45,525 bases of DNA, from NCBI RefSeq assembly GCF_025655475.1, contig NZ_JAHTIK010000001.1:1677734-1723258 (forward strand). Reading direction: 5' to 3'. This DNA comes from Kitasatospora sp. DSM 101779. Its GTDB lineage: Bacteria; Actinomycetota; Actinomycetes; Streptomycetales; Streptomycetaceae. Positions 1-45,525 of the stretch are shown piece after piece. The notes under the pieces are model-generated. The model searched no databases and was not told the origin of the DNA. It worked only from the letters and a program-made list of their open reading frames with translations. The position numbers and the translations under genes are program-made. Position 1 is the first letter of the stretch, and each line of letters begins with the position of its first letter.

Positions 1-187
1 CGGGGCTGCTCGCCGCGGGGCTCGGCCGGCCGCCCGCGCCGGCACCGGTGGCGGGCCACAGGGCAGGGGCGGCGATCCAGGTGAGCGCGAAGGCCGCGGC
101 GGCGCTGCCGGTGCCGACGGCGGCCAGTCGGCGGCGGGCGCCGGCGGTCATGGTGGCGCCGCCCGAAGGGCGTACGAGGTCTGTCAT
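1..187 (-). CDS. Partial secreted or membrane protein, N-terminus only
   Basis: Only the first 62 codons lie in the window; the gene runs off the left edge. The ATG at 187 shares one base with the TGA of the upstream kinase gene (TGATG), so the two are very likely translationally coupled. A second ATG twelve codons on is a possible alternative start. The N-terminus has an RRR cluster followed by a stretch rich in Ala, Val, Leu and Phe, as in a signal peptide or membrane anchor. The visible remainder is Ala/Pro/Gly-rich and shows no recognisable domain. Its position suggests an envelope protein co-expressed with the kinase. Function unknown. Confidence 0.6.
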   Translation of the reverse strand, partial: MTDLVRPSGGATMTAGARRRLAAVGTGSAAAAFALTWIAAPALWPATGAGAGGRPSPAASSP

Positions 188-1770
188 CAACCGATCCTGA
201 ATCCGCCGCAGGTGCTGGAGACGAGCGATCCGTCCGGCCGGACCTTGTAGTACACCACCGTCCAGTCGCCCTTCCGGTCGAGGGCGGCCGCACCGGGGAA
301 GTCCTCCGGGTACGCGGCGAAGCTCTCGGGGGGCATACCGCCGTCCGGCCGGCCGACCTTCAGGACCTTGCTGAGCTGGGCCGCCGGGTGCTCGTGGGCG
401 GCCGACTGCGCCGGGGTGCGGATCTCGACGACGGTGTACTCGGGCCGGCCGTCCTCGCTCTGCCGGAGCGAGCCGAAGAGCCGTTTGCGGTTCTCGTCCG
501 GCCCGCGGGGGAACGTCCAGTCGCCGGTGTAGGGCCCGTCGATCGGGGTGCCGTCGCCGGTGGCAGGGTGGTTGCAACGGTCGCTCGCGGAGGAGTACGC
601 GAGGTCGCGGTCGGCGACGGGGATGCGTTCCGGGGCGACCGGGCCGGGGCGGCCGTCGGCGCCGGTCAGGGGCGTGGTGGAACCTGTCGCGGATTGCGCG
701 GGCTTCGGCGAGGTCGTGGCGGCCGAGGTGGCGGCCGAGGTGGCGGCGGCGCCGGGTGCGGCGGGCGGCAGCCGTCCGGCGGCCAGCGAGAGGACGAGCG
801 CGAGGGCGGCGCCGAGGACGGCCGAGGTGCCGCCGACGGCCGAGGTCAGCCGGCCGGGCGGGCGGACGTGCACGGTGCCGGGCACGCCCGCCGGGGCGCC
901 GTCCGGCGCGGTCGTGCCGGCGCCGCCGGTCAGCTCCCGGTAGACCGGGTCGTCGACCAGCGAGCCGTCGACGTTCAGGTCGCGGACGATGTCCGCGGCG
1001 GTGGGCCGGTCGGCCGGCTCGCGCGCGGCGCAGCGCCGCAACAGGGCGGCGAACTCCGGTTCCACGCCGTCCAGGTCGAGTCCGCCGGCGACCGCCTGGT
1101 AGATCAGCGCGGGTGCGCCGTTCCCGGCGAACGGGGGACGGCGGGTCGCGGCGAACGCGGCCGTGCCGGCGAGCGCGAAGACGTCGGCGGGCGGACCGCC
1201 GCGCTCGCGGCCGGAGAGCACCTCGGGGGCGAGGTAGCCGAGCGTGCCCGCGATCCGCTGCGGGTCGCCCGTCGCGGTGTGGGCCGGGCTGCGGGCGATG
1301 CCGAAGTCGATCAGCCGGGGGCCGTCGGCGGCGAGGATGACGTTGGAGGGCTTCAGGTCCCGGTGCAGGACGCCCTGGCGGTGCGCGTCGGCGACCGCCT
1401 CGGCGAGGGCGGCGAGCAGCCGCCGGCAGGTCGCGGCCGGCAGCGGGCGTCCGTACGCGGCGACCGCGGCGGCCAGGGTGGGGCCGGCCAGGTACTCGGT
1501 GGCGAGCCAGTACGGGGCGTGCTCCGTCTCGGCGTCGACCAGGGCGGCGGAGAAGGCGCTGCGCATCCCGCGGACGACGGCGACCTCGCGGCGGAACCGG
1601 GGCAGCGCCTCCGGGTCGTCCTGCAGGTCCGGGTGGACGATCTTCACTGCCACCTGGCGGCCGCCGGGCGACCTCGCCAGGAAGACCTCGCCCATGCCGC
1701 CGGCGCCGAGCGGGCGCAGCACCTCGTACCGGCCGATCCGGCGGGATTCTCCCCCGCGGAGCTCCTGCAT
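187..1770 (-). CDS. Receptor-type serine/threonine protein kinase
   Basis: A 527-residue Hanks-type (PknB-like) kinase that phosphorylates proteins on Ser/Thr at the membrane. The kinase domain covers about residues 14-270: glycine loop LGAGGMGEVF (21-30), ATP-binding Lys43 in VAVK, catalytic HRDLKPSN with Asp138, and DFG with Asp155. A Pro/Ala-rich linker leads to one hydrophobic segment near 311-332. The outer domain of roughly 190 residues has a Cys near its start (DRCNHP) and one near the C-terminus (STCGG), likely a disulfide-bonded sensor. No PASTA repeats are seen. The ATG at 1770 was chosen because the conserved kinase fold starts just after it; the frame stays open upstream but looks non-coding. 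It is divergent from the GNAT gene at 1940 and overlaps the next gene by one base. The ligand is unknown. Confidence 0.93.
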   Translation of the reverse strand: MQELRGGESRRIGRYEVLRPLGAGGMGEVFLARSPGGRQVAVKIVHPDLQDDPEALPRFRREVAVVRGMRSAFSAALVDAETEHAPYWLATEYLAGPTLAAAVAAYGRPLPAATCRRLLAALAEAVADAHRQGVLHRDLKPSNVILAADGPRLIDFGIARSPAHTATGDPQRIAGTLGYLAPEVLSGRERGGPPADVFALAGTAAFAATRRPPFAGNGAPALIYQAVAGGLDLDGVEPEFAALLRRCAAREPADRPTAADIVRDLNVDGSLVDDPVYRELTGGAGTTAPDGAPAGVPGTVHVRPPGRLTSAVGGTSAVLGAALALVLSLAAGRLPPAAPGAAATSAATSAATTSPKPAQSATGSTTPLTGADGRPGPVAPERIPVADRDLAYSSASDRCNHPATGDGTPIDGPYTGDWTFPRGPDENRKRLFGSLRQSEDGRPEYTVVEIRTPAQSAAHEHPAAQLSKVLKVGRPDGGMPPESFAAYPEDFPGAAALDRKGDWTVVYYKVRPDGSLVSSTCGGFRIG

Positions 1771-1939
1771 GGCCCGGCGGCCCCCAACCGTTGTCGTCCT
1801 GCGCTGCCCCTGGTCGGCCGCGCGGGCGGCCGGGCGACAGTATGCCGTCGGGGGGTGACGTGTGGTGGCTGCTCCGGACAAGTCGTGCCGGATCCGCCGA
1901 CGGGCCGTCACCCCGGGCGCGGGCCGGTACCGTGCCTGC

Positions 1940-2545
1940 ATGCAGACCAGGCCGACCCTGCCCGGCGCCGCCGTCCTCCTGCGCCCGGCGACCCCCGCCG
2001 ACGTACCCGCGCTGGCCGGGATCCGGGCCACGCCCGAGGTGCGGGCCCGCTGGCGGGGCGGGCCCGACATGGTCGCCGAGGTGCGGTCGGACCTCGCCGA
2101 CGAGCGGACGCCGGTGCTGGCCGTGGAGTACCGCGGGCAGGTGGTCGGCGCGATCCAGTGGCACGAGGAGGACGAGCCGGACTACCGGCACGCCGGCATC
2201 GACGTCTACCTCGACCCCGCGGTGCACGGCCGCGGTCTCGGGACGGACGCCGTACGCACCCTCGCCACCTACCTCGTCACGGAACTGGGCCACCACCGGC
2301 TGGTGATCGACCCGGCCGCCGACAACACCCCCGCCATCGCCTGCTACCGCAAGGTCGGCTTCCGCCCGGTCGGGGTGATGCGGCAGTACGAACGCGGGGC
2401 CGACGGCACCTGGCACGACGGCCTGCTGATGGACCTGCTGGCGGAGGAACTCGCCCCGACCGACCGGCCGTCGTCGGGGCGGCGGCGCACCGCGGCGCGG
2501 GCCGCCCTGCGGCGGCTCAGACTCCGGCGGCGCACCCGGGGCTGA
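1940..2545 (+). CDS. GNAT acetyltransferase, aminoglycoside 6'-acetyltransferase-like
   Basis: A 201-residue GNAT protein that should transfer acetyl from acetyl-CoA to an amine. The N-terminal LLRPATPADVPAL strand-helix and the acetyl-CoA loop GRGLGTDAVRTLA are clear, as is the late motif PAADNTPAIACYRKVGF. The run of acidic residues (WHEEDEPDYRHAGIDVYLDP) and the C-terminal WHDGLLMDL resemble AAC(6') drug-modifying enzymes, but that substrate is an inference. TACCGT at 1928-1933 lies six bases before the ATG, so this start fits a leaderless mRNA; no Shine-Dalgarno is present. The last 25 residues are Arg/Ala-rich and less conserved-looking. It converges on the MocR gene. Confidence 0.85.
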   Translation: MQTRPTLPGAAVLLRPATPADVPALAGIRATPEVRARWRGGPDMVAEVRSDLADERTPVLAVEYRGQVVGAIQWHEEDEPDYRHAGIDVYLDPAVHGRGLGTDAVRTLATYLVTELGHHRLVIDPAADNTPAIACYRKVGFRPVGVMRQYERGADGTWHDGLLMDLLAEELAPTDRPSSGRRRTAARAALRRLRLRRRTRG

Positions 2546-2613
2546 GCGCGCGGGGCCGACAACGCGGACGTCTTCAAAGGTTGCGGCAGCCCCAAGAAGG
2601 GGCGCGTGGGGCA

Positions 2614-2636
2614 CCTCCCGGCCGAGGGCTGGGAGG
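2614..2636. terminator. Stem-loop between convergent genes
   Basis: Arms CCTCCCGGCC (2614-2623) and GGCTGGGAGG (2627-2636) pair over ten positions with one G-T wobble and a three-base loop. No U-tract follows. It sits between the 3' ends of the GNAT and MocR genes. The flanks (GGGGCGCG before, GAACTGCGC after) resemble the two ends of the larger inverted-repeat arm at 22512-22533, as if the same element were split by this hairpin. Confidence 0.6.
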
Positions 2637-2815
2637 AGAACTGCGCACATTCAGGTGTGGGCCGCCGTGCGGGCTGCGGCTTGGCCCGTGCCGTCGAAGC
2701 ACCGGTCCGGGCTGCACGGTTCCCCGCGCCGCGCCCCAGATCGGCTGCCCGGCTGCCCGTTGACGACAGCTCCCGGGTCGCTGCGGGCCGGGGGCGTGGC
2801 CGCACGGGCCCGCGG

Positions 2816-4198
2816 TCAGGAGCGGGCCTCGGCGACGGCCTCGGCCAGGAGCTGCGCGGCCCGGGCGAGCCGGCGCTCCGGCAGTGCGGCGTAACCGAGG
2901 ACGAGGGCGGGCGGGCCGGGGGCGGTGAGGCGGGTCGGGGCGACCGGTTCGACCCGGACGCCGCGGGTGGCGGCGGCCTCGGCCACGCGCCGTTCGGCGC
3001 AGCCCGGCGGCAGGTCGAGGTACAGGTGCAGGCCGGCGGCCACGCCCCGGACGGCGGCGTCCGGCAGGTGCCGGGCGAGGGCCCCGGCCAGGGCGTCGCG
3101 GCGGGCGCGGTAGCGGGCGCGGACCGCCCGCAGGTGCCGGTCGTGGCCGCCGTCGGCGAGCAGGCGGGCGAAGGCCAGCTGGTCGAGGGCGGAGCAGCCC
3201 AGGTCGCTGTACTGCTTGTCGGTGCGGAACTCCTCGACCATCGGCTCCGGCAGCACGGCCCAGCCCAGGCGCAGTCCCGGTGCCAGCGACTTGCTGAGCG
3301 AGCCGAGGTGGACGACCAGGTCGGGGGCGAGCCCCTGCAGGCAGCCGACGGGCTCGCGGTCGTAGCGGAACTCGGCGTCGTAGTCGTCCTCGACGACCAC
3401 GCCGCCGGCGCGGCGGGCCCAGGCGATCAGGGTGGCCCGGCGTTCGGGGGCGAGCACCACGCCGGTCGGGTACTGGTGGGCCGGGGTGACGAGGACGGCG
3501 CGGACGCCTGTCCGGGCGAGCGCGTCGACGTCCAGGCCGTGCGCGTCGACGGGGACGCCGACCGGTTCGAGGCAGTGGGCGCGCAGCAGGCCGAAGGTGC
3601 CCGGCGAGCCCGGGTCCTCGACGGCGATGGCGCGGTGGCCGTGGCGGACGAGCTGACGGGCCGCCAGGGCGAGCCCCTGGGCGACGCCGCCGACCACGGT
3701 GAGGCGTCCGGGGTCGGCCACGGCGGCCCGTACCCGGCCGAGGTGGGCGGCGAGTTCGGTGCGCAGCACGGGGTGGCCGGCGGGGTCGCCGTAGCCGAGG
3801 GCGGTGTGTTCGGCGGAGGCGAGGGCGCGGCGCAGCGCGGCCTGCCAGGCTGCCCGGGGGAAGAGCGAGAGGTCGGGGGTGCCGGGCTTCAGGTCGTACC
3901 GGACGGCGGGGGCGGCCGGGCCTGCTGGCGGTGCGGGCGGCGGCGGGGCGATGCCGTCGGCGACCCGGGTGCCCGCCCCGGGCCTGCTCACCAGGTAGCC
4001 CTCGGCGACGAGTTGGGCGTAGGCCTCGACCACGGTGCCGCGGGCCACTCCGAGGTCGCGGGCGAGGGTGCGGGTGGCGGGCAGTCGGCCGCCGGCGGGC
4101 GGGCGGCCCTGGCGAACGGCCTCGCGCAGGGCTGCGGTGAGCCGGGCGGTGAGGCCGCTGCCCTGGGACGGGTCGAGCAGCAGCAGGAGTTCGGTCAC
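2816..4198 (-). CDS. MocR-type regulator (GntR winged helix fused to aminotransferase fold)
   Basis: A 460-residue PLP-dependent transcription factor of the MocR/PdxR group. Residues 1-80 are a GntR winged helix (GGRLPATRTLARDLGVARGTV). Residues about 100-460 are a fold-type I aminotransferase domain with HQYPTG, the EDDYDAEFRYD motif, and PLP Lys303 in SLSKSLAPG. Such proteins sense an amino acid, amine or vitamin B6 rather than catalyse. The start is GTG at 4198 with GGAGGTG a few bases upstream; a nearby ATG is out of frame. It is divergent from the EamA exporter at 4312, and the 113-bp gap holds paired repeats (4243-4275) that look like its operator. The likely role is effector-dependent control of the exporter. 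Confidence 0.92.
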   Translation of the reverse strand: MTELLLLLDPSQGSGLTARLTAALREAVRQGRPPAGGRLPATRTLARDLGVARGTVVEAYAQLVAEGYLVSRPGAGTRVADGIAPPPPAPPAGPAAPAVRYDLKPGTPDLSLFPRAAWQAALRRALASAEHTALGYGDPAGHPVLRTELAAHLGRVRAAVADPGRLTVVGGVAQGLALAARQLVRHGHRAIAVEDPGSPGTFGLLRAHCLEPVGVPVDAHGLDVDALARTGVRAVLVTPAHQYPTGVVLAPERRATLIAWARRAGGVVVEDDYDAEFRYDREPVGCLQGLAPDLVVHLGSLSKSLAPGLRLGWAVLPEPMVEEFRTDKQYSDLGCSALDQLAFARLLADGGHDRHLRAVRARYRARRDALAGALARHLPDAAVRGVAAGLHLYLDLPPGCAERRVAEAAATRGVRVEPVAPTRLTAPGPPALVLGYAALPERRLARAAQLLAEAVAEARS

Positions 4199-4242
4199 CG
4201 GGGCACCTCCATGCCGCGAGGGTACCCGGGCCGGGTGCCGTG

Positions 4243-4275
4243 AAGTGGTCCACGGACGGGGTGCTCAAGTGGACC
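4243..4275. promoter_or_regulatory. Paired AAGTGG repeats, probable MocR operator
   Basis: AAGTGGTCC (4243-4251) and AAGTGGACC (4267-4275) are direct repeats 24 bp apart, just over two helical turns. The first also contains the small palindrome GTGG-T-CCAC. Direct repeats in the divergent intergenic region are the usual target layout of MocR regulators such as GabR and PdxR. A -10-like TAGCGT for the exporter follows at 4299-4304. Confidence 0.65.
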
Positions 4276-4311
4276 TGGGCGGCGGACCACCCGCCTCCTA
4301 GCGTGGCGGTC

Positions 4312-5289
4312 ATGCCTCTCTCCCCCACCGCCTCCGGCGGCCTGCGCGGCGCGGCCGCGATGACGATGCTCGGCTGTTCGACCGGTGTGAGCGCGGCCTT
4401 CGCCGGTTACCCGCTGCTGGGCGGCCAGGCGCTGCGCTACCTGCTGGCGGCCGGTCTGCTGGTGCCCCTCGCGCTGCGGGCGGCGCCCGGTGCACTGCGG
4501 CCCACGGTGCGCGAGTGGGGGCGGCTGGCGCTGCTGGCGGCGACCGGACTGGTCGGCTTCAACGTGCTGCTGGTGCAGGCGCTGCGGCACTCGGGGCCGG
4601 CCGCGGTGGGCAGTGTGGTCGGGGCCGCGCCGCTGCTGATGGCGGTGCTCGGGCCGCTGCTCGCCGGACGCCGGCCGGGCCGGCGGGCGGTGGTGGCGGC
4701 GGGGGTGGTGGCGGCCGGGGCGGCGACCGCGCAGGGGTTCGGCGCGGGGGATGCGGTCGGCACGGTCCTCGCGCTGGGCACCCTCGGGTGCGAGGTGGGG
4801 TTCTCGCTGCTGGCGGTACCGCTGCTGCCGCGGCTGGGGCCGGTCGGGGTGTCGGCGTGGGTGACGGTGCTGGCGGTGCCGATGTTCGCCGGGGCGGCGG
4901 CGCTGCTGGACGGGCGGGCTGCCCTGCGGGTGCCGGACGGTTCGGAGCTGGCCGCGCTGCTCTACCTGGCGGTGCTGATGACCTGTGTGGCCTTCCTGCT
5001 CTGGTACCGGGCACTGGAGCTGCTCGGTCCGGAGCGGGCGGGGCTGTTCGCGGGCCTGGTGCCGATCACCGCCGCACTCTCCGGGGCCGCGCTCGGCGAG
5101 GGGGTGCCGCGGGCCGGCGAGCTGTCGGGGGCGGTGCTGGTCGGTGTCGGGGTCTTCCTCGGCCTGCGCGGGCGGCGGCCCGAGCCGGCCGGGCGCTCCG
5201 TACCGCCCTCCGTGGGGACCGGGCGGACGGGGGACGACGGACACGCGGCGGTCGGGGCCGCAGCGGCAGGTGAGCCCGTGGCGCGGTGA
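4312..5289 (+). CDS. EamA/DMT-family exporter
   Basis: A 325-residue inner-membrane protein with about ten hydrophobic segments arranged as two similar five-helix halves, the drug/metabolite transporter layout. The first half contains GGQALRYLLAAGLLVPL and the second ends near GVFLGLRGRR, followed by a polar tail. Family members export amino acids, purines or toxic metabolites; the substrate here is unknown. The ATG at 4312 lies seven bases after TAGCGT, fitting a leaderless transcript. The divergent MocR gene and the repeats between them point to regulator-controlled export of an amino-acid- or B6-like compound. Confidence 0.88.
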   Translation: MPLSPTASGGLRGAAAMTMLGCSTGVSAAFAGYPLLGGQALRYLLAAGLLVPLALRAAPGALRPTVREWGRLALLAATGLVGFNVLLVQALRHSGPAAVGSVVGAAPLLMAVLGPLLAGRRPGRRAVVAAGVVAAGAATAQGFGAGDAVGTVLALGTLGCEVGFSLLAVPLLPRLGPVGVSAWVTVLAVPMFAGAAALLDGRAALRVPDGSELAALLYLAVLMTCVAFLLWYRALELLGPERAGLFAGLVPITAALSGAALGEGVPRAGELSGAVLVGVGVFLGLRGRRPEPAGRSVPPSVGTGRTGDDGHAAVGAAAAGEPVAR

Positions 5290-5381
5290 GGACGGCCTCG
5301 GCACGGCACGGCGGCGGGAACCCGGTCGGGTACGGCGGAAACCGGGTGCGGCGCGGCCCGACGGCGGGTCAGAATGCCGGA

Positions 5382-6035
5382 ATGCTCACCGACCACTGGC
5401 CTCTGCTGGGGCTGCGACTGCGCACCGGCCGACTCGAACTGCGGCTGCCCTCCGACGAGGAGCTCGCCGAACTGGGCGACGTGGCCGCCGCCGGCCTCCA
5501 CGAACCCGACCGGATGCCGTTCCTGAGCGCCTGGACGGACGTGCCCCCGGCGCAGCGCGCCCGGGCCGTGGTGCAGCAGCACTGGCTGCGGCGCGGCACC
5601 TGGTCGCCGGAGCACTGGGCGCTGACGCTGGTGGTGTTCGCCGGGGGCCGGCCGATCGGGGTGCAGGCCCTGAGCGCCGAGGAGTTCGCCGTCACCCGCG
5701 AGGTGCGCACCGGGTCCTGGCTCGGCCTGGCCCACCAGGGCCGCGGCTTCGGCCGGGAGATGCGGTCGGCCGTACTGCACCTGGCCTTCGCGGGGCTGGG
5801 CGCGGAGGAGGCGACCTCGGCCGCGTTCACCGACAACCCGGCCTCGCTGGCGGTGTCGGCCCGGCTGGGCTACCGGCCGGACGGCGTCCAGCGGGACAAC
5901 GTGCAGGGCCGGCCACGGGTCACGCAGCGACTGCGGCTGAGCCGCGCCGACTGGGAGCGGACGGACCGCCCGGCGGTCGAGCTGACCGGGCTCGGGCCCT
6001 GCCTGCCGGACTTCGGCCTCGCCCCGCAGGAGTGA
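5382..6035 (+). CDS. GNAT acetyltransferase, RimJ/RimL-like
   Basis: A 217-residue member of the RimJ/RimL branch of the GNAT superfamily. The N-terminal LRTGRLELRLPSDEELAEL is the typical first strand. The central GSWLGLAHQGRGFGREMRSAVLHLAF supplies the acetyl-CoA pyrophosphate loop, and AAFTDNPASLAVSARLGY is the usual late motif. Members acetylate protein N-termini or small molecules; the substrate cannot be told. The ATG at 5382 is six bases after CAGAAT (5370-5375), so the mRNA may be leaderless. It follows the EamA gene by 92 bp and may be separately transcribed. Confidence 0.85.
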   Translation: MLTDHWPLLGLRLRTGRLELRLPSDEELAELGDVAAAGLHEPDRMPFLSAWTDVPPAQRARAVVQQHWLRRGTWSPEHWALTLVVFAGGRPIGVQALSAEEFAVTREVRTGSWLGLAHQGRGFGREMRSAVLHLAFAGLGAEEATSAAFTDNPASLAVSARLGYRPDGVQRDNVQGRPRVTQRLRLSRADWERTDRPAVELTGLGPCLPDFGLAPQE

Positions 6036-6095
6036 ACGGACGGCGAGCGTCCCGTTGTCGAACCGAACAGCAACCACGGAGATGGTGAACCCGGC

Positions 6096-6959
6096 ATGCT
6101 GAGCCCCGATCTCGTCGACCGGTACCTGCGGCGCCTCGGCCTGCCGCGCCCGGCCGCACCGACCGCCGCCGCCCTGGCGGCCCTGCACCGCGCCCATGTC
6201 GAGCGGGTGCCGTACGAGGACCTGGAGATCCAGCTGGGCCGTCCGACGACGGTCGATCCGGTCGAGTCCGCGGAGCGGATCGTGCGCGGCCGCGGCGGCT
6301 ACTGCTTCCACCTCAACGGCGCCTTCTCGGCCCTGTTGCAGGCGCTGGGCTTCGACGCCACCCGGCACGTGGCCGGGGTGCAGCGGCAGGTCGACCCGGA
6401 GCCGGTCGGCGCGGCCGGGAACCACATGGCGCTCACCGTCCGCACCGCGGAGGGGGCCTGGCTGGTGGACGTCGGCCTCGGCGACGGACTGCACGAGCCG
6501 CTGCCGCTGCGGGCCGGCACGCACCGGCAGGGCGCGCTGCGCTTCGGCCTGGCGCCGTCCGCCGCGGTGCCGGGCGGCTGGCGGCTGGAGCACGACCCGC
6601 AGGGCTCGTTCCGGGGCATGGAGTTCTCGCCGGAGCCCGCCGGGCCGGAGGACTTCGTGCGCGAGCACACCCGGCTGTCGACCTCGCCGGAGTCCTCCTT
6701 CGTCCAGGTCTTCTGCGCGATGCTGCGCGGCGCCGACGGCTTCGAGGCGCTGCGCGGCTGTCTGCTGGTGCAGGTCGGCGCGGCGAGCCGGGAGACCCGC
6801 GAGATCACCGACGAGCAGGAGTGGTTCGCCCTGCTGACCGGGCACTTCGGGCTGGACCTGTCCGACGTCCCCGCCGAGCGGCGGTCCGCGCTCTGGCAGC
6901 AGGTGCACGGCGTCCACCTGGCGTGGCGGGCGGCGGAGGCGGAGGCGGCCCGTGCATAG
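6096..6959 (+). CDS. nat: Arylamine N-acetyltransferase
   Basis: A 287-residue cytoplasmic enzyme transferring acetyl from acetyl-CoA to arylamines, hydrazines or related amines. The full Cys-His-Asp triad is present: Cys70 in RGGYCFHLN, His110 in NHMAL and Asp125 in WLVDVGLGD. Length and motif spacing match bacterial NATs; the His after Cys where Glu is common (YCFHLN rather than CxELN) is a small variation. The start ATG at 6096 has GGAGATGG upstream. Its last eight bases overlap the alpha/beta hydrolase gene, so the two are translated together. In actinobacteria some NATs act in lipid or antibiotic metabolism, for instance amide formation in ansamycins, but no such cluster is visible here. 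Confidence 0.93.
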   Translation: MLSPDLVDRYLRRLGLPRPAAPTAAALAALHRAHVERVPYEDLEIQLGRPTTVDPVESAERIVRGRGGYCFHLNGAFSALLQALGFDATRHVAGVQRQVDPEPVGAAGNHMALTVRTAEGAWLVDVGLGDGLHEPLPLRAGTHRQGALRFGLAPSAAVPGGWRLEHDPQGSFRGMEFSPEPAGPEDFVREHTRLSTSPESSFVQVFCAMLRGADGFEALRGCLLVQVGAASRETREITDEQEWFALLTGHFGLDLSDVPAERRSALWQQVHGVHLAWRAAEAEAARA

Positions 6960-7716
6960 TGCTCCCGTCACCCCGGCCGGCGACCGGATCCGCTGGGTCG
7001 AGCTGCCCGGCACCGGCCCGGCCCGGGTCTTCGTGCACGGCCTCGGTGCCTCCTCCCCCGCGTACTTCACCGAGGCGGCCCTGCATCCGCTGCTCGCCGG
7101 GCGCCGCTCGCTGCTGGTGGACCTGCTGGGCTTTGGTCTCAGCGACCGCCCGGAGGACTTCGGCTACACGCTGGAGGAGCACGCCGACGCGCTGGCCGCC
7201 GCTCTGCGCGCGGCCGGGGCGGGCGGCGTCGAGCTGGTCGGGCACTCCATGGGCGGCGCCGTCGCGATCGTGCTGGCGGCCCGCCACCCGGAGCTGGTGG
7301 CCAGGCTGGTGCTGGTGGACGCCAACCTCGACCCGGTGCCGGTGCCCGGTCCGCCCGGCGGCGGCAGCAGCGGCCTCGCCTCGTTCACCGAGGAGGAGTT
7401 CCTGGCCGGCGGCTGGCGGCAGGTCCGCGACGGCGTCGGCCCGCACTGGTGGTCGACGATGCGGCTGGCCGGGCGGACGGCCCTGCACCGCAGCGCCGTC
7501 CACCTGGTGCGCGCCACCGTGCCCACCATGCGCGAGCTGCTGCTCGGCCTGCCGCTGCCGCGGACCTTCCTCCACCCGGCGGCGGACGGCGCACCGGACG
7601 GGGCCGAGCGGCTGGCGGCGGCCGGGGTGCGGCTGGTCGCCGTCCCCGACTGCGGGCACAACATCATGCTCGACAATCCGGACGGCTTCGCCCGGGCCGT
7701 CGCCGCGGCGCACTGA
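6952..7716 (+). CDS. Alpha/beta hydrolase
   Basis: A 254-residue alpha/beta hydrolase. HGLGAS (29-34) gives the oxyanion region, the nucleophile elbow is GHSMGG with Ser99, and the general base is probably His236 in CGHNIM. The cap region (about 120-190) is short. There is no signal peptide, so it is cytoplasmic. The GTG start at 6952 lies inside the end of the NAT gene (8-bp overlap), which strongly suggests co-translation and a shared substrate pathway, for example acetylation and deacylation of the same amine or ester. The family is too broad to name a substrate. Confidence 0.88.
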   Translation: MHSAPVTPAGDRIRWVELPGTGPARVFVHGLGASSPAYFTEAALHPLLAGRRSLLVDLLGFGLSDRPEDFGYTLEEHADALAAALRAAGAGGVELVGHSMGGAVAIVLAARHPELVARLVLVDANLDPVPVPGPPGGGSSGLASFTEEEFLAGGWRQVRDGVGPHWWSTMRLAGRTALHRSAVHLVRATVPTMRELLLGLPLPRTFLHPAADGAPDGAERLAAAGVRLVAVPDCGHNIMLDNPDGFARAVAAAH

Positions 7717-7779
7717 CGGGGTGTCGGCCGGCCGTGCGGCCCCTGGCGCGTCCCGTCGGGGTCGTGCCAGGGTCGGGGC

Positions 7780-8790
7780 ATGCGATACATCATCATCGGC
7801 GCCGGTGCGGTCGGCGGGACGGTCGGCGGGCGGCTCCACGAGGGCGGGCACGAGGTGGTGCTGGTCGCCCGCGGCGCCCACCTGGCGGCCCTGCGCAAGG
7901 ACGGCCTGCGGCTGACCACCCCGGAGGGCAGCCGCACCCTCGACGTCCCCGCCGTCGGCGGCCCGGAGGAGCTGGACCTGCGGCCCGGGGACGTCCTGGT
8001 GCTGGCCGTGAAGACCCAGCACTCGCTGCCGCTGCTGGACGCGTGGGCGGCCCGGCCGGTGGCCGGCGGCGGGACCGCGGGCGAACTGCTGCCGCTGCTC
8101 TGCGCGCAGAACGGCGTCGAGAACGAACGCCTGGCGCTGCGCCGCTTCCGCCGCGTGTACGGGGTGTGCGTCTGGTTGCCGTCCTCGCACCTGGAGCCGG
8201 GCCGGGTCCTCGCCCAGGGCAGTCCGCTCAGCGGCGTGCTGCACATCGGCCGCTTCCCGCGGGGCAGCGACGACACCGCCGAGCGGATCGCCGCGGACCT
8301 CGCGGGCTCGCACTTCGACGCCCCGGTGAGCGCGGACGTGATGCGCTGGAAGTACGCCAAGCTGCTCGGCAACCTGAACAACGCCCTGGAGGCCGTGGGC
8401 GGTCCGATCGACGGCGAGCTGCGGCTCGCGCTGGCACGGCGGACGGTCGAGGAGGGCGAGGCGGTGCTCGCCGCGGCGGGGATCGGCCGGGCCGACCGCG
8501 CGGAGCAGAAGGCCGCCGGGCCCGACCGGGTCACCCTGGTGCCGATCGACGGGGAGACCCGCGGCGGCGGCTCGTCCTGGCAGAGCCTGGCCCGGGGCGC
8601 CGGGGACATCGAGGCCGACTACCTCAACGGCGAGATCGTGCTGCTCGGCCGGCAGCACGGTGTGCCGACCCCGCTGAACGCCGCACTGCAGCGGCTGGCC
8701 AACACCTTCGCCCGGGAGGGCCGGGCCCCGGGCAGCCTGCCGGAGGCGGAGCTGGCGAAGCTGCTGGAGGCCTCGCTCGCCGAGGCGTGA
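7780..8790 (+). CDS. 2-dehydropantoate 2-reductase-like (ApbA/PanE family)
   Basis: A 336-residue NAD(P)H-dependent reductase. The N-terminal IIIGAGAVGGTVGGRL is the Rossmann dinucleotide site, VKTQHS follows the second half of the fold, CAQNGVENE is the family motif, and KYAKLLGNLNNALEAV carries the Lys and Asn residues of the ketopantoate reductase active site. PanE itself makes pantoate for CoA, but actinobacteria have several paralogues with other 2-keto acid substrates, so the symbol is left blank. The ATG at 7780 lies six bases after CAGGGT, consistent with a leaderless message. It converges on the SDR gene with only 9 bp between stops. Confidence 0.87.
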   Translation: MRYIIIGAGAVGGTVGGRLHEGGHEVVLVARGAHLAALRKDGLRLTTPEGSRTLDVPAVGGPEELDLRPGDVLVLAVKTQHSLPLLDAWAARPVAGGGTAGELLPLLCAQNGVENERLALRRFRRVYGVCVWLPSSHLEPGRVLAQGSPLSGVLHIGRFPRGSDDTAERIAADLAGSHFDAPVSADVMRWKYAKLLGNLNNALEAVGGPIDGELRLALARRTVEEGEAVLAAAGIGRADRAEQKAAGPDRVTLVPIDGETRGGGSSWQSLARGAGDIEADYLNGEIVLLGRQHGVPTPLNAALQRLANTFAREGRAPGSLPEAELAKLLEASLAEA

Positions 8791-8799
8791 CCGGGCGGC

Positions 8800-9618
8800 T
8801 CAGACCACCGGGTCGTCCGGCCCGTACGGGCGCAGCCGCAGCGTCCGGGCGTCCGCTTCGCGGATCTCCGCGGCGCGGGCGCACAGCGTCTCCAGGTCGT
8901 CGCGGCCGGCGTGCACGAACCGGCCGTGCAGGGCGTCGAAGCGGCCCCGGGCGGCGTCCACGGCGACGGCCACCATGTACGCGACCGAGCCCCAGTCCTT
9001 CTTGTCGGCGAACATCGGCATGGCGGCGGTCATGTCGGTGCGGACGGCACCGGGGCTGATGTCGAGCACGACCACGTGGTGCTCGGCGAGCGAGTCGGCG
9101 ATGTTGTCGGAGAGCTTGAGCAGGGCGGCCTTGGAGGTGGCGTAGGCGGTGTAGACGCCGTCGGGGCGCAGTGCGAAGCCGGAGTTCATGTTGATCACCC
9201 GGCCGCCGCCGCGTTCGACCATGCCGGGCAGGACGGTGCGCAGCAGGTTGAACGGGCCGCGCAGGTTGGTCTCCAGCACGTGCCACCACTGGTTGGGGTC
9301 GGCCTCCCAGAGCGGCACCTCGACGTGGTCGATCTCGCCGGCGTTGTTGACCAGCAGGTCGATCGGGCCGAGGTCGCGCTGCACGGTGCGCACCGCCTCG
9401 CGGACGTTGCCGGGGCGGGTGACGTCGGCGCTGACCGCGACCCCGCGGGAGCCGTGCCTGACGCACTCGCGCAGCGTCTCGGTGAGCGTGGCGTGGGTGC
9501 GGCCGACCAGCCCGACCATCATGCCCTCGGCGGCGAGGCCGATCGCGATCTCCCGGCCGATGCCGCGGCCGGCCCCGGTGACCAGGCCGACCTGGCCGGC
9601 GAGTGATCCCGTCCCCAT
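8800..9618 (-). CDS. Short-chain dehydrogenase/reductase
   Basis: A 272-residue classical SDR. TGAGRGIG (15-22) binds the cofactor, NNAG (91-94) is intact, and the catalytic set is Ser146, Tyr159 and Lys163 in YATSK. An Arg at 40 after the second beta strand (GRTH) suggests NADP(H) preference. The ATG at 9618 is chosen because AGGAGGGAG lies at good distance upstream and the cofactor motif begins shortly after. It is divergent from the 3-hydroxyacyl-CoA dehydrogenase gene at 9851; the roughly 230 bp between hold both promoters. The substrate is not predictable. Confidence 0.92.
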   Translation of the reverse strand: MGTGSLAGQVGLVTGAGRGIGREIAIGLAAEGMMVGLVGRTHATLTETLRECVRHGSRGVAVSADVTRPGNVREAVRTVQRDLGPIDLLVNNAGEIDHVEVPLWEADPNQWWHVLETNLRGPFNLLRTVLPGMVERGGGRVINMNSGFALRPDGVYTAYATSKAALLKLSDNIADSLAEHHVVVLDISPGAVRTDMTAAMPMFADKKDWGSVAYMVAVAVDAARGRFDALHGRFVHAGRDDLETLCARAAEIREADARTLRLRPYGPDDPVV

Positions 9619-9850
9619 TGCGTGCTCCCTCCTGCGGCTGCACCGCATTCTGGTCCGGTCCCGGCGCGGGGCCGGGCCGCCCGGCCGGGTCGGGGCCCGG
9701 GGTCATCCGAACGGCCCAGCGCCACCGTCCGGAGCCCGGGAGTAGTACGGTCGACCAGGACACGCGTGTGGGGCCCACCGAGCCCCGGCGCCGGGCCGCT
9801 GAACAGCACCTCGCCGGGCAACCCCCGGCACCACCGTGAAGGGCAACTGA

Positions 9851-10720
9851 GTGAGTGACATCGCGCGCGTCGGAGTGATCGGCTGCGGCCTCATGGGGTC
9901 GGGCATCGCGGAGGTCTTCGCCCGCTCCGGTCTGGACGTCCTCGTCTCCGAGGCGACCGGCGAGGCCCTGGAGCTCGGCCGCACCCGGCTGACCAACTCG
10001 CTGGAGACCGCCGTCAGGCGCGGCAAGCTGAGCGAGGAGGATCGGGACGACGCGCTTGGCCGCCTCTCGTTCACCACCGACCTCGCCGACTTCGCCGACC
10101 GCGACCTGGTGGTCGAGGCGGTCGCCGAGCGCGAGGACATCAAGGTGCAGATCTTCGAGACGCTGGACCGGGTGGTCGAGCGCCGGGACGCGATCCTGGC
10201 CTCCAACACCTCGTCCATCCCGATCGTGAAGCTGGCCGCCGCCACCACCCGCCCCGAGCAGGTCATCGGCCTGCACTTCTTCAACCCGGCGCCGGTGCAG
10301 AAGCTGGTCGAGGTCATCCCGACGCTGACCACCTCGGCCGAGACCACCGCGCGGGTGGAGGAGTTCGCGGTGCAGGCGCTCGGCAAGGAGCCGATCCGCG
10401 CCCGCGACCGGGCCGGCTTCGTGGTGAACGCCCTGCTGGTGCCGTACCTGCTGTCGGCGGTCCGCATGTTCGAGTCGGGCGTGGCCACCGCGGCCGACAT
10501 CGACAAGGGCATGGAGGCGGGTTGCGCCCACCCGATGGGTCCGCTGCGGCTGTGCGACCTGATCGGCCTGGACACCATCGTGTCGATCGCCGACTCGATG
10601 TACGACGAGTACAAGGAGCCGCTGTACGCGGCGCCGCCGCTGCTGTCCCGGATGGTCGACGCGGGCCTGCTGGGCCGCAAGTCCGGCCGCGGCTTCTACG
10701 ACTACACCGCCTCGGCCTGA
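9851..10720 (+). CDS. 3-hydroxybutyryl-CoA dehydrogenase
   Basis: A 289-residue NAD(P)-dependent dehydrogenase interconverting 3-hydroxyacyl-CoA and 3-oxoacyl-CoA. The Rossmann motif GVIGCGLMGSGIAEVFA is at the N-terminus. NTSSIPI and GLHFFNPAPVQKLVEVI carry the catalytic His and Asn, and AGFVVNALLVPYL starts the C-terminal helical domain. Length matches the stand-alone FadB2/Hbd type rather than the multifunctional FadB. The GTG start at 9851 follows GAAGGG. The enzyme serves butyryl/crotonyl-CoA metabolism and ethylmalonyl-CoA-related supply in streptomycetes. A stem-loop at 10753-10768 follows. Confidence 0.95.
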   Translation: MSDIARVGVIGCGLMGSGIAEVFARSGLDVLVSEATGEALELGRTRLTNSLETAVRRGKLSEEDRDDALGRLSFTTDLADFADRDLVVEAVAEREDIKVQIFETLDRVVERRDAILASNTSSIPIVKLAAATTRPEQVIGLHFFNPAPVQKLVEVIPTLTTSAETTARVEEFAVQALGKEPIRARDRAGFVVNALLVPYLLSAVRMFESGVATAADIDKGMEAGCAHPMGPLRLCDLIGLDTIVSIADSMYDEYKEPLYAAPPLLSRMVDAGLLGRKSGRGFYDYTASA

Positions 10721-10752
10721 TCCGGCCGGGCCCGCGGCGCCCCCGCACGGGG

Positions 10753-10768
10753 CCGCCCCTCCGGGCGG
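10753..10768 (+). terminator. GC-rich stem-loop after the dehydrogenase gene
   Basis: CCGCCC (10753-10758) and GGGCGG (10763-10768) form a six-pair stem with a four-base loop, ending 48 bp after the stop codon. An alternative pairing of CGCCCC with GGGGCG is also possible. The run GTTCTT follows soon after. Confidence 0.5.
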
Positions 10769-10829
10769 GGCGCCGCGTTCTTACCACCGTCTCCAGCCAC
10801 CCGAGCAGCTCACCACAGGGGTAGTCCAG

Positions 10830-11057
10830 TTGAACGGGATCAGCGTCGCGCGCGGGGTCCTCGTCACCGCCCGTCGCCAGCGCCTGCTGGCCGCCATCCG
10901 GGAGGAGGGCGGCCGCTGGGACTGGCGGCGGGCCGAGGCGCAGTACGACACCTCCCCGGAGCCGCACATCATCCGGCGCGACCTGATGGAGCTGTGCCGC
11001 TCCGGCCACCTCGTCCGGGTCGGGCTCGGCGAGTACGAGGCGGCTCCCGCCGGGTGA
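10830..11057 (+). CDS. Small winged-helix-like protein
   Basis: A 75-residue Arg-rich protein. The segment RQRLLAAIREEGGRWDW followed by EPHIIRRDLMELCRSGHLVRVGLGEYE has the helix-turn-helix-wing pattern of small DNA-binding proteins, with a recognition-helix-like HIIRRDLMELCRSG. The start appears to be TTG at 10830 after CAGGGG; no ATG or GTG is available in frame. The target is unknown. It stands alone between a terminator stem-loop and a second small hairpin (CCCGCC/GGCGGG, 11060-11075), so it is probably its own transcript. Confidence 0.65.
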   Translation: MNGISVARGVLVTARRQRLLAAIREEGGRWDWRRAEAQYDTSPEPHIIRRDLMELCRSGHLVRVGLGEYEAAPAG

Positions 11058-11158
11058 CCCCCGCCGACCGGCGGGCCTGCGCCACTCCCGTGGCACAGCG
11101 CCGTCACAGCATGGTCACAGGCCTCGGCATACGGTGATCGTTCTGACACGGTGATGAC

Positions 11159-11614
11159 ATGCGAACTCGAATGATCGTCACCACCCTCACCGCCGCTGCC
11201 GCCCTGTCCCTGTCCCTCACCGCGTGCGGCAGCGACGGCGGCGGCACCGCCGAGCCGGCGAAGTCCTCCGCCACTGCGGCGGCCCCGGCCTCCAGCGCCC
11301 CGACCGCGGCCGACAGCCCGGCGCCGGCGGCGTCCACCGCGGCCCCCACCGCGCCGACCAAGGCGGCCGGCACGGCCGACCCGACGCAGCTGGCGATGGT
11401 CGCCGGCCTGAAGCAGATCGACCCGAAGCTGGCCGCGGACAACCAGAAGACCGTTGCCGCCGCGCAGCAGACCTGCGCGGACATCAAGGCCGGCAAGGAC
11501 GACGCGACGGTGGCGAAGAACACCACCACCTACTTCGCGGCGACCGGCGCGAAGGTGACCGACCAGCAGGGCCAGATGATCGCGGTGATCGTCAAGGCGG
11601 CGCTCTGCCCGTGA
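11159..11614 (+). CDS. Small lipoprotein
   Basis: A 151-residue exported lipoprotein. The signal peptide is MRTRMIV plus an Ala/Leu stretch ending in the lipobox LTAC, so Cys22 or so would be lipidated. Residues about 25-70 are an Ala/Pro/Thr/Ser-rich linker. The C-terminal 75 residues form a small helical domain with two cysteines (QQTCADIK and the penultimate Cys), which could form a disulfide and resembles DUF732-type domains; that match is tentative. The first ATG is used; a second four codons later is possible. A perfect 13-bp terminator follows at 11670. Confidence 0.8.
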   Translation: MRTRMIVTTLTAAAALSLSLTACGSDGGGTAEPAKSSATAAAPASSAPTAADSPAPAASTAAPTAPTKAAGTADPTQLAMVAGLKQIDPKLAADNQKTVAAAQQTCADIKAGKDDATVAKNTTTYFAATGAKVTDQQGQMIAVIVKAALCP

Positions 11615-11669
11615 CACGGCGGCGTGGTGCAGCGGAGTGACGCGGCGGACGTGACACGACGGACGTGAC

Positions 11670-11703
11670 GGGGCCCGGGAGCGGTATCCAGCTCCCGGGC
11701 CCC
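11670..11703. terminator. Perfect 13-bp bidirectional stem-loop
   Basis: GGGGCCCGGGAGC (11670-11682) and its exact reverse complement (11691-11703) flank an eight-base loop. It separates the lipoprotein gene on the plus strand from the tRNA-like locus on the minus strand, so it can end transcription from both sides. Confidence 0.75.
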
Positions 11704-11756
11704 TGCGGTGCCACCCAATTGCGCGCGCCGGCACGTTTAAGGGTTGCGGATCAATC

Positions 11757-11834
11757 TCAGAGCCTCGTGTTCTGCCTTTGAACTACCGTGCCAAGGGGAG
11801 AGGCACAGGCGGGACTTGAACCCGCATCCGAGGC
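11757..11834 (-). tRNA. Circularly permuted tRNA-like gene B, Gln(CTG)-like anticodon
   Basis: Read 5'-3' on the minus strand, a tRNA 3' half comes first: position 38 (11834), anticodon-stem strand CCTCG (11833-11829), three-base variable loop GAT, T-arm GCGGG-TTCAAGT-CCCGC (11825-11809), acceptor strand CTGTGCC (11808-11802) and discriminator T (11801). After an 8-nt linker comes the 5' half: acceptor GGCACGG (11792-11786), TA, D-arm GTTC-AAAGGCA-GAAC (11783-11769), A26, anticodon stem CGAGG (11767-11763) and loop start CTCTGA with anticodon CTG (11760-11758). Acceptor strands pair 7/7 (one G-T), anticodon strands 5/5, T-stem 5/5 and D-stem 4/4. U8, G10, GG in the D-loop, U33 and TTC in the T-loop are all present. 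CCA is not encoded. Flanking sequence just outside the open anticodon loop is also complementary: GGGTGCGGA (11849-11841) with TCCGC-a-ACCC (11750-11741). The alternative is a Y RNA-type tRNA mimic; whether it is ligated or charged is unknown. Confidence 0.72.
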
Positions 11835-11900
11835 TTTCCGTCCGCACCCGTTCGATCCGGCGCTCGGCGGCGAATGCTGAGCCTTGAGCGAGAGTCTGAG

Positions 11901-11982
11901 TTTCAGGGGGCTGCCTCTGCCGTTTGGGCCACCCCGGCGCGGTGGTGCCGGGGGGAGGACTCGAACCTCCACTGTCACCCCT
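11901..11982 (-). tRNA. Circularly permuted tRNA-like gene A, Phe(GAA)-like anticodon, CCA encoded
   Basis: On the minus strand the 3' half comes first: position 38 A (11982), anticodon-stem strand GGGGT (11981-11977), variable loop GACAGT, T-arm GGAGG-TTCGAGT-CCTCC (11970-11954), acceptor CCCCGGC (11953-11947), discriminator A (11946) and CCA (11945-11943). Only 4 nt (CCGC) separate it from the 5' half: acceptor GCCGGGG (11938-11932), TG, D-arm GCC with loop CAAACGGCAGA and GGC (11929-11913), A26, anticodon stem GCCCC (11911-11907) and loop start CTGAAA with anticodon GAA (11904-11902). Acceptor pairs 7/7, T-stem 5/5, anticodon stem 5/5 (one G-T), D-stem 3/3. Joining A37 to A38 would give the loop CTGAAAA, which is the standard tRNA-Phe loop. 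It lies 81 nt downstream of the stop of the 244-residue gene on the same strand and 66 nt upstream of unit B. The Phe identity is only an anticodon reading. Confidence 0.75.
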
Positions 11983-12063
11983 GTGTCAGCTTCACTTTCA
12001 GTGTCAGCTTCTGCGCTGTCGCGCACCCCTCCGCTCAAGGAGGGGGATCGTGGGTCCGGCCTG
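11983..12063 (-). other. Structured leader of the permuted tRNA-like locus
   Basis: These 81 nt lie between the stop of the 244-residue gene and unit A. In minus-strand order they hold a perfect hairpin CCCCTCC-TTGAGC-GGAGGGG (12045-12026), a hairpin TGCGC-GACA-GCGCA (12025-12012), an 11-nt direct repeat GAAGCTGACAC (12011-12001 and 11993-11983) and a small hairpin CACT-GAA-AGTG (12003-11993) joining the repeats. The stretch CCTTGAGCG (12040-12032), which includes the first hairpin loop, is exactly complementary to CGCTCAAGG (11890-11882), ten bases beyond the open end of unit A's 5' half. That pairing, or a loop kiss of six bases, would bring the two tRNA halves together. The first hairpin could also end the upstream mRNA, though no U-tract follows. 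Confidence 0.6.
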
Positions 12064-12798
12064 CTACTGGCCGAACAGGTAACCGAAGACGGCGTCGCCG
12101 ACCCGCTTGTCGACGACCTCCGTCGCGTTGGCCTCCTCGCGGGCGAACTGCACCGCCTGCTGCAGCTTCTCGACCCGCTGGACGAGCTCGTTGACCCGCC
12201 GGGCGGGCAGCGCACCGGAGAACTTGACGGTCGTCCAGTACCCGACGGCGATGTCCTCGTAGTACACCTCGACCTGGGCCGGGTGCTTCTCGGTGGCCTC
12301 CGCCTTCACATGGTTGCGGGGCACCTTCTTCGTCCGGATGGTGCGCACCGGCTCGGTCTTCCACGCGTCGGTGGAGGCGTCCGGCGTCCAGGACTCGGAG
12401 GCGTCCAGCACCGGCAGCTTGCGGACGAAGGTGTAGAGATCGGTGAGCTGCTTCTCCAGGAAGAGCAGGTAGGTGACCGGCACGTCGGTCAGCAGCGGCC
12501 GGCCGTCGACCACGACGTCCGCGCGGGCGGCGCAGTTGGCGTGGTCCTTGGTGGCGGTCACGTCGAACAGCCGGGTGAGCGAGGCGGCGGTGTCGCGCAG
12601 GATGTCCTCGGCGCGCACCTGCACGCGGGTGGACTCCGGCGGGAGCTGCTCGCCCTCCTCGTCCTTGGGCTGGTACGTACGGGAGATCCCGGCGAGCAGG
12701 GCGGGCTTCTGCAGGCCGTGGTGGGCCGCCGTCAGCTCCTGGAACGACTTGGACTTGACGCCCTTTTCGACTGCGATGATCTGGTTGAGTTTCGCCAC
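12064..12798 (-). CDS. Conserved-looking protein of unknown function beside permuted tRNA-like genes
   Basis: A 244-residue soluble protein with no signal peptide or membrane segment. I cannot assign a family function. It begins AKLNQIIAVEKGVKSKSFQEL, has a basic patch TIRTKKVPRNHVKAEATEKH (about 153-172), aromatic-rich VYYEDIAVGYWTTVKFSG, and a C-terminal helix NELVQRVEKLQQAVQFAREE that could form a coiled coil, ending FGYLFGQ. It is not Ku and has no TROVE (Ro60), RtcB or nuclease motif that I can see. The GTG at 12798 lies seven bases after TAGCCT (12811-12806), so translation is probably leaderless. It is directly upstream, on the same strand, of the two permuted tRNA-like units, with no other gene between, so an RNA-binding or RNA-processing role is a reasonable inference. 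Confidence 0.8.
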   Translation of the reverse strand: MAKLNQIIAVEKGVKSKSFQELTAAHHGLQKPALLAGISRTYQPKDEEGEQLPPESTRVQVRAEDILRDTAASLTRLFDVTATKDHANCAARADVVVDGRPLLTDVPVTYLLFLEKQLTDLYTFVRKLPVLDASESWTPDASTDAWKTEPVRTIRTKKVPRNHVKAEATEKHPAQVEVYYEDIAVGYWTTVKFSGALPARRVNELVQRVEKLQQAVQFAREEANATEVVDKRVGDAVFGYLFGQ

Positions 12799-12895
12799 GG
12801 ACGGGAGGCTAACAGCGGCCCGTCCGCGCTGTCGTGCGATTTACCGCGGCCCGGGGAACGGGGATCGGGGGACCGCCCCCGGGCCCGGCGCGGCG

Positions 12896-13774
12896 TCAGC
12901 TGTTGATCTGGTAGCTGTCGCCGTAGACCTTCCACTTCAGCGGGGTGTTGAGGTCGAAGTTGCGGTCCTTGACCCAGACCTTCTGGGCGGTGTCGACCCG
13001 GCTGGTGTCGGCGTGCGCCTCCTCCTTCTTCATGACGACCTTGCGGGCGTCCATGAAGGCGTTGAGGTAGGTGGCCTCGTCGCCGCCCTGGGCGGGGGTC
13101 TTGGCCTTCTTCATGGCCGCCTTGCGGATGCCGCCGAAGCTGTCGGAGCTGTCGCCGGGGCCGTGCATCACGATGGCGTCGTAGTAGACGAACTGGCCGA
13201 GCGCCCGCAGGCCGTCGGCCTTGGCCTGCTGGACGGCGGGGTTGAAGTAGACGCGGTCCCGCTCGTCGTTCTGGGCCTGCTGGAAGACGCCGTCCTTGGC
13301 CGCGGTGGCCCAGTCCTTGGTGAAGGCGGTGCCGAGGCCGCTGTGCGAGTCGGTGCCGTTGACCTTGCGCAGGGCGGGCAGGTACTTGGCGAGGACGTTG
13401 CCGGGCTTGAGGTCGGTGTAGTGCTCCACCAGGTCGAGCATGTCGCCGGTGCCGGAGCAGAAGCCGATGATGCCGGCGGTGTAGCCGCGGCCGTCGCCGA
13501 TGTCCTCGATGTACTTGTACTGGGCCTTCCAGTCCAGCGAGGAGTTCTCCGCGCTGGAGACGATCTGCATGGCGATGTCCTTCTTGTGGGCGTCGTCCAG
13601 GCCGACCGACGCGGCGGTGACCACGGACGCGCCGGCGCCGTTCGCGCCGATGGTCACGGTGGCGACGGTCAGCGGGACGGCGGCGAGCAGGACCGCGAGT
13701 GCGGTCCGGCCGGCCCGACTGCGGGCCCGGTGGGTGCGGAGGTTGGTGCGGGCGGTGCGGGACTGTGCGGACAT
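12896..13774 (-). CDS. csnA: Secreted GH46 chitosanase
   Basis: A 292-residue secreted endo-chitosanase that hydrolyses beta-1,4 links in chitosan. The N-terminus has many Arg residues, a twin-Arg-free but long signal peptide with core ALAVLLAAVPLTVATV, and likely cleavage near GAGAS. The mature part begins LDDAHKKDIAMQIVSSAENS, where the Glu is the catalytic acid, and YIEDIGDGRGYTAGIIGF contains the catalytic Asp and substrate-binding residues typical of GH46. Length fits the Streptomyces N174-type enzyme with no extra carbohydrate-binding module. The ATG at 13774 has GGAGCG upstream. A perfect palindrome at 13831-13849 sits in the promoter region. The gene interrupts the space after pheT and faces the same way. 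Confidence 0.95.
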   Translation of the reverse strand: MSAQSRTARTNLRTHRARSRAGRTALAVLLAAVPLTVATVTIGANGAGASVVTAASVGLDDAHKKDIAMQIVSSAENSSLDWKAQYKYIEDIGDGRGYTAGIIGFCSGTGDMLDLVEHYTDLKPGNVLAKYLPALRKVNGTDSHSGLGTAFTKDWATAAKDGVFQQAQNDERDRVYFNPAVQQAKADGLRALGQFVYYDAIVMHGPGDSSDSFGGIRKAAMKKAKTPAQGGDEATYLNAFMDARKVVMKKEEAHADTSRVDTAQKVWVKDRNFDLNTPLKWKVYGDSYQINS

Positions 13775-13830
13775 GTGACGCTCCGTCGGCTCGACTCGCG
13801 CGCAGGCATGGGGATGCCCGGGGCGCTCCG

Positions 13831-13849
13831 GTTAGGAAACTTTCCTAAC
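13831..13849. promoter_or_regulatory. Perfect 19-bp palindrome, probable chitosanase operator (CsnR-like)
   Basis: GTTAGGAAA-C-TTTCCTAAC is an exact 9+1+9 palindrome, AT-rich in a GC-rich genome, 57 bp upstream of the chitosanase start. Streptomyces chitosanase genes are repressed by the ROK-family protein CsnR through a palindrome in this position. I infer the same here; the regulator gene is not in the window. Confidence 0.75.
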
Positions 13850-13980
13850 AAGGATTGAAGCGGCCATGGCATTCAACCCGCAAGAGGGTCGGGCCAACCT
13901 GCACGCCGCCTTAAGGCCCACCTAACGTTCGCCAACTCGCCGCCCGCACAAGGCACCTGGCGATCTTGGCCGGAAACGCC

Positions 13981-14023
13981 GACGGGCCCCGTCCCGGACG
14001 CGGAGTCCGGAACGGGGCCCGTC
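13981..14023 (-). terminator. Two-tier stem-loop terminator after pheT
   Basis: Outer arms GACGGGCCCCGT (13981-13992) and ACGGGGCCCGTC (14012-14023) pair perfectly over 12 bp. An inner stem CCGGAC/GTCCGG with a five-base loop GCGGA sits inside. It lies 12 bp after the pheT stop. Confidence 0.8.
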
Positions 14024-14035
14024 GGGCCGGGGGCG

Positions 14036-16549
14036 TCAGGCGCCGCGCAGCACCGCGCCGGTGCGCTCGGCCGCGGCCGCGACGGCCGACTCGCGGGCGG
14101 CCGAGGCCTCGTCCGCGGTCAGCGTGCGGTCGGCGGCACGGAAGCGCAGCGAGTACGCGAGCGACTTCTTGCCCTCGCCGGCCTGCTCGCCGGTGAAGAC
14201 GTCGAACAGCCGGATCGACTCCAGCAGGGCGCCCGCACCCTCGCGCAGCGCGGCCTCGACCTCGGCGGCCGGCACCTCGCTGCCCACGATCAGCGCGACG
14301 TCCTGCGTCGCCACCGGGTAGGCGGACACGGCCGGGCCGCTCACCTTCCGCACGCCGTCGGCGAGCAGCAGGTCCAGGTCGATCTCCATCGCGCTGGTGC
14401 GCTCCGGCAGGTGCAGCGCCTTGACGACCCGCGGGTGCAGCTCGCCGGCGTGGCCGACCACCCGGCCGTCCACCAGCAGCTCGGCGCAGCGGCCGGGGTG
14501 CCAGGGGGCGCGCTGTGCCTGCCGTACGGTCAGCTCCAGGTTGGCCGCGCGGGCGACCGTCCGGGCCGCCTCGACCGCGTCCGCCCAGCCGGACGGCACG
14601 CCCTTGCCCCACCAGCCGGACGGCTGGCGCTCGCCGGCCAGCGCGACCGCGACCCGGCGCGGCTGGTCCGGCAGCGCGGCGTTGAGCTCGGCGAGCTCCT
14701 GCTCGGTCGGCCGGCGCTCCACCGAGAGCCGCGGCGCGACCGTGAGCTCGGCCTTCGGCAGGAAGACCGTGCCGGTCTCGAACAGCGCCAGGTCGGTGTT
14801 GCCGCGGCCGACGTTGCGGCGCAGCGCGCCGAGCAGGCCCGGCAGCAGCGTGGTGCGCAGCGCCGGCTCCTCGTCGTTGAGCGGGTTGACCAGCTTGACC
14901 GTGCGGCGGCGCTCGTCGTCCTTCTCCAGGCCGAGCCCGTCGAACGCGGCCTCGCCGATGAACGGGTAGGCGTTGATCTCGACGTAGCCGGCACCGGCCA
15001 GGGCGATGCCCACCCGGCGGTGGAAGCGCTGCGCCTCGGTCAGACCGCGGCCCGGCGGCACGTTGGGCATCCGGGCGGGCACGTTGTCGTAGCCCTCCAG
15101 GCGGATGACCTCCTCCGCGAGGTCGTACGGGTCGGTGAGGTCGGGGCGCCAGGACGGCGGGGTGACCTCGAGAACGTCGGCGCCGACGACGCTGCAGCCG
15201 ATCTCCTGCAGGCGGCGGGTGACGGTCTCGCGGCCGTACTCGGTGCCGGCGACGCGGTCCGGCAGGTCCGCCCCGATCGCGATGGTGCGCATCGGGCGCG
15301 GGGCGGCGATGTCGGTGACACCGGCCTCGGCGGTGCCGGCGGCGATCAGCACCAGCAGGTCGACGGCGCGCTGCGCGGCGGCGCGGGCGGCCTCCGGGTC
15401 GACGCCGCGCTCGAAGCGCTTGGACGCCTCGGAGGGCAGCTTGTGGCGCTTGGCGGTGCGGGCCACGCTGATCGGGTCGAAGTGCGCGGCCTCGATGACG
15501 ACCTCGGTGGAGCCGGTGACCTCGCCGGTCTCCGGGTCCAGCACCGGGTCGATGATCTCGGTGGTGGCACCGCCCATGACACCGGCCAGACCGATCGGGC
15601 CGGAGTCGTCGCAGATCAGCAGGTCCTCGGCGGACAGCTTGCGCTTGATGCCGTCCAGCGTGGTGAGGGTTTCGCCCTCCTCCGCGCGGCGGACCAGGAT
15701 CGTGCCCTGGACGCGGCCCCGGTCGTAGGCGTGCAGCGGCTGGCCGACCTCGAGCATCACGTAGTTGGTGATGTCGACGGTCAGCGAGACCGGGCGGATG
15801 CCGGACTTCTGCAGGCGGCGCTGCAGCCAGATCGGGGACTTCGCGGCCGGGTCGACGCCGGTGACGGTGCGGGCGACGAAACGGTCGCAGCCGGCCGGGT
15901 CGGCGACCTTGACCGGGTAGCCGAAGGCGTTGGCCGGCGGCACGTCGAGCAGCGCCGGGTCGGCCAGCGGCAGCCCGTACGCGGCGGCGGCCTCGCGGGC
16001 GACGCCGCGCATGGACAGGCAGTAGCCGCGGTCCGGGGTGACGGCGATGTCGAGCACCTCGTCGACGAGCTGCAGCAGCTCGATCGCGTCGGTGCCGGGC
16101 TCCAGGTGCGACTCCAGCACCAGGATGCCGTTGTGGTCGTCGCCCATGCCGAGCTCGCGGGCGGAGCAGATCATGCCGGCCGAGGTGTGGCCGTAGGTCT
16201 GCCGCGCGGCGATCGGGAAGGGGCCGGGCAGCACGGCGCCCGGGAGCACCACGACGACCTTGTCGCCGACCTGGAAGTTGGTCGCGCCGCAGACGATCTC
16301 CTGCGGCTCGCCGGTGCCGTTCGCGTCGCCCACGTTGACGAAGCAGTGCCGGATCGGCTTCTTGAAGCCGGACAGCTCCTCGATGGAGAGCACCTCGCCG
16401 ACCACCAGCGGGCCCTTGAGATCGCCGCCGAGCTGCTCGACGGTCTCGACCTCCAGGCCCGCCCGGACGAGCCGGGCCGCCACGTCGCGGCCGGTCTCGC
16501 CCGCCGGCAGGTCGACGTACTCGCGCAGCCAGGAAAGCGGGACGCGCAT
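14036..16549 (-). CDS. pheT: Phenylalanine--tRNA ligase beta subunit
   Basis: An 837-residue beta subunit of the alpha2-beta2 Phe-tRNA synthetase. The order is: N-terminal domain [15 protein letters not shown], tRNA-binding EMAP-II-like domain (about 40-150, [21 protein letters not shown]), B3/B4 editing region with [17 protein letters not shown]5 domain (about 400-475), catalytic-core-like domain ([16 protein letters not shown]), and the C-terminal anticodon-binding FDX-ACB domain ([13 protein letters not shown] to the end). The ATG at 16549 overlaps the pheS stop by one base (TGATG), so the subunits are translationally coupled for equal amounts. A strong terminator follows. Full length and no defects seen. 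Confidence 0.98.
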
Positions 16550-17670
16550 CAGATCTCCATCCCGAACGGGAGGGTGAAGCGGACGTCACCCTCGACCATG
16601 TCGCGCATGTCGGCGACGTTGTGGCGGTTCATCAGGATTCGCTCCAGGCCCAGGCCGAAGGCGAACCCGCTGTAGCGGTTGGGGTCGACACCGGCGGCGA
16701 CCAGCACCCGGGGGTTGACCACACCGCAGCCGCCGAGCTCGATCCAGCCCTCGGAGGAGCAGGTGCGGCACGGGCGGTCCGGGTTGCCGACGCTCTCACC
16801 GCGGCAGACGAAGCACTGCAGGTCCACCTCGGCGCTCGGCTCGGTGAACGGGAAGTACGAGGGGCGCCAGCGCAGTTCGAGGTGGCCGCCGATCAGCTTC
16901 TCGACCAGCACCTCGATGGTGCCCTTGAGGTCGGCGAACGTGATGCCCTCGTCCACCGCGAGGCCCTCGACCTGGCGGAAGACCGGGGTGTGCGTGGCGT
17001 CCAGCTCGTCGGTGCGGTACACCCGGCCGGGGCTCACCGCGTACAGCGGCGGCTGGCGGTCGAGCATGGTGCGGATCTGCACCGGGGAGGTCTGGGTGCG
17101 CAGCACCACGCCGGAGTCGGCGGAGCCGTCCGGGGCCTGCACGAAGAAGGTGTCCTGCATGGAGCGGGCCGGGTGGTCCGGGTGCAGGTTGAGGGCGTCG
17201 AAGTTCAGCCACTCCGCCTCGACCTCGGGGCCGGAGGCGACCTCGTAGCCCATGGCCACGAAGGTGTCCTCGATGCGCTCGGCCATGGTGGTGAGCGGGT
17301 GCCGGGCGCCGCGCGGCGCGCGGTCGTACGGCAGGGTGACGTCCACCGCCTCCTCGACCAGCACGCGGGCGTCCCGCTCCGCCTCCAGCTCGGTCTGGCG
17401 GCGCGCCAGGGCCTGGTTGACGGCTCCGCGGGCCTGGCCGATCAGCTTGCCGGCCGCCGCCTTGGCGTGCGGCGGCAGGGCGCCGATCTCACGGTTGGCG
17501 AGCGCGAGCGGCGAGCGGTCGCCGGTGTGGGCGACCTTGGCCTGCTTCAGCGCGTCGAGGTCGGCGGCGGCGGCGAACGCGGCGAACGCCTCGTCCCGGG
17601 CCTGCTCCACCACCTCGGGCTTGAGGGCCTCGACCTCGACCGGGTCGTACGACTTGTTGGGTGCCGACAT
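16549..17670 (-). CDS. pheS: Phenylalanine--tRNA ligase alpha subunit
   Basis: A 373-residue catalytic subunit that activates Phe and transfers it to tRNA-Phe. The N-terminal coiled-coil arm (about 1-105) is followed by the class II core: motif 1 around [20 protein letters not shown], motif 2 [12 protein letters not shown] preceded by [17 protein letters not shown], and motif 3 [14 protein letters not shown] CxxC pair (ECFVCRG...CRTC) appears as in many bacterial PheS. The ATG at 17670 was chosen because [15 protein letters not shown] matches the usual N-terminus. The 233 bp to the kinase gene contain short GC hairpins but no T-box or obvious Phe-rich leader peptide. Confidence 0.98.
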
Positions 17671-17903
17671 CTCTATCTTTCCCGTGCTCCTGCTCGTGAA
17701 GTGGATGGCTCGCCCTTGCGCTACGCCCGGCGTGGCCGGAACACGGGCAGCCCCTGACCGGTGCCGGGAGGTGCCGGGAGGGGTGGCCGCGGCACGGCCG
17801 CGCAGGGCGTCCCACAACGCCAAAGGTCGAGTGTAGTCGCAGCACGCCGACGGCCGGTTCGCCGTCCGTGGCCGTGTGCGCGAGGAGCCCGCCGGGCGCG
17901 GAC

Positions 17904-19007
17904 CTACAGCATGAAGTCCGGCACGCCCGCGGGCAGGATAAATCGGAACCGGGCGCCGCCCGAGGGGGCCCGGCTGATCCGGATGACGCCGCCGTGCGCC
18001 TCCACGATGCCCTTGACGATGTACAGGCCGAGACCGGTGCCGCCGCGCTTGGAGCCGCGCCAGAACCGGGTGAAGACGCGCGGCATCGACTCCTCGGGGA
18101 TGCCGCTGCCTTCGTCGCTCACGGTGACCGCTGTCCCTTCCACCGTCCTCGGCGGGGTGCCCGGATGCTGCCGGCCGGCCGCCTCGACGATCTCGACGGC
18201 GGGGGCCACCTCGATGGTGACAGTCCCCTCGCCGTGCCGCACGGCATTTTCCAGCAGGTTGGCCAGCACCTGGTCGATCTTGTCCGGGTCTGCCCACTGC
18301 TGGCGCAGTCCCTCGGCGACCCGGATGTCGAAGCGCTCCGCCGGGATGCCGGCCGCCACCTTGCCGTCCACGTGCCGGCGGACGGCCGCCGCCAGGTCGA
18401 CCACCTGCTTGCGGACCTCCAGCCGGCCCGCGTCGATCCGGGAGATGTCGAGCAGCTCGGCGATCAGCCGGGTGACCCGGTCGGCGTCGGCGTCGACGGT
18501 CTCCAGCATCACCCGCTTCTGCCCGTCGTTGAACCGCTCCCACTTGGCCAGCAGGGTCGCCGTGAACCCCTTGACGCTGGTCAGCGGCGAGCGCAGCTCG
18601 TGCGCGACGGTGGCGATCAGCTCGGCGTGGCTGCGCTCGGTGCGCCGCCTCGCCTCGGTGCCGCGCAGGGCCACCACCACCCGTTGCACCGGGCCGCCGG
18701 GCCGCTCCCGGACGTACCGGGCGGAGACCAGCACCTCGCAGCCGCCGGGCAGCAGCAGGTTCCGCTCGGGCTGGCCGGTGCGCACCGCGAGGCCGCCGTA
18801 CGGGTCGGTGAGCTTCCACCAGCGCCGGCCGTCGAGGTCCTCCAGCGGCAGGGCGTCCTCCAGCGGGCCGCCGAGCACCGCGTCGGGGCGTCGCCCGGTG
18901 AGCCGGGCCGCGGCCCGGTTGAAGCAGACCACCCGGCCGACGGCGTCCGCGACGACCAGACCGTCGGGCAGGTCGTCCGGGTCCAGCTCCGCCCCGCTGC
19001 CGACCAT
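17904..19007 (-). CDS. Soluble PAS-domain sensor histidine kinase
   Basis: A 367-residue histidine kinase without membrane segments. An N-terminal PAS domain (about 10-115, GLVVADAVGRVVCFNRAAARLTG) is followed by the dimerisation/phosphoacceptor domain with His136 in VAHELRSPLTS. The ATPase domain follows, with N-box NLLENAVRHG, G1 DEGSGIP, F-box FTRFWRG and G2 GTGLGLYIV. The ATG at 19007 has GGGGAGGA upstream. No response regulator is adjacent, so it is an orphan. The same position between pheS and the rRNA methyltransferase gene is kept in other streptomycetes, which suggests an old link with the translation block; the signal is unknown. Confidence 0.92.
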   Translation of the reverse strand: MVGSGAELDPDDLPDGLVVADAVGRVVCFNRAAARLTGRRPDAVLGGPLEDALPLEDLDGRRWWKLTDPYGGLAVRTGQPERNLLLPGGCEVLVSARYVRERPGGPVQRVVVALRGTEARRRTERSHAELIATVAHELRSPLTSVKGFTATLLAKWERFNDGQKRVMLETVDADADRVTRLIAELLDISRIDAGRLEVRKQVVDLAAAVRRHVDGKVAAGIPAERFDIRVAEGLRQQWADPDKIDQVLANLLENAVRHGEGTVTIEVAPAVEIVEAAGRQHPGTPPRTVEGTAVTVSDEGSGIPEESMPRVFTRFWRGSKRGGTGLGLYIVKGIVEAHGGVIRISRAPSGGARFRFILPAGVPDFML

Positions 19008-19054
19008 GGGTGTCCTCCCCTGACCCACCACCGTGCTCCCCGCCGAGGCCGACC

Positions 19055-19930
19055 CTAGCGCTCCTGCGGCCGTGTGCGACACCCTCCGGGCGAGCGCTGC
19101 GCGCGGGCCGAGGCGTAGAGGCAGACGGCGGCGGCCGTGGCCAGGTTGAGGCTCTCGGCGTGTCCGTGGATGGGCACGCGCACCACCTCGTCGGCAAGTG
19201 CGCGGGTCTCCTCCGGCAGGCCCCAGGCCTCGTTGCCGAAGACCCAGGCGACCGGCGCGCCGAGGGTGCCCTCGTCGAGCTCCTGGTCGAGGTCGCGCTC
19301 GCCCGCGCCGTCCGCGGCGAGCACCCGCACCCCGGCCCCGCGCAGCTTGGCGACGGCCTCCGCGATCGGCACCCCGGTGGCGAACGGCAGGTGGAAGAGG
19401 CTGCCCACCGAGGCCCGGACGGCCTTCGGGTTGTACAGGTCCACCGAGGCGTCGGTCAGCACCACCGCCTCCGCACCGGCGGCGTCGGCCGTCCTCAGTA
19501 CGGTGCCGGCGTTGCCGGGGTCGCGGACGTGGGCGAGCACCGCGACCAGCCGCGGCCGGGACTTCAGCACCTCCTCGAAGGGGGTGTCGATGAAGCGGCA
19601 CAGCGCGACGATGCCCTGCGGGGTGACGGTGTCGCAGATCTCCGCGATCACCTCCTCGGTGGCGGTGATCAGCGGCAGCCCGGCCGCGCGGGCGGCGTCC
19701 GCGATGTCGGCGTGCCGCTCCAGCGCCTGCTGGGTGAGGTAGATCTCGACCACCGCGTGCTCGTCCGAGCCCGGCAGCCGCCCGTACGCCACGGCCTCGC
19801 GGACGGCCTGCGGGCCCTCGGCCAGGAATCGGCGGTCCTTGCCGCGCTGGTTCCGCCTGGCCAGCCGGCGCGCGGCGACGACGCGCGGGGAGCGCAGGGA
19901 GGTGAGCAGGGGGGTGTCGGTGCTCTGCAT
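19055..19930 (-). CDS. SpoU-family rRNA 2'-O-methyltransferase
   Basis: A 291-residue SPOUT-class methyltransferase that uses S-adenosylmethionine to methylate a ribose 2'-OH in RNA, probably 23S rRNA. The N-terminal part (ARRLARRNQRGKDRRFLAEGPQAV) is the RNA-binding substrate domain. The trefoil-knot motifs are VRDPGNAGTVLRTADAAGAEAVVLTD, VFGNEAWGLPEE and IHGHAESLNLATAAAVCLY. It resembles the TsnR/RlmB group, but thiostrepton resistance cannot be inferred from this alone. The ATG at 19930 is followed by the conserved SLRSPRVVAARRL. It lies between rplT and the PAS kinase, all on one strand. Confidence 0.93.
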   Translation of the reverse strand: MQSTDTPLLTSLRSPRVVAARRLARRNQRGKDRRFLAEGPQAVREAVAYGRLPGSDEHAVVEIYLTQQALERHADIADAARAAGLPLITATEEVIAEICDTVTPQGIVALCRFIDTPFEEVLKSRPRLVAVLAHVRDPGNAGTVLRTADAAGAEAVVLTDASVDLYNPKAVRASVGSLFHLPFATGVPIAEAVAKLRGAGVRVLAADGAGERDLDQELDEGTLGAPVAWVFGNEAWGLPEETRALADEVVRVPIHGHAESLNLATAAAVCLYASARAQRSPGGCRTRPQER

Positions 19931-20031
19931 GCTCTCGTTCTCTGAGGACTCTGACGACTCTGAGGAGGCGTACTCGGTGCGCGGGCGCCACGGCCCGGCG
20001 CCCGGCGGGCCGCAGGGCCCGGAATGCGCAT

Positions 20032-20064
20032 CGGGCCCGCAGGCGTGGTGAACCTGCGGGCCCG
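20032..20064 (-). terminator. Perfect 12-bp stem-loop after rplT
   Basis: CGGGCCCGCAGG (20032-20043) and CCTGCGGGCCCG (20053-20064) flank a nine-base loop, 31 bp after the rplT stop. It separates the infC operon from the methyltransferase gene. Confidence 0.75.
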
Positions 20065-20094
20065 AAGAGCTCAACTACCGAGGCTTCGCCTGGA

Positions 20095-20481
20095 TCAGGC
20101 GGCGGCCTTGGGGGCGTTGACGTCCTCCGGCAGCGCCTTCTTGGCGACCTCGACGAGCGCGGCGAACGCGGCGGCGTCGTTGACGGCCAGGTCGGCGAGC
20201 ATCTTGCGGTCGATCTCGACGCCCGCGGCCTTCAGGCCCTGCACGAAGCGGTTGTAGGTCATGCCGTTGGCACGGGCCGCAGCGTTGATGCGCTGGATCC
20301 AGAGCTGACGGAAGTCGCCCTTGCGCTTCTTGCGGTCGTTGAAGTTGTAGACGAGCGAGTGGGTGACCTGCTCCTTGGCCTTGCGGTACAGGCGGGAGCG
20401 CTGGCCGCGGTAACCGCTGGCCCGCTCGAGGATGACCCGGCGCTTCTTGTGGGCGTTGACTGCCCGCTTGACGCGTGCCAC
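20095..20481 (-). CDS. rplT: 50S ribosomal protein L20
   Basis: A 128-residue primary-binding protein of 23S rRNA needed for early 50S assembly. The basic N-terminal extension [20 protein letters not shown], the [20 protein letters not shown] core ([20 protein letters not shown]) and [16 protein letters not shown] are all standard. The start is GTG at 20481. It is the last gene of infC-rpmI-rplT and ends with an Ala-rich tail. In several bacteria L20 represses this operon; here the visible control element is the stem-loop upstream of infC. Confidence 0.98.
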
Positions 20482-20584
20482 TTGATTACTCCTTGGGTTG
20501 GACCGCGGATGGCTCCTGGCGGTCCGTCAATCGATTGGGTCGGGAAGGATCAGCCGGTCCCGCGGGGGTGCCGCGGGCGGGCGA

Positions 20585-20779
20585 TCACTTGCCGAGAAGC
20601 TTCTTGATCTTCTTGGCGTCGGCGGGGGCCATCTCGGCGTTGCCGGCCAGCTTGCGGGTCAGCGTCGAGGGCTTGTGCTCCAGGAGGTGGCGACGGCCGG
20701 CACGCTCGCGCAGCACCTTCCCGGAGCCAGTGATCTTGAAGCGCTTGCTGGCGCCGCTGTGCGTCTTCTGCTTCGGCAT
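20585..20779 (-). CDS. rpmI: 50S ribosomal protein L35
   Basis: A 64-residue basic protein of the large ribosomal subunit. [20 protein letters not shown] is the invariant N-terminus and [16 protein letters not shown] the core motif. The ATG at 20779 has AGGAG at proper distance. It lies between infC (129 bp upstream) and rplT (103 bp downstream) in the usual order. Confidence 0.98.
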
Positions 20780-20908
20780 GTCGCCGTATCTCCTCGTCGG
20801 TCCGCCCCGGCCCGCACACTGCTGTGCGGGCCGGGAGTGGATTGATCTCCCGGCCGGGGCGGGAGCCCCGGCCGATGTGGCCGTCCGTGCGGGGCCGGGC
20901 CTTTCGGC

Positions 20909-21622
20909 TCAGCTCTCCTGCTCGGTGTCGGCCGGCTGCTCGACCTCGGCGGCGGGCGCGGCCTCGACGGCCTCGACGGCCTCGGCGGCCTCCTCGACGG
21001 CCTCCTCGACCTCGTCGGCCTGGGCGTCCGCGGCGGCACCGGGGGTGCGGCCCTGACGCTCGGCCTTGCGGGCGTCCGCGAGGGCACGCGCCTCGGCCAT
21101 CGCCTCGGTCTTCTTCTTGTGCGGGCCGAGAACCATGATCATGTTACGGCCGTCCTGCTTGGCCGAGGACTCCACGAAGCCCAGGTCCTGGACGTCCTCC
21201 GCGAGACGCTGCAGCAGTCGGAAGCCCAGCTCGGGGCGGGACTGCTCACGACCGCGGAACATGATCGTGATCTTGACCTTGTCGCCCTGCTTGAGGAACC
21301 GGACGACGTGACCCTTCTTGGTGTCGTAGTCGTGCGGGTCGATCTTCGGCCGGAGCTTCATCTCCTTGATGACCGTGTGCGCCTGGTTCTTGCGCGCCTC
21401 ACGGGCCTTCATGGCCGACTCGTACTTGAACTTGCCGTAGTCCATGAGCTTGCAGACCGGCGGCCGTGCGGTCGCCGCAACCTCGACCAGGTCGAGGTCG
21501 TACTCCTGGGCAAGCTCCAGCGCCTTGGCAAGCGGCACGATGCCGACCTGCTCGCCGCTGGGACCGACGAGTCGCACCTCGGGGACGCGAATCCGGTCGT
21601 TGATGCGGGGCTCGGTGCTGAT
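20909..21622 (-). CDS. infC: Translation initiation factor IF-3, starting at ATC
   Basis: A 237-residue IF3 that binds the 30S subunit, prevents subunit joining and checks start codons. The N-terminal domain includes [20 protein letters not shown] and the C-terminal domain [34 protein letters not shown]. Streptomycete-type acidic Ala/Glu tail fills the last 50 residues. The conserved N-terminus STEPRINDR can only be reached from an ATC codon at 21622-21620, preceded by a perfect AGGAGG (21632-21627) four bases away. The first ATG/GTG-type codon in frame lies fifteen codons later, inside the conserved domain. Rare start codons on infC allow IF3 to limit its own synthesis, a known mechanism in E. 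coli (AUU). Confidence 0.95.
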
Positions 21623-21743
21623 GGGGCCTCCTCGGTTGCACCTAATTCAGTGCGGCCGTCGGGCGGCGGTCGCACGTCGTGGTTTCGACCACTGGGCGGG
21701 GCTTCATTCATGCTCCGCTGCCCGAAAAGGCACCGAACGCACG

Positions 21744-21773
21744 AAAAAAGCCCCGCACGGTACAGGCGGGGCT
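21744..21773 (-). terminator. Intrinsic terminator upstream of infC, probable attenuator
   Basis: On the minus strand an eight-pair stem AGCCCCGC (21773-21766) / GCGGGGCT (21756-21749) with a nine-base loop is followed directly by TTTTTT (21749-21744). Such a U-tract is rare in this genome, where other stem-loops lack one. It lies 122 bp before the infC start and inside the presumed leader RNA, so read-through control of infC-rpmI-rplT is likely, in the manner of L20/IF3 leaders. The sensing element is not identified. Confidence 0.75.
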
Positions 21774-22065
21774 CCACACAACCGGGGTGTCCCTGGCGGG
21801 ACACCGCTGGCGAGCGCACACCTGACGGCGTACGTCGCGGACCGGACCCGTCGACCCGGGGGCCGATCAGGTGGGAGACTGTCGCGGTTGCCCTCTCGGG
21901 CCTCCTGGGTGGAGCCTCCACTTGCTGGCCGGGTGTCCCTACGGACTCCTGGCCGGTCAGTCTCGAAGCATAGCAGCGTTTCGGTGGACACCGTTATTCC
22001 GGCCCCGGTCACGCCGCCTTGTACGCTCCCTGTGTACGTCCACCGGCCAGACGGAGTGAGCCACC
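21774..22065. promoter_or_regulatory. Divergent promoter and leader region of infC and the DUF1844 gene
   Basis: No gene seen. On the minus strand TATGCT (around 21970) is a possible infC -10, giving a leader of roughly 340 nt that ends in the terminator at 21744-21773. Several short inverted repeats (for example GGTGTCCC with GGGACACC near 21786-21807) could form the competing structure. On the plus strand TGTACGCT (near 22020) is a possible -10 for the DUF1844 gene. Confidence 0.45.
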
Positions 22066-22437
22066 TTGACCAGCCAGCCCCACGAGCACGACGACGAGCA
22101 GGCCGTCGGCTTCGACGACCTCACCCGCGACATCGCCGAGGTCCCGGCGGTCGAGGTGATCACCACCGTCGCCGTCCACCTCATGAGCGCGGCCGCCGTC
22201 AAGTGCGGGCTCGCCGAGGGCGGCGAGGCCGACAAGGACCTCGACGAGGCGCGCAAGCTGATCACCGCGCTGGCCGGGCTGGTCACCGCGGGAGCCCCCG
22301 AGATCTCCAACTTCCACGCCGCACCGCTCCGGGACGGGCTGCGCTCCCTGCAGCTCGCCTTCCGCGAGGCCTCGGTCGTCCCGGACGCCCCGGGCGCCGG
22401 CCCCGGTGAGAAGTTCACCGGCCCGGTCTACTCCTGA
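22066..22437 (+). CDS. DUF1844 family protein
   Basis: A 123-residue soluble protein with the DUF1844 signature: VEVITTVAVHLMSAAAVKCGLAEG, DLDEARKLITALAGLVTAGAPEI and HAAPLRDGLRSLQLAFREAS, ending PGEKFTGPVYS. The family is conserved next to infC in actinobacteria and its role is unknown. The start is apparently TTG at 22066 with GGAG nine bases upstream; a GTG ten bases earlier is out of frame. It is divergent from infC. Confidence 0.9.
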   Translation: MTSQPHEHDDEQAVGFDDLTRDIAEVPAVEVITTVAVHLMSAAAVKCGLAEGGEADKDLDEARKLITALAGLVTAGAPEISNFHAAPLRDGLRSLQLAFREASVVPDAPGAGPGEKFTGPVYS

Positions 22438-22511
22438 CACGGCCCGGTCTGCTCCTGACACACGGGGCGGACCCGGAACAGGGGCTCGCCCGCTTCGAGT
22501 GGGTGACCCCT

Positions 22512-22587
22512 GAGGGGCGCGGGGAACTGCGCGAGGCGGAAGGCGCGACACCGTCACTTCCGTCCCGCGCAGTTCCCCGCGCCCCTC
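22512..22587. terminator. Long perfect inverted repeat between convergent genes
   Basis: Two 22-bp arms (22512-22533 and 22566-22587) are exact reverse complements around a 32-base loop. The arm begins GAGGGGCGCGGGGAACTGCG. It lies between the convergent DUF1844 and SseB genes. Elements with this arm occur widely in Streptomyces intergenic regions, so it is probably a bidirectional terminator of a dispersed family; a split relative is near 2598-2645. Confidence 0.8.
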
Positions 22588-22597
22588 GTCGTTCGCC

Positions 22598-23341
22598 CTA
22601 CTCCCCCACGGTGTAGAACGGCTCCTCGGGGAGGTCCGTGCGGAGCACGGCGAGCTGGAGGCCCCGGTCTAGGCGGACCCGGAGGGTGGCGTCGCCGGAG
22701 AGTCCCGCGACCAGTCGGTCGACGGCGCCCCGCAGCTCCTCCTCCCCCGCCCCGGCCGCCGGCACCAGCGCGAGCACCGCGTCCGCGTCGCCGTCCGGCC
22801 GCAGGTACCCACGGGCCACCGCCGGCTCCGCCGCGAGCAGCTCCCGCAGGGCCCGGTGCACGTCCGGATCGGCGGCCGGCCGGACGTACCGGCGGTTCTC
22901 GGCGACGGCCCGCAGCCGTGCCCCGTTCAGCACGAAGGTGACCGGCCCGGCCGGGTCGACCAGCAGGGTGTCGGCGCGCTCCGAGAAGGCCACCATCGCG
23001 GCCTGCGGGGCGGCGACCGGTGCCGGCCTGGCGTCCGCTCGCCAGCGGGCCATGGTCTCCAGCGAGGTGAAGGCCGGCAGGGCGCGCCGCCCGTCGGGGG
23101 CCTCGATCACGGGGACGGCCATGTCGCTGGTCTTCTCGTGCTTCAGCCCGTTCGCGTCGGTCTCGACCTCGCCGAGCAGGGCGACGATCGGCACCATCAG
23201 CCGGCTCGGGGTGAGGGCCTCGAGGAGTTCGGGCTCCTGCGACGGGTCCTGCGCCCAGGCGTCGAGGGCCCGGACGAGGCGCGGGTCGGCGGTGCCGTCG
23301 TCGTCGGCGAATCCGGGGTTCGGAATGTTCTTGCGCTCCAC
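22598..23341 (-). CDS. SseB-family protein
   Basis: A 247-residue protein with the SseB fold seen twice in streptomycete homologues. The N-terminal domain includes NIPNPGFADDDG, LMVPIVALLGE, MAVPVIEAPDGRRALPAFTSLETMARW and ADTLLVDPAGPVTFVLN; the C-terminal part (about 155-247) is an SseB C-terminal-like domain ending PFYTVGE. The GTG at 23341 is preferred over an upstream in-frame GTG at 23359 because TACCCT (23353-23348) lies six bases before it and homologues begin close to KNIPNPGF. Role unknown; the type III secretion link of enteric SseB does not apply here. Confidence 0.87.
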   Translation of the reverse strand: MERKNIPNPGFADDDGTADPRLVRALDAWAQDPSQEPELLEALTPSRLMVPIVALLGEVETDANGLKHEKTSDMAVPVIEAPDGRRALPAFTSLETMARWRADARPAPVAAPQAAMVAFSERADTLLVDPAGPVTFVLNGARLRAVAENRRYVRPAADPDVHRALRELLAAEPAVARGYLRPDGDADAVLALVPAAGAGEEELRGAVDRLVAGLSGDATLRVRLDRGLQLAVLRTDLPEEPFYTVGE

Positions 23342-23473
23342 CCGTCGAGGGTATGCCACCCATATGTCCGGCTTCTCAGACGGTGCTCACCCCGGACTCA
23401 CCTGACCCCGAGGAGTCCGGCCCAGGATCGCCCGCACGACCTCAGCCCGACGGACCCGAACCGCGGCCAGCCG

Positions 23474-23743
23474 GCGCCGCCGCCGGCAGCGCAGTGGCGC
23501 CTCCTGGTGGTGCTCGCCCTCACCGCCACGGCGGTGCGGCTGCACCGGGAGCGGTCGGACGGCACGGTGCCGGTGGCGGCGGCCGCGGTGTCGGCGACCC
23601 CGGCGGTCGACCTGGACGCGGAGCCGGCGGCCGCGGTGCGGGACGGCGGCGGCCACCTGGCGGTCGCCGTACTGGACACCGCCTCCGGGGCGGGTGCGGC
23701 GTACGGCACGGACCGGCTCGTCACCGCCGGCATCGTCAAGGTG
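23474..23743 (+). pseudogene. Remnant of a serine hydrolase (beta-lactamase-like), N-terminal part
   Basis: In one frame this stretch reads like coding sequence: a basic start, a hydrophobic segment RLLVVLALTATAVRL, then HLAVAVLDTASGAGAAYG and TAGIVKV, which matches the start of streptomycete serine hydrolases where the SxxK motif is normally in TASIVKV. Here the Ser position is Gly. There is no start codon with a ribosome site, and straight after KV the reading turns into Arg/Pro-rich nonsense leading into the next gene's promoter. The rest of the hydrolase is missing, so a deletion joined its front part to the upstream region of the deaminase gene. Confidence 0.5.
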
Positions 23744-23828
23744 CCCCGTCCGCCGCGGCGAACGGTCCGGCGGCTTCCCCGGCGGCCGCCTCTACCCAGC
23801 AGTAGGCGCCGTGTGGGACGCTGCCGCC

Positions 23829-25049
23829 ATGGCCACCGACCTCGCCTCCGCCGTGTCCGGCGCCGTCTCGGACCGCTCCCGGTACGACCGGGCCACCGCG
23901 CACCTCGACGCGCCGTTCGCGATCGTCGACCTGGCCGCGTTCGACGCCAACGCGGCGGATCTGGTGCGCCGCGCGAACGGCAAGCCGATCCGGGTGGCGA
24001 GCAAGTCGGTGCGCTGCCGCGCGCTGCTGGAGCGGGTGCTGGCCACCGAGGGCTTCGCCGGGATCATGAGCTTCACCCTGGCCGAGTCGATCTGGCTGGC
24101 CCGGCAGGGCTTCACCGACGTCCTGCTCGCCTACCCGTCCGCCGACCGGGCCGGCTTCGGCGAGCTGACCGACGACCCGAAGCTCGCCGGGGCGATCACC
24201 GTCCTGCTGGACGACCCCGCGCAGCTGGACCTGATCGACTCCTCCCGCGAGGGGTCGGAGACCGTCCGGGTCTGCCTGGAGCTGGACACCTCGCTGGAGC
24301 TGTTCGGCGGGCGGGTCCGGTTCGGCGCCCGGCGCTCGCCGCTGCGCACCCCCGAGGCGCTGGGCGGCTTCGCCGAACTGGTGCAGAACCGGCCGGGCTA
24401 CCGGGTGGTCGGCCTGATGGCGTACGAGGGGCACATCGCCGGCGTCGGCGACCGGGTGGCGGGCCGGCCGGTGCGCTCGCGGCTGGTGCGGATGATGCAG
24501 ACCCGGGCCCGGGCCGAGCTGGCCGAACGGCGGGCCGCGGTGGTGCGGCGGCTGCGGCAGGTCGCCGAGCTGGAGTTCGTGAACGGCGGCGGCACCGGCA
24601 GTGTGGAGTCGACGGTGGCCGAGTCGGCCGTCACCGAGGTCGCCGCGGGCTCGGGCCTGTACCAGCCCCGGCTGTTCGACAACTACTCGTCGTTCCGGGG
24701 GCGTCCGGCGGCGCTGTTCGCCCAGCCGGTGGTCCGCCGGCCCGGGGTGGGCGCGGTGACGGTGCTCGGCGGCGGGTACCCTGCCTCGGGCCCGGCCGGC
24801 ACCGACCGCTCCCCGGTGCCGTACCTGCCGGAGGGCCTTCGCTACGACCCGCAGGAGGGCGCCGGCGAGGTGCAGACGCCGCTGCTCGGCGCGGCCGCGG
24901 ACGACCTGCTGATCGGTGACCGGGTGTGGTTCCGGCACGCCAAGGCCGGCGAGCTGTGCGAGCGGTTCGCGGAGCTGCACCTGGTGGAGGGCGACCGGGT
25001 GGTGGAGACGGTGCCGACGTACCGCGGCGAGGGGCGCACCTTCCTCTGA
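23829..25049 (+). CDS. PLP-dependent amino acid deaminase/aldolase (alanine racemase-like fold)
   Basis: A 406-residue fold-type III PLP enzyme related to D-threonine aldolase and D-serine dehydratase. The PLP Lys is in PIRVASKSVRC near the N-terminus. Barrel motifs follow: LAYPSAD, VCLELDTSLELFG, GLMAYEGHIAG and FVNGGGTGSVEST; the C-terminal beta domain contains VTVLGGGYPASGPAG and GDRVWFRHAKAGELCERFAELHLV, where His and Cys would bind metal in D-amino acid dehydratases. The ATG at 23829 is the first start giving the conserved N-terminus. It follows the hydrolase remnant. It probably acts on a D- or beta-hydroxy amino acid; substrate unknown. Confidence 0.87.
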   Translation: MATDLASAVSGAVSDRSRYDRATAHLDAPFAIVDLAAFDANAADLVRRANGKPIRVASKSVRCRALLERVLATEGFAGIMSFTLAESIWLARQGFTDVLLAYPSADRAGFGELTDDPKLAGAITVLLDDPAQLDLIDSSREGSETVRVCLELDTSLELFGGRVRFGARRSPLRTPEALGGFAELVQNRPGYRVVGLMAYEGHIAGVGDRVAGRPVRSRLVRMMQTRARAELAERRAAVVRRLRQVAELEFVNGGGTGSVESTVAESAVTEVAAGSGLYQPRLFDNYSSFRGRPAALFAQPVVRRPGVGAVTVLGGGYPASGPAGTDRSPVPYLPEGLRYDPQEGAGEVQTPLLGAAADDLLIGDRVWFRHAKAGELCERFAELHLVEGDRVVETVPTYRGEGRTFL

Positions 25050-25077
25050 GGCGCGCCCCGCCGGGGCCGGGGATCCG

Positions 25078-26142
25078 TCAGGTGCCGCCGGGGCCGGTCG
25101 CCTTCGCGGCGGCGATGCCCTTGACGATCGTGTCCATCTGGGCGACGTCGGGCGCCTTATCGGCGATGTCGAAGCCGAGGTGGACGGTGACCAGGCTGCC
25201 CGCCTTCACACTGGGGAAGACCACCGTCTCCACGTAGCCGTCGTTGCCCTGCGGGGCGTCGACCTTCCAGCGGACGAGGTAGCCGCTGCGCCCGGCAACG
25301 GTGACCGCCTCCGACTTCAGCTCCTCATGGGACTTCACGTCGCCGTAGGCCTCCTTGGCCGCGGCGGCGATGTCGGTGAGGGCGGCCTGCTTGGCGTCAC
25401 TGCCCTCGATGCTGTCGGTGGACGCGCCGCCGAGCGAGCAGCCGTCCTTGCCGTTGGGGCAGGTGTACGAGCCTATGGAGAGCGCGGCGTGGCCGTCGGG
25501 GGTGGTGGCCCCCTGCCACCCGGCGGGAACCGGCAGGCTGATGCCGTTCACCATGTCGATCGCGGTCGAGGCGTTCCGTCCGCCGCGGCCGGGGCCGTTG
25601 CCCTGGCCGTTGCCCTGACCGTTGCCGCCGCCCTGACCGTTGCCGCCCCCGTCGCCCTGGCCGCTGCCGCTGCCCTGGCCGCCGTTCTGACCGGGGAAGC
25701 CCGGGAAGCCGAAGCCGTCCGAACCGTTCCCGCCGGGGCGGTAGCGGCCGTCGAAGGGGCGGGCCGCCGACGTCCGGTCGTCGCCGTGGTCCATGGCCAG
25801 GTAGGTGACGCCGGATCCGACCGCGAGGCCGGCCACCGCGGCCACGGCCGCCGCGACGACCACCGGGCGCGAGGGGCGCCGGCGGGCCTTCGGCGCGGCC
25901 GCGACGGCCGTCGGCATCTCCGGGTAGCGGACCGTCGGCCCGTCGTCCAGGACGCGCCCCTCGATCACGGTGGGCTCGTCCTCGCCGGCGGGCGCCTCGG
26001 AACCCGGCACGGGCGCCTCGGCGCCGGGGGCGGGACGGGTGGTCGCCGTCCAGCCCTTGCCGTCCCAGTAGCGCTCGGATCGGGGGTCGCTGGTGGTGTC
26101 CTTCGGGTCCGGGTACCACCCGGCGGGAATCTGCTCGCTCAC
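25078..26142 (-). CDS. DUF2510 membrane protein with Gly/Gln/Asn-rich linker
   Basis: A 354-residue protein. Residues 1-40 are a DUF2510 domain (IPAGWYPDPKD...ERYWDGKGWTATTRP). A disordered Pro/Glu stretch follows, then one membrane segment (about 98-120, VVVAAAVAAVAGLAVGSGV). The outer part has a low-complexity GQGNGQGN-type tract (about 150-185) coded by imperfect repeats at 25595-25690, then a globular C-terminal domain with a CPNGKDGC loop that may form a disulfide. The GTG at 26142 is seven bases after TAGATT (26155-26150), so it is probably leaderless. It may be a cell-envelope sensor or anchor; function unknown. Confidence 0.85.
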   Translation of the reverse strand: MSEQIPAGWYPDPKDTTSDPRSERYWDGKGWTATTRPAPGAEAPVPGSEAPAGEDEPTVIEGRVLDDGPTVRYPEMPTAVAAAPKARRRPSRPVVVAAAVAAVAGLAVGSGVTYLAMDHGDDRTSAARPFDGRYRPGGNGSDGFGFPGFPGQNGGQGSGSGQGDGGGNGQGGGNGQGNGQGNGPGRGGRNASTAIDMVNGISLPVPAGWQGATTPDGHAALSIGSYTCPNGKDGCSLGGASTDSIEGSDAKQAALTDIAAAAKEAYGDVKSHEELKSEAVTVAGRSGYLVRWKVDAPQGNDGYVETVVFPSVKAGSLVTVHLGFDIADKAPDVAQMDTIVKGIAAAKATGPGGT

Positions 26143-26215
26143 GCCATCGAATCTAAGGGCGGGCGGATAAGCGCCATATCAGCAGGAGGGTCGAAACGCC
26201 CTGTTCCCGATGAGA

Positions 26216-26875
26216 TTACGGTGAGAATCGGATCAGGCTGCCGTTGACCCCGGCCGACTCGTCGCTCGCCAGCCAGGCCGCCGCGGCGGCGAGCCGTTCC
26301 GCGTCGCCGCCGCCGAGTGCGTTGAACCGGATGCCCTCCGGCCCGAAGGCGTCCGCGAGCTCCCGGGTCAGCGTGCCGACGCCCGCCGCGGCGACCGCGG
26401 CGGCCAGCCCGCCCTCCGCCGCCGGGCCCGCCAGGTTGACCACCGAGCCGCGCCCGTGCCGCCGCAGGTAGGGCAGCGCGGCCCGGCAGCAGAGGAAGAC
26501 AGCGGTCAACCGGGTGCCCTGGACGACCCGCCAGGCGTCCGGCGGCACGTCCAGCACCGGGCCGTCGGCGGGCGGCGCCCCGGACGGGCCGTTCACCACC
26601 GCGTCCACTCCGCCGAAGGTCTCGTACGCCTCGTCGAACAGCGCCTCCACCATGTACTCGTCCAGCGGGTCGGTGTGCACGAACGGACCGCCCACCGAGC
26701 GGGCGACCGCCTGCCCCGCCTTCTCGTCCGGGTCCGCGCACACCACCCGGGCGCCCTCCGCGGCGAGCCGCCGGGCCGCCGCCGCCCCGGCCTCCCCCGC
26801 GAAGCCGCTCACGCCGGTCACCACCGCGACCTTTCCGGCCAACCGCCGGGGCACCCCCGGTTCCGCTCCCGCCAT
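26216..26875 (-). CDS. Degenerate short-chain dehydrogenase, catalytic residues missing
   Basis: A 219-residue SDR-fold protein that should not be an active oxidoreductase. The cofactor loop is TGVSGFAG instead of TGxxxGIG, the NNAG motif is replaced by VNGPSG, the Ser of the active site is replaced (NLAG), and the YxxxK motif is lost: Ala159 and Ala163 stand where Tyr and Lys belong. The Ala-rich segment LAAAVAAAGVGTLTREL preserves spacing. The frame is fully open with GGAGG before the ATG at 26875, so it is probably a maintained pseudoenzyme rather than debris. It is divergent from the C26 GATase gene. Confidence 0.85.
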   Translation of the reverse strand: MAGAEPGVPRRLAGKVAVVTGVSGFAGEAGAAAARRLAAEGARVVCADPDEKAGQAVARSVGGPFVHTDPLDEYMVEALFDEAYETFGGVDAVVNGPSGAPPADGPVLDVPPDAWRVVQGTRLTAVFLCCRAALPYLRRHGRGSVVNLAGPAAEGGLAAAVAAAGVGTLTRELADAFGPEGIRFNALGGGDAERLAAAAAWLASDESAGVNGSLIRFSP

Positions 26876-27004
26876 CGGGCACCTCCGCCACTCGCCGAGC
26901 ACGTTCCGACACGACACGGTTACCGTACGTCGTACCGCCGACGGCGGCGGTGTGGCGCGTGCCGCACTCCCCGATCGTGCCGCGGCGGCCCGTGAGGAGG
27001 CAGA

Positions 27005-27742
27005 ATGCCCGCCATGACTCCTCGGCCCGTGATCGGCATCAGCACCTCCGTCCTCGACGCGGCCTGGGGCCGCTGGGACAGCATCCGCACCGTCCTGCTG
27101 GCCGAGCGCTACCCGTCCGTGGTGCAGGCTGCCGGCGGGCTCGCCGTGCTGCTGCCGCCGGACGCCGCCGAGCACGCCGCCGACGCCGTCGCCCGGATCG
27201 ACGCTCTGGTGATCGCCGGCGGCGCCGACGTCGACCCCGCCCGGTACGGCGCCGCGCGCCACCCCGAGACCGACGGCGGCGAGCCCGAGCGGGACGTCTG
27301 GGAGTCCGCGCTGCTGCGCGCCGCACTGGCCGCCGAGCTGCCGGTGCTCGGGATCTGCCGCGGCATGCAGCTGCTCAACGTGGTCCGCGGCGGCACCCTG
27401 CTGCAGCACCTGCCGGACGTGGTGGGCCACCAGGGCCACATCGGCGCACCCGGCACCTACGGGCGCCACCCGGTGCGGCCGGTGCCCGGCACCCTGCTCG
27501 GCGAGCTGCTGCCGGACCCCTCGGTGGACGTCCCCACCTACCACCACCAGGCGGTGGACCGGCTCGGCCAGGGGCTGTCGGTGTCCGCCTGGGCCGAGGA
27601 CGGCACGGTCGAGGCGATCGAGGGCGCCGGGTTCACCCTGGGCGTCCAGTGGCACCCCGAGCAGGGCGACGACCTGCGGCTGATGACCGCACTGGTGCGG
27701 ACCGCGGCCGCGGTGCGCGCGCAGGCCGCCGTCACCGCCTGA
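27005..27742 (+). CDS. Class I glutamine amidotransferase-like hydrolase (peptidase C26)
   Basis: A 245-residue enzyme of the gamma-glutamyl-gamma-aminobutyrate hydrolase (PuuD-like) group, which cuts gamma-glutamyl amides. The nucleophile is Cys118 in GICRGMQLLNV; His217 and Glu219 in QWHPEQ complete the triad. GGADVDPARYG and the central YHHQAVDRL are family motifs. GAGGAGG stands just before the ATG at 27005; a second ATG at 27014 is possible. In streptomycetes this family works in polyamine and ethanolamine breakdown beside glutamine synthetase-like ligases, but no ligase is in the window. Confidence 0.92.
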   Translation: MPAMTPRPVIGISTSVLDAAWGRWDSIRTVLLAERYPSVVQAAGGLAVLLPPDAAEHAADAVARIDALVIAGGADVDPARYGAARHPETDGGEPERDVWESALLRAALAAELPVLGICRGMQLLNVVRGGTLLQHLPDVVGHQGHIGAPGTYGRHPVRPVPGTLLGELLPDPSVDVPTYHHQAVDRLGQGLSVSAWAEDGTVEAIEGAGFTLGVQWHPEQGDDLRLMTALVRTAAAVRAQAAVTA

Positions 27743-27917
27743 CCGTCTCCGCGCGCGGCCGCCCGCCCGGATTCGCGCCCGGCGGCCCGAACGGCCGTGC
27801 GCGGCAACGACAACGGTCACCAGTGCAGGCTTTGGATCTTCGTCGGTTCTGGGGTTCACTTCGGGTGCGGGCGGTGTCCGCCGCCCGCACGGGCAGCACG
27901 TGCACGAGAGGACTCCG

Positions 27918-28979
27918 ATGGCCGGCGACCACCACGAGCACGACCACGGGCACAGCGACCGCGGGCGCGGGCACGGCGGGCACGGGCACGGTGCGAAGGG
28001 CCATGCGCACAGCCACGGGGTGTCCGCCGACGCCGACCGGCGGTGGCTGGTCTCCGCGCTCGTGCTGATCACCGTCTTCATGGCGGGCGAGGTCGTGGTC
28101 GGCCTGGCGGCCTCCTCGCTGGCACTGATCTCCGACGCGGCGCACATGCTGACGGACGCTGCCTCGATCGCGCTCGCCCTGGTCGCCATGCGGCTGGCCG
28201 CGCGGCCGGCCCGCGGCGGCTACACCTACGGCCTGAAGCGGGCCGAGATCCTCTCCGCCCAGGCGAACGGCGTGACCCTCCTGGTGCTCTCCGCGTGGCT
28301 CGGCTACGAGGCGGTCACCCGGCTCATCGATCCGCCGGAGGTGCACGGCTCGCTGGTGCTGATCACCGCGCTGGTGGGGATCGTGGTCAACCTCGCGGCC
28401 ACCTGGTGCATGTCCCGGGCCGACCGGACCTCGCTCAACGTCGAGGGCGCCTTCCAGCACGTGCTCACCGACCTGTACGCCTTCATCGCGACGGCGATCG
28501 CCGGCCTGCTTGTGATGCTCACCGGGTTCGTCCGGGCGGACGCGATCGCCTCGCTGGTGGTGGTGGCGCTGATGCTGCGGGCCGGCATCGGGCTCGTCCG
28601 CGACTCCGCCCGGATCTTCCTGGAGGCCGCCCCGGCCGGCGTCGACCCGGACACCGTGGCGGACCGGCTGGTCGCGGTGCCGCTGGTCGAGGAGATCCAC
28701 GACCTGCACATCTGGGAGATCACCTCCGGCGAGCCGGCGCTGTCCGCACACATCCTGGTCGCCCCCGGTGGCGACTGCCACGCCGTCCGGCGCGAGCTGC
28801 AGCGCCGGGTCCGCGACGAGTACGGGATCGCCCACGCCACCCTGCAGGTCGACCACGTCGGCGAGGAGGGGCCGCAGGAGCTGCTGCAGATCACCAGCGC
28901 GCCGGCCGCGGCCGGCGACGAGGAGCACTGCGCGGAGGCCCACGGCCCGGTGCACCGCAGCGGCCCGCACCCGCACTGA
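27918..28979 (+). CDS. Cation diffusion facilitator, zinc-type exporter
   Basis: A 353-residue inner-membrane CDF (CzcD/ZitB-like) that exports Zn2+ or similar ions for protons. The N-terminus is His/Asp-rich (HHEHDHGHSD and GHGGHGHG) for metal capture. Six membrane segments follow; metal-site motifs are SDAAHMLTD in TM2 and HVLTDLYAF in TM5. The C-terminal cytoplasmic domain (VEEIHDLHIWEI, SAHILV) is the ferredoxin-like dimer part, and the tail is again His-rich. The ATG at 27918 has GAGAGGA upstream; a GTG at 27900 is less likely. No metalloregulator gene is adjacent. Confidence 0.95.
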   Translation: MAGDHHEHDHGHSDRGRGHGGHGHGAKGHAHSHGVSADADRRWLVSALVLITVFMAGEVVVGLAASSLALISDAAHMLTDAASIALALVAMRLAARPARGGYTYGLKRAEILSAQANGVTLLVLSAWLGYEAVTRLIDPPEVHGSLVLITALVGIVVNLAATWCMSRADRTSLNVEGAFQHVLTDLYAFIATAIAGLLVMLTGFVRADAIASLVVVALMLRAGIGLVRDSARIFLEAAPAGVDPDTVADRLVAVPLVEEIHDLHIWEITSGEPALSAHILVAPGGDCHAVRRELQRRVRDEYGIAHATLQVDHVGEEGPQELLQITSAPAAAGDEEHCAEAHGPVHRSGPHPH

Positions 28980-29006
28980 CCGCCCCCGGAGACGGACCGG
29001 TACGGC

Positions 29007-29948
29007 ATGATGCGGAGGGTGACCGCACCGCGCCTGATGCTGCTCGACACGGCGAGCCTCTACTTCCGTGCCTACTTCGGTGTCCCGGAGTCCCTGAAGT
29101 CCCCCGCGGGCGAGCCGGTGAACGCCGTCCGCGGGCTGCTCGACTTCATCGCCCGCCTCGTCCAGGACCACCGGCCGGACCAGCTGGTCGCCTGCATGGA
29201 CGCCGACTGGCGCCCGCAGTGGCGGGTCGACCTCATCCCCACCTACAAGACGCACCGGCTCGCCGCCGAACCCGCCGTCGAGGGCGAGGAGGAGGTCCCC
29301 GACACCCTGGCACCGCAGGTGCCGGTGATCGAGCAGGTGCTGGACGCCCTCGGCATCGCCCGGGTCGGCGTCCCGGGCTACGAGGCGGACGACGTCATCG
29401 GCACCCTCGCCACCCGCGCCACCGGCCCGGTGGAGATCGTCACCGGCGACCGGGACCTCTTCCAGCTGGTGGACGACGAGCGCGGGGTGACGGTGCTCTA
29501 CCCCGTCAAGGGCGTCGGCTCGGCGCAGCCGGTCGACAACGCCCACCTGCTGGAGAAGTACGGCGTCGACGGGGCCTCGTACGCGGACATGGCCGCACTG
29601 CGCGGCGACGCCAGCGACGGCCTGCCCGGGGTCAGGGGAATCGGCGAGAAGACCGCCGCCCAGCTGATCCGGACGTACGGAGACCTGGCCGGGGTGCGCG
29701 CGGCCGCCGCCGACCCGGGTTCCAAGCTCACCCCGGCCCGCCGGAAGAACCTGCTCGAGGGCGCGGCCTACCTGGACGTCGCGCCGGCGGTCGTCCGGGT
29801 CGCCACCGACGTGCCGCTGCCGGAGTTCGACCCGGCGCTGCCCGCCGAGCCGCTCGACCCGATGGCGCTGGAGGCCCTCGCCGAGCGCTGGGGCCTCGGC
29901 GGCTCGCTCGAACGCGTCGTCGCCGTCCTGGCGGACGCCGCGTCCTGA
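29007..29948 (+). CDS. 5'-3' exonuclease (FEN/PolA-type)
   Basis: A 313-residue stand-alone flap-type exonuclease, equal to the N-terminal domain of DNA polymerase I, which removes 5' flaps and RNA primers. Acidic metal sites are LLLDTAS, CMDADW, GYEADDVIGTLA, VTGDRDLFQLV and ALRGDASDGLPGVRGIGEKTA, the last being the helix-hairpin-helix. The 5' end could be ATG 29007, ATG 29010 or GTG 29019; CATGAT (29006-29011) lies seven bases before the GTG, which fits a leaderless start there. It converges on the helicase gene, with a strong stem-loop between. Confidence 0.93.
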   Translation: MMRRVTAPRLMLLDTASLYFRAYFGVPESLKSPAGEPVNAVRGLLDFIARLVQDHRPDQLVACMDADWRPQWRVDLIPTYKTHRLAAEPAVEGEEEVPDTLAPQVPVIEQVLDALGIARVGVPGYEADDVIGTLATRATGPVEIVTGDRDLFQLVDDERGVTVLYPVKGVGSAQPVDNAHLLEKYGVDGASYADMAALRGDASDGLPGVRGIGEKTAAQLIRTYGDLAGVRAAAADPGSKLTPARRKNLLEGAAYLDVAPAVVRVATDVPLPEFDPALPAEPLDPMALEALAERWGLGGSLERVVAVLADAAS

Positions 29949-29993
29949 TGCCGCTCCGGGGCCGCGTGAGCGGTCCGGGAACGGGTCTCCGTC

Positions 29994-30029
29994 CCGCCGG
30001 GCGCACGGGGGTGCCCGCGCGCCCGGCGG
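29994..30029. terminator. 11-bp stem-loop between exonuclease and helicase genes
   Basis: CCGCCGGGCGC (29994-30004) and GCGCCCGGCGG (30019-30029) are perfect complements; the loop contains a further CGGG/CCCG pairing. It sits between two convergent stops. Confidence 0.7.
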
Positions 30030-30035
30030 CCGGGG

Positions 30036-32873
30036 TCAGCCGACCGAGGAGTAGGCGATGATGCCGCGGCGGAGGGCGTCGACCGCCTTGCGGGCGGTGC
30101 TCCGCAGGTCGGCGTCCTCACCGGCGGCGTCCTGGATCTGGCCGAGGACGTCGATCAGCTGCTTCGTCCAGCGGACGAAGTCGCCGGCCGGCAGGTCGGC
30201 GTCGCGCAGCACGGCGTCCAGGTTGTGGCCGAGGGCCCAGCGCCAGGCGACCCAGGCGAAGCCGAGGTCGGGCTCGCGCTGGCCGACGCCCTCGGCGGTG
30301 GAGATCCGGTGCTGCTCCTCCAGGGCGTCGAGGTGGCCCCAGATCCGGATCATCTTGCCGAGCGCGTCCTTGGCGGCGCCCTCCGGGACGCGCGGGGCGA
30401 CGGCGTCGTCGGACTGCCGGGCCTCGTACACCAGCGCCGAGGCGCAGGCGGCGAGCTCGGCGGCGGACAGACCCTTCCAGACGCCCTCGCGGATGCACTC
30501 GGAGGCGAGCAGGTCGAGCTCGCCGTAGAGCCGGCCGAGCCGCTTGCCGTCGTCGGTGACGGTGTCGCCCTGCAGGTAGCCGAGGTCGGCGAGCAGGCCG
30601 CAGACCCGGTCGAAGGTGCGGGCGATGGTGTGGGTGCGCGAGCGCATCCGGCGTTCCAGCAGCTCCGTGTCCCGGTGCAGCCGGTGGTAGCGCTCGGCCC
30701 AGCGGGCGTGGTCCTCGCGCTCGTCGCAGCCGTGGCAGGGGTGCCGGCGCAGGTCGGCGCGCAGCCGGGTGATCTCGGGGTCGTCCGCGGCGGCGGCGCG
30801 GCCGCGGCGGTGCCGCTCGGGTTCGAGGTGGCCGGCCTTGGTGCGCAGGGCGGAGGCGAGGTCCCGGCGGGACTGCGGGCTGCGCGGGTTGAAGGACTTC
30901 GGGATCCGCAGCCGCTCGACGGCGGCCACCGGGTACGGGAAGTCGATCATGGCGAGCCGCTTCACCTGTCGCTCGGCGGTGAGCACCACCGGGCGGGGCC
31001 CGTCCTGGTAGTCGGGGTGCCGGGGACCGCCGCGGCCGACCGGCGGCAGCCCGGGGTCGAGGACGAGGGCGAGGCCGGCGAACTTGCCGGTGGGCACGTG
31101 GATGACGTCACCGGGCTTGAGCTGCTCGAGGGCCTCGACGGCGGCGGCCCGGCGCTGGCTGGTGCCCTCGCGGGCCAGCTCGTTCTCACGCTCCTTCAGC
31201 TGCCGGCGCAGCGCCATGTACTCGTCGAAGTCGCCGAGGTGACAGGTCATCGACTCCCGGTAGCCCTCCAGGCCCTCCTCGTTGCGCTGCACCTGGCGGG
31301 CGATGCCGACCACCGAGCGGTCCGCCTGGAACTGGGCGAAGGAGGTCTCCAGCAGCTCGCGGGAGCGGTGCCGGCCGAACTGCCCGACCAGGTTGACCGC
31401 CATGTTGTACGAGGGGCGGAAGGAGGACTTGAGCGGGTAGGTGCGGGTGCCGGCGAGTCCGGCCAGCGCCTCCGGGTCCAGGCCGCGCTGCCAGAGCACC
31501 ACGGCGTGGCCCTCGACGTCGATGCCGCGGCGGCCGGCGCGGCCGGTGAGCTGGGTGTACTCGCCGGGGGTGATGTCGGCGTGGGTCTCGCCGTTCCACT
31601 TGACGAGCTTCTCCATGACCACCGAGCGGGCGGGCATGTTGATGCCGAGGGCGAGGGTCTCGGTCGCGAAGACGGCCTTGACCAGGCCCTTCACGAAGAG
31701 CTCCTCGACGACCTCCTTGAACCGCGGCAGCATGCCGGCGTGGTGGGCGGCGATGCCGCGCTCCAGGCCGTCCAGCCACTCGAAGTAGCCGAGGACGTGC
31801 AGGTCCTCGTCGGGGATGTCGTAGCAGCGCTGCTCGACGATCTCGCGGACCTGGCGGCGCTCGCTGTCGCGGTTGAGTCTCAGGCCCGAGGCGAGGCACT
31901 GCTGGACGGCGGCCTCGCAGCCGGCCCGGCTGAAGATGAAGGTGATCGCGGGCAGCAGGCCCTCGGCGTCGAGGCGTTCGATGACGTCGATCCGGCCCGG
32001 TGTCCAGACCCGGCCGGGCCGGCCGGCGGGCATGGAGCGGCCGCGGCCCTTGGCGAAGCGGTCCCGGCCACCGCCGCGGTCCATCTCGGAGCGGGCGAGC
32101 CGGACGAGTTCGGGGTTGACCGCCTTGGCCGGGTTGCGCGGCGCGTCCTTGGGTCGGCCGTCGCGGTCCGGGTTGGCGAACAGGTCGTACATCCGGTTGC
32201 CCGCCATGACGTGCTGCCACAGCGGCACGGGGCGGTGCTCGGAGACGATCACCCGGGTGCCGCCGCGCACCGTGTCCAGCCAGTCGCCGAACTCCTCGGC
32301 GTTGGAGACGGTGGCGGAGAGCGAGGCCAGCACCACCGACTCGGGGAGGTGGATGATGACCTCCTCCCACACGGCGCCGCGGAAGCGGTCGGCCAGGTAG
32401 TGCACCTCGTCCATCACCACGTAGCCCAGGCCGTTGAGGGCGCTGGAGCCCGCGTAGAGCATGTTGCGCAGCACCTCGGTGGTCATCACCACCACCGGGG
32501 CGTCGCCGTTGACGCTGTTGTCGCCGGTGAGCAGGCCCACCTTGGCGGCGCCGTAGCGCTTGACCAGGTCGCCGAACTTCTGGTTGGAGAGCGCCTTGAT
32601 CGGCGTGGTGTAGAAGCACTTGCGGCCGCTCGCCAGGGCCAGGTGGACGGCGAACTCGCCGACGATGGTCTTGCCGGAGCCGGTCGGCGCGGCGACCAGG
32701 ACGCCCTCGCCGGCCTCCAGGGCCCGGCAGGCCTCGATCTGGAACGGGTCGAGCGGGAATTCGTACAGCTGCTGGAAGCCGTACAGCGCGGTCGCCTGCT
32801 CGGCGGCCCGGCGGCGGGAGGCCGCGTAGGCCTCGGCGGGACTGAGCTGCTCCTCGGGCAGGGGGGCGTTCAT
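30036..32873 (-). CDS. helY: Ski2/Mtr4-like DExH helicase (HelY type)
   Basis: A 945-residue ATP-dependent RNA/DNA helicase. Motif I is APTGSGKT, Ia TTPIKALSNQK, II DEVH, III SLSAT, and the second RecA domain has IAAHHAGMLPRFKE, FATETLALGINMPA and TGRAGRRG. The C-terminal third contains a DSHCT-like helical domain. A CxxC-like pair (HPCHGCDEREDH) lies in the insert region. The closest known type is mycobacterial HelY. The ATG at 32873 has GAAGGTGA upstream; open frame continues before it but is non-coding in character. In many actinobacteria helY is next to pafBC and tatAC, which is not the case here. Confidence 0.95.
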   Translation of the reverse strand: MNAPLPEEQLSPAEAYAASRRRAAEQATALYGFQQLYEFPLDPFQIEACRALEAGEGVLVAAPTGSGKTIVGEFAVHLALASGRKCFYTTPIKALSNQKFGDLVKRYGAAKVGLLTGDNSVNGDAPVVVMTTEVLRNMLYAGSSALNGLGYVVMDEVHYLADRFRGAVWEEVIIHLPESVVLASLSATVSNAEEFGDWLDTVRGGTRVIVSEHRPVPLWQHVMAGNRMYDLFANPDRDGRPKDAPRNPAKAVNPELVRLARSEMDRGGGRDRFAKGRGRSMPAGRPGRVWTPGRIDVIERLDAEGLLPAITFIFSRAGCEAAVQQCLASGLRLNRDSERRQVREIVEQRCYDIPDEDLHVLGYFEWLDGLERGIAAHHAGMLPRFKEVVEELFVKGLVKAVFATETLALGINMPARSVVMEKLVKWNGETHADITPGEYTQLTGRAGRRGIDVEGHAVVLWQRGLDPEALAGLAGTRTYPLKSSFRPSYNMAVNLVGQFGRHRSRELLETSFAQFQADRSVVGIARQVQRNEEGLEGYRESMTCHLGDFDEYMALRRQLKERENELAREGTSQRRAAAVEALEQLKPGDVIHVPTGKFAGLALVLDPGLPPVGRGGPRHPDYQDGPRPVVLTAERQVKRLAMIDFPYPVAAVERLRIPKSFNPRSPQSRRDLASALRTKAGHLEPERHRRGRAAAADDPEITRLRADLRRHPCHGCDEREDHARWAERYHRLHRDTELLERRMRSRTHTIARTFDRVCGLLADLGYLQGDTVTDDGKRLGRLYGELDLLASECIREGVWKGLSAAELAACASALVYEARQSDDAVAPRVPEGAAKDALGKMIRIWGHLDALEEQHRISTAEGVGQREPDLGFAWVAWRWALGHNLDAVLRDADLPAGDFVRWTKQLIDVLGQIQDAAGEDADLRSTARKAVDALRRGIIAYSSVG

Positions 32874-33341
32874 CGGCGTCACCTTCTCTTCCCGTGGGAG
32901 TGCTGCCCGTGCGGGCCGGACGGGTGCGCAGACGGCGACGCCTGCGGCTGCGGGGCCGTCCGGACTGTCCGTCCGACCGGGGCGCAGCGGGTGTGGTGGG
33001 TGTGGTGATCGAGCATCTCGCCCAGAGGTTACCCGGCGTGGCCGACATCGATAGCACCCTTTTCCGGGTCCTGCGGGGCCGCTGCGGCGGGTGGTCACCG
33101 GGTGCGGTCGAACCGCTGCGACGGGTCGCAGGCGCGTTCGGCGGCGGGCCCGGAACTGGCAGTTCAATCACATCCTTAGTTGCAAATGTCTTCAAGTCGC
33201 CGCCGAATCGACGTCAAATGACCGACACTCACTCATCCACGATCGATTCCGGTCATCCAGCGAAGATTCCCGACCGTCTCCCTACAGTCGTTGCCGAACC
33301 CGCCCGAACGGTGCGGGCACCGCGACAGCAGGAGGAAGACG
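32874..33341. promoter_or_regulatory. Divergent promoter region of helY and the first Roadblock gene
   Basis: No gene seen in these 468 bases. The part 33150-33300 is clearly poorer in GC than the surroundings. TACAGT (33283-33288) is a possible -10 for the Roadblock gene, which also has a strong AGGAGGA at about 33330. On the minus strand TATCGAT near 33050 is a possible helY -10. GCGGTCGAACCGC near 33105 is a short palindrome. Confidence 0.4.
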
Positions 33342-33716
33342 ATGGCGAACCCGGAGACCGCGCTCAAGGAGGCCATGACGATCGAGGGCGCGATCGGCGT
33401 CGCCCTGGTCGACTACGGCAGCGGCATGGCCCTCGGGACGCTCGGCGACTCCGCCGAGCTCGACCTCAACGTGGCAGCCGCCGGCAACACCGACCTTGTC
33501 CGGGCCAAGATGCGGACGATGGAGATGCTCAACCTGCAGGACAACGGGATCGAGGACATCCTGATCACCCTCAGCAGTCAGTACCACCTGATCAGGCCGC
33601 TCACCACCTCCAGCGGCCGCGGACTCTTCCTCTACCTGGCGCTCGCCCGCAGCCGGTCCAACCTCGCCATGGCCCGCCACCAGCTGAAGCGGATCGAGGC
33701 CGGCCTTGAGGTCTGA
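33342..33716 (+). CDS. Roadblock/LC7 domain protein, copy 1
   Basis: A 124-residue single-domain Roadblock/LC7 protein, the fold of MglB and CvnB that binds and activates small Ras-like GTPases. Key stretches are IEGAIGVALVDYGSGMALG, ELDLNVAAAGNTDLVRAK, DILITLSSQYHLIRPL and FLYLALARSRSNLAMARHQLK. It is nearly identical in layout to the copy at 43353, with most residues the same. GTPase partners normally sit beside such genes in conservons; none is present. It precedes an ArsR gene by 44 bp and may share its transcript. Confidence 0.92.
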   Translation: MANPETALKEAMTIEGAIGVALVDYGSGMALGTLGDSAELDLNVAAAGNTDLVRAKMRTMEMLNLQDNGIEDILITLSSQYHLIRPLTTSSGRGLFLYLALARSRSNLAMARHQLKRIEAGLEV

Positions 33717-33760
33717 GCCCACCCTGGGCCGTACCGACCCGGAGCCGGAGAGGGGGCCGC

Positions 33761-34090
33761 GTGCCCGTACCGCTGTACCAGGCCAAGGCGGAGTTCTTCC
33801 GGATGCTCGGCCATCCCGTCCGCATCCGGGTTCTCGAACTGCTGCAGACCGGCCCCACACCCGTCCGTGAGCTGCTCGCGGACATCGAGATCGAGCCGTC
33901 CAGCCTCTCCCAACAGCTCGGCCAGCTGCGCCGGGCCGGGCTGGTGACGGCCACCAGGGAGGGCTCCACCGTCGTCTACGCACTGGCCGGCGCCGACGTC
34001 GCCGACCTGCTCCGGGCGGCCCGCCGCATTCTGACGGAGCTCATCCAGGACCAGGGCGTGCTGCTCGCGGAGCTCAGAGCCTCCGACTGA
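33761..34090 (+). CDS. ArsR-family regulator
   Basis: A 109-residue winged-helix repressor of the ArsR/SmtB family. FFRMLGHPVRIRVLELLQTGPTPVRELLADI, SSLSQQLGQLRRAGLVTATREGSTVVYALAG is the classic helix-turn-helix and wing. No Cys or clustered His is present, so it is not the metal-sensing kind in an obvious way. The GTG at 33761 has GGAGAGGG upstream. It is 44 bp after the first Roadblock gene and upstream of the M6 protease gene, which it could control. Confidence 0.9.
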   Translation: MPVPLYQAKAEFFRMLGHPVRIRVLELLQTGPTPVRELLADIEIEPSSLSQQLGQLRRAGLVTATREGSTVVYALAGADVADLLRAARRILTELIQDQGVLLAELRASD

Positions 34091-34194
34091 GCCGACCGGC
34101 GGGCCCACGGCCGCCGCGCACACCCTCCTCCACTGCACCTCGACGACCACCGTCCGCCGGGCGGGGGCTCGATGACGCACGTTCACACGTCTTC

Positions 34195-34218
34195 CATGTG
34201 ACCGATGACATGTGAAAT
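34195..34218. promoter_or_regulatory. CATGTGA repeats upstream of the M6 protease
   Basis: CATGTGA occurs twice (34195-34201 and 34209-34215), 14 bp apart, and CATGT / ACATG form an inverted repeat around eight bases. The 9-mer ATGTGAAAT (34210-34218) also occurs upstream of the aminopeptidase P gene at 43873-43881, again in an AT-rich island. Confidence 0.45.
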
Positions 34219-34265
34219 ATTACCCGCGCTCATCCGACCACCCCCGCCCGGAAGGACCGGTCCCG

Positions 34266-36632
34266 TTGAAGCGCACACCCTCCACGGCCCTCGCGGCCGT
34301 GCTCACCCTCGGCGCCCTCGCCGTCGGCATACCCGGCGCCTCGGCCGCGCCGTTACCCCCCGCCCCGCGGCTCGCCGCCGCCGAGCAGGCCCAGGGCGCC
34401 GAAGGCCCGCAGCCCGAACCCGTCCCGCAGGAGCGCCGGCGGCAGGCCCTGCGCACCGAGGCGCTGGAACAGCTGAACCGCGGCACCGTCGCCCGCACGC
34501 CCGACCACCGCGCACCCTCACGGGTGCGGATCGGCGACGACTACGTCCAGCTCGGCCTGGAGCGCCGCGACAAGGTGTTCGTGATCCTCGCCCAGTTCGG
34601 CGACCAGGTGGACACCACCACCCAGTGGAACGGCCAGCCGCGCTACGGCGGCACCCCCGGCCCCCGCCACAACGCGATCCCCCGGCCGGACGCGAGCGAC
34701 ACCCACACCTTCTGGAAGGCGGACTTCGACCGGGACTACTACCGCCGGATGTTCTTCGACGCGACGCCCGGCGCCAACTCCGTCCGCAACTACTACCGGA
34801 CCCAGTCCTCCGGCCGGTACGACATCGACGGCACCGTCAGCGACTGGGTGACCGTCCCCTGGAACGAGGCCCGGTACGGCAGCAACAAGGGCCCGCAGGG
34901 CAGCGGCGCCTGGACGCAGACCCAGGAGTTCGTCCGGGACGCGGTCAAGGCCTGGTACGACGGCGAGATCGCCAAGGGCCGCACCCCGGCCGCCGTGAAG
35001 GCCGAACTCGCCCAGTACGACGTCCACGACCGCTACGACCACGACAAGGACGGCGACTTCGACCAGCCGGACGGCTACCTCGACAACGTGATCGTGGTGC
35101 ACGCCGGCGTCGACGAGACCTGGGGCGGCGGCGCCCAGGGCACCGACGCCCTGTGGGCGCACCGCAGTTGGGCCTTCCCCGACCCGACCGGCAGCACCGG
35201 CCCGGCCGGTGACCGGATCGGCGGCGTGCCGGTCGGGGACAGCGGGCTCTACGTCTACGACTACCTGCAGGCCGGCGAGAACAGCGGGGTGGGCCTCTTC
35301 TCCCACGAGTACGGCCACAACCTCGGCCTGCCCGACCTCTACCCGCTGACCGGCGGCGACAACTCCGTCAACTTCTGGTCGCTGATGTCCTCCGGCTCGT
35401 ACCTGGGCACCGGACGGAAGAACACCACCGGCGAGTACCCGGGCGATCTCGACGCCTGGAGCCGCCTCCAGCTCGGCTGGTTGAACTACGACGAGGCACA
35501 GGCCGCCACCCGGTCCAGCCACGCCCTCGGGGTGAGCGGCTACAACACCGACCAGGCCCAGGCCGTGCTGGTGCACCTGCCGCCGGGCCGCACCACCACC
35601 GACCTCGCCGACCCGTACGAGGGCGGCGCCCAGTGGTGGAGCGACACCGGGGACAACCTCGACAGCTCCCTCACCCGCACCGTCGACCTCACCGGCCGGA
35701 CGGGACCCGCCGCCCTGGACGCCGCAGCCTGGTACGACCTCGAGCAGGACTACGACTTCCTCACCGTCGAGGCCTCCACCGACGGCGGGAAGACCTGGCG
35801 GCCGCTGCCCGGCACCGCCGACGGTGCGCCGATCCCCGCCACCCCGGCCGGCACCCCCGGCCTCAGCGGCGCCTCCGGCGGCTGGAAGAAGCTGCACGTC
35901 CCGCTGGACGGCCTCGTCGGCGGCAGCGTCGGCCTGCGATTCCACACCACCTCGGACTCCAACACCCACGGCAAGGGCGCACTCGTCGACGCCGTCCGGA
36001 TCACCGCGGACGGGACCGAACTCCTCGCGGACGGCGCCGAGCACGGCGGCGACCCCGGCTGGACGGCCACCGGCTTCTCCGTGGTGCAGGGCCGCGCGGC
36101 CGTGCGCGAGCACCCGCGGGCCTACCTGGTGGAGAACCGGCGGTACGCGGGCTACGGCGCCTACCTGCGGACCGGGCCGTACAACTTCGGGTGGACCGGG
36201 GTGGCCGGCAGGGCCGGGGTGATCGACACCTACCCGTACCAGGAGGGCGTGCTGGTCTGGCTCTGGGACACCGCCTACTCCGACAACAACACCAAGGACC
36301 ACCCCGGCACCGGACTGATCCTGCCGGTGGACGCCCACCCGGGGGCGATCCGCTTCAAGGACGGCACCCCGGTGAACGGGCGGGCCCAGACCTACGACGC
36401 GGTCTTCTCGCTGCGGCCCACCACCGCCTTCACCCTCCACAAGGCGGGGGAGGCCGTGCGGATCGGCGCCGAACCGGCCGTACCGGCCTTCGACGACCAC
36501 CGCGGGACGTACACCGACCCGGCGCTGCCGCAGCTCGCCGTCGCCGTGCCGGACACCAACACCAGGATCGAGGTCGTCCGGGAGAGCCAGGGCGGGCGGA
36601 TCACCACCGTCCGGGTCGGCCCGGCCTCCTGA
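34266..36632 (+). CDS. Secreted M6-family metalloprotease (immune inhibitor A-like)
   Basis: A 788-residue exported zinc protease. The signal peptide starts MKRTPSTALAAVLTL and probably ends at ASA. A propeptide-like charged region follows (about 30-90). The catalytic domain has HEYGHNLGLPD with His347, Glu348, His351 and Asp357 as zinc ligands and base, followed by WSLMSSGSY, the Met-turn region typical of M6. The C-terminal part has a beta-sandwich (about 480-620, with DWTATGF-like motifs) and an immune-inhibitor-A domain. TTG at 34266 with GGAAGGAC upstream gives the best signal peptide; a GTG at 34212 would add 18 residues. It should digest extracellular proteins. Confidence 0.93.
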   Translation: MKRTPSTALAAVLTLGALAVGIPGASAAPLPPAPRLAAAEQAQGAEGPQPEPVPQERRRQALRTEALEQLNRGTVARTPDHRAPSRVRIGDDYVQLGLERRDKVFVILAQFGDQVDTTTQWNGQPRYGGTPGPRHNAIPRPDASDTHTFWKADFDRDYYRRMFFDATPGANSVRNYYRTQSSGRYDIDGTVSDWVTVPWNEARYGSNKGPQGSGAWTQTQEFVRDAVKAWYDGEIAKGRTPAAVKAELAQYDVHDRYDHDKDGDFDQPDGYLDNVIVVHAGVDETWGGGAQGTDALWAHRSWAFPDPTGSTGPAGDRIGGVPVGDSGLYVYDYLQAGENSGVGLFSHEYGHNLGLPDLYPLTGGDNSVNFWSLMSSGSYLGTGRKNTTGEYPGDLDAWSRLQLGWLNYDEAQAATRSSHALGVSGYNTDQAQAVLVHLPPGRTTTDLADPYEGGAQWWSDTGDNLDSSLTRTVDLTGRTGPAALDAAAWYDLEQDYDFLTVEASTDGGKTWRPLPGTADGAPIPATPAGTPGLSGASGGWKKLHVPLDGLVGGSVGLRFHTTSDSNTHGKGALVDAVRITADGTELLADGAEHGGDPGWTATGFSVVQGRAAVREHPRAYLVENRRYAGYGAYLRTGPYNFGWTGVAGRAGVIDTYPYQEGVLVWLWDTAYSDNNTKDHPGTGLILPVDAHPGAIRFKDGTPVNGRAQTYDAVFSLRPTTAFTLHKAGEAVRIGAEPAVPAFDDHRGTYTDPALPQLAVAVPDTNTRIEVVRESQGGRITTVRVGPAS

Positions 36633-36745
36633 TCACGGCGCCCGACGGTCGTCGCACCACGGCGCAGCTGCCCGGCCGCACGGCGACACGGGCGCCATGA
36701 CAGCGCGGTCGGGTGGAAGCACGGCCGAGTGACGGGACGACCGAC

Positions 36746-36781
36746 CCACCGGCCCCGGCGGATCCCCGCCGGGGCCGGTGG
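36746..36781. terminator. Perfect 16-bp stem-loop between M6 protease and TetR genes
   Basis: CCACCGGCCCCGGCGG (36746-36761) and its exact complement (36766-36781) enclose a four-base loop ATCC. It can serve both convergent transcripts. Confidence 0.8.
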
Positions 36782-36867
36782 CGTTGCCGTGCCGCCCGGC
36801 CGGTGGCCGCTCTCCCGGCGGGCCGCCCGCCCGGTGGGGCCGGGCCGGACGGCCGGGGCGGCCCGGC

Positions 36868-37494
36868 TCAGTAGCCGAAGCCGGCGGCGCCGGAGCGCAG
36901 CAGGGCGAAGGCCGTCCCGGTGTCCTCGACGGCCTGCCGGTGGGCGTCCGGCTCCGGCACGCCCTCGGAGAGCCGCCGCCAGTTGGTGCGGGTGAGGTCC
37001 TGCCGGACCGAGACGAACTGGGCGGCGAGCAGCCGGGCGGTCAGCTCCCCCGGTCCGCCGAGGGCTTCGGCGAGCAGCTCGGTGTCCCGGGCGATCCAGT
37101 CGAGCAGATGGGAGGAGAGGCTGGGAGTCCCGTAGACCAGCCGGTGGAAGGCCAGCACCTCGGGATCGGCGCACAGGCCGGTGGCCGCGTCGCGGGCGGC
37201 GAGCCGCTCCAGCTGGTGGCGTTCCAGGGCGTCCAGCGGGGTCTGATGCGGATCGCGGCCGGCGACCACCCGCCCGGACTCGCCGAGGTGGTCGGCGATC
37301 CGGTGCAGGACGAGCTCCTCCTTGGTCGGGAAGTAGCGGAACAGGGTGGGCTTGGAGACCTCGGCGGCGGCGGCGATCTCGAGTACCGAGACCCCGTCGA
37401 AGCCGTGCGCGAGGAACAGGCCGATCGCCGTGTCGGCGATCGCCTGCCGGGTGCGCTCCTTCTTGAGGGTCCGCAGACCGGGCGGCTCGTTCAT
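36868..37494 (-). CDS. TetR-family regulator
   Basis: A 208-residue repressor. The DNA-binding domain is RTRQAIADTAIGLFLAHGFDGVSVLEIAAAAEVSKPTLFRYFPTKEELV (split here as the usual helix 1 to helix 4). The remaining two thirds is the ligand-binding helical domain, with no special residues. The ATG at 37494 is seven bases after TAGAAT (37507-37502), so the mRNA is probably leaderless. It is divergent from the FAD monooxygenase gene at 37631 and most likely controls it; an imperfect palindrome lies at 37509-37527. Confidence 0.92.
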   Translation of the reverse strand: MNEPPGLRTLKKERTRQAIADTAIGLFLAHGFDGVSVLEIAAAAEVSKPTLFRYFPTKEELVLHRIADHLGESGRVVAGRDPHQTPLDALERHQLERLAARDAATGLCADPEVLAFHRLVYGTPSLSSHLLDWIARDTELLAEALGGPGELTARLLAAQFVSVRQDLTRTNWRRLSEGVPEPDAHRQAVEDTGTAFALLRSGAAGFGY

Positions 37495-37508
37495 GGCGGA
37501 GATTCTAA

Positions 37509-37527
37509 CCCGAAGAACTGACTCGGG
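37509..37527. promoter_or_regulatory. Possible TetR operator
   Basis: CCCGA (37509-37513) and TCGGG (37523-37527) are inverted around nine bases, immediately next to the -10 hexamer of the tetR gene. Binding there would block its own promoter. For the monooxygenase, TTGCAT (37544-37549) and TTCCAT 17 bases later are a weak promoter pair. Confidence 0.4.
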
Positions 37528-37630
37528 CTCTTTTGTTACCTGGTTGCATTTCTGACCGGGTTGCTGTTCCATGGGTGTCGTCCGGGCCTTCCCGAAGCCG
37601 CGCCCGGGTCCCAGGGGGAGGAGCTCCACC

Positions 37631-39142
37631 ATGTCCGCAACCGTCCGCGACACGTCCGTCCTGATCTCCGGCGCCGGGCCGACCGGCCTGACGCTCGCCT
37701 GCCTGCTGGCCCGCCAGGGCGTGGCCGTCCGGGTGGTCGAGCTGGCACCGGAGCCGCACTCCGGCTCCCGCGGCAAGGCACTCAACGCCCGCAGCCTGGA
37801 GGTGCTCGCCGACCTCGGCATCGCCGACGCCCTGCTCGCCTCCGGCCGCACCGACCTGCCGTTCCGCCGCTACTTCGAGGGCACCTTCGCCGCCGAGTCG
37901 AACCCGGCGGCCGACACCCCGCCGACCCCGTCCGCCCCGTTCCCCAGCTCGCTCTTCCTGCCGCAGGACAGGGTCGAGGCGCTGCTGCGCGCCCGACTGG
38001 CCGAGCTGGGCGGATCGGTCGAGTTCGGCACCGAGCTCGTCGACTTCGCGCAGGACGACGAGCGGGTGACGGCCCGCCTCGCCGACGGGCGGGCGGTCGA
38101 GGCGCAGTACCTCATCGGCTGCGACGGCGGGCGCAGCACCGTGCGCAAGCGACTGGGCGTGGCCTTCACCGGCAACAGCGAGCCGGAGCCGGCCATGGTG
38201 GTGGGCGACCTCGAGATCAGCGGTCTGGAGCCCTCCGCGTGGCACCAGTGGTTCGGCCCGGAGGGCGCGCTGCTGCTCTGCCCGTTCGGCGGGGAGGACG
38301 ACCGGTGGCAGGTGCAGGCCACACCCGAGACCGGGCCCGACGGCACGGCGCTGGCCCCCTCGCTGGAGGGCTTCCGCCGGATCGTCGCCCACCACACCGG
38401 CCGCGAGGACATCACGGTGCACCGGGCCGGCTGGCTCTCCAGTTGGCGGGTCAACGTCCGGGTGGCGGAGCAGTACCGGGTCGGCCGGGTGCTGCTGGCC
38501 GGCGACGCCGCGCACGTCCACCCGACGGCGGGCGGGCTCGGGATGAACACCGGCATCCAGGACGCGTGGAACCTCGGCTGGAAGCTCGGCCACGTCCTGA
38601 CCGGTCGCGCCCGGCCGGCCCTGCTCGACAGCTACCAGGAGGAGCGGCAGCCGATCGCCGCCTGGACCTTGCGGACCTCCACCGCCGGGATGGCCGCAGT
38701 GGCGGAGGGCGCCCGCACACCGGGCGTCGGGCTGGAGGCCGTCCGGGTCGACGACCTCACCGGCCTGGCGCTCGGCTACCGCTGGAGCCGGCTCGCCGAG
38801 GACCGGCTCGGCGGCACCCTGCAGGCCGGCGACCGCGCACCGGACGCCCCCTGCACCGACGCCAAGGGGCAGCCGACACGGCTCCTGGAGACGTTCGAGG
38901 GCGACCGGTTCACCCTGCTCGCCTTCGGCCACCGCCCCTCCGCCGACCTGCCCGGACACGTCCGGACGGTCGCGGTCGACGCGGGCGACCCGGCCGGCCT
39001 GCGGGACACCGGGGGACACGCCCGGCGGGCGTACGGCGTCGAGGGCGGGGCGCTGGTGCTGGTCCGGCCGGACAACCACGTGGCGCTCGTCGCACGACAG
39101 GGCGAGGAGAAGGCCGTCCTCGACTACCTCGGACGCCTGTGA
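37631..39142 (+). CDS. FAD-dependent aromatic monooxygenase (PHBH family)
   Basis: A 503-residue flavoprotein hydroxylase. The N-terminal FAD site is VLISGAGPTGLTLACLLARQG, the middle DG motif is LIGCDGGRSTVRKRLGV, and the second FAD motif is VLLAGDAAHVHPTAGGLGMNTGIQDA. The C-terminal 130 residues form the thioredoxin-like domain seen in phenol- and polyketide-hydroxylases such as the rifampicin and anthracycline enzymes. The ATG at 37631 has AGGGGGAGGAG upstream. With the divergent TetR gene it looks like a self-regulated drug- or phenolic-modifying unit. Substrate unknown. Confidence 0.92.
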   Translation: MSATVRDTSVLISGAGPTGLTLACLLARQGVAVRVVELAPEPHSGSRGKALNARSLEVLADLGIADALLASGRTDLPFRRYFEGTFAAESNPAADTPPTPSAPFPSSLFLPQDRVEALLRARLAELGGSVEFGTELVDFAQDDERVTARLADGRAVEAQYLIGCDGGRSTVRKRLGVAFTGNSEPEPAMVVGDLEISGLEPSAWHQWFGPEGALLLCPFGGEDDRWQVQATPETGPDGTALAPSLEGFRRIVAHHTGREDITVHRAGWLSSWRVNVRVAEQYRVGRVLLAGDAAHVHPTAGGLGMNTGIQDAWNLGWKLGHVLTGRARPALLDSYQEERQPIAAWTLRTSTAGMAAVAEGARTPGVGLEAVRVDDLTGLALGYRWSRLAEDRLGGTLQAGDRAPDAPCTDAKGQPTRLLETFEGDRFTLLAFGHRPSADLPGHVRTVAVDAGDPAGLRDTGGHARRAYGVEGGALVLVRPDNHVALVARQGEEKAVLDYLGRL

Positions 39143-39170
39143 AGCGTCTCCCCCCGGGTGCCGGTCTCGC

Positions 39171-39204
39171 TTGTAAAGAGTTCTTTCTAAAGATAACTTT
39201 AGAA
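39171..39204 (+). promoter_or_regulatory. Leaderless promoter with built-in palindromic operator for arsR-MFS
   Basis: TTGTAA (39171-39176) and TAACTT (39194-39199) are a -35/-10 pair with a 17-bp spacer; the ATG of the regulator follows seven bases after the -10. An exact palindrome TTCTAAAG-ATAA-CTTTAGAA (39185-39204) covers the -10 box. A repressor dimer bound there would block polymerase, so the downstream ArsR protein is likely autoregulated. Confidence 0.75.
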
Positions 39205-39206
39205 GC

Positions 39207-39881
39207 ATGACCGAGGAGCATCCGGCGCCGGAGGTGCCGCCGACCGTGCAGCTCAGCGACCCGCGGGCGCTGAAGGCCTACGCCCACCCCACCCGGATGG
39301 CACTGGTCGGACTGCTCCGCCGCGAGGGCCCGCTCACCGCCACCCGCGCCGCGGAACTGGTCGGCGAGTCGGTCGCCAGCTGCTCCTTCCACCTCCGCCA
39401 GCTCGCCAAGTACGGGCTGGTGGAGGAGGCGGGCGGCGGGCGCGGCCGCGAGAAGCCGTGGCGGGCCACCGCCCTGTTCACCAGCTGGGACACCGCCGCC
39501 GCGGACCCGGCTGCCGCCGAGGCGGTCGGCGCCCTCCAGCGCACGGTGGTCGAGCGGTACGCCGCACTCGCCGTCCGCTGGCTGGAGGTCCAGCCGGACG
39601 AGCCGCCGGCCTGGCGCAGCGCCGCCGGCATCGGCGACACCCTGCTGCACCTGACCGCCGAGGAGCTCACCGAACTCGGCGCCCGGATCGACGAACTGAC
39701 CCGCCCGTACCTGGACCGGCTCGGCGCCGGCGCCGAGCGCCCGGCCGGCAGCCGGCCCGTCCTGGTCGTCCGGATGGCACTTCCGGTCGACCTCCCGCCC
39801 ACCGCCGACCGGCCGCCCCCCGGCCACCACCCGCACGACACCGCCCCACCGCAGGGCCCCACCGAGGAGGAGGCGCGGTGA
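39207..39881 (+). CDS. ArsR-type winged-helix regulator
   Basis: A 224-residue regulator with an N-terminal winged helix (LKAYAHPTRMALVGLLRREGPLTATRAAELVGESVASCSFHLRQLAKYGLVEE) and a larger C-terminal region of unknown fold, helical and Arg/Glu-rich, ending in a Pro-rich tail. The extra domain is larger than in metal sensors and resembles the helix-turn-helix regulators paired with MFS exporters. Its GTGA overlap with the exporter gene (stop 39881, start 39878) shows translational coupling. The operator at 39185-39204 sits on its promoter. Confidence 0.9.
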   Translation: MTEEHPAPEVPPTVQLSDPRALKAYAHPTRMALVGLLRREGPLTATRAAELVGESVASCSFHLRQLAKYGLVEEAGGGRGREKPWRATALFTSWDTAAADPAAAEAVGALQRTVVERYAALAVRWLEVQPDEPPAWRSAAGIGDTLLHLTAEELTELGARIDELTRPYLDRLGAGAERPAGSRPVLVVRMALPVDLPPTADRPPPGHHPHDTAPPQGPTEEEAR

Positions 39882-41275
39882 CCGCCACGACCGAGCCCAC
39901 CGGGACACACGCCTCCGGGTCGACCGCCGACCCGGCAGCTGACCCCACAGCCGGCCCCGCGGTCGGCACCGCAGTCGGCCCCGTAGTCGGCCAACCGGAC
40001 CGCCCCGGCCGTCCCGACCGCTGCGGCCGGCAGCTGATACCCGCCCTGCTCCGGGTCACCGAGTTCCGCCGCTACTGGACGGGCCAGACCATCTCGGCGG
40101 TCGGCGACCAGATCACCACCATCGTGCTGCCGCTGGTCGCGGTCAGCACGCTGCACGCCGACGCCGGCCGGATGGGCCTGCTCACCGCCGCGGGCTGGCT
40201 GCCCAGCCTGCTGTTCGCCCTGCACGCGGGCACCTGGGCGGACGGCCGCTCCGACCGCCGCCGGGTGATGATCGTCGCCGACGTCGCCCGGGCCGTACTG
40301 CTGCTCACCGTGCCGCTCGCCTACCTGCTGGGCGTCCTGACGCTCACCCAGCTGTTCGTGGTGGCCTTCGCGATGGGCACCTTCGCAGTGCTCTTCGACG
40401 TCTGCAACGCGCCGCTGTTCGTGGCGGTCGTCCCGGAGAGCCGCTACGTGGAGGGCAATTCGCTGGTCAACGGCAGCCGGGCGATGTCCTCGGCGGCCGG
40501 GCCCGGCATGGGCGGCGGCCTGGTGCAGCTGCTCGCGGCACCGCTGGCGCTGGTCGCCGACGCGGTCTCCTTCCTCGCCTCGGCCTTCGCCCTCGGCAGC
40601 ATCCGGCCGACCGAGCCGCCCGCCGAGCCGCAGGCCCGCGGCCGGATATCGGCAGGGTTGCGGTTCATCGCCACCACCCCGATCATGCGGGCGGCGCTGC
40701 TGGGCACGGCGACGGTGAACCTCTTCACCTTCATGATCGCCGCACTGTTCGTGCTGTACGCGACGACCGAACTCGGCCTGTCCGCGGGCCTGCTCGGCAC
40801 CGTGCTCAGCGCGGGCGCGCTCGGCGGCCTGATCGGCGCCGCGGTGACCGGCCGGATCAGCCGCCGGATCGGCATCGGCCGGGCGGTGGTGCTCGGGCTG
40901 ATCGCCTACCCGGCGCCGCTGCTGCTCGTCCCCGCGGCACACGGCACCACCCTGCCGGTGGTCGCGCTGCTGCTGGCCGCGGTCTTCGGCTCAGGCATGG
41001 GCGTGATGCTCCTCGATATCACAGTCGGCTCGCTCTTCGCGGCAGTAATCCCGGATCGGCTCCGATCCCGGGTCTCCGGCGCCTATCAGGCGGTGAACTA
41101 CGGCATCCGTCCGCTAGGTTCGCTTCTGGGAGGGGTGCTCGGCAGCACGCTCGGCCTGCGGCCGGCACTCTGGGTCGCCGCCATCGGTGCGCTCACCTCG
41201 TTCCTCTGGCTGCTGCCGTCGCCGATCCCCGGCCTCCGCACCCTGCCCGACGCGCAGGAGGAGAAGGGACTCTGA
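39878..41275 (+). CDS. MFS exporter
   Basis: A 465-residue membrane protein with a 50-residue Thr/Pro/Ala-rich N-terminal tail and about 12 hydrophobic segments. FRRYWTGQTISAVGDQITTIVLPLVAV starts TM1, HAGTWADGRSDRRRVMIVAD is the MFS loop 2-3 motif, and VFGSGMGVMLLDITVGSLFAAVIPDRLRSRVSGAYQAVNYGIRPLG lies in the second half. It resembles enterobactin- or macrolide-exporter-like MFS proteins. GAGGAGG precedes the GTG. Being co-translated with an ArsR-type regulator, it is likely induced by its own substrate. Confidence 0.9.
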   Translation: MTATTEPTGTHASGSTADPAADPTAGPAVGTAVGPVVGQPDRPGRPDRCGRQLIPALLRVTEFRRYWTGQTISAVGDQITTIVLPLVAVSTLHADAGRMGLLTAAGWLPSLLFALHAGTWADGRSDRRRVMIVADVARAVLLLTVPLAYLLGVLTLTQLFVVAFAMGTFAVLFDVCNAPLFVAVVPESRYVEGNSLVNGSRAMSSAAGPGMGGGLVQLLAAPLALVADAVSFLASAFALGSIRPTEPPAEPQARGRISAGLRFIATTPIMRAALLGTATVNLFTFMIAALFVLYATTELGLSAGLLGTVLSAGALGGLIGAAVTGRISRRIGIGRAVVLGLIAYPAPLLLVPAAHGTTLPVVALLLAAVFGSGMGVMLLDITVGSLFAAVIPDRLRSRVSGAYQAVNYGIRPLGSLLGGVLGSTLGLRPALWVAAIGALTSFLWLLPSPIPGLRTLPDAQEEKGL

Positions 41276-41301
41276 CCCATCGTCAGGGAAATTCCGGGGA
41301 G

Positions 41302-41317
41302 TCGGGCATATGCCCGA
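41302..41317. promoter_or_regulatory. Perfect 16-bp palindrome before the second Roadblock operon
   Basis: TCGGGCATATGCCCGA is an exact palindrome centred on CATATG, 27 bp after the MFS stop and 126 bp before the Roadblock start. It could be an operator; as a terminator the stem would lack a loop. GCCCCGTTGGGGC near 41371 is another small hairpin. Confidence 0.45.
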
Positions 41318-41442
41318 GGAAACTGCCGGAACCCTCCCCCGCGCCGTCCACGGCGCGGTAGCGTTACGCCCCGTTGGGGCTACAGCCAGTAAGGGCGTGG
41401 CCACGGACGCGTCACGGGGGCGCTGAGGAGGGGTGCACACCA

Positions 41443-41826
41443 TTGCCGGGGATCGACGACTGCCTGATCGAGGCGATGACCATCACCGGGGCTCTCGGTG
41501 CCAGCCTGGTCGACTGGACCAGCGGGCTCGCCCTCGGCGCCGCCGGCGCCGGCCCCGGCGGTGACCACGACGCCGGGGCGGCCGACGCCACCGAGGTGGC
41601 CCGGGCCATCACCCAGACCTCGTCCTTCGCCGACCCGGCCGCGAGAACCGCCCCAGCCGAGGACGTGATCGTCACCTCGGCCGGCACGTACCACCTGATC
41701 CGCTTCGTGGAGACGGCGTTCGACAGCAGCGTCTTCCTCTACCTGCGGCTCGACCGGGCCACCGCCAACCTCGCCATGGCCCGGTTGCGCCTTGCCACCA
41801 TCGCCGACGGACTGGTGCTCGCATGA
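41443..41826 (+). CDS. Roadblock/LC7 domain protein, copy 2 (divergent)
   Basis: A 127-residue Roadblock-type protein, less similar to the other copies. The matching stretches are CLIEAMTITGALGASLVDWTSGLALG, DVIVTSAGTYHLIRFVE and VFLYLRLDRATANLAMARLRL. An Ala/Gly-rich insert (about 38-52) replaces part of the LNVAAAGNT region. The start is TTG at 41443 with GAGGAGGGG upstream. Its stop overlaps the next gene (ATGA), so it is co-translated with the DUF4388-like protein. Confidence 0.85.
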   Translation: MPGIDDCLIEAMTITGALGASLVDWTSGLALGAAGAGPGGDHDAGAADATEVARAITQTSSFADPAARTAPAEDVIVTSAGTYHLIRFVETAFDSSVFLYLRLDRATANLAMARLRLATIADGLVLA

Positions 41827-42821
41827 TGCAGCCGACCCTGCAGCCGATGCTGCCACCGGCCCCCGAGCCGGTCGCCCACCGACCCACGACCAGGCTGCCC
41901 CGCAGGCACCGGTCGGGCTTCGCCCCGGCCACCGTCTTCGAGGCCGCCCTGACCGACCTCGCCGCCGACCTGGCCACCGGCGCCCTGCACGGCTCCGCCG
42001 GCACCGTCCACCTGGTCGACGGCGAGGTGGTGCATGCCGAGAGCCCGGCCACCCCGGACGTCGGCACCCTGCTCACCTCGGCCGGCCGGCTGTCCGCCCG
42101 GACCTGGGCGGACGCGATGGCCGCGACCCGCGGCAGCGGCACCGCCGCCGAGCACCTGGTCGCCGCCGGGGCGATCGGCCGCGGCGAGCTGGAGCTCTGC
42201 CACCTCACCGCCGTCCTGGACGCGGCCTTCTTCGCGCTGCCGCAGAACGACGGCCCGATCGGCTTCCTGCCCGGGGTGCGGCCCGGGCTGACACTGACCC
42301 GGCCGCTGGAGGCCGGGGCCATGCGCCTCGCGGTCGGCAAGCGCCGGGCGCTGCTCGACCGCACCCACCCGGCTGCGTGCCTGGACGTCTCCCCCGTCCA
42401 CGCCCGCACCGAACCGGCAGGCGCCGACCGTCGGGCCGCCGCCTGCAGCGGCCGCCGCCGGGCTGTGCTCGCGGCGGCCGACGGGTACCGCACGCCCGCC
42501 CAGATCGCCCGGCTGCTCGGCCGGTCCGCCTACACCACGCTGCTCGACATCCGGCACCTGGCGGCCGCCGGGCTCATCGAGACCCCGGCGCCGAGGGACG
42601 GGCCCGCCCCGGTCGCCGCAGCCCGCGCGGCCGCCGGCCCGGTGGTCGCACCCGACCCGTCGTCCGCACCGGTACGGCCGGGCGGAGTGCCACCGCAGGC
42701 CGGGCCGCCCCCGGCCCACCCGGAGGTACTGCTGCCGTCGCCGGCGATGCACGACTTCCCGCCAGATCCGGAGATCGCCCTGCTGCTCCGGATCCGAGCC
42801 GCCCTGGAGGCCCGACTGTGA
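41823..42821 (+). CDS. DUF4388-like protein with C-terminal winged helix
   Basis: A 332-residue cytoplasmic protein. The N-terminal half (about 35-160) looks like a DUF4388 domain: DLATGALHGSAGTVHLVDGEVVHAESP, then VGTLLTSAGRLSARTW and AFFALPQNDGPIGFLPG. Residues about 210-255 form a winged helix (RAVLAAADGYRTPAQIARLLGRSAYTTLLDIRHLAAAGLIE). A Pro-rich linker leads to a C-terminal helix RIRAALEARL. DUF4388 proteins accompany Roadblock proteins and small GTPases in bacteria. Its ATGATG start overlaps the Roadblock stop by four bases. It may be the DNA-binding or scaffold part of this complex. Confidence 0.82.
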   Translation: MMQPTLQPMLPPAPEPVAHRPTTRLPRRHRSGFAPATVFEAALTDLAADLATGALHGSAGTVHLVDGEVVHAESPATPDVGTLLTSAGRLSARTWADAMAATRGSGTAAEHLVAAGAIGRGELELCHLTAVLDAAFFALPQNDGPIGFLPGVRPGLTLTRPLEAGAMRLAVGKRRALLDRTHPAACLDVSPVHARTEPAGADRRAAACSGRRRAVLAAADGYRTPAQIARLLGRSAYTTLLDIRHLAAAGLIETPAPRDGPAPVAAARAAAGPVVAPDPSSAPVRPGGVPPQAGPPPAHPEVLLPSPAMHDFPPDPEIALLLRIRAALEARL

Positions 42822-42862
42822 GCGTCCCACCCGCCCGTACGCCGTTCCGGGCCGCGTCATGA
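42818..42862 (+). CDS. 14-codon linking ORF
   Basis: A GTG at 42818 overlaps the stop of the DUF4388-like gene (GTGA), and this mini-frame ends in TGA at 42860-42862, overlapping the ATG of the next Roadblock gene (ATGA). It codes 14 residues (VPPARTPFRAAS core). The Roadblock gene has no Shine-Dalgarno of its own, so this frame may carry ribosomes across by termination-reinitiation. The peptide itself is probably unimportant. Confidence 0.45.
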   Translation: MSVPPARTPFRAAS

Positions 42863-43293
42863 AGCGCGCCCTGCGCCAGTTCACGGCGAAGCGGACACCC
42901 GCCCTGCCAGAGCCGGAGGTGCTCAGCGAACTGCGCGGGCTGCGCGCCACCGTGCCGCACCTGACCGGCGGGCTGGTCGCCACCACCGACGGGCTGGTGG
43001 TCGCACACGACACGAACGGCCTGGAGCCGGAGGGTCTGGCGGCACTGACCGCGGCCGCCCTCGGCGTCGGCTCCCGGCTGATCGAGGCCAGCGGCCAGGG
43101 CGGCTTCCGCGAACTGCTCACCCGGGGCGAGCACGGCTACACGGCGACGTACGCGGCCGGCGGATACGTCGTGCTGACGCTGTTCGCCGGGCCGGACGCC
43201 AACGTCGGCCGGCTGCACTTCGAGGCCCGCCGGGCCGGCGGCCGGATCGCCGCGATCGCCGATGCGGCCCTGGAGCGCCAGGACCGCTCCTGA
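42859..43293 (+). CDS. Roadblock/LC7 domain protein, copy 3
   Basis: A 144-residue protein with a Roadblock fold: ELRGLRATVPHLTGGLVATTDGLVVAHDT, LAALTAAALGVGSRLIEASGQGGFRELLTRGEHGYTATYAAG and VVLTLFAGPDANVGRLHFEARR. The first 25 residues are basic. It differs in sequence from the CvnB-like copies and is nearer the MglB-type in pattern. No ribosome-binding site is visible; translation probably depends on the linking ORF upstream. Copy 4 follows 59 bp later. Confidence 0.85.
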   Translation: MKRALRQFTAKRTPALPEPEVLSELRGLRATVPHLTGGLVATTDGLVVAHDTNGLEPEGLAALTAAALGVGSRLIEASGQGGFRELLTRGEHGYTATYAAGGYVVLTLFAGPDANVGRLHFEARRAGGRIAAIADAALERQDRS

Positions 43294-43352
43294 CCACGTT
43301 TCACCACGCATCACCGACACACCGTCAATCCACCTTTCCGGAAGGAACCACC

Positions 43353-43727
43353 ATGGCCAGCACGGAGCACGCCCTCAAGGACGCGATGAGCTCGATCGAG
43401 GGCGCCATCGGCGTCGCCCTCGTCGACTACAACAGCGGCATGGCCCTCGGCACCATCGGCGGCGGCGCGGAGCTCGACCTGAACGTCGCCGCGGCCGGCA
43501 ACACCGACGTCGTACGGGCCAAGGTCCGGGCGATCGAGATGCTGAACCTCAAGGAAGCGATCGAGGACATCCTGATCACCCTGTCGACGCAGTACCACCT
43601 GATCCGACCGCTCACCAGTCGCTCGGGCAAGGGCCTGTTCCTCTACCTCGCCATCGACAAGCAGCGTTCCAACCTGGCGATGGCCCGCCACCAGCTCAAG
43701 CGCATCGAGGCCGAGCTGGAGGTCTGA
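43353..43727 (+). CDS. Roadblock/LC7 domain protein, copy 4 (near-duplicate of copy 1)
   Basis: A 124-residue Roadblock protein nearly the same as the one at 33342: shared runs include IEGAIGVALVDY, ELDLNVAAAGNTD, EDILITLS, QYHLIRPLT and RSNLAMARHQLKRIEA. It has one extra residue near 13 and one fewer near 67. GGAAGGAACCACC precedes the ATG. It ends the operon (terminator at 43745-43771). Copies 1 and 4 probably arose by duplication and may form homo- or heterodimers. Confidence 0.92.
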   Translation: MASTEHALKDAMSSIEGAIGVALVDYNSGMALGTIGGGAELDLNVAAAGNTDVVRAKVRAIEMLNLKEAIEDILITLSTQYHLIRPLTSRSGKGLFLYLAIDKQRSNLAMARHQLKRIEAELEV

Positions 43728-43744
43728 CGGCAGCACAACGGGTA

Positions 43745-43771
43745 GCGGGCCGGGGCGATCCCCCGGCCCGC
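43745..43771 (+). terminator. 11-bp stem-loop after the Roadblock operon
   Basis: GCGGGCCGGGG (43745-43755) and CCCCGGCCCGC (43761-43771) are perfect complements around a five-base loop, 18 bp after the stop. Confidence 0.75.
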
Positions 43772-43776
43772 CGGTG

Positions 43777-43814
43777 CGTCCGGGTCCGTCCGGGTCCGTC
43801 CGGGGTCGTCCGGG
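43777..43814. repeat. Tandem 10-bp repeat
   Basis: CGTCCGGGTC occurs twice in a row, followed by CGTCCGGGGT and a partial CGTCCGGG. It lies in the gap between the Roadblock terminator and the aminopeptidase gene. Probably a replication-slippage product. Confidence 0.7.
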
Positions 43815-43872
43815 CCGCGAAAGGAACGGGCAGAACCCTGGCCGGCATTGAGGTGTCACACATAACATGGCA

Positions 43873-43888
43873 ATGTGAAATTGCACAT
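43873..43888. promoter_or_regulatory. ATGTG / CACAT inverted repeat before aminopeptidase P
   Basis: ATGTG-AAATTG-CACAT is a perfect 5+6+5 dyad in an AT-rich island 59 bp before the start codon. TGTCACACATAACATGG just upstream may add another half-site. The first nine bases recur upstream of the M6 protease at 34210. Confidence 0.5.
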
Positions 43889-43946
43889 GCCGTGAGGTCG
43901 CCCCGCAGCGCCCGACCCCGCACCCCCGAAGGAGAGCCAGCCCGCC

Positions 43947-45407
43947 GTGACCACCGACGCCGTGACCACCGACGCCGTCCCCGCCCCGCCGAACACCGGC
44001 AGCCACGACCTCCCGGTCTCCCCCGCCCTCGACGCCTTCATGGGCACCGCCTGGGCGCCCAGCCCGCTGCCCGCCTCCGACCGGGTCGCCGCCCACGCGG
44101 TGACGCCGGCCCGCCGGGCCGCCCTGGCCGCGGCCTTCCCGGGGGAGCGCCTGGTCGTGCCCGCCGGGCAGCTCAAGGTCCGCAGCAACGACTGCGACTT
44201 CCGCTTCCGCCCGCACAGCGCGTACGCCTGGCTCACCGGCCTCACCGGCGAGGAGCAGGTCGGCCATGTGCTGGTGATCGAGCCCGACGGCGAGGCGGTG
44301 CTGCACGTCCGCCCGCGCTCGCCGCGCAGTGGCGGCTCCGAGTTCTACCGGGACCGCCGTTACGGTGAGTTCTGGGTCGGACGGCGGCCGGACCTCGCCG
44401 AGGCCGAGCAGTTGACCGGCATCCGCACCGTCCACCTGGACGCGCTCGCTAAGTCCGTCGGCCCGCAGGCCCGGGTGCTGGCCGGGGTGGATCCTGCGGT
44501 GGACGCGCTGACCGGCCGCCCGGCCGCGGACCGCACCGCCGGGGACGACCGGCTGGCCGCTGTGCTCTCCGAGCTGCGCCTGGTCAAGGACGCCTGGGAG
44601 GTCGACCAGCTCCAACTCGCGGTGGACCACACCACGGCCGGTTTCGAGGACGTCGTCCGCGCCCTGCCCGAGGCCCTCCGCCACCACCGCGGCGAGCGCT
44701 GGCTGGAGGGCACCTTCGAGCGGCGGGCCCGGCTGGAGGGCAACGGCACCGGGTACGAGACGATCGTCGCCTCGGGCGCGCACGCCTGCGTGCTGCACTG
44801 GATCCGCAACGACGGGCCGCTCGACCCGTCCCGACTGCTGCTGCTCGACGCCGGCGTGGAGACCGACTCCCTCTACACCGCGGACATCACCCGCACCCTG
44901 CCGCTGAGCGGCAGGTTCACCAGCGCCCAGCGGGACGTCTACGAGCTGGTCCTGGCCGCGCAGGACGCGGGCATGGCAGCCGTCCGGCCAGGAGCGAGTT
45001 TCCGCGATTTCCACCGGGCGGCGATGACGGTGATCGCCGAGGGGCTCGCCGAGTGGGGCGTGCTGAAGGTGTCCGCCGAGGAGTCACTGCGGTCGGACAG
45101 CGGCCTGCACCGCCGGTACACGCTCTGCAGCAGCGGTCACATGCTCGGCCTGGACGTGCACGACTGCGGCAGGGCGCGCGCCGAGACCTATCTGGACGGC
45201 CGCCTGGAGGAGGGCCACGTGCTCACCGTGGAGCCGGGCCTCTACCTGCAGCCCGACGACGAGACGCTGCCGCCGGAGCTGCGCGGCATCGGCATCCGGA
45301 TCGAGGACGACCTGGTGGTCACCGCGGACGGCGCCCGGCTGATGTCGGCCGCACTGCCGCGCACGGTCACCGGCATCGAGGAGTGGATGGGCACCCTGCT
45401 GGGCTGA
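43947..45407 (+). CDS. pepP: Xaa-Pro aminopeptidase (aminopeptidase P)
   Basis: A 486-residue M24B metallopeptidase that removes an N-terminal residue followed by Pro. Residues 1-190 are the N-terminal creatinase-like domain (SNDCDFRFRPHSAYAWLTGL). The pita-bread catalytic domain carries the two-metal site: Asp in LLLDAGVETDSLYTADITRT (two Asp), His in SSGHMLGLDVHD, Glu in TVEPGLYL and Glu in RGIGIRIEDDLVV. The GTG at 43947 has AAGGAGAG upstream. There is no signal peptide, so it acts in the cytoplasm. An inverted repeat lies in its promoter region; a strong terminator follows. Confidence 0.95.
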   Translation: MTTDAVTTDAVPAPPNTGSHDLPVSPALDAFMGTAWAPSPLPASDRVAAHAVTPARRAALAAAFPGERLVVPAGQLKVRSNDCDFRFRPHSAYAWLTGLTGEEQVGHVLVIEPDGEAVLHVRPRSPRSGGSEFYRDRRYGEFWVGRRPDLAEAEQLTGIRTVHLDALAKSVGPQARVLAGVDPAVDALTGRPAADRTAGDDRLAAVLSELRLVKDAWEVDQLQLAVDHTTAGFEDVVRALPEALRHHRGERWLEGTFERRARLEGNGTGYETIVASGAHACVLHWIRNDGPLDPSRLLLLDAGVETDSLYTADITRTLPLSGRFTSAQRDVYELVLAAQDAGMAAVRPGASFRDFHRAAMTVIAEGLAEWGVLKVSAEESLRSDSGLHRRYTLCSSGHMLGLDVHDCGRARAETYLDGRLEEGHVLTVEPGLYLQPDDETLPPELRGIGIRIEDDLVVTADGARLMSAALPRTVTGIEEWMGTLLG

Positions 45408-45441
45408 CGGACGGACACCTCCGTCCCCCGAACTCCCACCA

Positions 45442-45474
45442 CGGGCGGGGCGCCGGTCCTCGGCGCCCCGCCCG
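45442..45474 (+). terminator. Perfect 14-bp stem-loop after pepP
   Basis: CGGGCGGGGCGCCG (45442-45455) and its exact complement (45461-45474) flank a five-base loop. The remaining 50 bases to the window edge are C-rich with short CGCACC repeats and no gene seen. Confidence 0.8.
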
Positions 45475-45525
45475 CACCCGTCCCCTCCTTCACCCGCTCC
45501 CCCACCCGCACCCGCACCCGTCCCC

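Follow-up and report, generated by a model that had tools for sequence, protein, structure and literature searches.

A stretch of DNA beside the gene for a DUF7873 protein in Kitasatospora sp. DSM 101779 is predicted to encode a structured non-coding RNA of about 380 nt, which probably joins DUF7873 in a ribonucleoprotein (RNP) whose tRNA-mimic heads would serve as bait. At the level of sequence, comparison of bacterial and phage loci demonstrates a predicted fold with compensatory changes, near-constant pairing of the RNA with DUF7873 and modular loss of one head (head A), as well as near-invariant bases at the tRNA elbow together with an anticodon triplet and U33 that are not conserved. The RNP reading is drawn from the way in which the RNA stays with a single protein despite changes of host and gene order, and from the combination of a fixed elbow with a free decoding end.

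The window, meaning the whole 45,525-nt stretch of DNA that was analysed, contains two permuted tRNA-like units (units A and B) on the minus strand at 11984-11756, and these were the sole matches of a strict descriptor applied to both strands. The preliminary description of this DNA had placed a permuted pair at this site and on this strand, and both units are also recovered by an unconstrained fold. The linkers that it reported, four nucleotides after an encoded CCA in unit A and eight after the discriminator in unit B, agree with the coordinates, and its count of seven of seven acceptor pairs and five of five anticodon pairs in each unit is borne out with one G-U pair in the acceptor stem of B and one, in the register used there, in the anticodon stem of A. 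The extent that it gave takes in both units but ends too early, since the outer helix reaches approximately 11725 and is followed by a terminator-like hairpin at 11703-11670. ARAGORN found neither an ordinary tRNA nor a tmRNA in the window, and nothing in the window was reported at Rfam thresholds. The features are as follows.

12064..12798, minus strand: DUF7873 (PF25283) gene, 244 aa, presumed protein partner (Pfam, 401.7 bits)
12026..12045, minus strand: 5' hairpin 1 (MFE fold)
12012..12025, minus strand: 5' hairpin 2 (MFE fold; 73.4% of cells paired in alignment A3)
11985..12011, minus strand: 5' strand of the domain A long stem, with AAGCTGA-type motif (MFE fold; A3 helices 2-4, 74-90% paired)
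11947..11983, minus strand: tRNA 3' half of unit A including the variable loop (descriptor, fold probabilities, T-arm and acceptor covariation), with anticodon 3' strand 11983-11978, T-arm 11970-11954 and acceptor 3' strand 11953-11947 (descriptor and fold)
11939..11946, minus strand: linker of unit A, consisting of discriminator A, CCA and 4 nt (descriptor; CCA partly conserved)
11904..11938, minus strand: tRNA 5' half of unit A (descriptor, covariation, fold probabilities), with acceptor 5' strand 11938-11932, D-arm 11929-11913 and anticodon 5' strand 11909-11904 (descriptor and fold)
11873..11900, minus strand: 3' strand of the domain A long stem, with CTCAGACT..GCTC..CTCAGC motif (MFE fold; motif search of viral contigs)
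11841..11871, minus strand: 5' strand of the domain B outer stem, with ATCGACCG-type signature (MFE fold; A1 helix 1)
11802..11834, minus strand: tRNA 3' half of unit B (descriptor, covariation, fold probabilities), with anticodon 3' strand 11834-11829, T-arm 11825-11809 and acceptor 3' strand 11808-11802
11793..11801, minus strand: linker of unit B, consisting of discriminator and 8 nt, without CCA (descriptor)
11762..11792, minus strand: tRNA 5' half of unit B (descriptor, covariation, fold probabilities), with acceptor 5' strand 11792-11786, D-arm 11783-11769 and anticodon 5' strand 11767-11762
11725..11750, minus strand: 3' strand of the domain B outer stem, with CTTAAACG signature (MFE fold; signature counts)
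11670..11703, minus strand: G+C-rich end hairpin, probable terminator (MFE fold)

Units A and B are parts of one conserved element of about 380 nt located directly 3' of the DUF7873 gene. The unconstrained fold of 12063-11664 consists of two 5' hairpins, a stem bearing unit A, a stem bearing unit B and a final hairpin, so that two permuted tRNA-like folds would cap two long stems within one RNA. Pair probabilities in the acceptor, T and anticodon stems of both units are 0.87-1.00, and the 400-nt fold has a z-score of -5.05 relative to dinucleotide shuffles. The end hairpin (11670..11703) is without a T-run and was not called by a consensus terminator scan. The preliminary description had reported complete cloverleaves, which holds, and a GAA triplet in unit A, which needs a correction: the triplet depends on a choice of register, since the supposed U33 and G34 are paired in the unconstrained fold (CAGGGG with CCCCUG). 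The domain A stem (12011-11985 and 11900-11876) has a 6-nt rhythm on both strands (AAGCTG ACACTG AAAGTG AAGCTG), which is also visible in cyanophage and Vibrio phage copies.

Conservation of the fold was examined in three alignments. Alignment A1 comprises 44 unit B sequences aligned by sequence only, in which pairing is 99.7% in the acceptor stem, 100% in the T-stem, 95.5% in the D-stem and 90.4% in the outer stem (helix 1), the last of these with double changes at all five pairs. Double changes in A1 number 255, compared with 83 in shuffles, and sliding the partners by one to three columns lowers pairing from 88.2% to 36.5-45.3%. Alignment A3 covers unit A and its long stem in 31 of 37 non-redundant sequences (L006, L059, L083, L104, L116 and L122 were dropped), with a structure predicted from its own sequences that does not include the unit A anticodon stem; pairing is 99.5% in the acceptor, 100% in the T and D stems, 74-90% in the long-stem helices and 73.4% in the 5' hairpin. 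In both units the acceptor helix is 99.5-100% paired with double changes at seven of seven pairs. For alignment A4, 63 strong unit B matches were aligned to R1, a covariance model built from 44 unit B sequences chosen out of 51 non-redundant ones by dropping seven with long linkers (L029, L081, L086, L100, L120, L122 and L123). Four of five measures of covariation in A4 exceed all 500 shuffles, although the fifth, the count of pairs with a double change, was reached by 44 of the 500.

Changes in the paired strands of relatives that lack compensation had been named beforehand as evidence that would count against the units, and the acceptor, T and D arms withstand this check through the covariation in A1, A3 and A4. 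A covariance model of the permuted order, which had likewise been proposed, was run on genomes of the family. The anticodon stem of unit B is weak in the alignments, with 51.8% (A1) and 64.9% (A4) of the cells paired. Shifts in the place and length of this helix account for its poor pairing in the alignments. The earlier view that the anticodon arms are unusually complete is therefore not sustained, as no other helix of unit B has such poor support and the corresponding stem of the Rfam YrlA family is comparable.

Bases at the elbow are nearly fixed, while the decoding end is free to vary. Among 63 model-aligned unit B sequences, U8, G10, A14, G18/19, A21, G53, T54, T55, C56, A58 and C61 are each present in 61-63, a conservation that is partly built in because the detector demanded T at position 8 and TTC.A. 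Position 33 in the same sequences is C in 33, T in 16, A in three, G in one and a gap in 10; positions 34 and 36 are mixed and position 35 is T in 59 of 63. Many different triplets occur across the bacterial loci, and a decodable anticodon loop with a conserved U33 was not found. When units were sorted by D-stem length, which files the single Vibrio units under A, linkers of bacterial loci contain NCCA in 27 of 63 A units and none of 82 B units, and the motif is commoner in phages (16 of 27 A units and 15 of 24 B units), suggesting that an encoded CCA may matter there. Based on the fixed elbow, the variable positions 33, 34 and 36, and the replacement of unit A by a stem-loop in some loci, the units are taken to be tRNA mimics rather than decoding tRNAs. 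Two observations run against mimicry: CCA is frequent in phage linkers, which a pure mimic would not need, and ARAGORN draws a rival tRNA in the ordinary order over unit A in six of 32 bacterial loci.

A relaxed detector, which sought a unit within 600 nt of the DUF7873 stop codon, was applied to 82 bacterial loci (80 from named genomes, one Nonomuraea locus and the window). It found at least one unit in all 82 and two units in 63. One of the 19 single-unit loci (L029) has a unit A that the detector overlooked, and in the remaining 18 of 82 unit A is replaced by a short stem-loop of 28-63 nt, some of them weak; L044 served as the whole-fold example of such a locus. Among 36 phage loci, which include some near-duplicates and exclude L118 and L119 (partial genes) and L088-L094 (genome searches), 22 have two units, 10 have one and four have none. 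When those regions were dinucleotide-shuffled, the same detector gave one match in 1.41 Mb; it gave eight in 1.41 Mb of flanks and one on the antisense strand of the 600-nt regions. Five of the flank and antisense matches score at least 30: two, both in L104, belong to Ro60-linked RNAs, one is a copy that has been displaced (L085), one sits on neighbouring tRNA-Arg genes (L116) and one, in L087, is unexplained. Hit rates of both the detector and R1 lean towards the DUF7873-linked family since both were built from it.

DUF7873 is present in 75 of 121 genomes of the window's family (Streptomycetaceae), and all 75 have an R1 match on the strand of the gene, at a median of 202 nt (range -21 to 294 nt) past its end. 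Some match to R1 at E <= 0.01, if a weak one, occurs in 119 of the 121 genomes. The weakest of the 75 linked matches score 56.4 to 65 bits and the top match in a genome without DUF7873, which is beside Ro60 (G337), scores 56.1 bits, so that position and not score alone separates the DUF7873-linked RNAs. Among 296 genomes drawn more widely from the phylum, six have DUF7873, all of them from the window's family. A DUF7873 profile found 238 viral loci, of which 80 were retained, and R1 matched in 77 of these 80; some of their contigs are shared with the earlier viral set and some were used in R1. The misses are L314, where the contig stops 128 nt past the gene, and L259 and L260, which belong to the phage of L101/L102. 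In the reverse direction, a search with the RNA motif alone (CTCAGACT..GCTC..CTCAGC) returned 11 viral contigs, each of which carries DUF7873, 10 of them in the fetched stretch and the 11th being the contig of L264, where the gene is present.

The arrangement of RNA and gene is not constant. The RNA is upstream of DUF7873 in L301 (1784-1918) and on the opposite strand, 1.2 kb past the gene, in L305 (3952-4086, minus), and no second DUF7873 was found in the fetched stretches of either, which argues that the link goes beyond a shared 3' UTR. In L085 an annotated ORF and a tRNA gene come between DUF7873 and the displaced RNA, and in G311 it is kept beside a DUF7873 match covering residues 82-145 only. 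DUF7873 without a recognisable RNA nearby was seen in L101/L102 (one phage type in two records) and in the Lak-B5 megaphage (L124), and the presence of the RNA in L087 is ambiguous; these loci and G311 count against the RNP reading.

The surroundings of the pair vary. The largest similarity-linked group among 78 bacterial upstream flanks has 33 members, and the GH46 neighbour of the window was found in four of 80 loci within the 3 kb fetched. DUF7873 occurs on four plasmid-labelled records and in 82 phage records, the hosts of which include Arthrobacter, Gordonia, Rhodococcus, Pseudanabaena, Microcoleus, Vibrio, Klebsiella, Serratia, Rhizobium and Prevotella. Thirteen of the 82 records were examined for the RNA, which is present in phages of Arthrobacter, Gordonia, Rhodococcus, Pseudanabaena, Vibrio, Klebsiella and Rhizobium; among the 13, none was found in Prevotella phage Lak-B5 and the Microcoleus phage (L087) is the ambiguous case. 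Phages of Vibrio (L084, L126) and of Rhizobium (L120, L121) have a single unit, which matches B. ARAGORN calls a tRNA within the fetched stretch in 18 of 30 phage loci, a raw count that becomes 16 when calls overlapping the RNA itself (L099, L123) are removed, and these other tRNA genes make a role in tRNA protection or take-over a direct thing to test. In Klebsiella phage vB_KpM_FBKp24 an annotated suppressor tRNA (TTA; L123 3518-3597) overlaps an R1 match at 3551-3669, and the annotation is probably a misread piece of the DUF7873-linked RNA.

DUF7873 itself is a large family, with 7354 relatives at E <= 0.001 among 7998 candidates scored. An AlphaFold2 model (pLDDT 91, pTM 0.75) consists of long helices and a long beta hairpin, and the protein has conserved basic residues. 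The model had no Foldseek match at E <= 0.001 in the PDB or among viral models, and its VIA-align scores were all below 7, with no known RNA-binding fold matched. The protein is not basic overall (predicted pI 6.5, charge -1), which runs against the RNP reading. The predicted structure as such neither supports nor excludes RNA binding.

Several other explanations of the locus must be weighed. The preliminary description had offered a bacterial permuted tRNA pair as one of two alternatives, and maturation of the units into molecules resembling tRNA-Phe and tRNA-Gln would fit the complete permuted cloverleaves, the CCA encoded in unit A, the loop readable as C-U-GAA-A-C in the window and the NCCA of phage linkers. 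This is very improbable, however, since the triplet and U33 differ among close relatives, the fold places G34 of unit A in a base pair, bacterial linkers have NCCA in fewer than half of the A units and in no B unit, unit A is absent from 18 of 82 loci, and the source genome already has an ordinary tRNA-Phe(GAA) and two tRNA-Gln(CTG). Its other alternative, a Y RNA-like tRNA-mimic locus, is supported. Neither the near-constant association with DUF7873 nor the occurrence in phages had been noticed there. Adjacent identical tRNA genes (L172, L173, L177, L179) also give a permuted pattern of low score (25-43 bits), in which the 3' half of one gene is combined with the 5' half of the next, a caution for scans of this kind and possibly a birth route for permuted modules. 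That the locus is a relic of such tandem genes is the least probable explanation of all, as the window is without an ordinary tRNA and decay is disfavoured both by the fixed outer stems and by the strong compensation between paired strands, provided that the covariation is more than a trace of recent tRNA ancestry. A cis-acting 3' element of the DUF7873 mRNA, functioning in stability, processing or autoregulation and having no role in trans, would account for the same-strand position immediately behind DUF7873 in all 75 family genomes that have it, the hairpin at the end, and the failure of a scan limited to the sigma-70 consensus to find a separate promoter-like site. Such an element is improbable given the other placements of the RNA: it precedes DUF7873 in L301 and is encoded on the other strand in L305, where neither stretch has a further copy of the gene, and in L085 it is displaced behind an ORF and a tRNA gene.

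The most serious competitor, although still unlikely, holds that the RNA is a Y RNA of the YrlA type for Ro60 (TROVE) and that DUF7873 is an accessory of the Ro60 system. The order of the YrlA module, read from the Rfam alignment, is permuted in the same way, as the preliminary description had stated, and a permissive search with the YrlA model (RF02553) gave 35.3 bits (E 4e-6) for unit B and 18.2 bits for unit A, against a threshold of 69. None of the 121 family genomes exceeds this gathering threshold and the Ro60-linked RNAs also fall below it, so the model may be too strict for the family. Across the 121 genomes TROVE and DUF7873 occur together in 51, DUF7873 alone in 24, TROVE alone in 19 and neither in 27, a positive association (p 0.005, uncorrected for descent). 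The two genes are also neighbours, at a distance of 1.7 kb in G329, 1.1 kb in viral contig G418, 1.9 kb in G414 and 5.4 kb in phage RHph_Y65, and the association and these neighbours make a functional tie to Ro60 biology possible. Ro60 in G418 lies upstream of DUF7873 (L220), and within the 6.5 kb fetched there was no separate YrlA-like RNA, the DUF7873-linked RNA being the sole permuted-tRNA RNA. Against this reading, a TROVE match was missing among the carriers of DUF7873 from 24 of 75 genomes of the family and from 23 of 28 phage records, although viral records may be fragments. In addition, the Ro60 (TROVE/vWA) gene of the source genome is a separate locus 2.2 Mb from that in the window, with two YrlA-like RNAs of its own in front of it (L171 1569-1692 and 1823-1934, C1 at about 3.926 Mb; 40.5 and 30.6 bits versus 69). 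The detector found 15 distinct Ro60-linked units in 10 of 16 Ro60 loci scanned, and their outer stems differ from those of 106 DUF7873-linked unit B RNAs: the motif GG(1-3 nt)[ACT]CTTC is in 13 of 15 versus none of 106 and GTGCGCAG in 11 of 15 versus none, whereas an ATCGA-type motif is in 100 of 106 and a CTTAAACG-type motif in 91 of 106 versus none of 15 for either, counts that describe two classes rather than test a prior claim since the motifs were picked by eye from the same sequences.

The reading preferred here, an RNP of DUF7873 and an RNA with mimic heads, would require that the RNA is transcribed and stable and that DUF7873 binds it, probably at the long stems with their fixed motifs. 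The heads would then attract tRNA-directed enzymes that recognise the elbow, either as bait or in competition. Hughes et al. (2020, PMC7790460) describe a tRNA-like domain in YrlA and the tethering of Ro60 to PNPase by Y RNA, and suggest that the domain might competitively inhibit an anticodon nuclease; the idea of an anticodon-nuclease competitor is carried over from there by analogy and may apply to the DUF7873-linked RNA. Within the RNP reading, a decoy or competitor role is tentatively favoured, and a function like that of Y RNA, tethering or gating a different enzyme, is only slightly less favoured. It is conceivable, in an equally tentative way as for the decoy, that DUF7873 and its double-headed RNA constitute a Ro60-independent counterpart of Y RNA systems, an RNP mobile between Streptomyces-like chromosomes and phages of numerous hosts, which phages would retain next to their tRNA arrays and which would blunt tRNA-attacking enzymes. 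DUF7873, a large family of unknown function, thereby gains an RNA partner that is almost always present and a biochemistry that can be tested; bacterial mimicry of tRNAs in permuted order would extend beyond the Ro60-linked Y RNAs, and one RNA could possess two permuted heads, one of them dispensable.

In the portions covered of the literature on DUF7873, on permuted tRNAs in bacteria, actinobacteria and phages, and on Streptomyces Y RNAs, a selection to which the main Y RNA papers do not belong, the DUF7873-linked RNA is not described. Its closest likeness is to YrlA (RF02553), with which it shares occurrence in bacteria and phages, an adjacent protein gene, and a permuted tRNA-like module that continues through its 'anticodon' stem into another stem. 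Unlike YrlA, it often has two modules, its partner is DUF7873 rather than Ro60 and its outer-stem signature is another one; it falls under the RF02553 threshold, as do the Ro60-linked RNAs examined. The permuted tRNA genes of algae and archaea (Soma 2014, PMC3978253) likewise have the 3' half first and a short intervening stretch at the acceptor, but the DUF7873-linked units differ from them in their bacterial host, in having no conserved anticodon or U33, and in showing no consistent bulge-helix-bulge junction in the folds examined. Inspection by eye of two folds shows 4 bp of helix flanked by bulges of 2 and 7 nt at the outer junction of domain B in the window; no such junction was seen in L044. 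Two-piece (permuted) tmRNA contains a tRNA-like domain in permuted order around the acceptor. The DUF7873-linked units resemble it in this permuted domain and differ in being whole cloverleaves that include the D-arm, and the RNA that carries them is read as a second family of permuted-tRNA RNAs.
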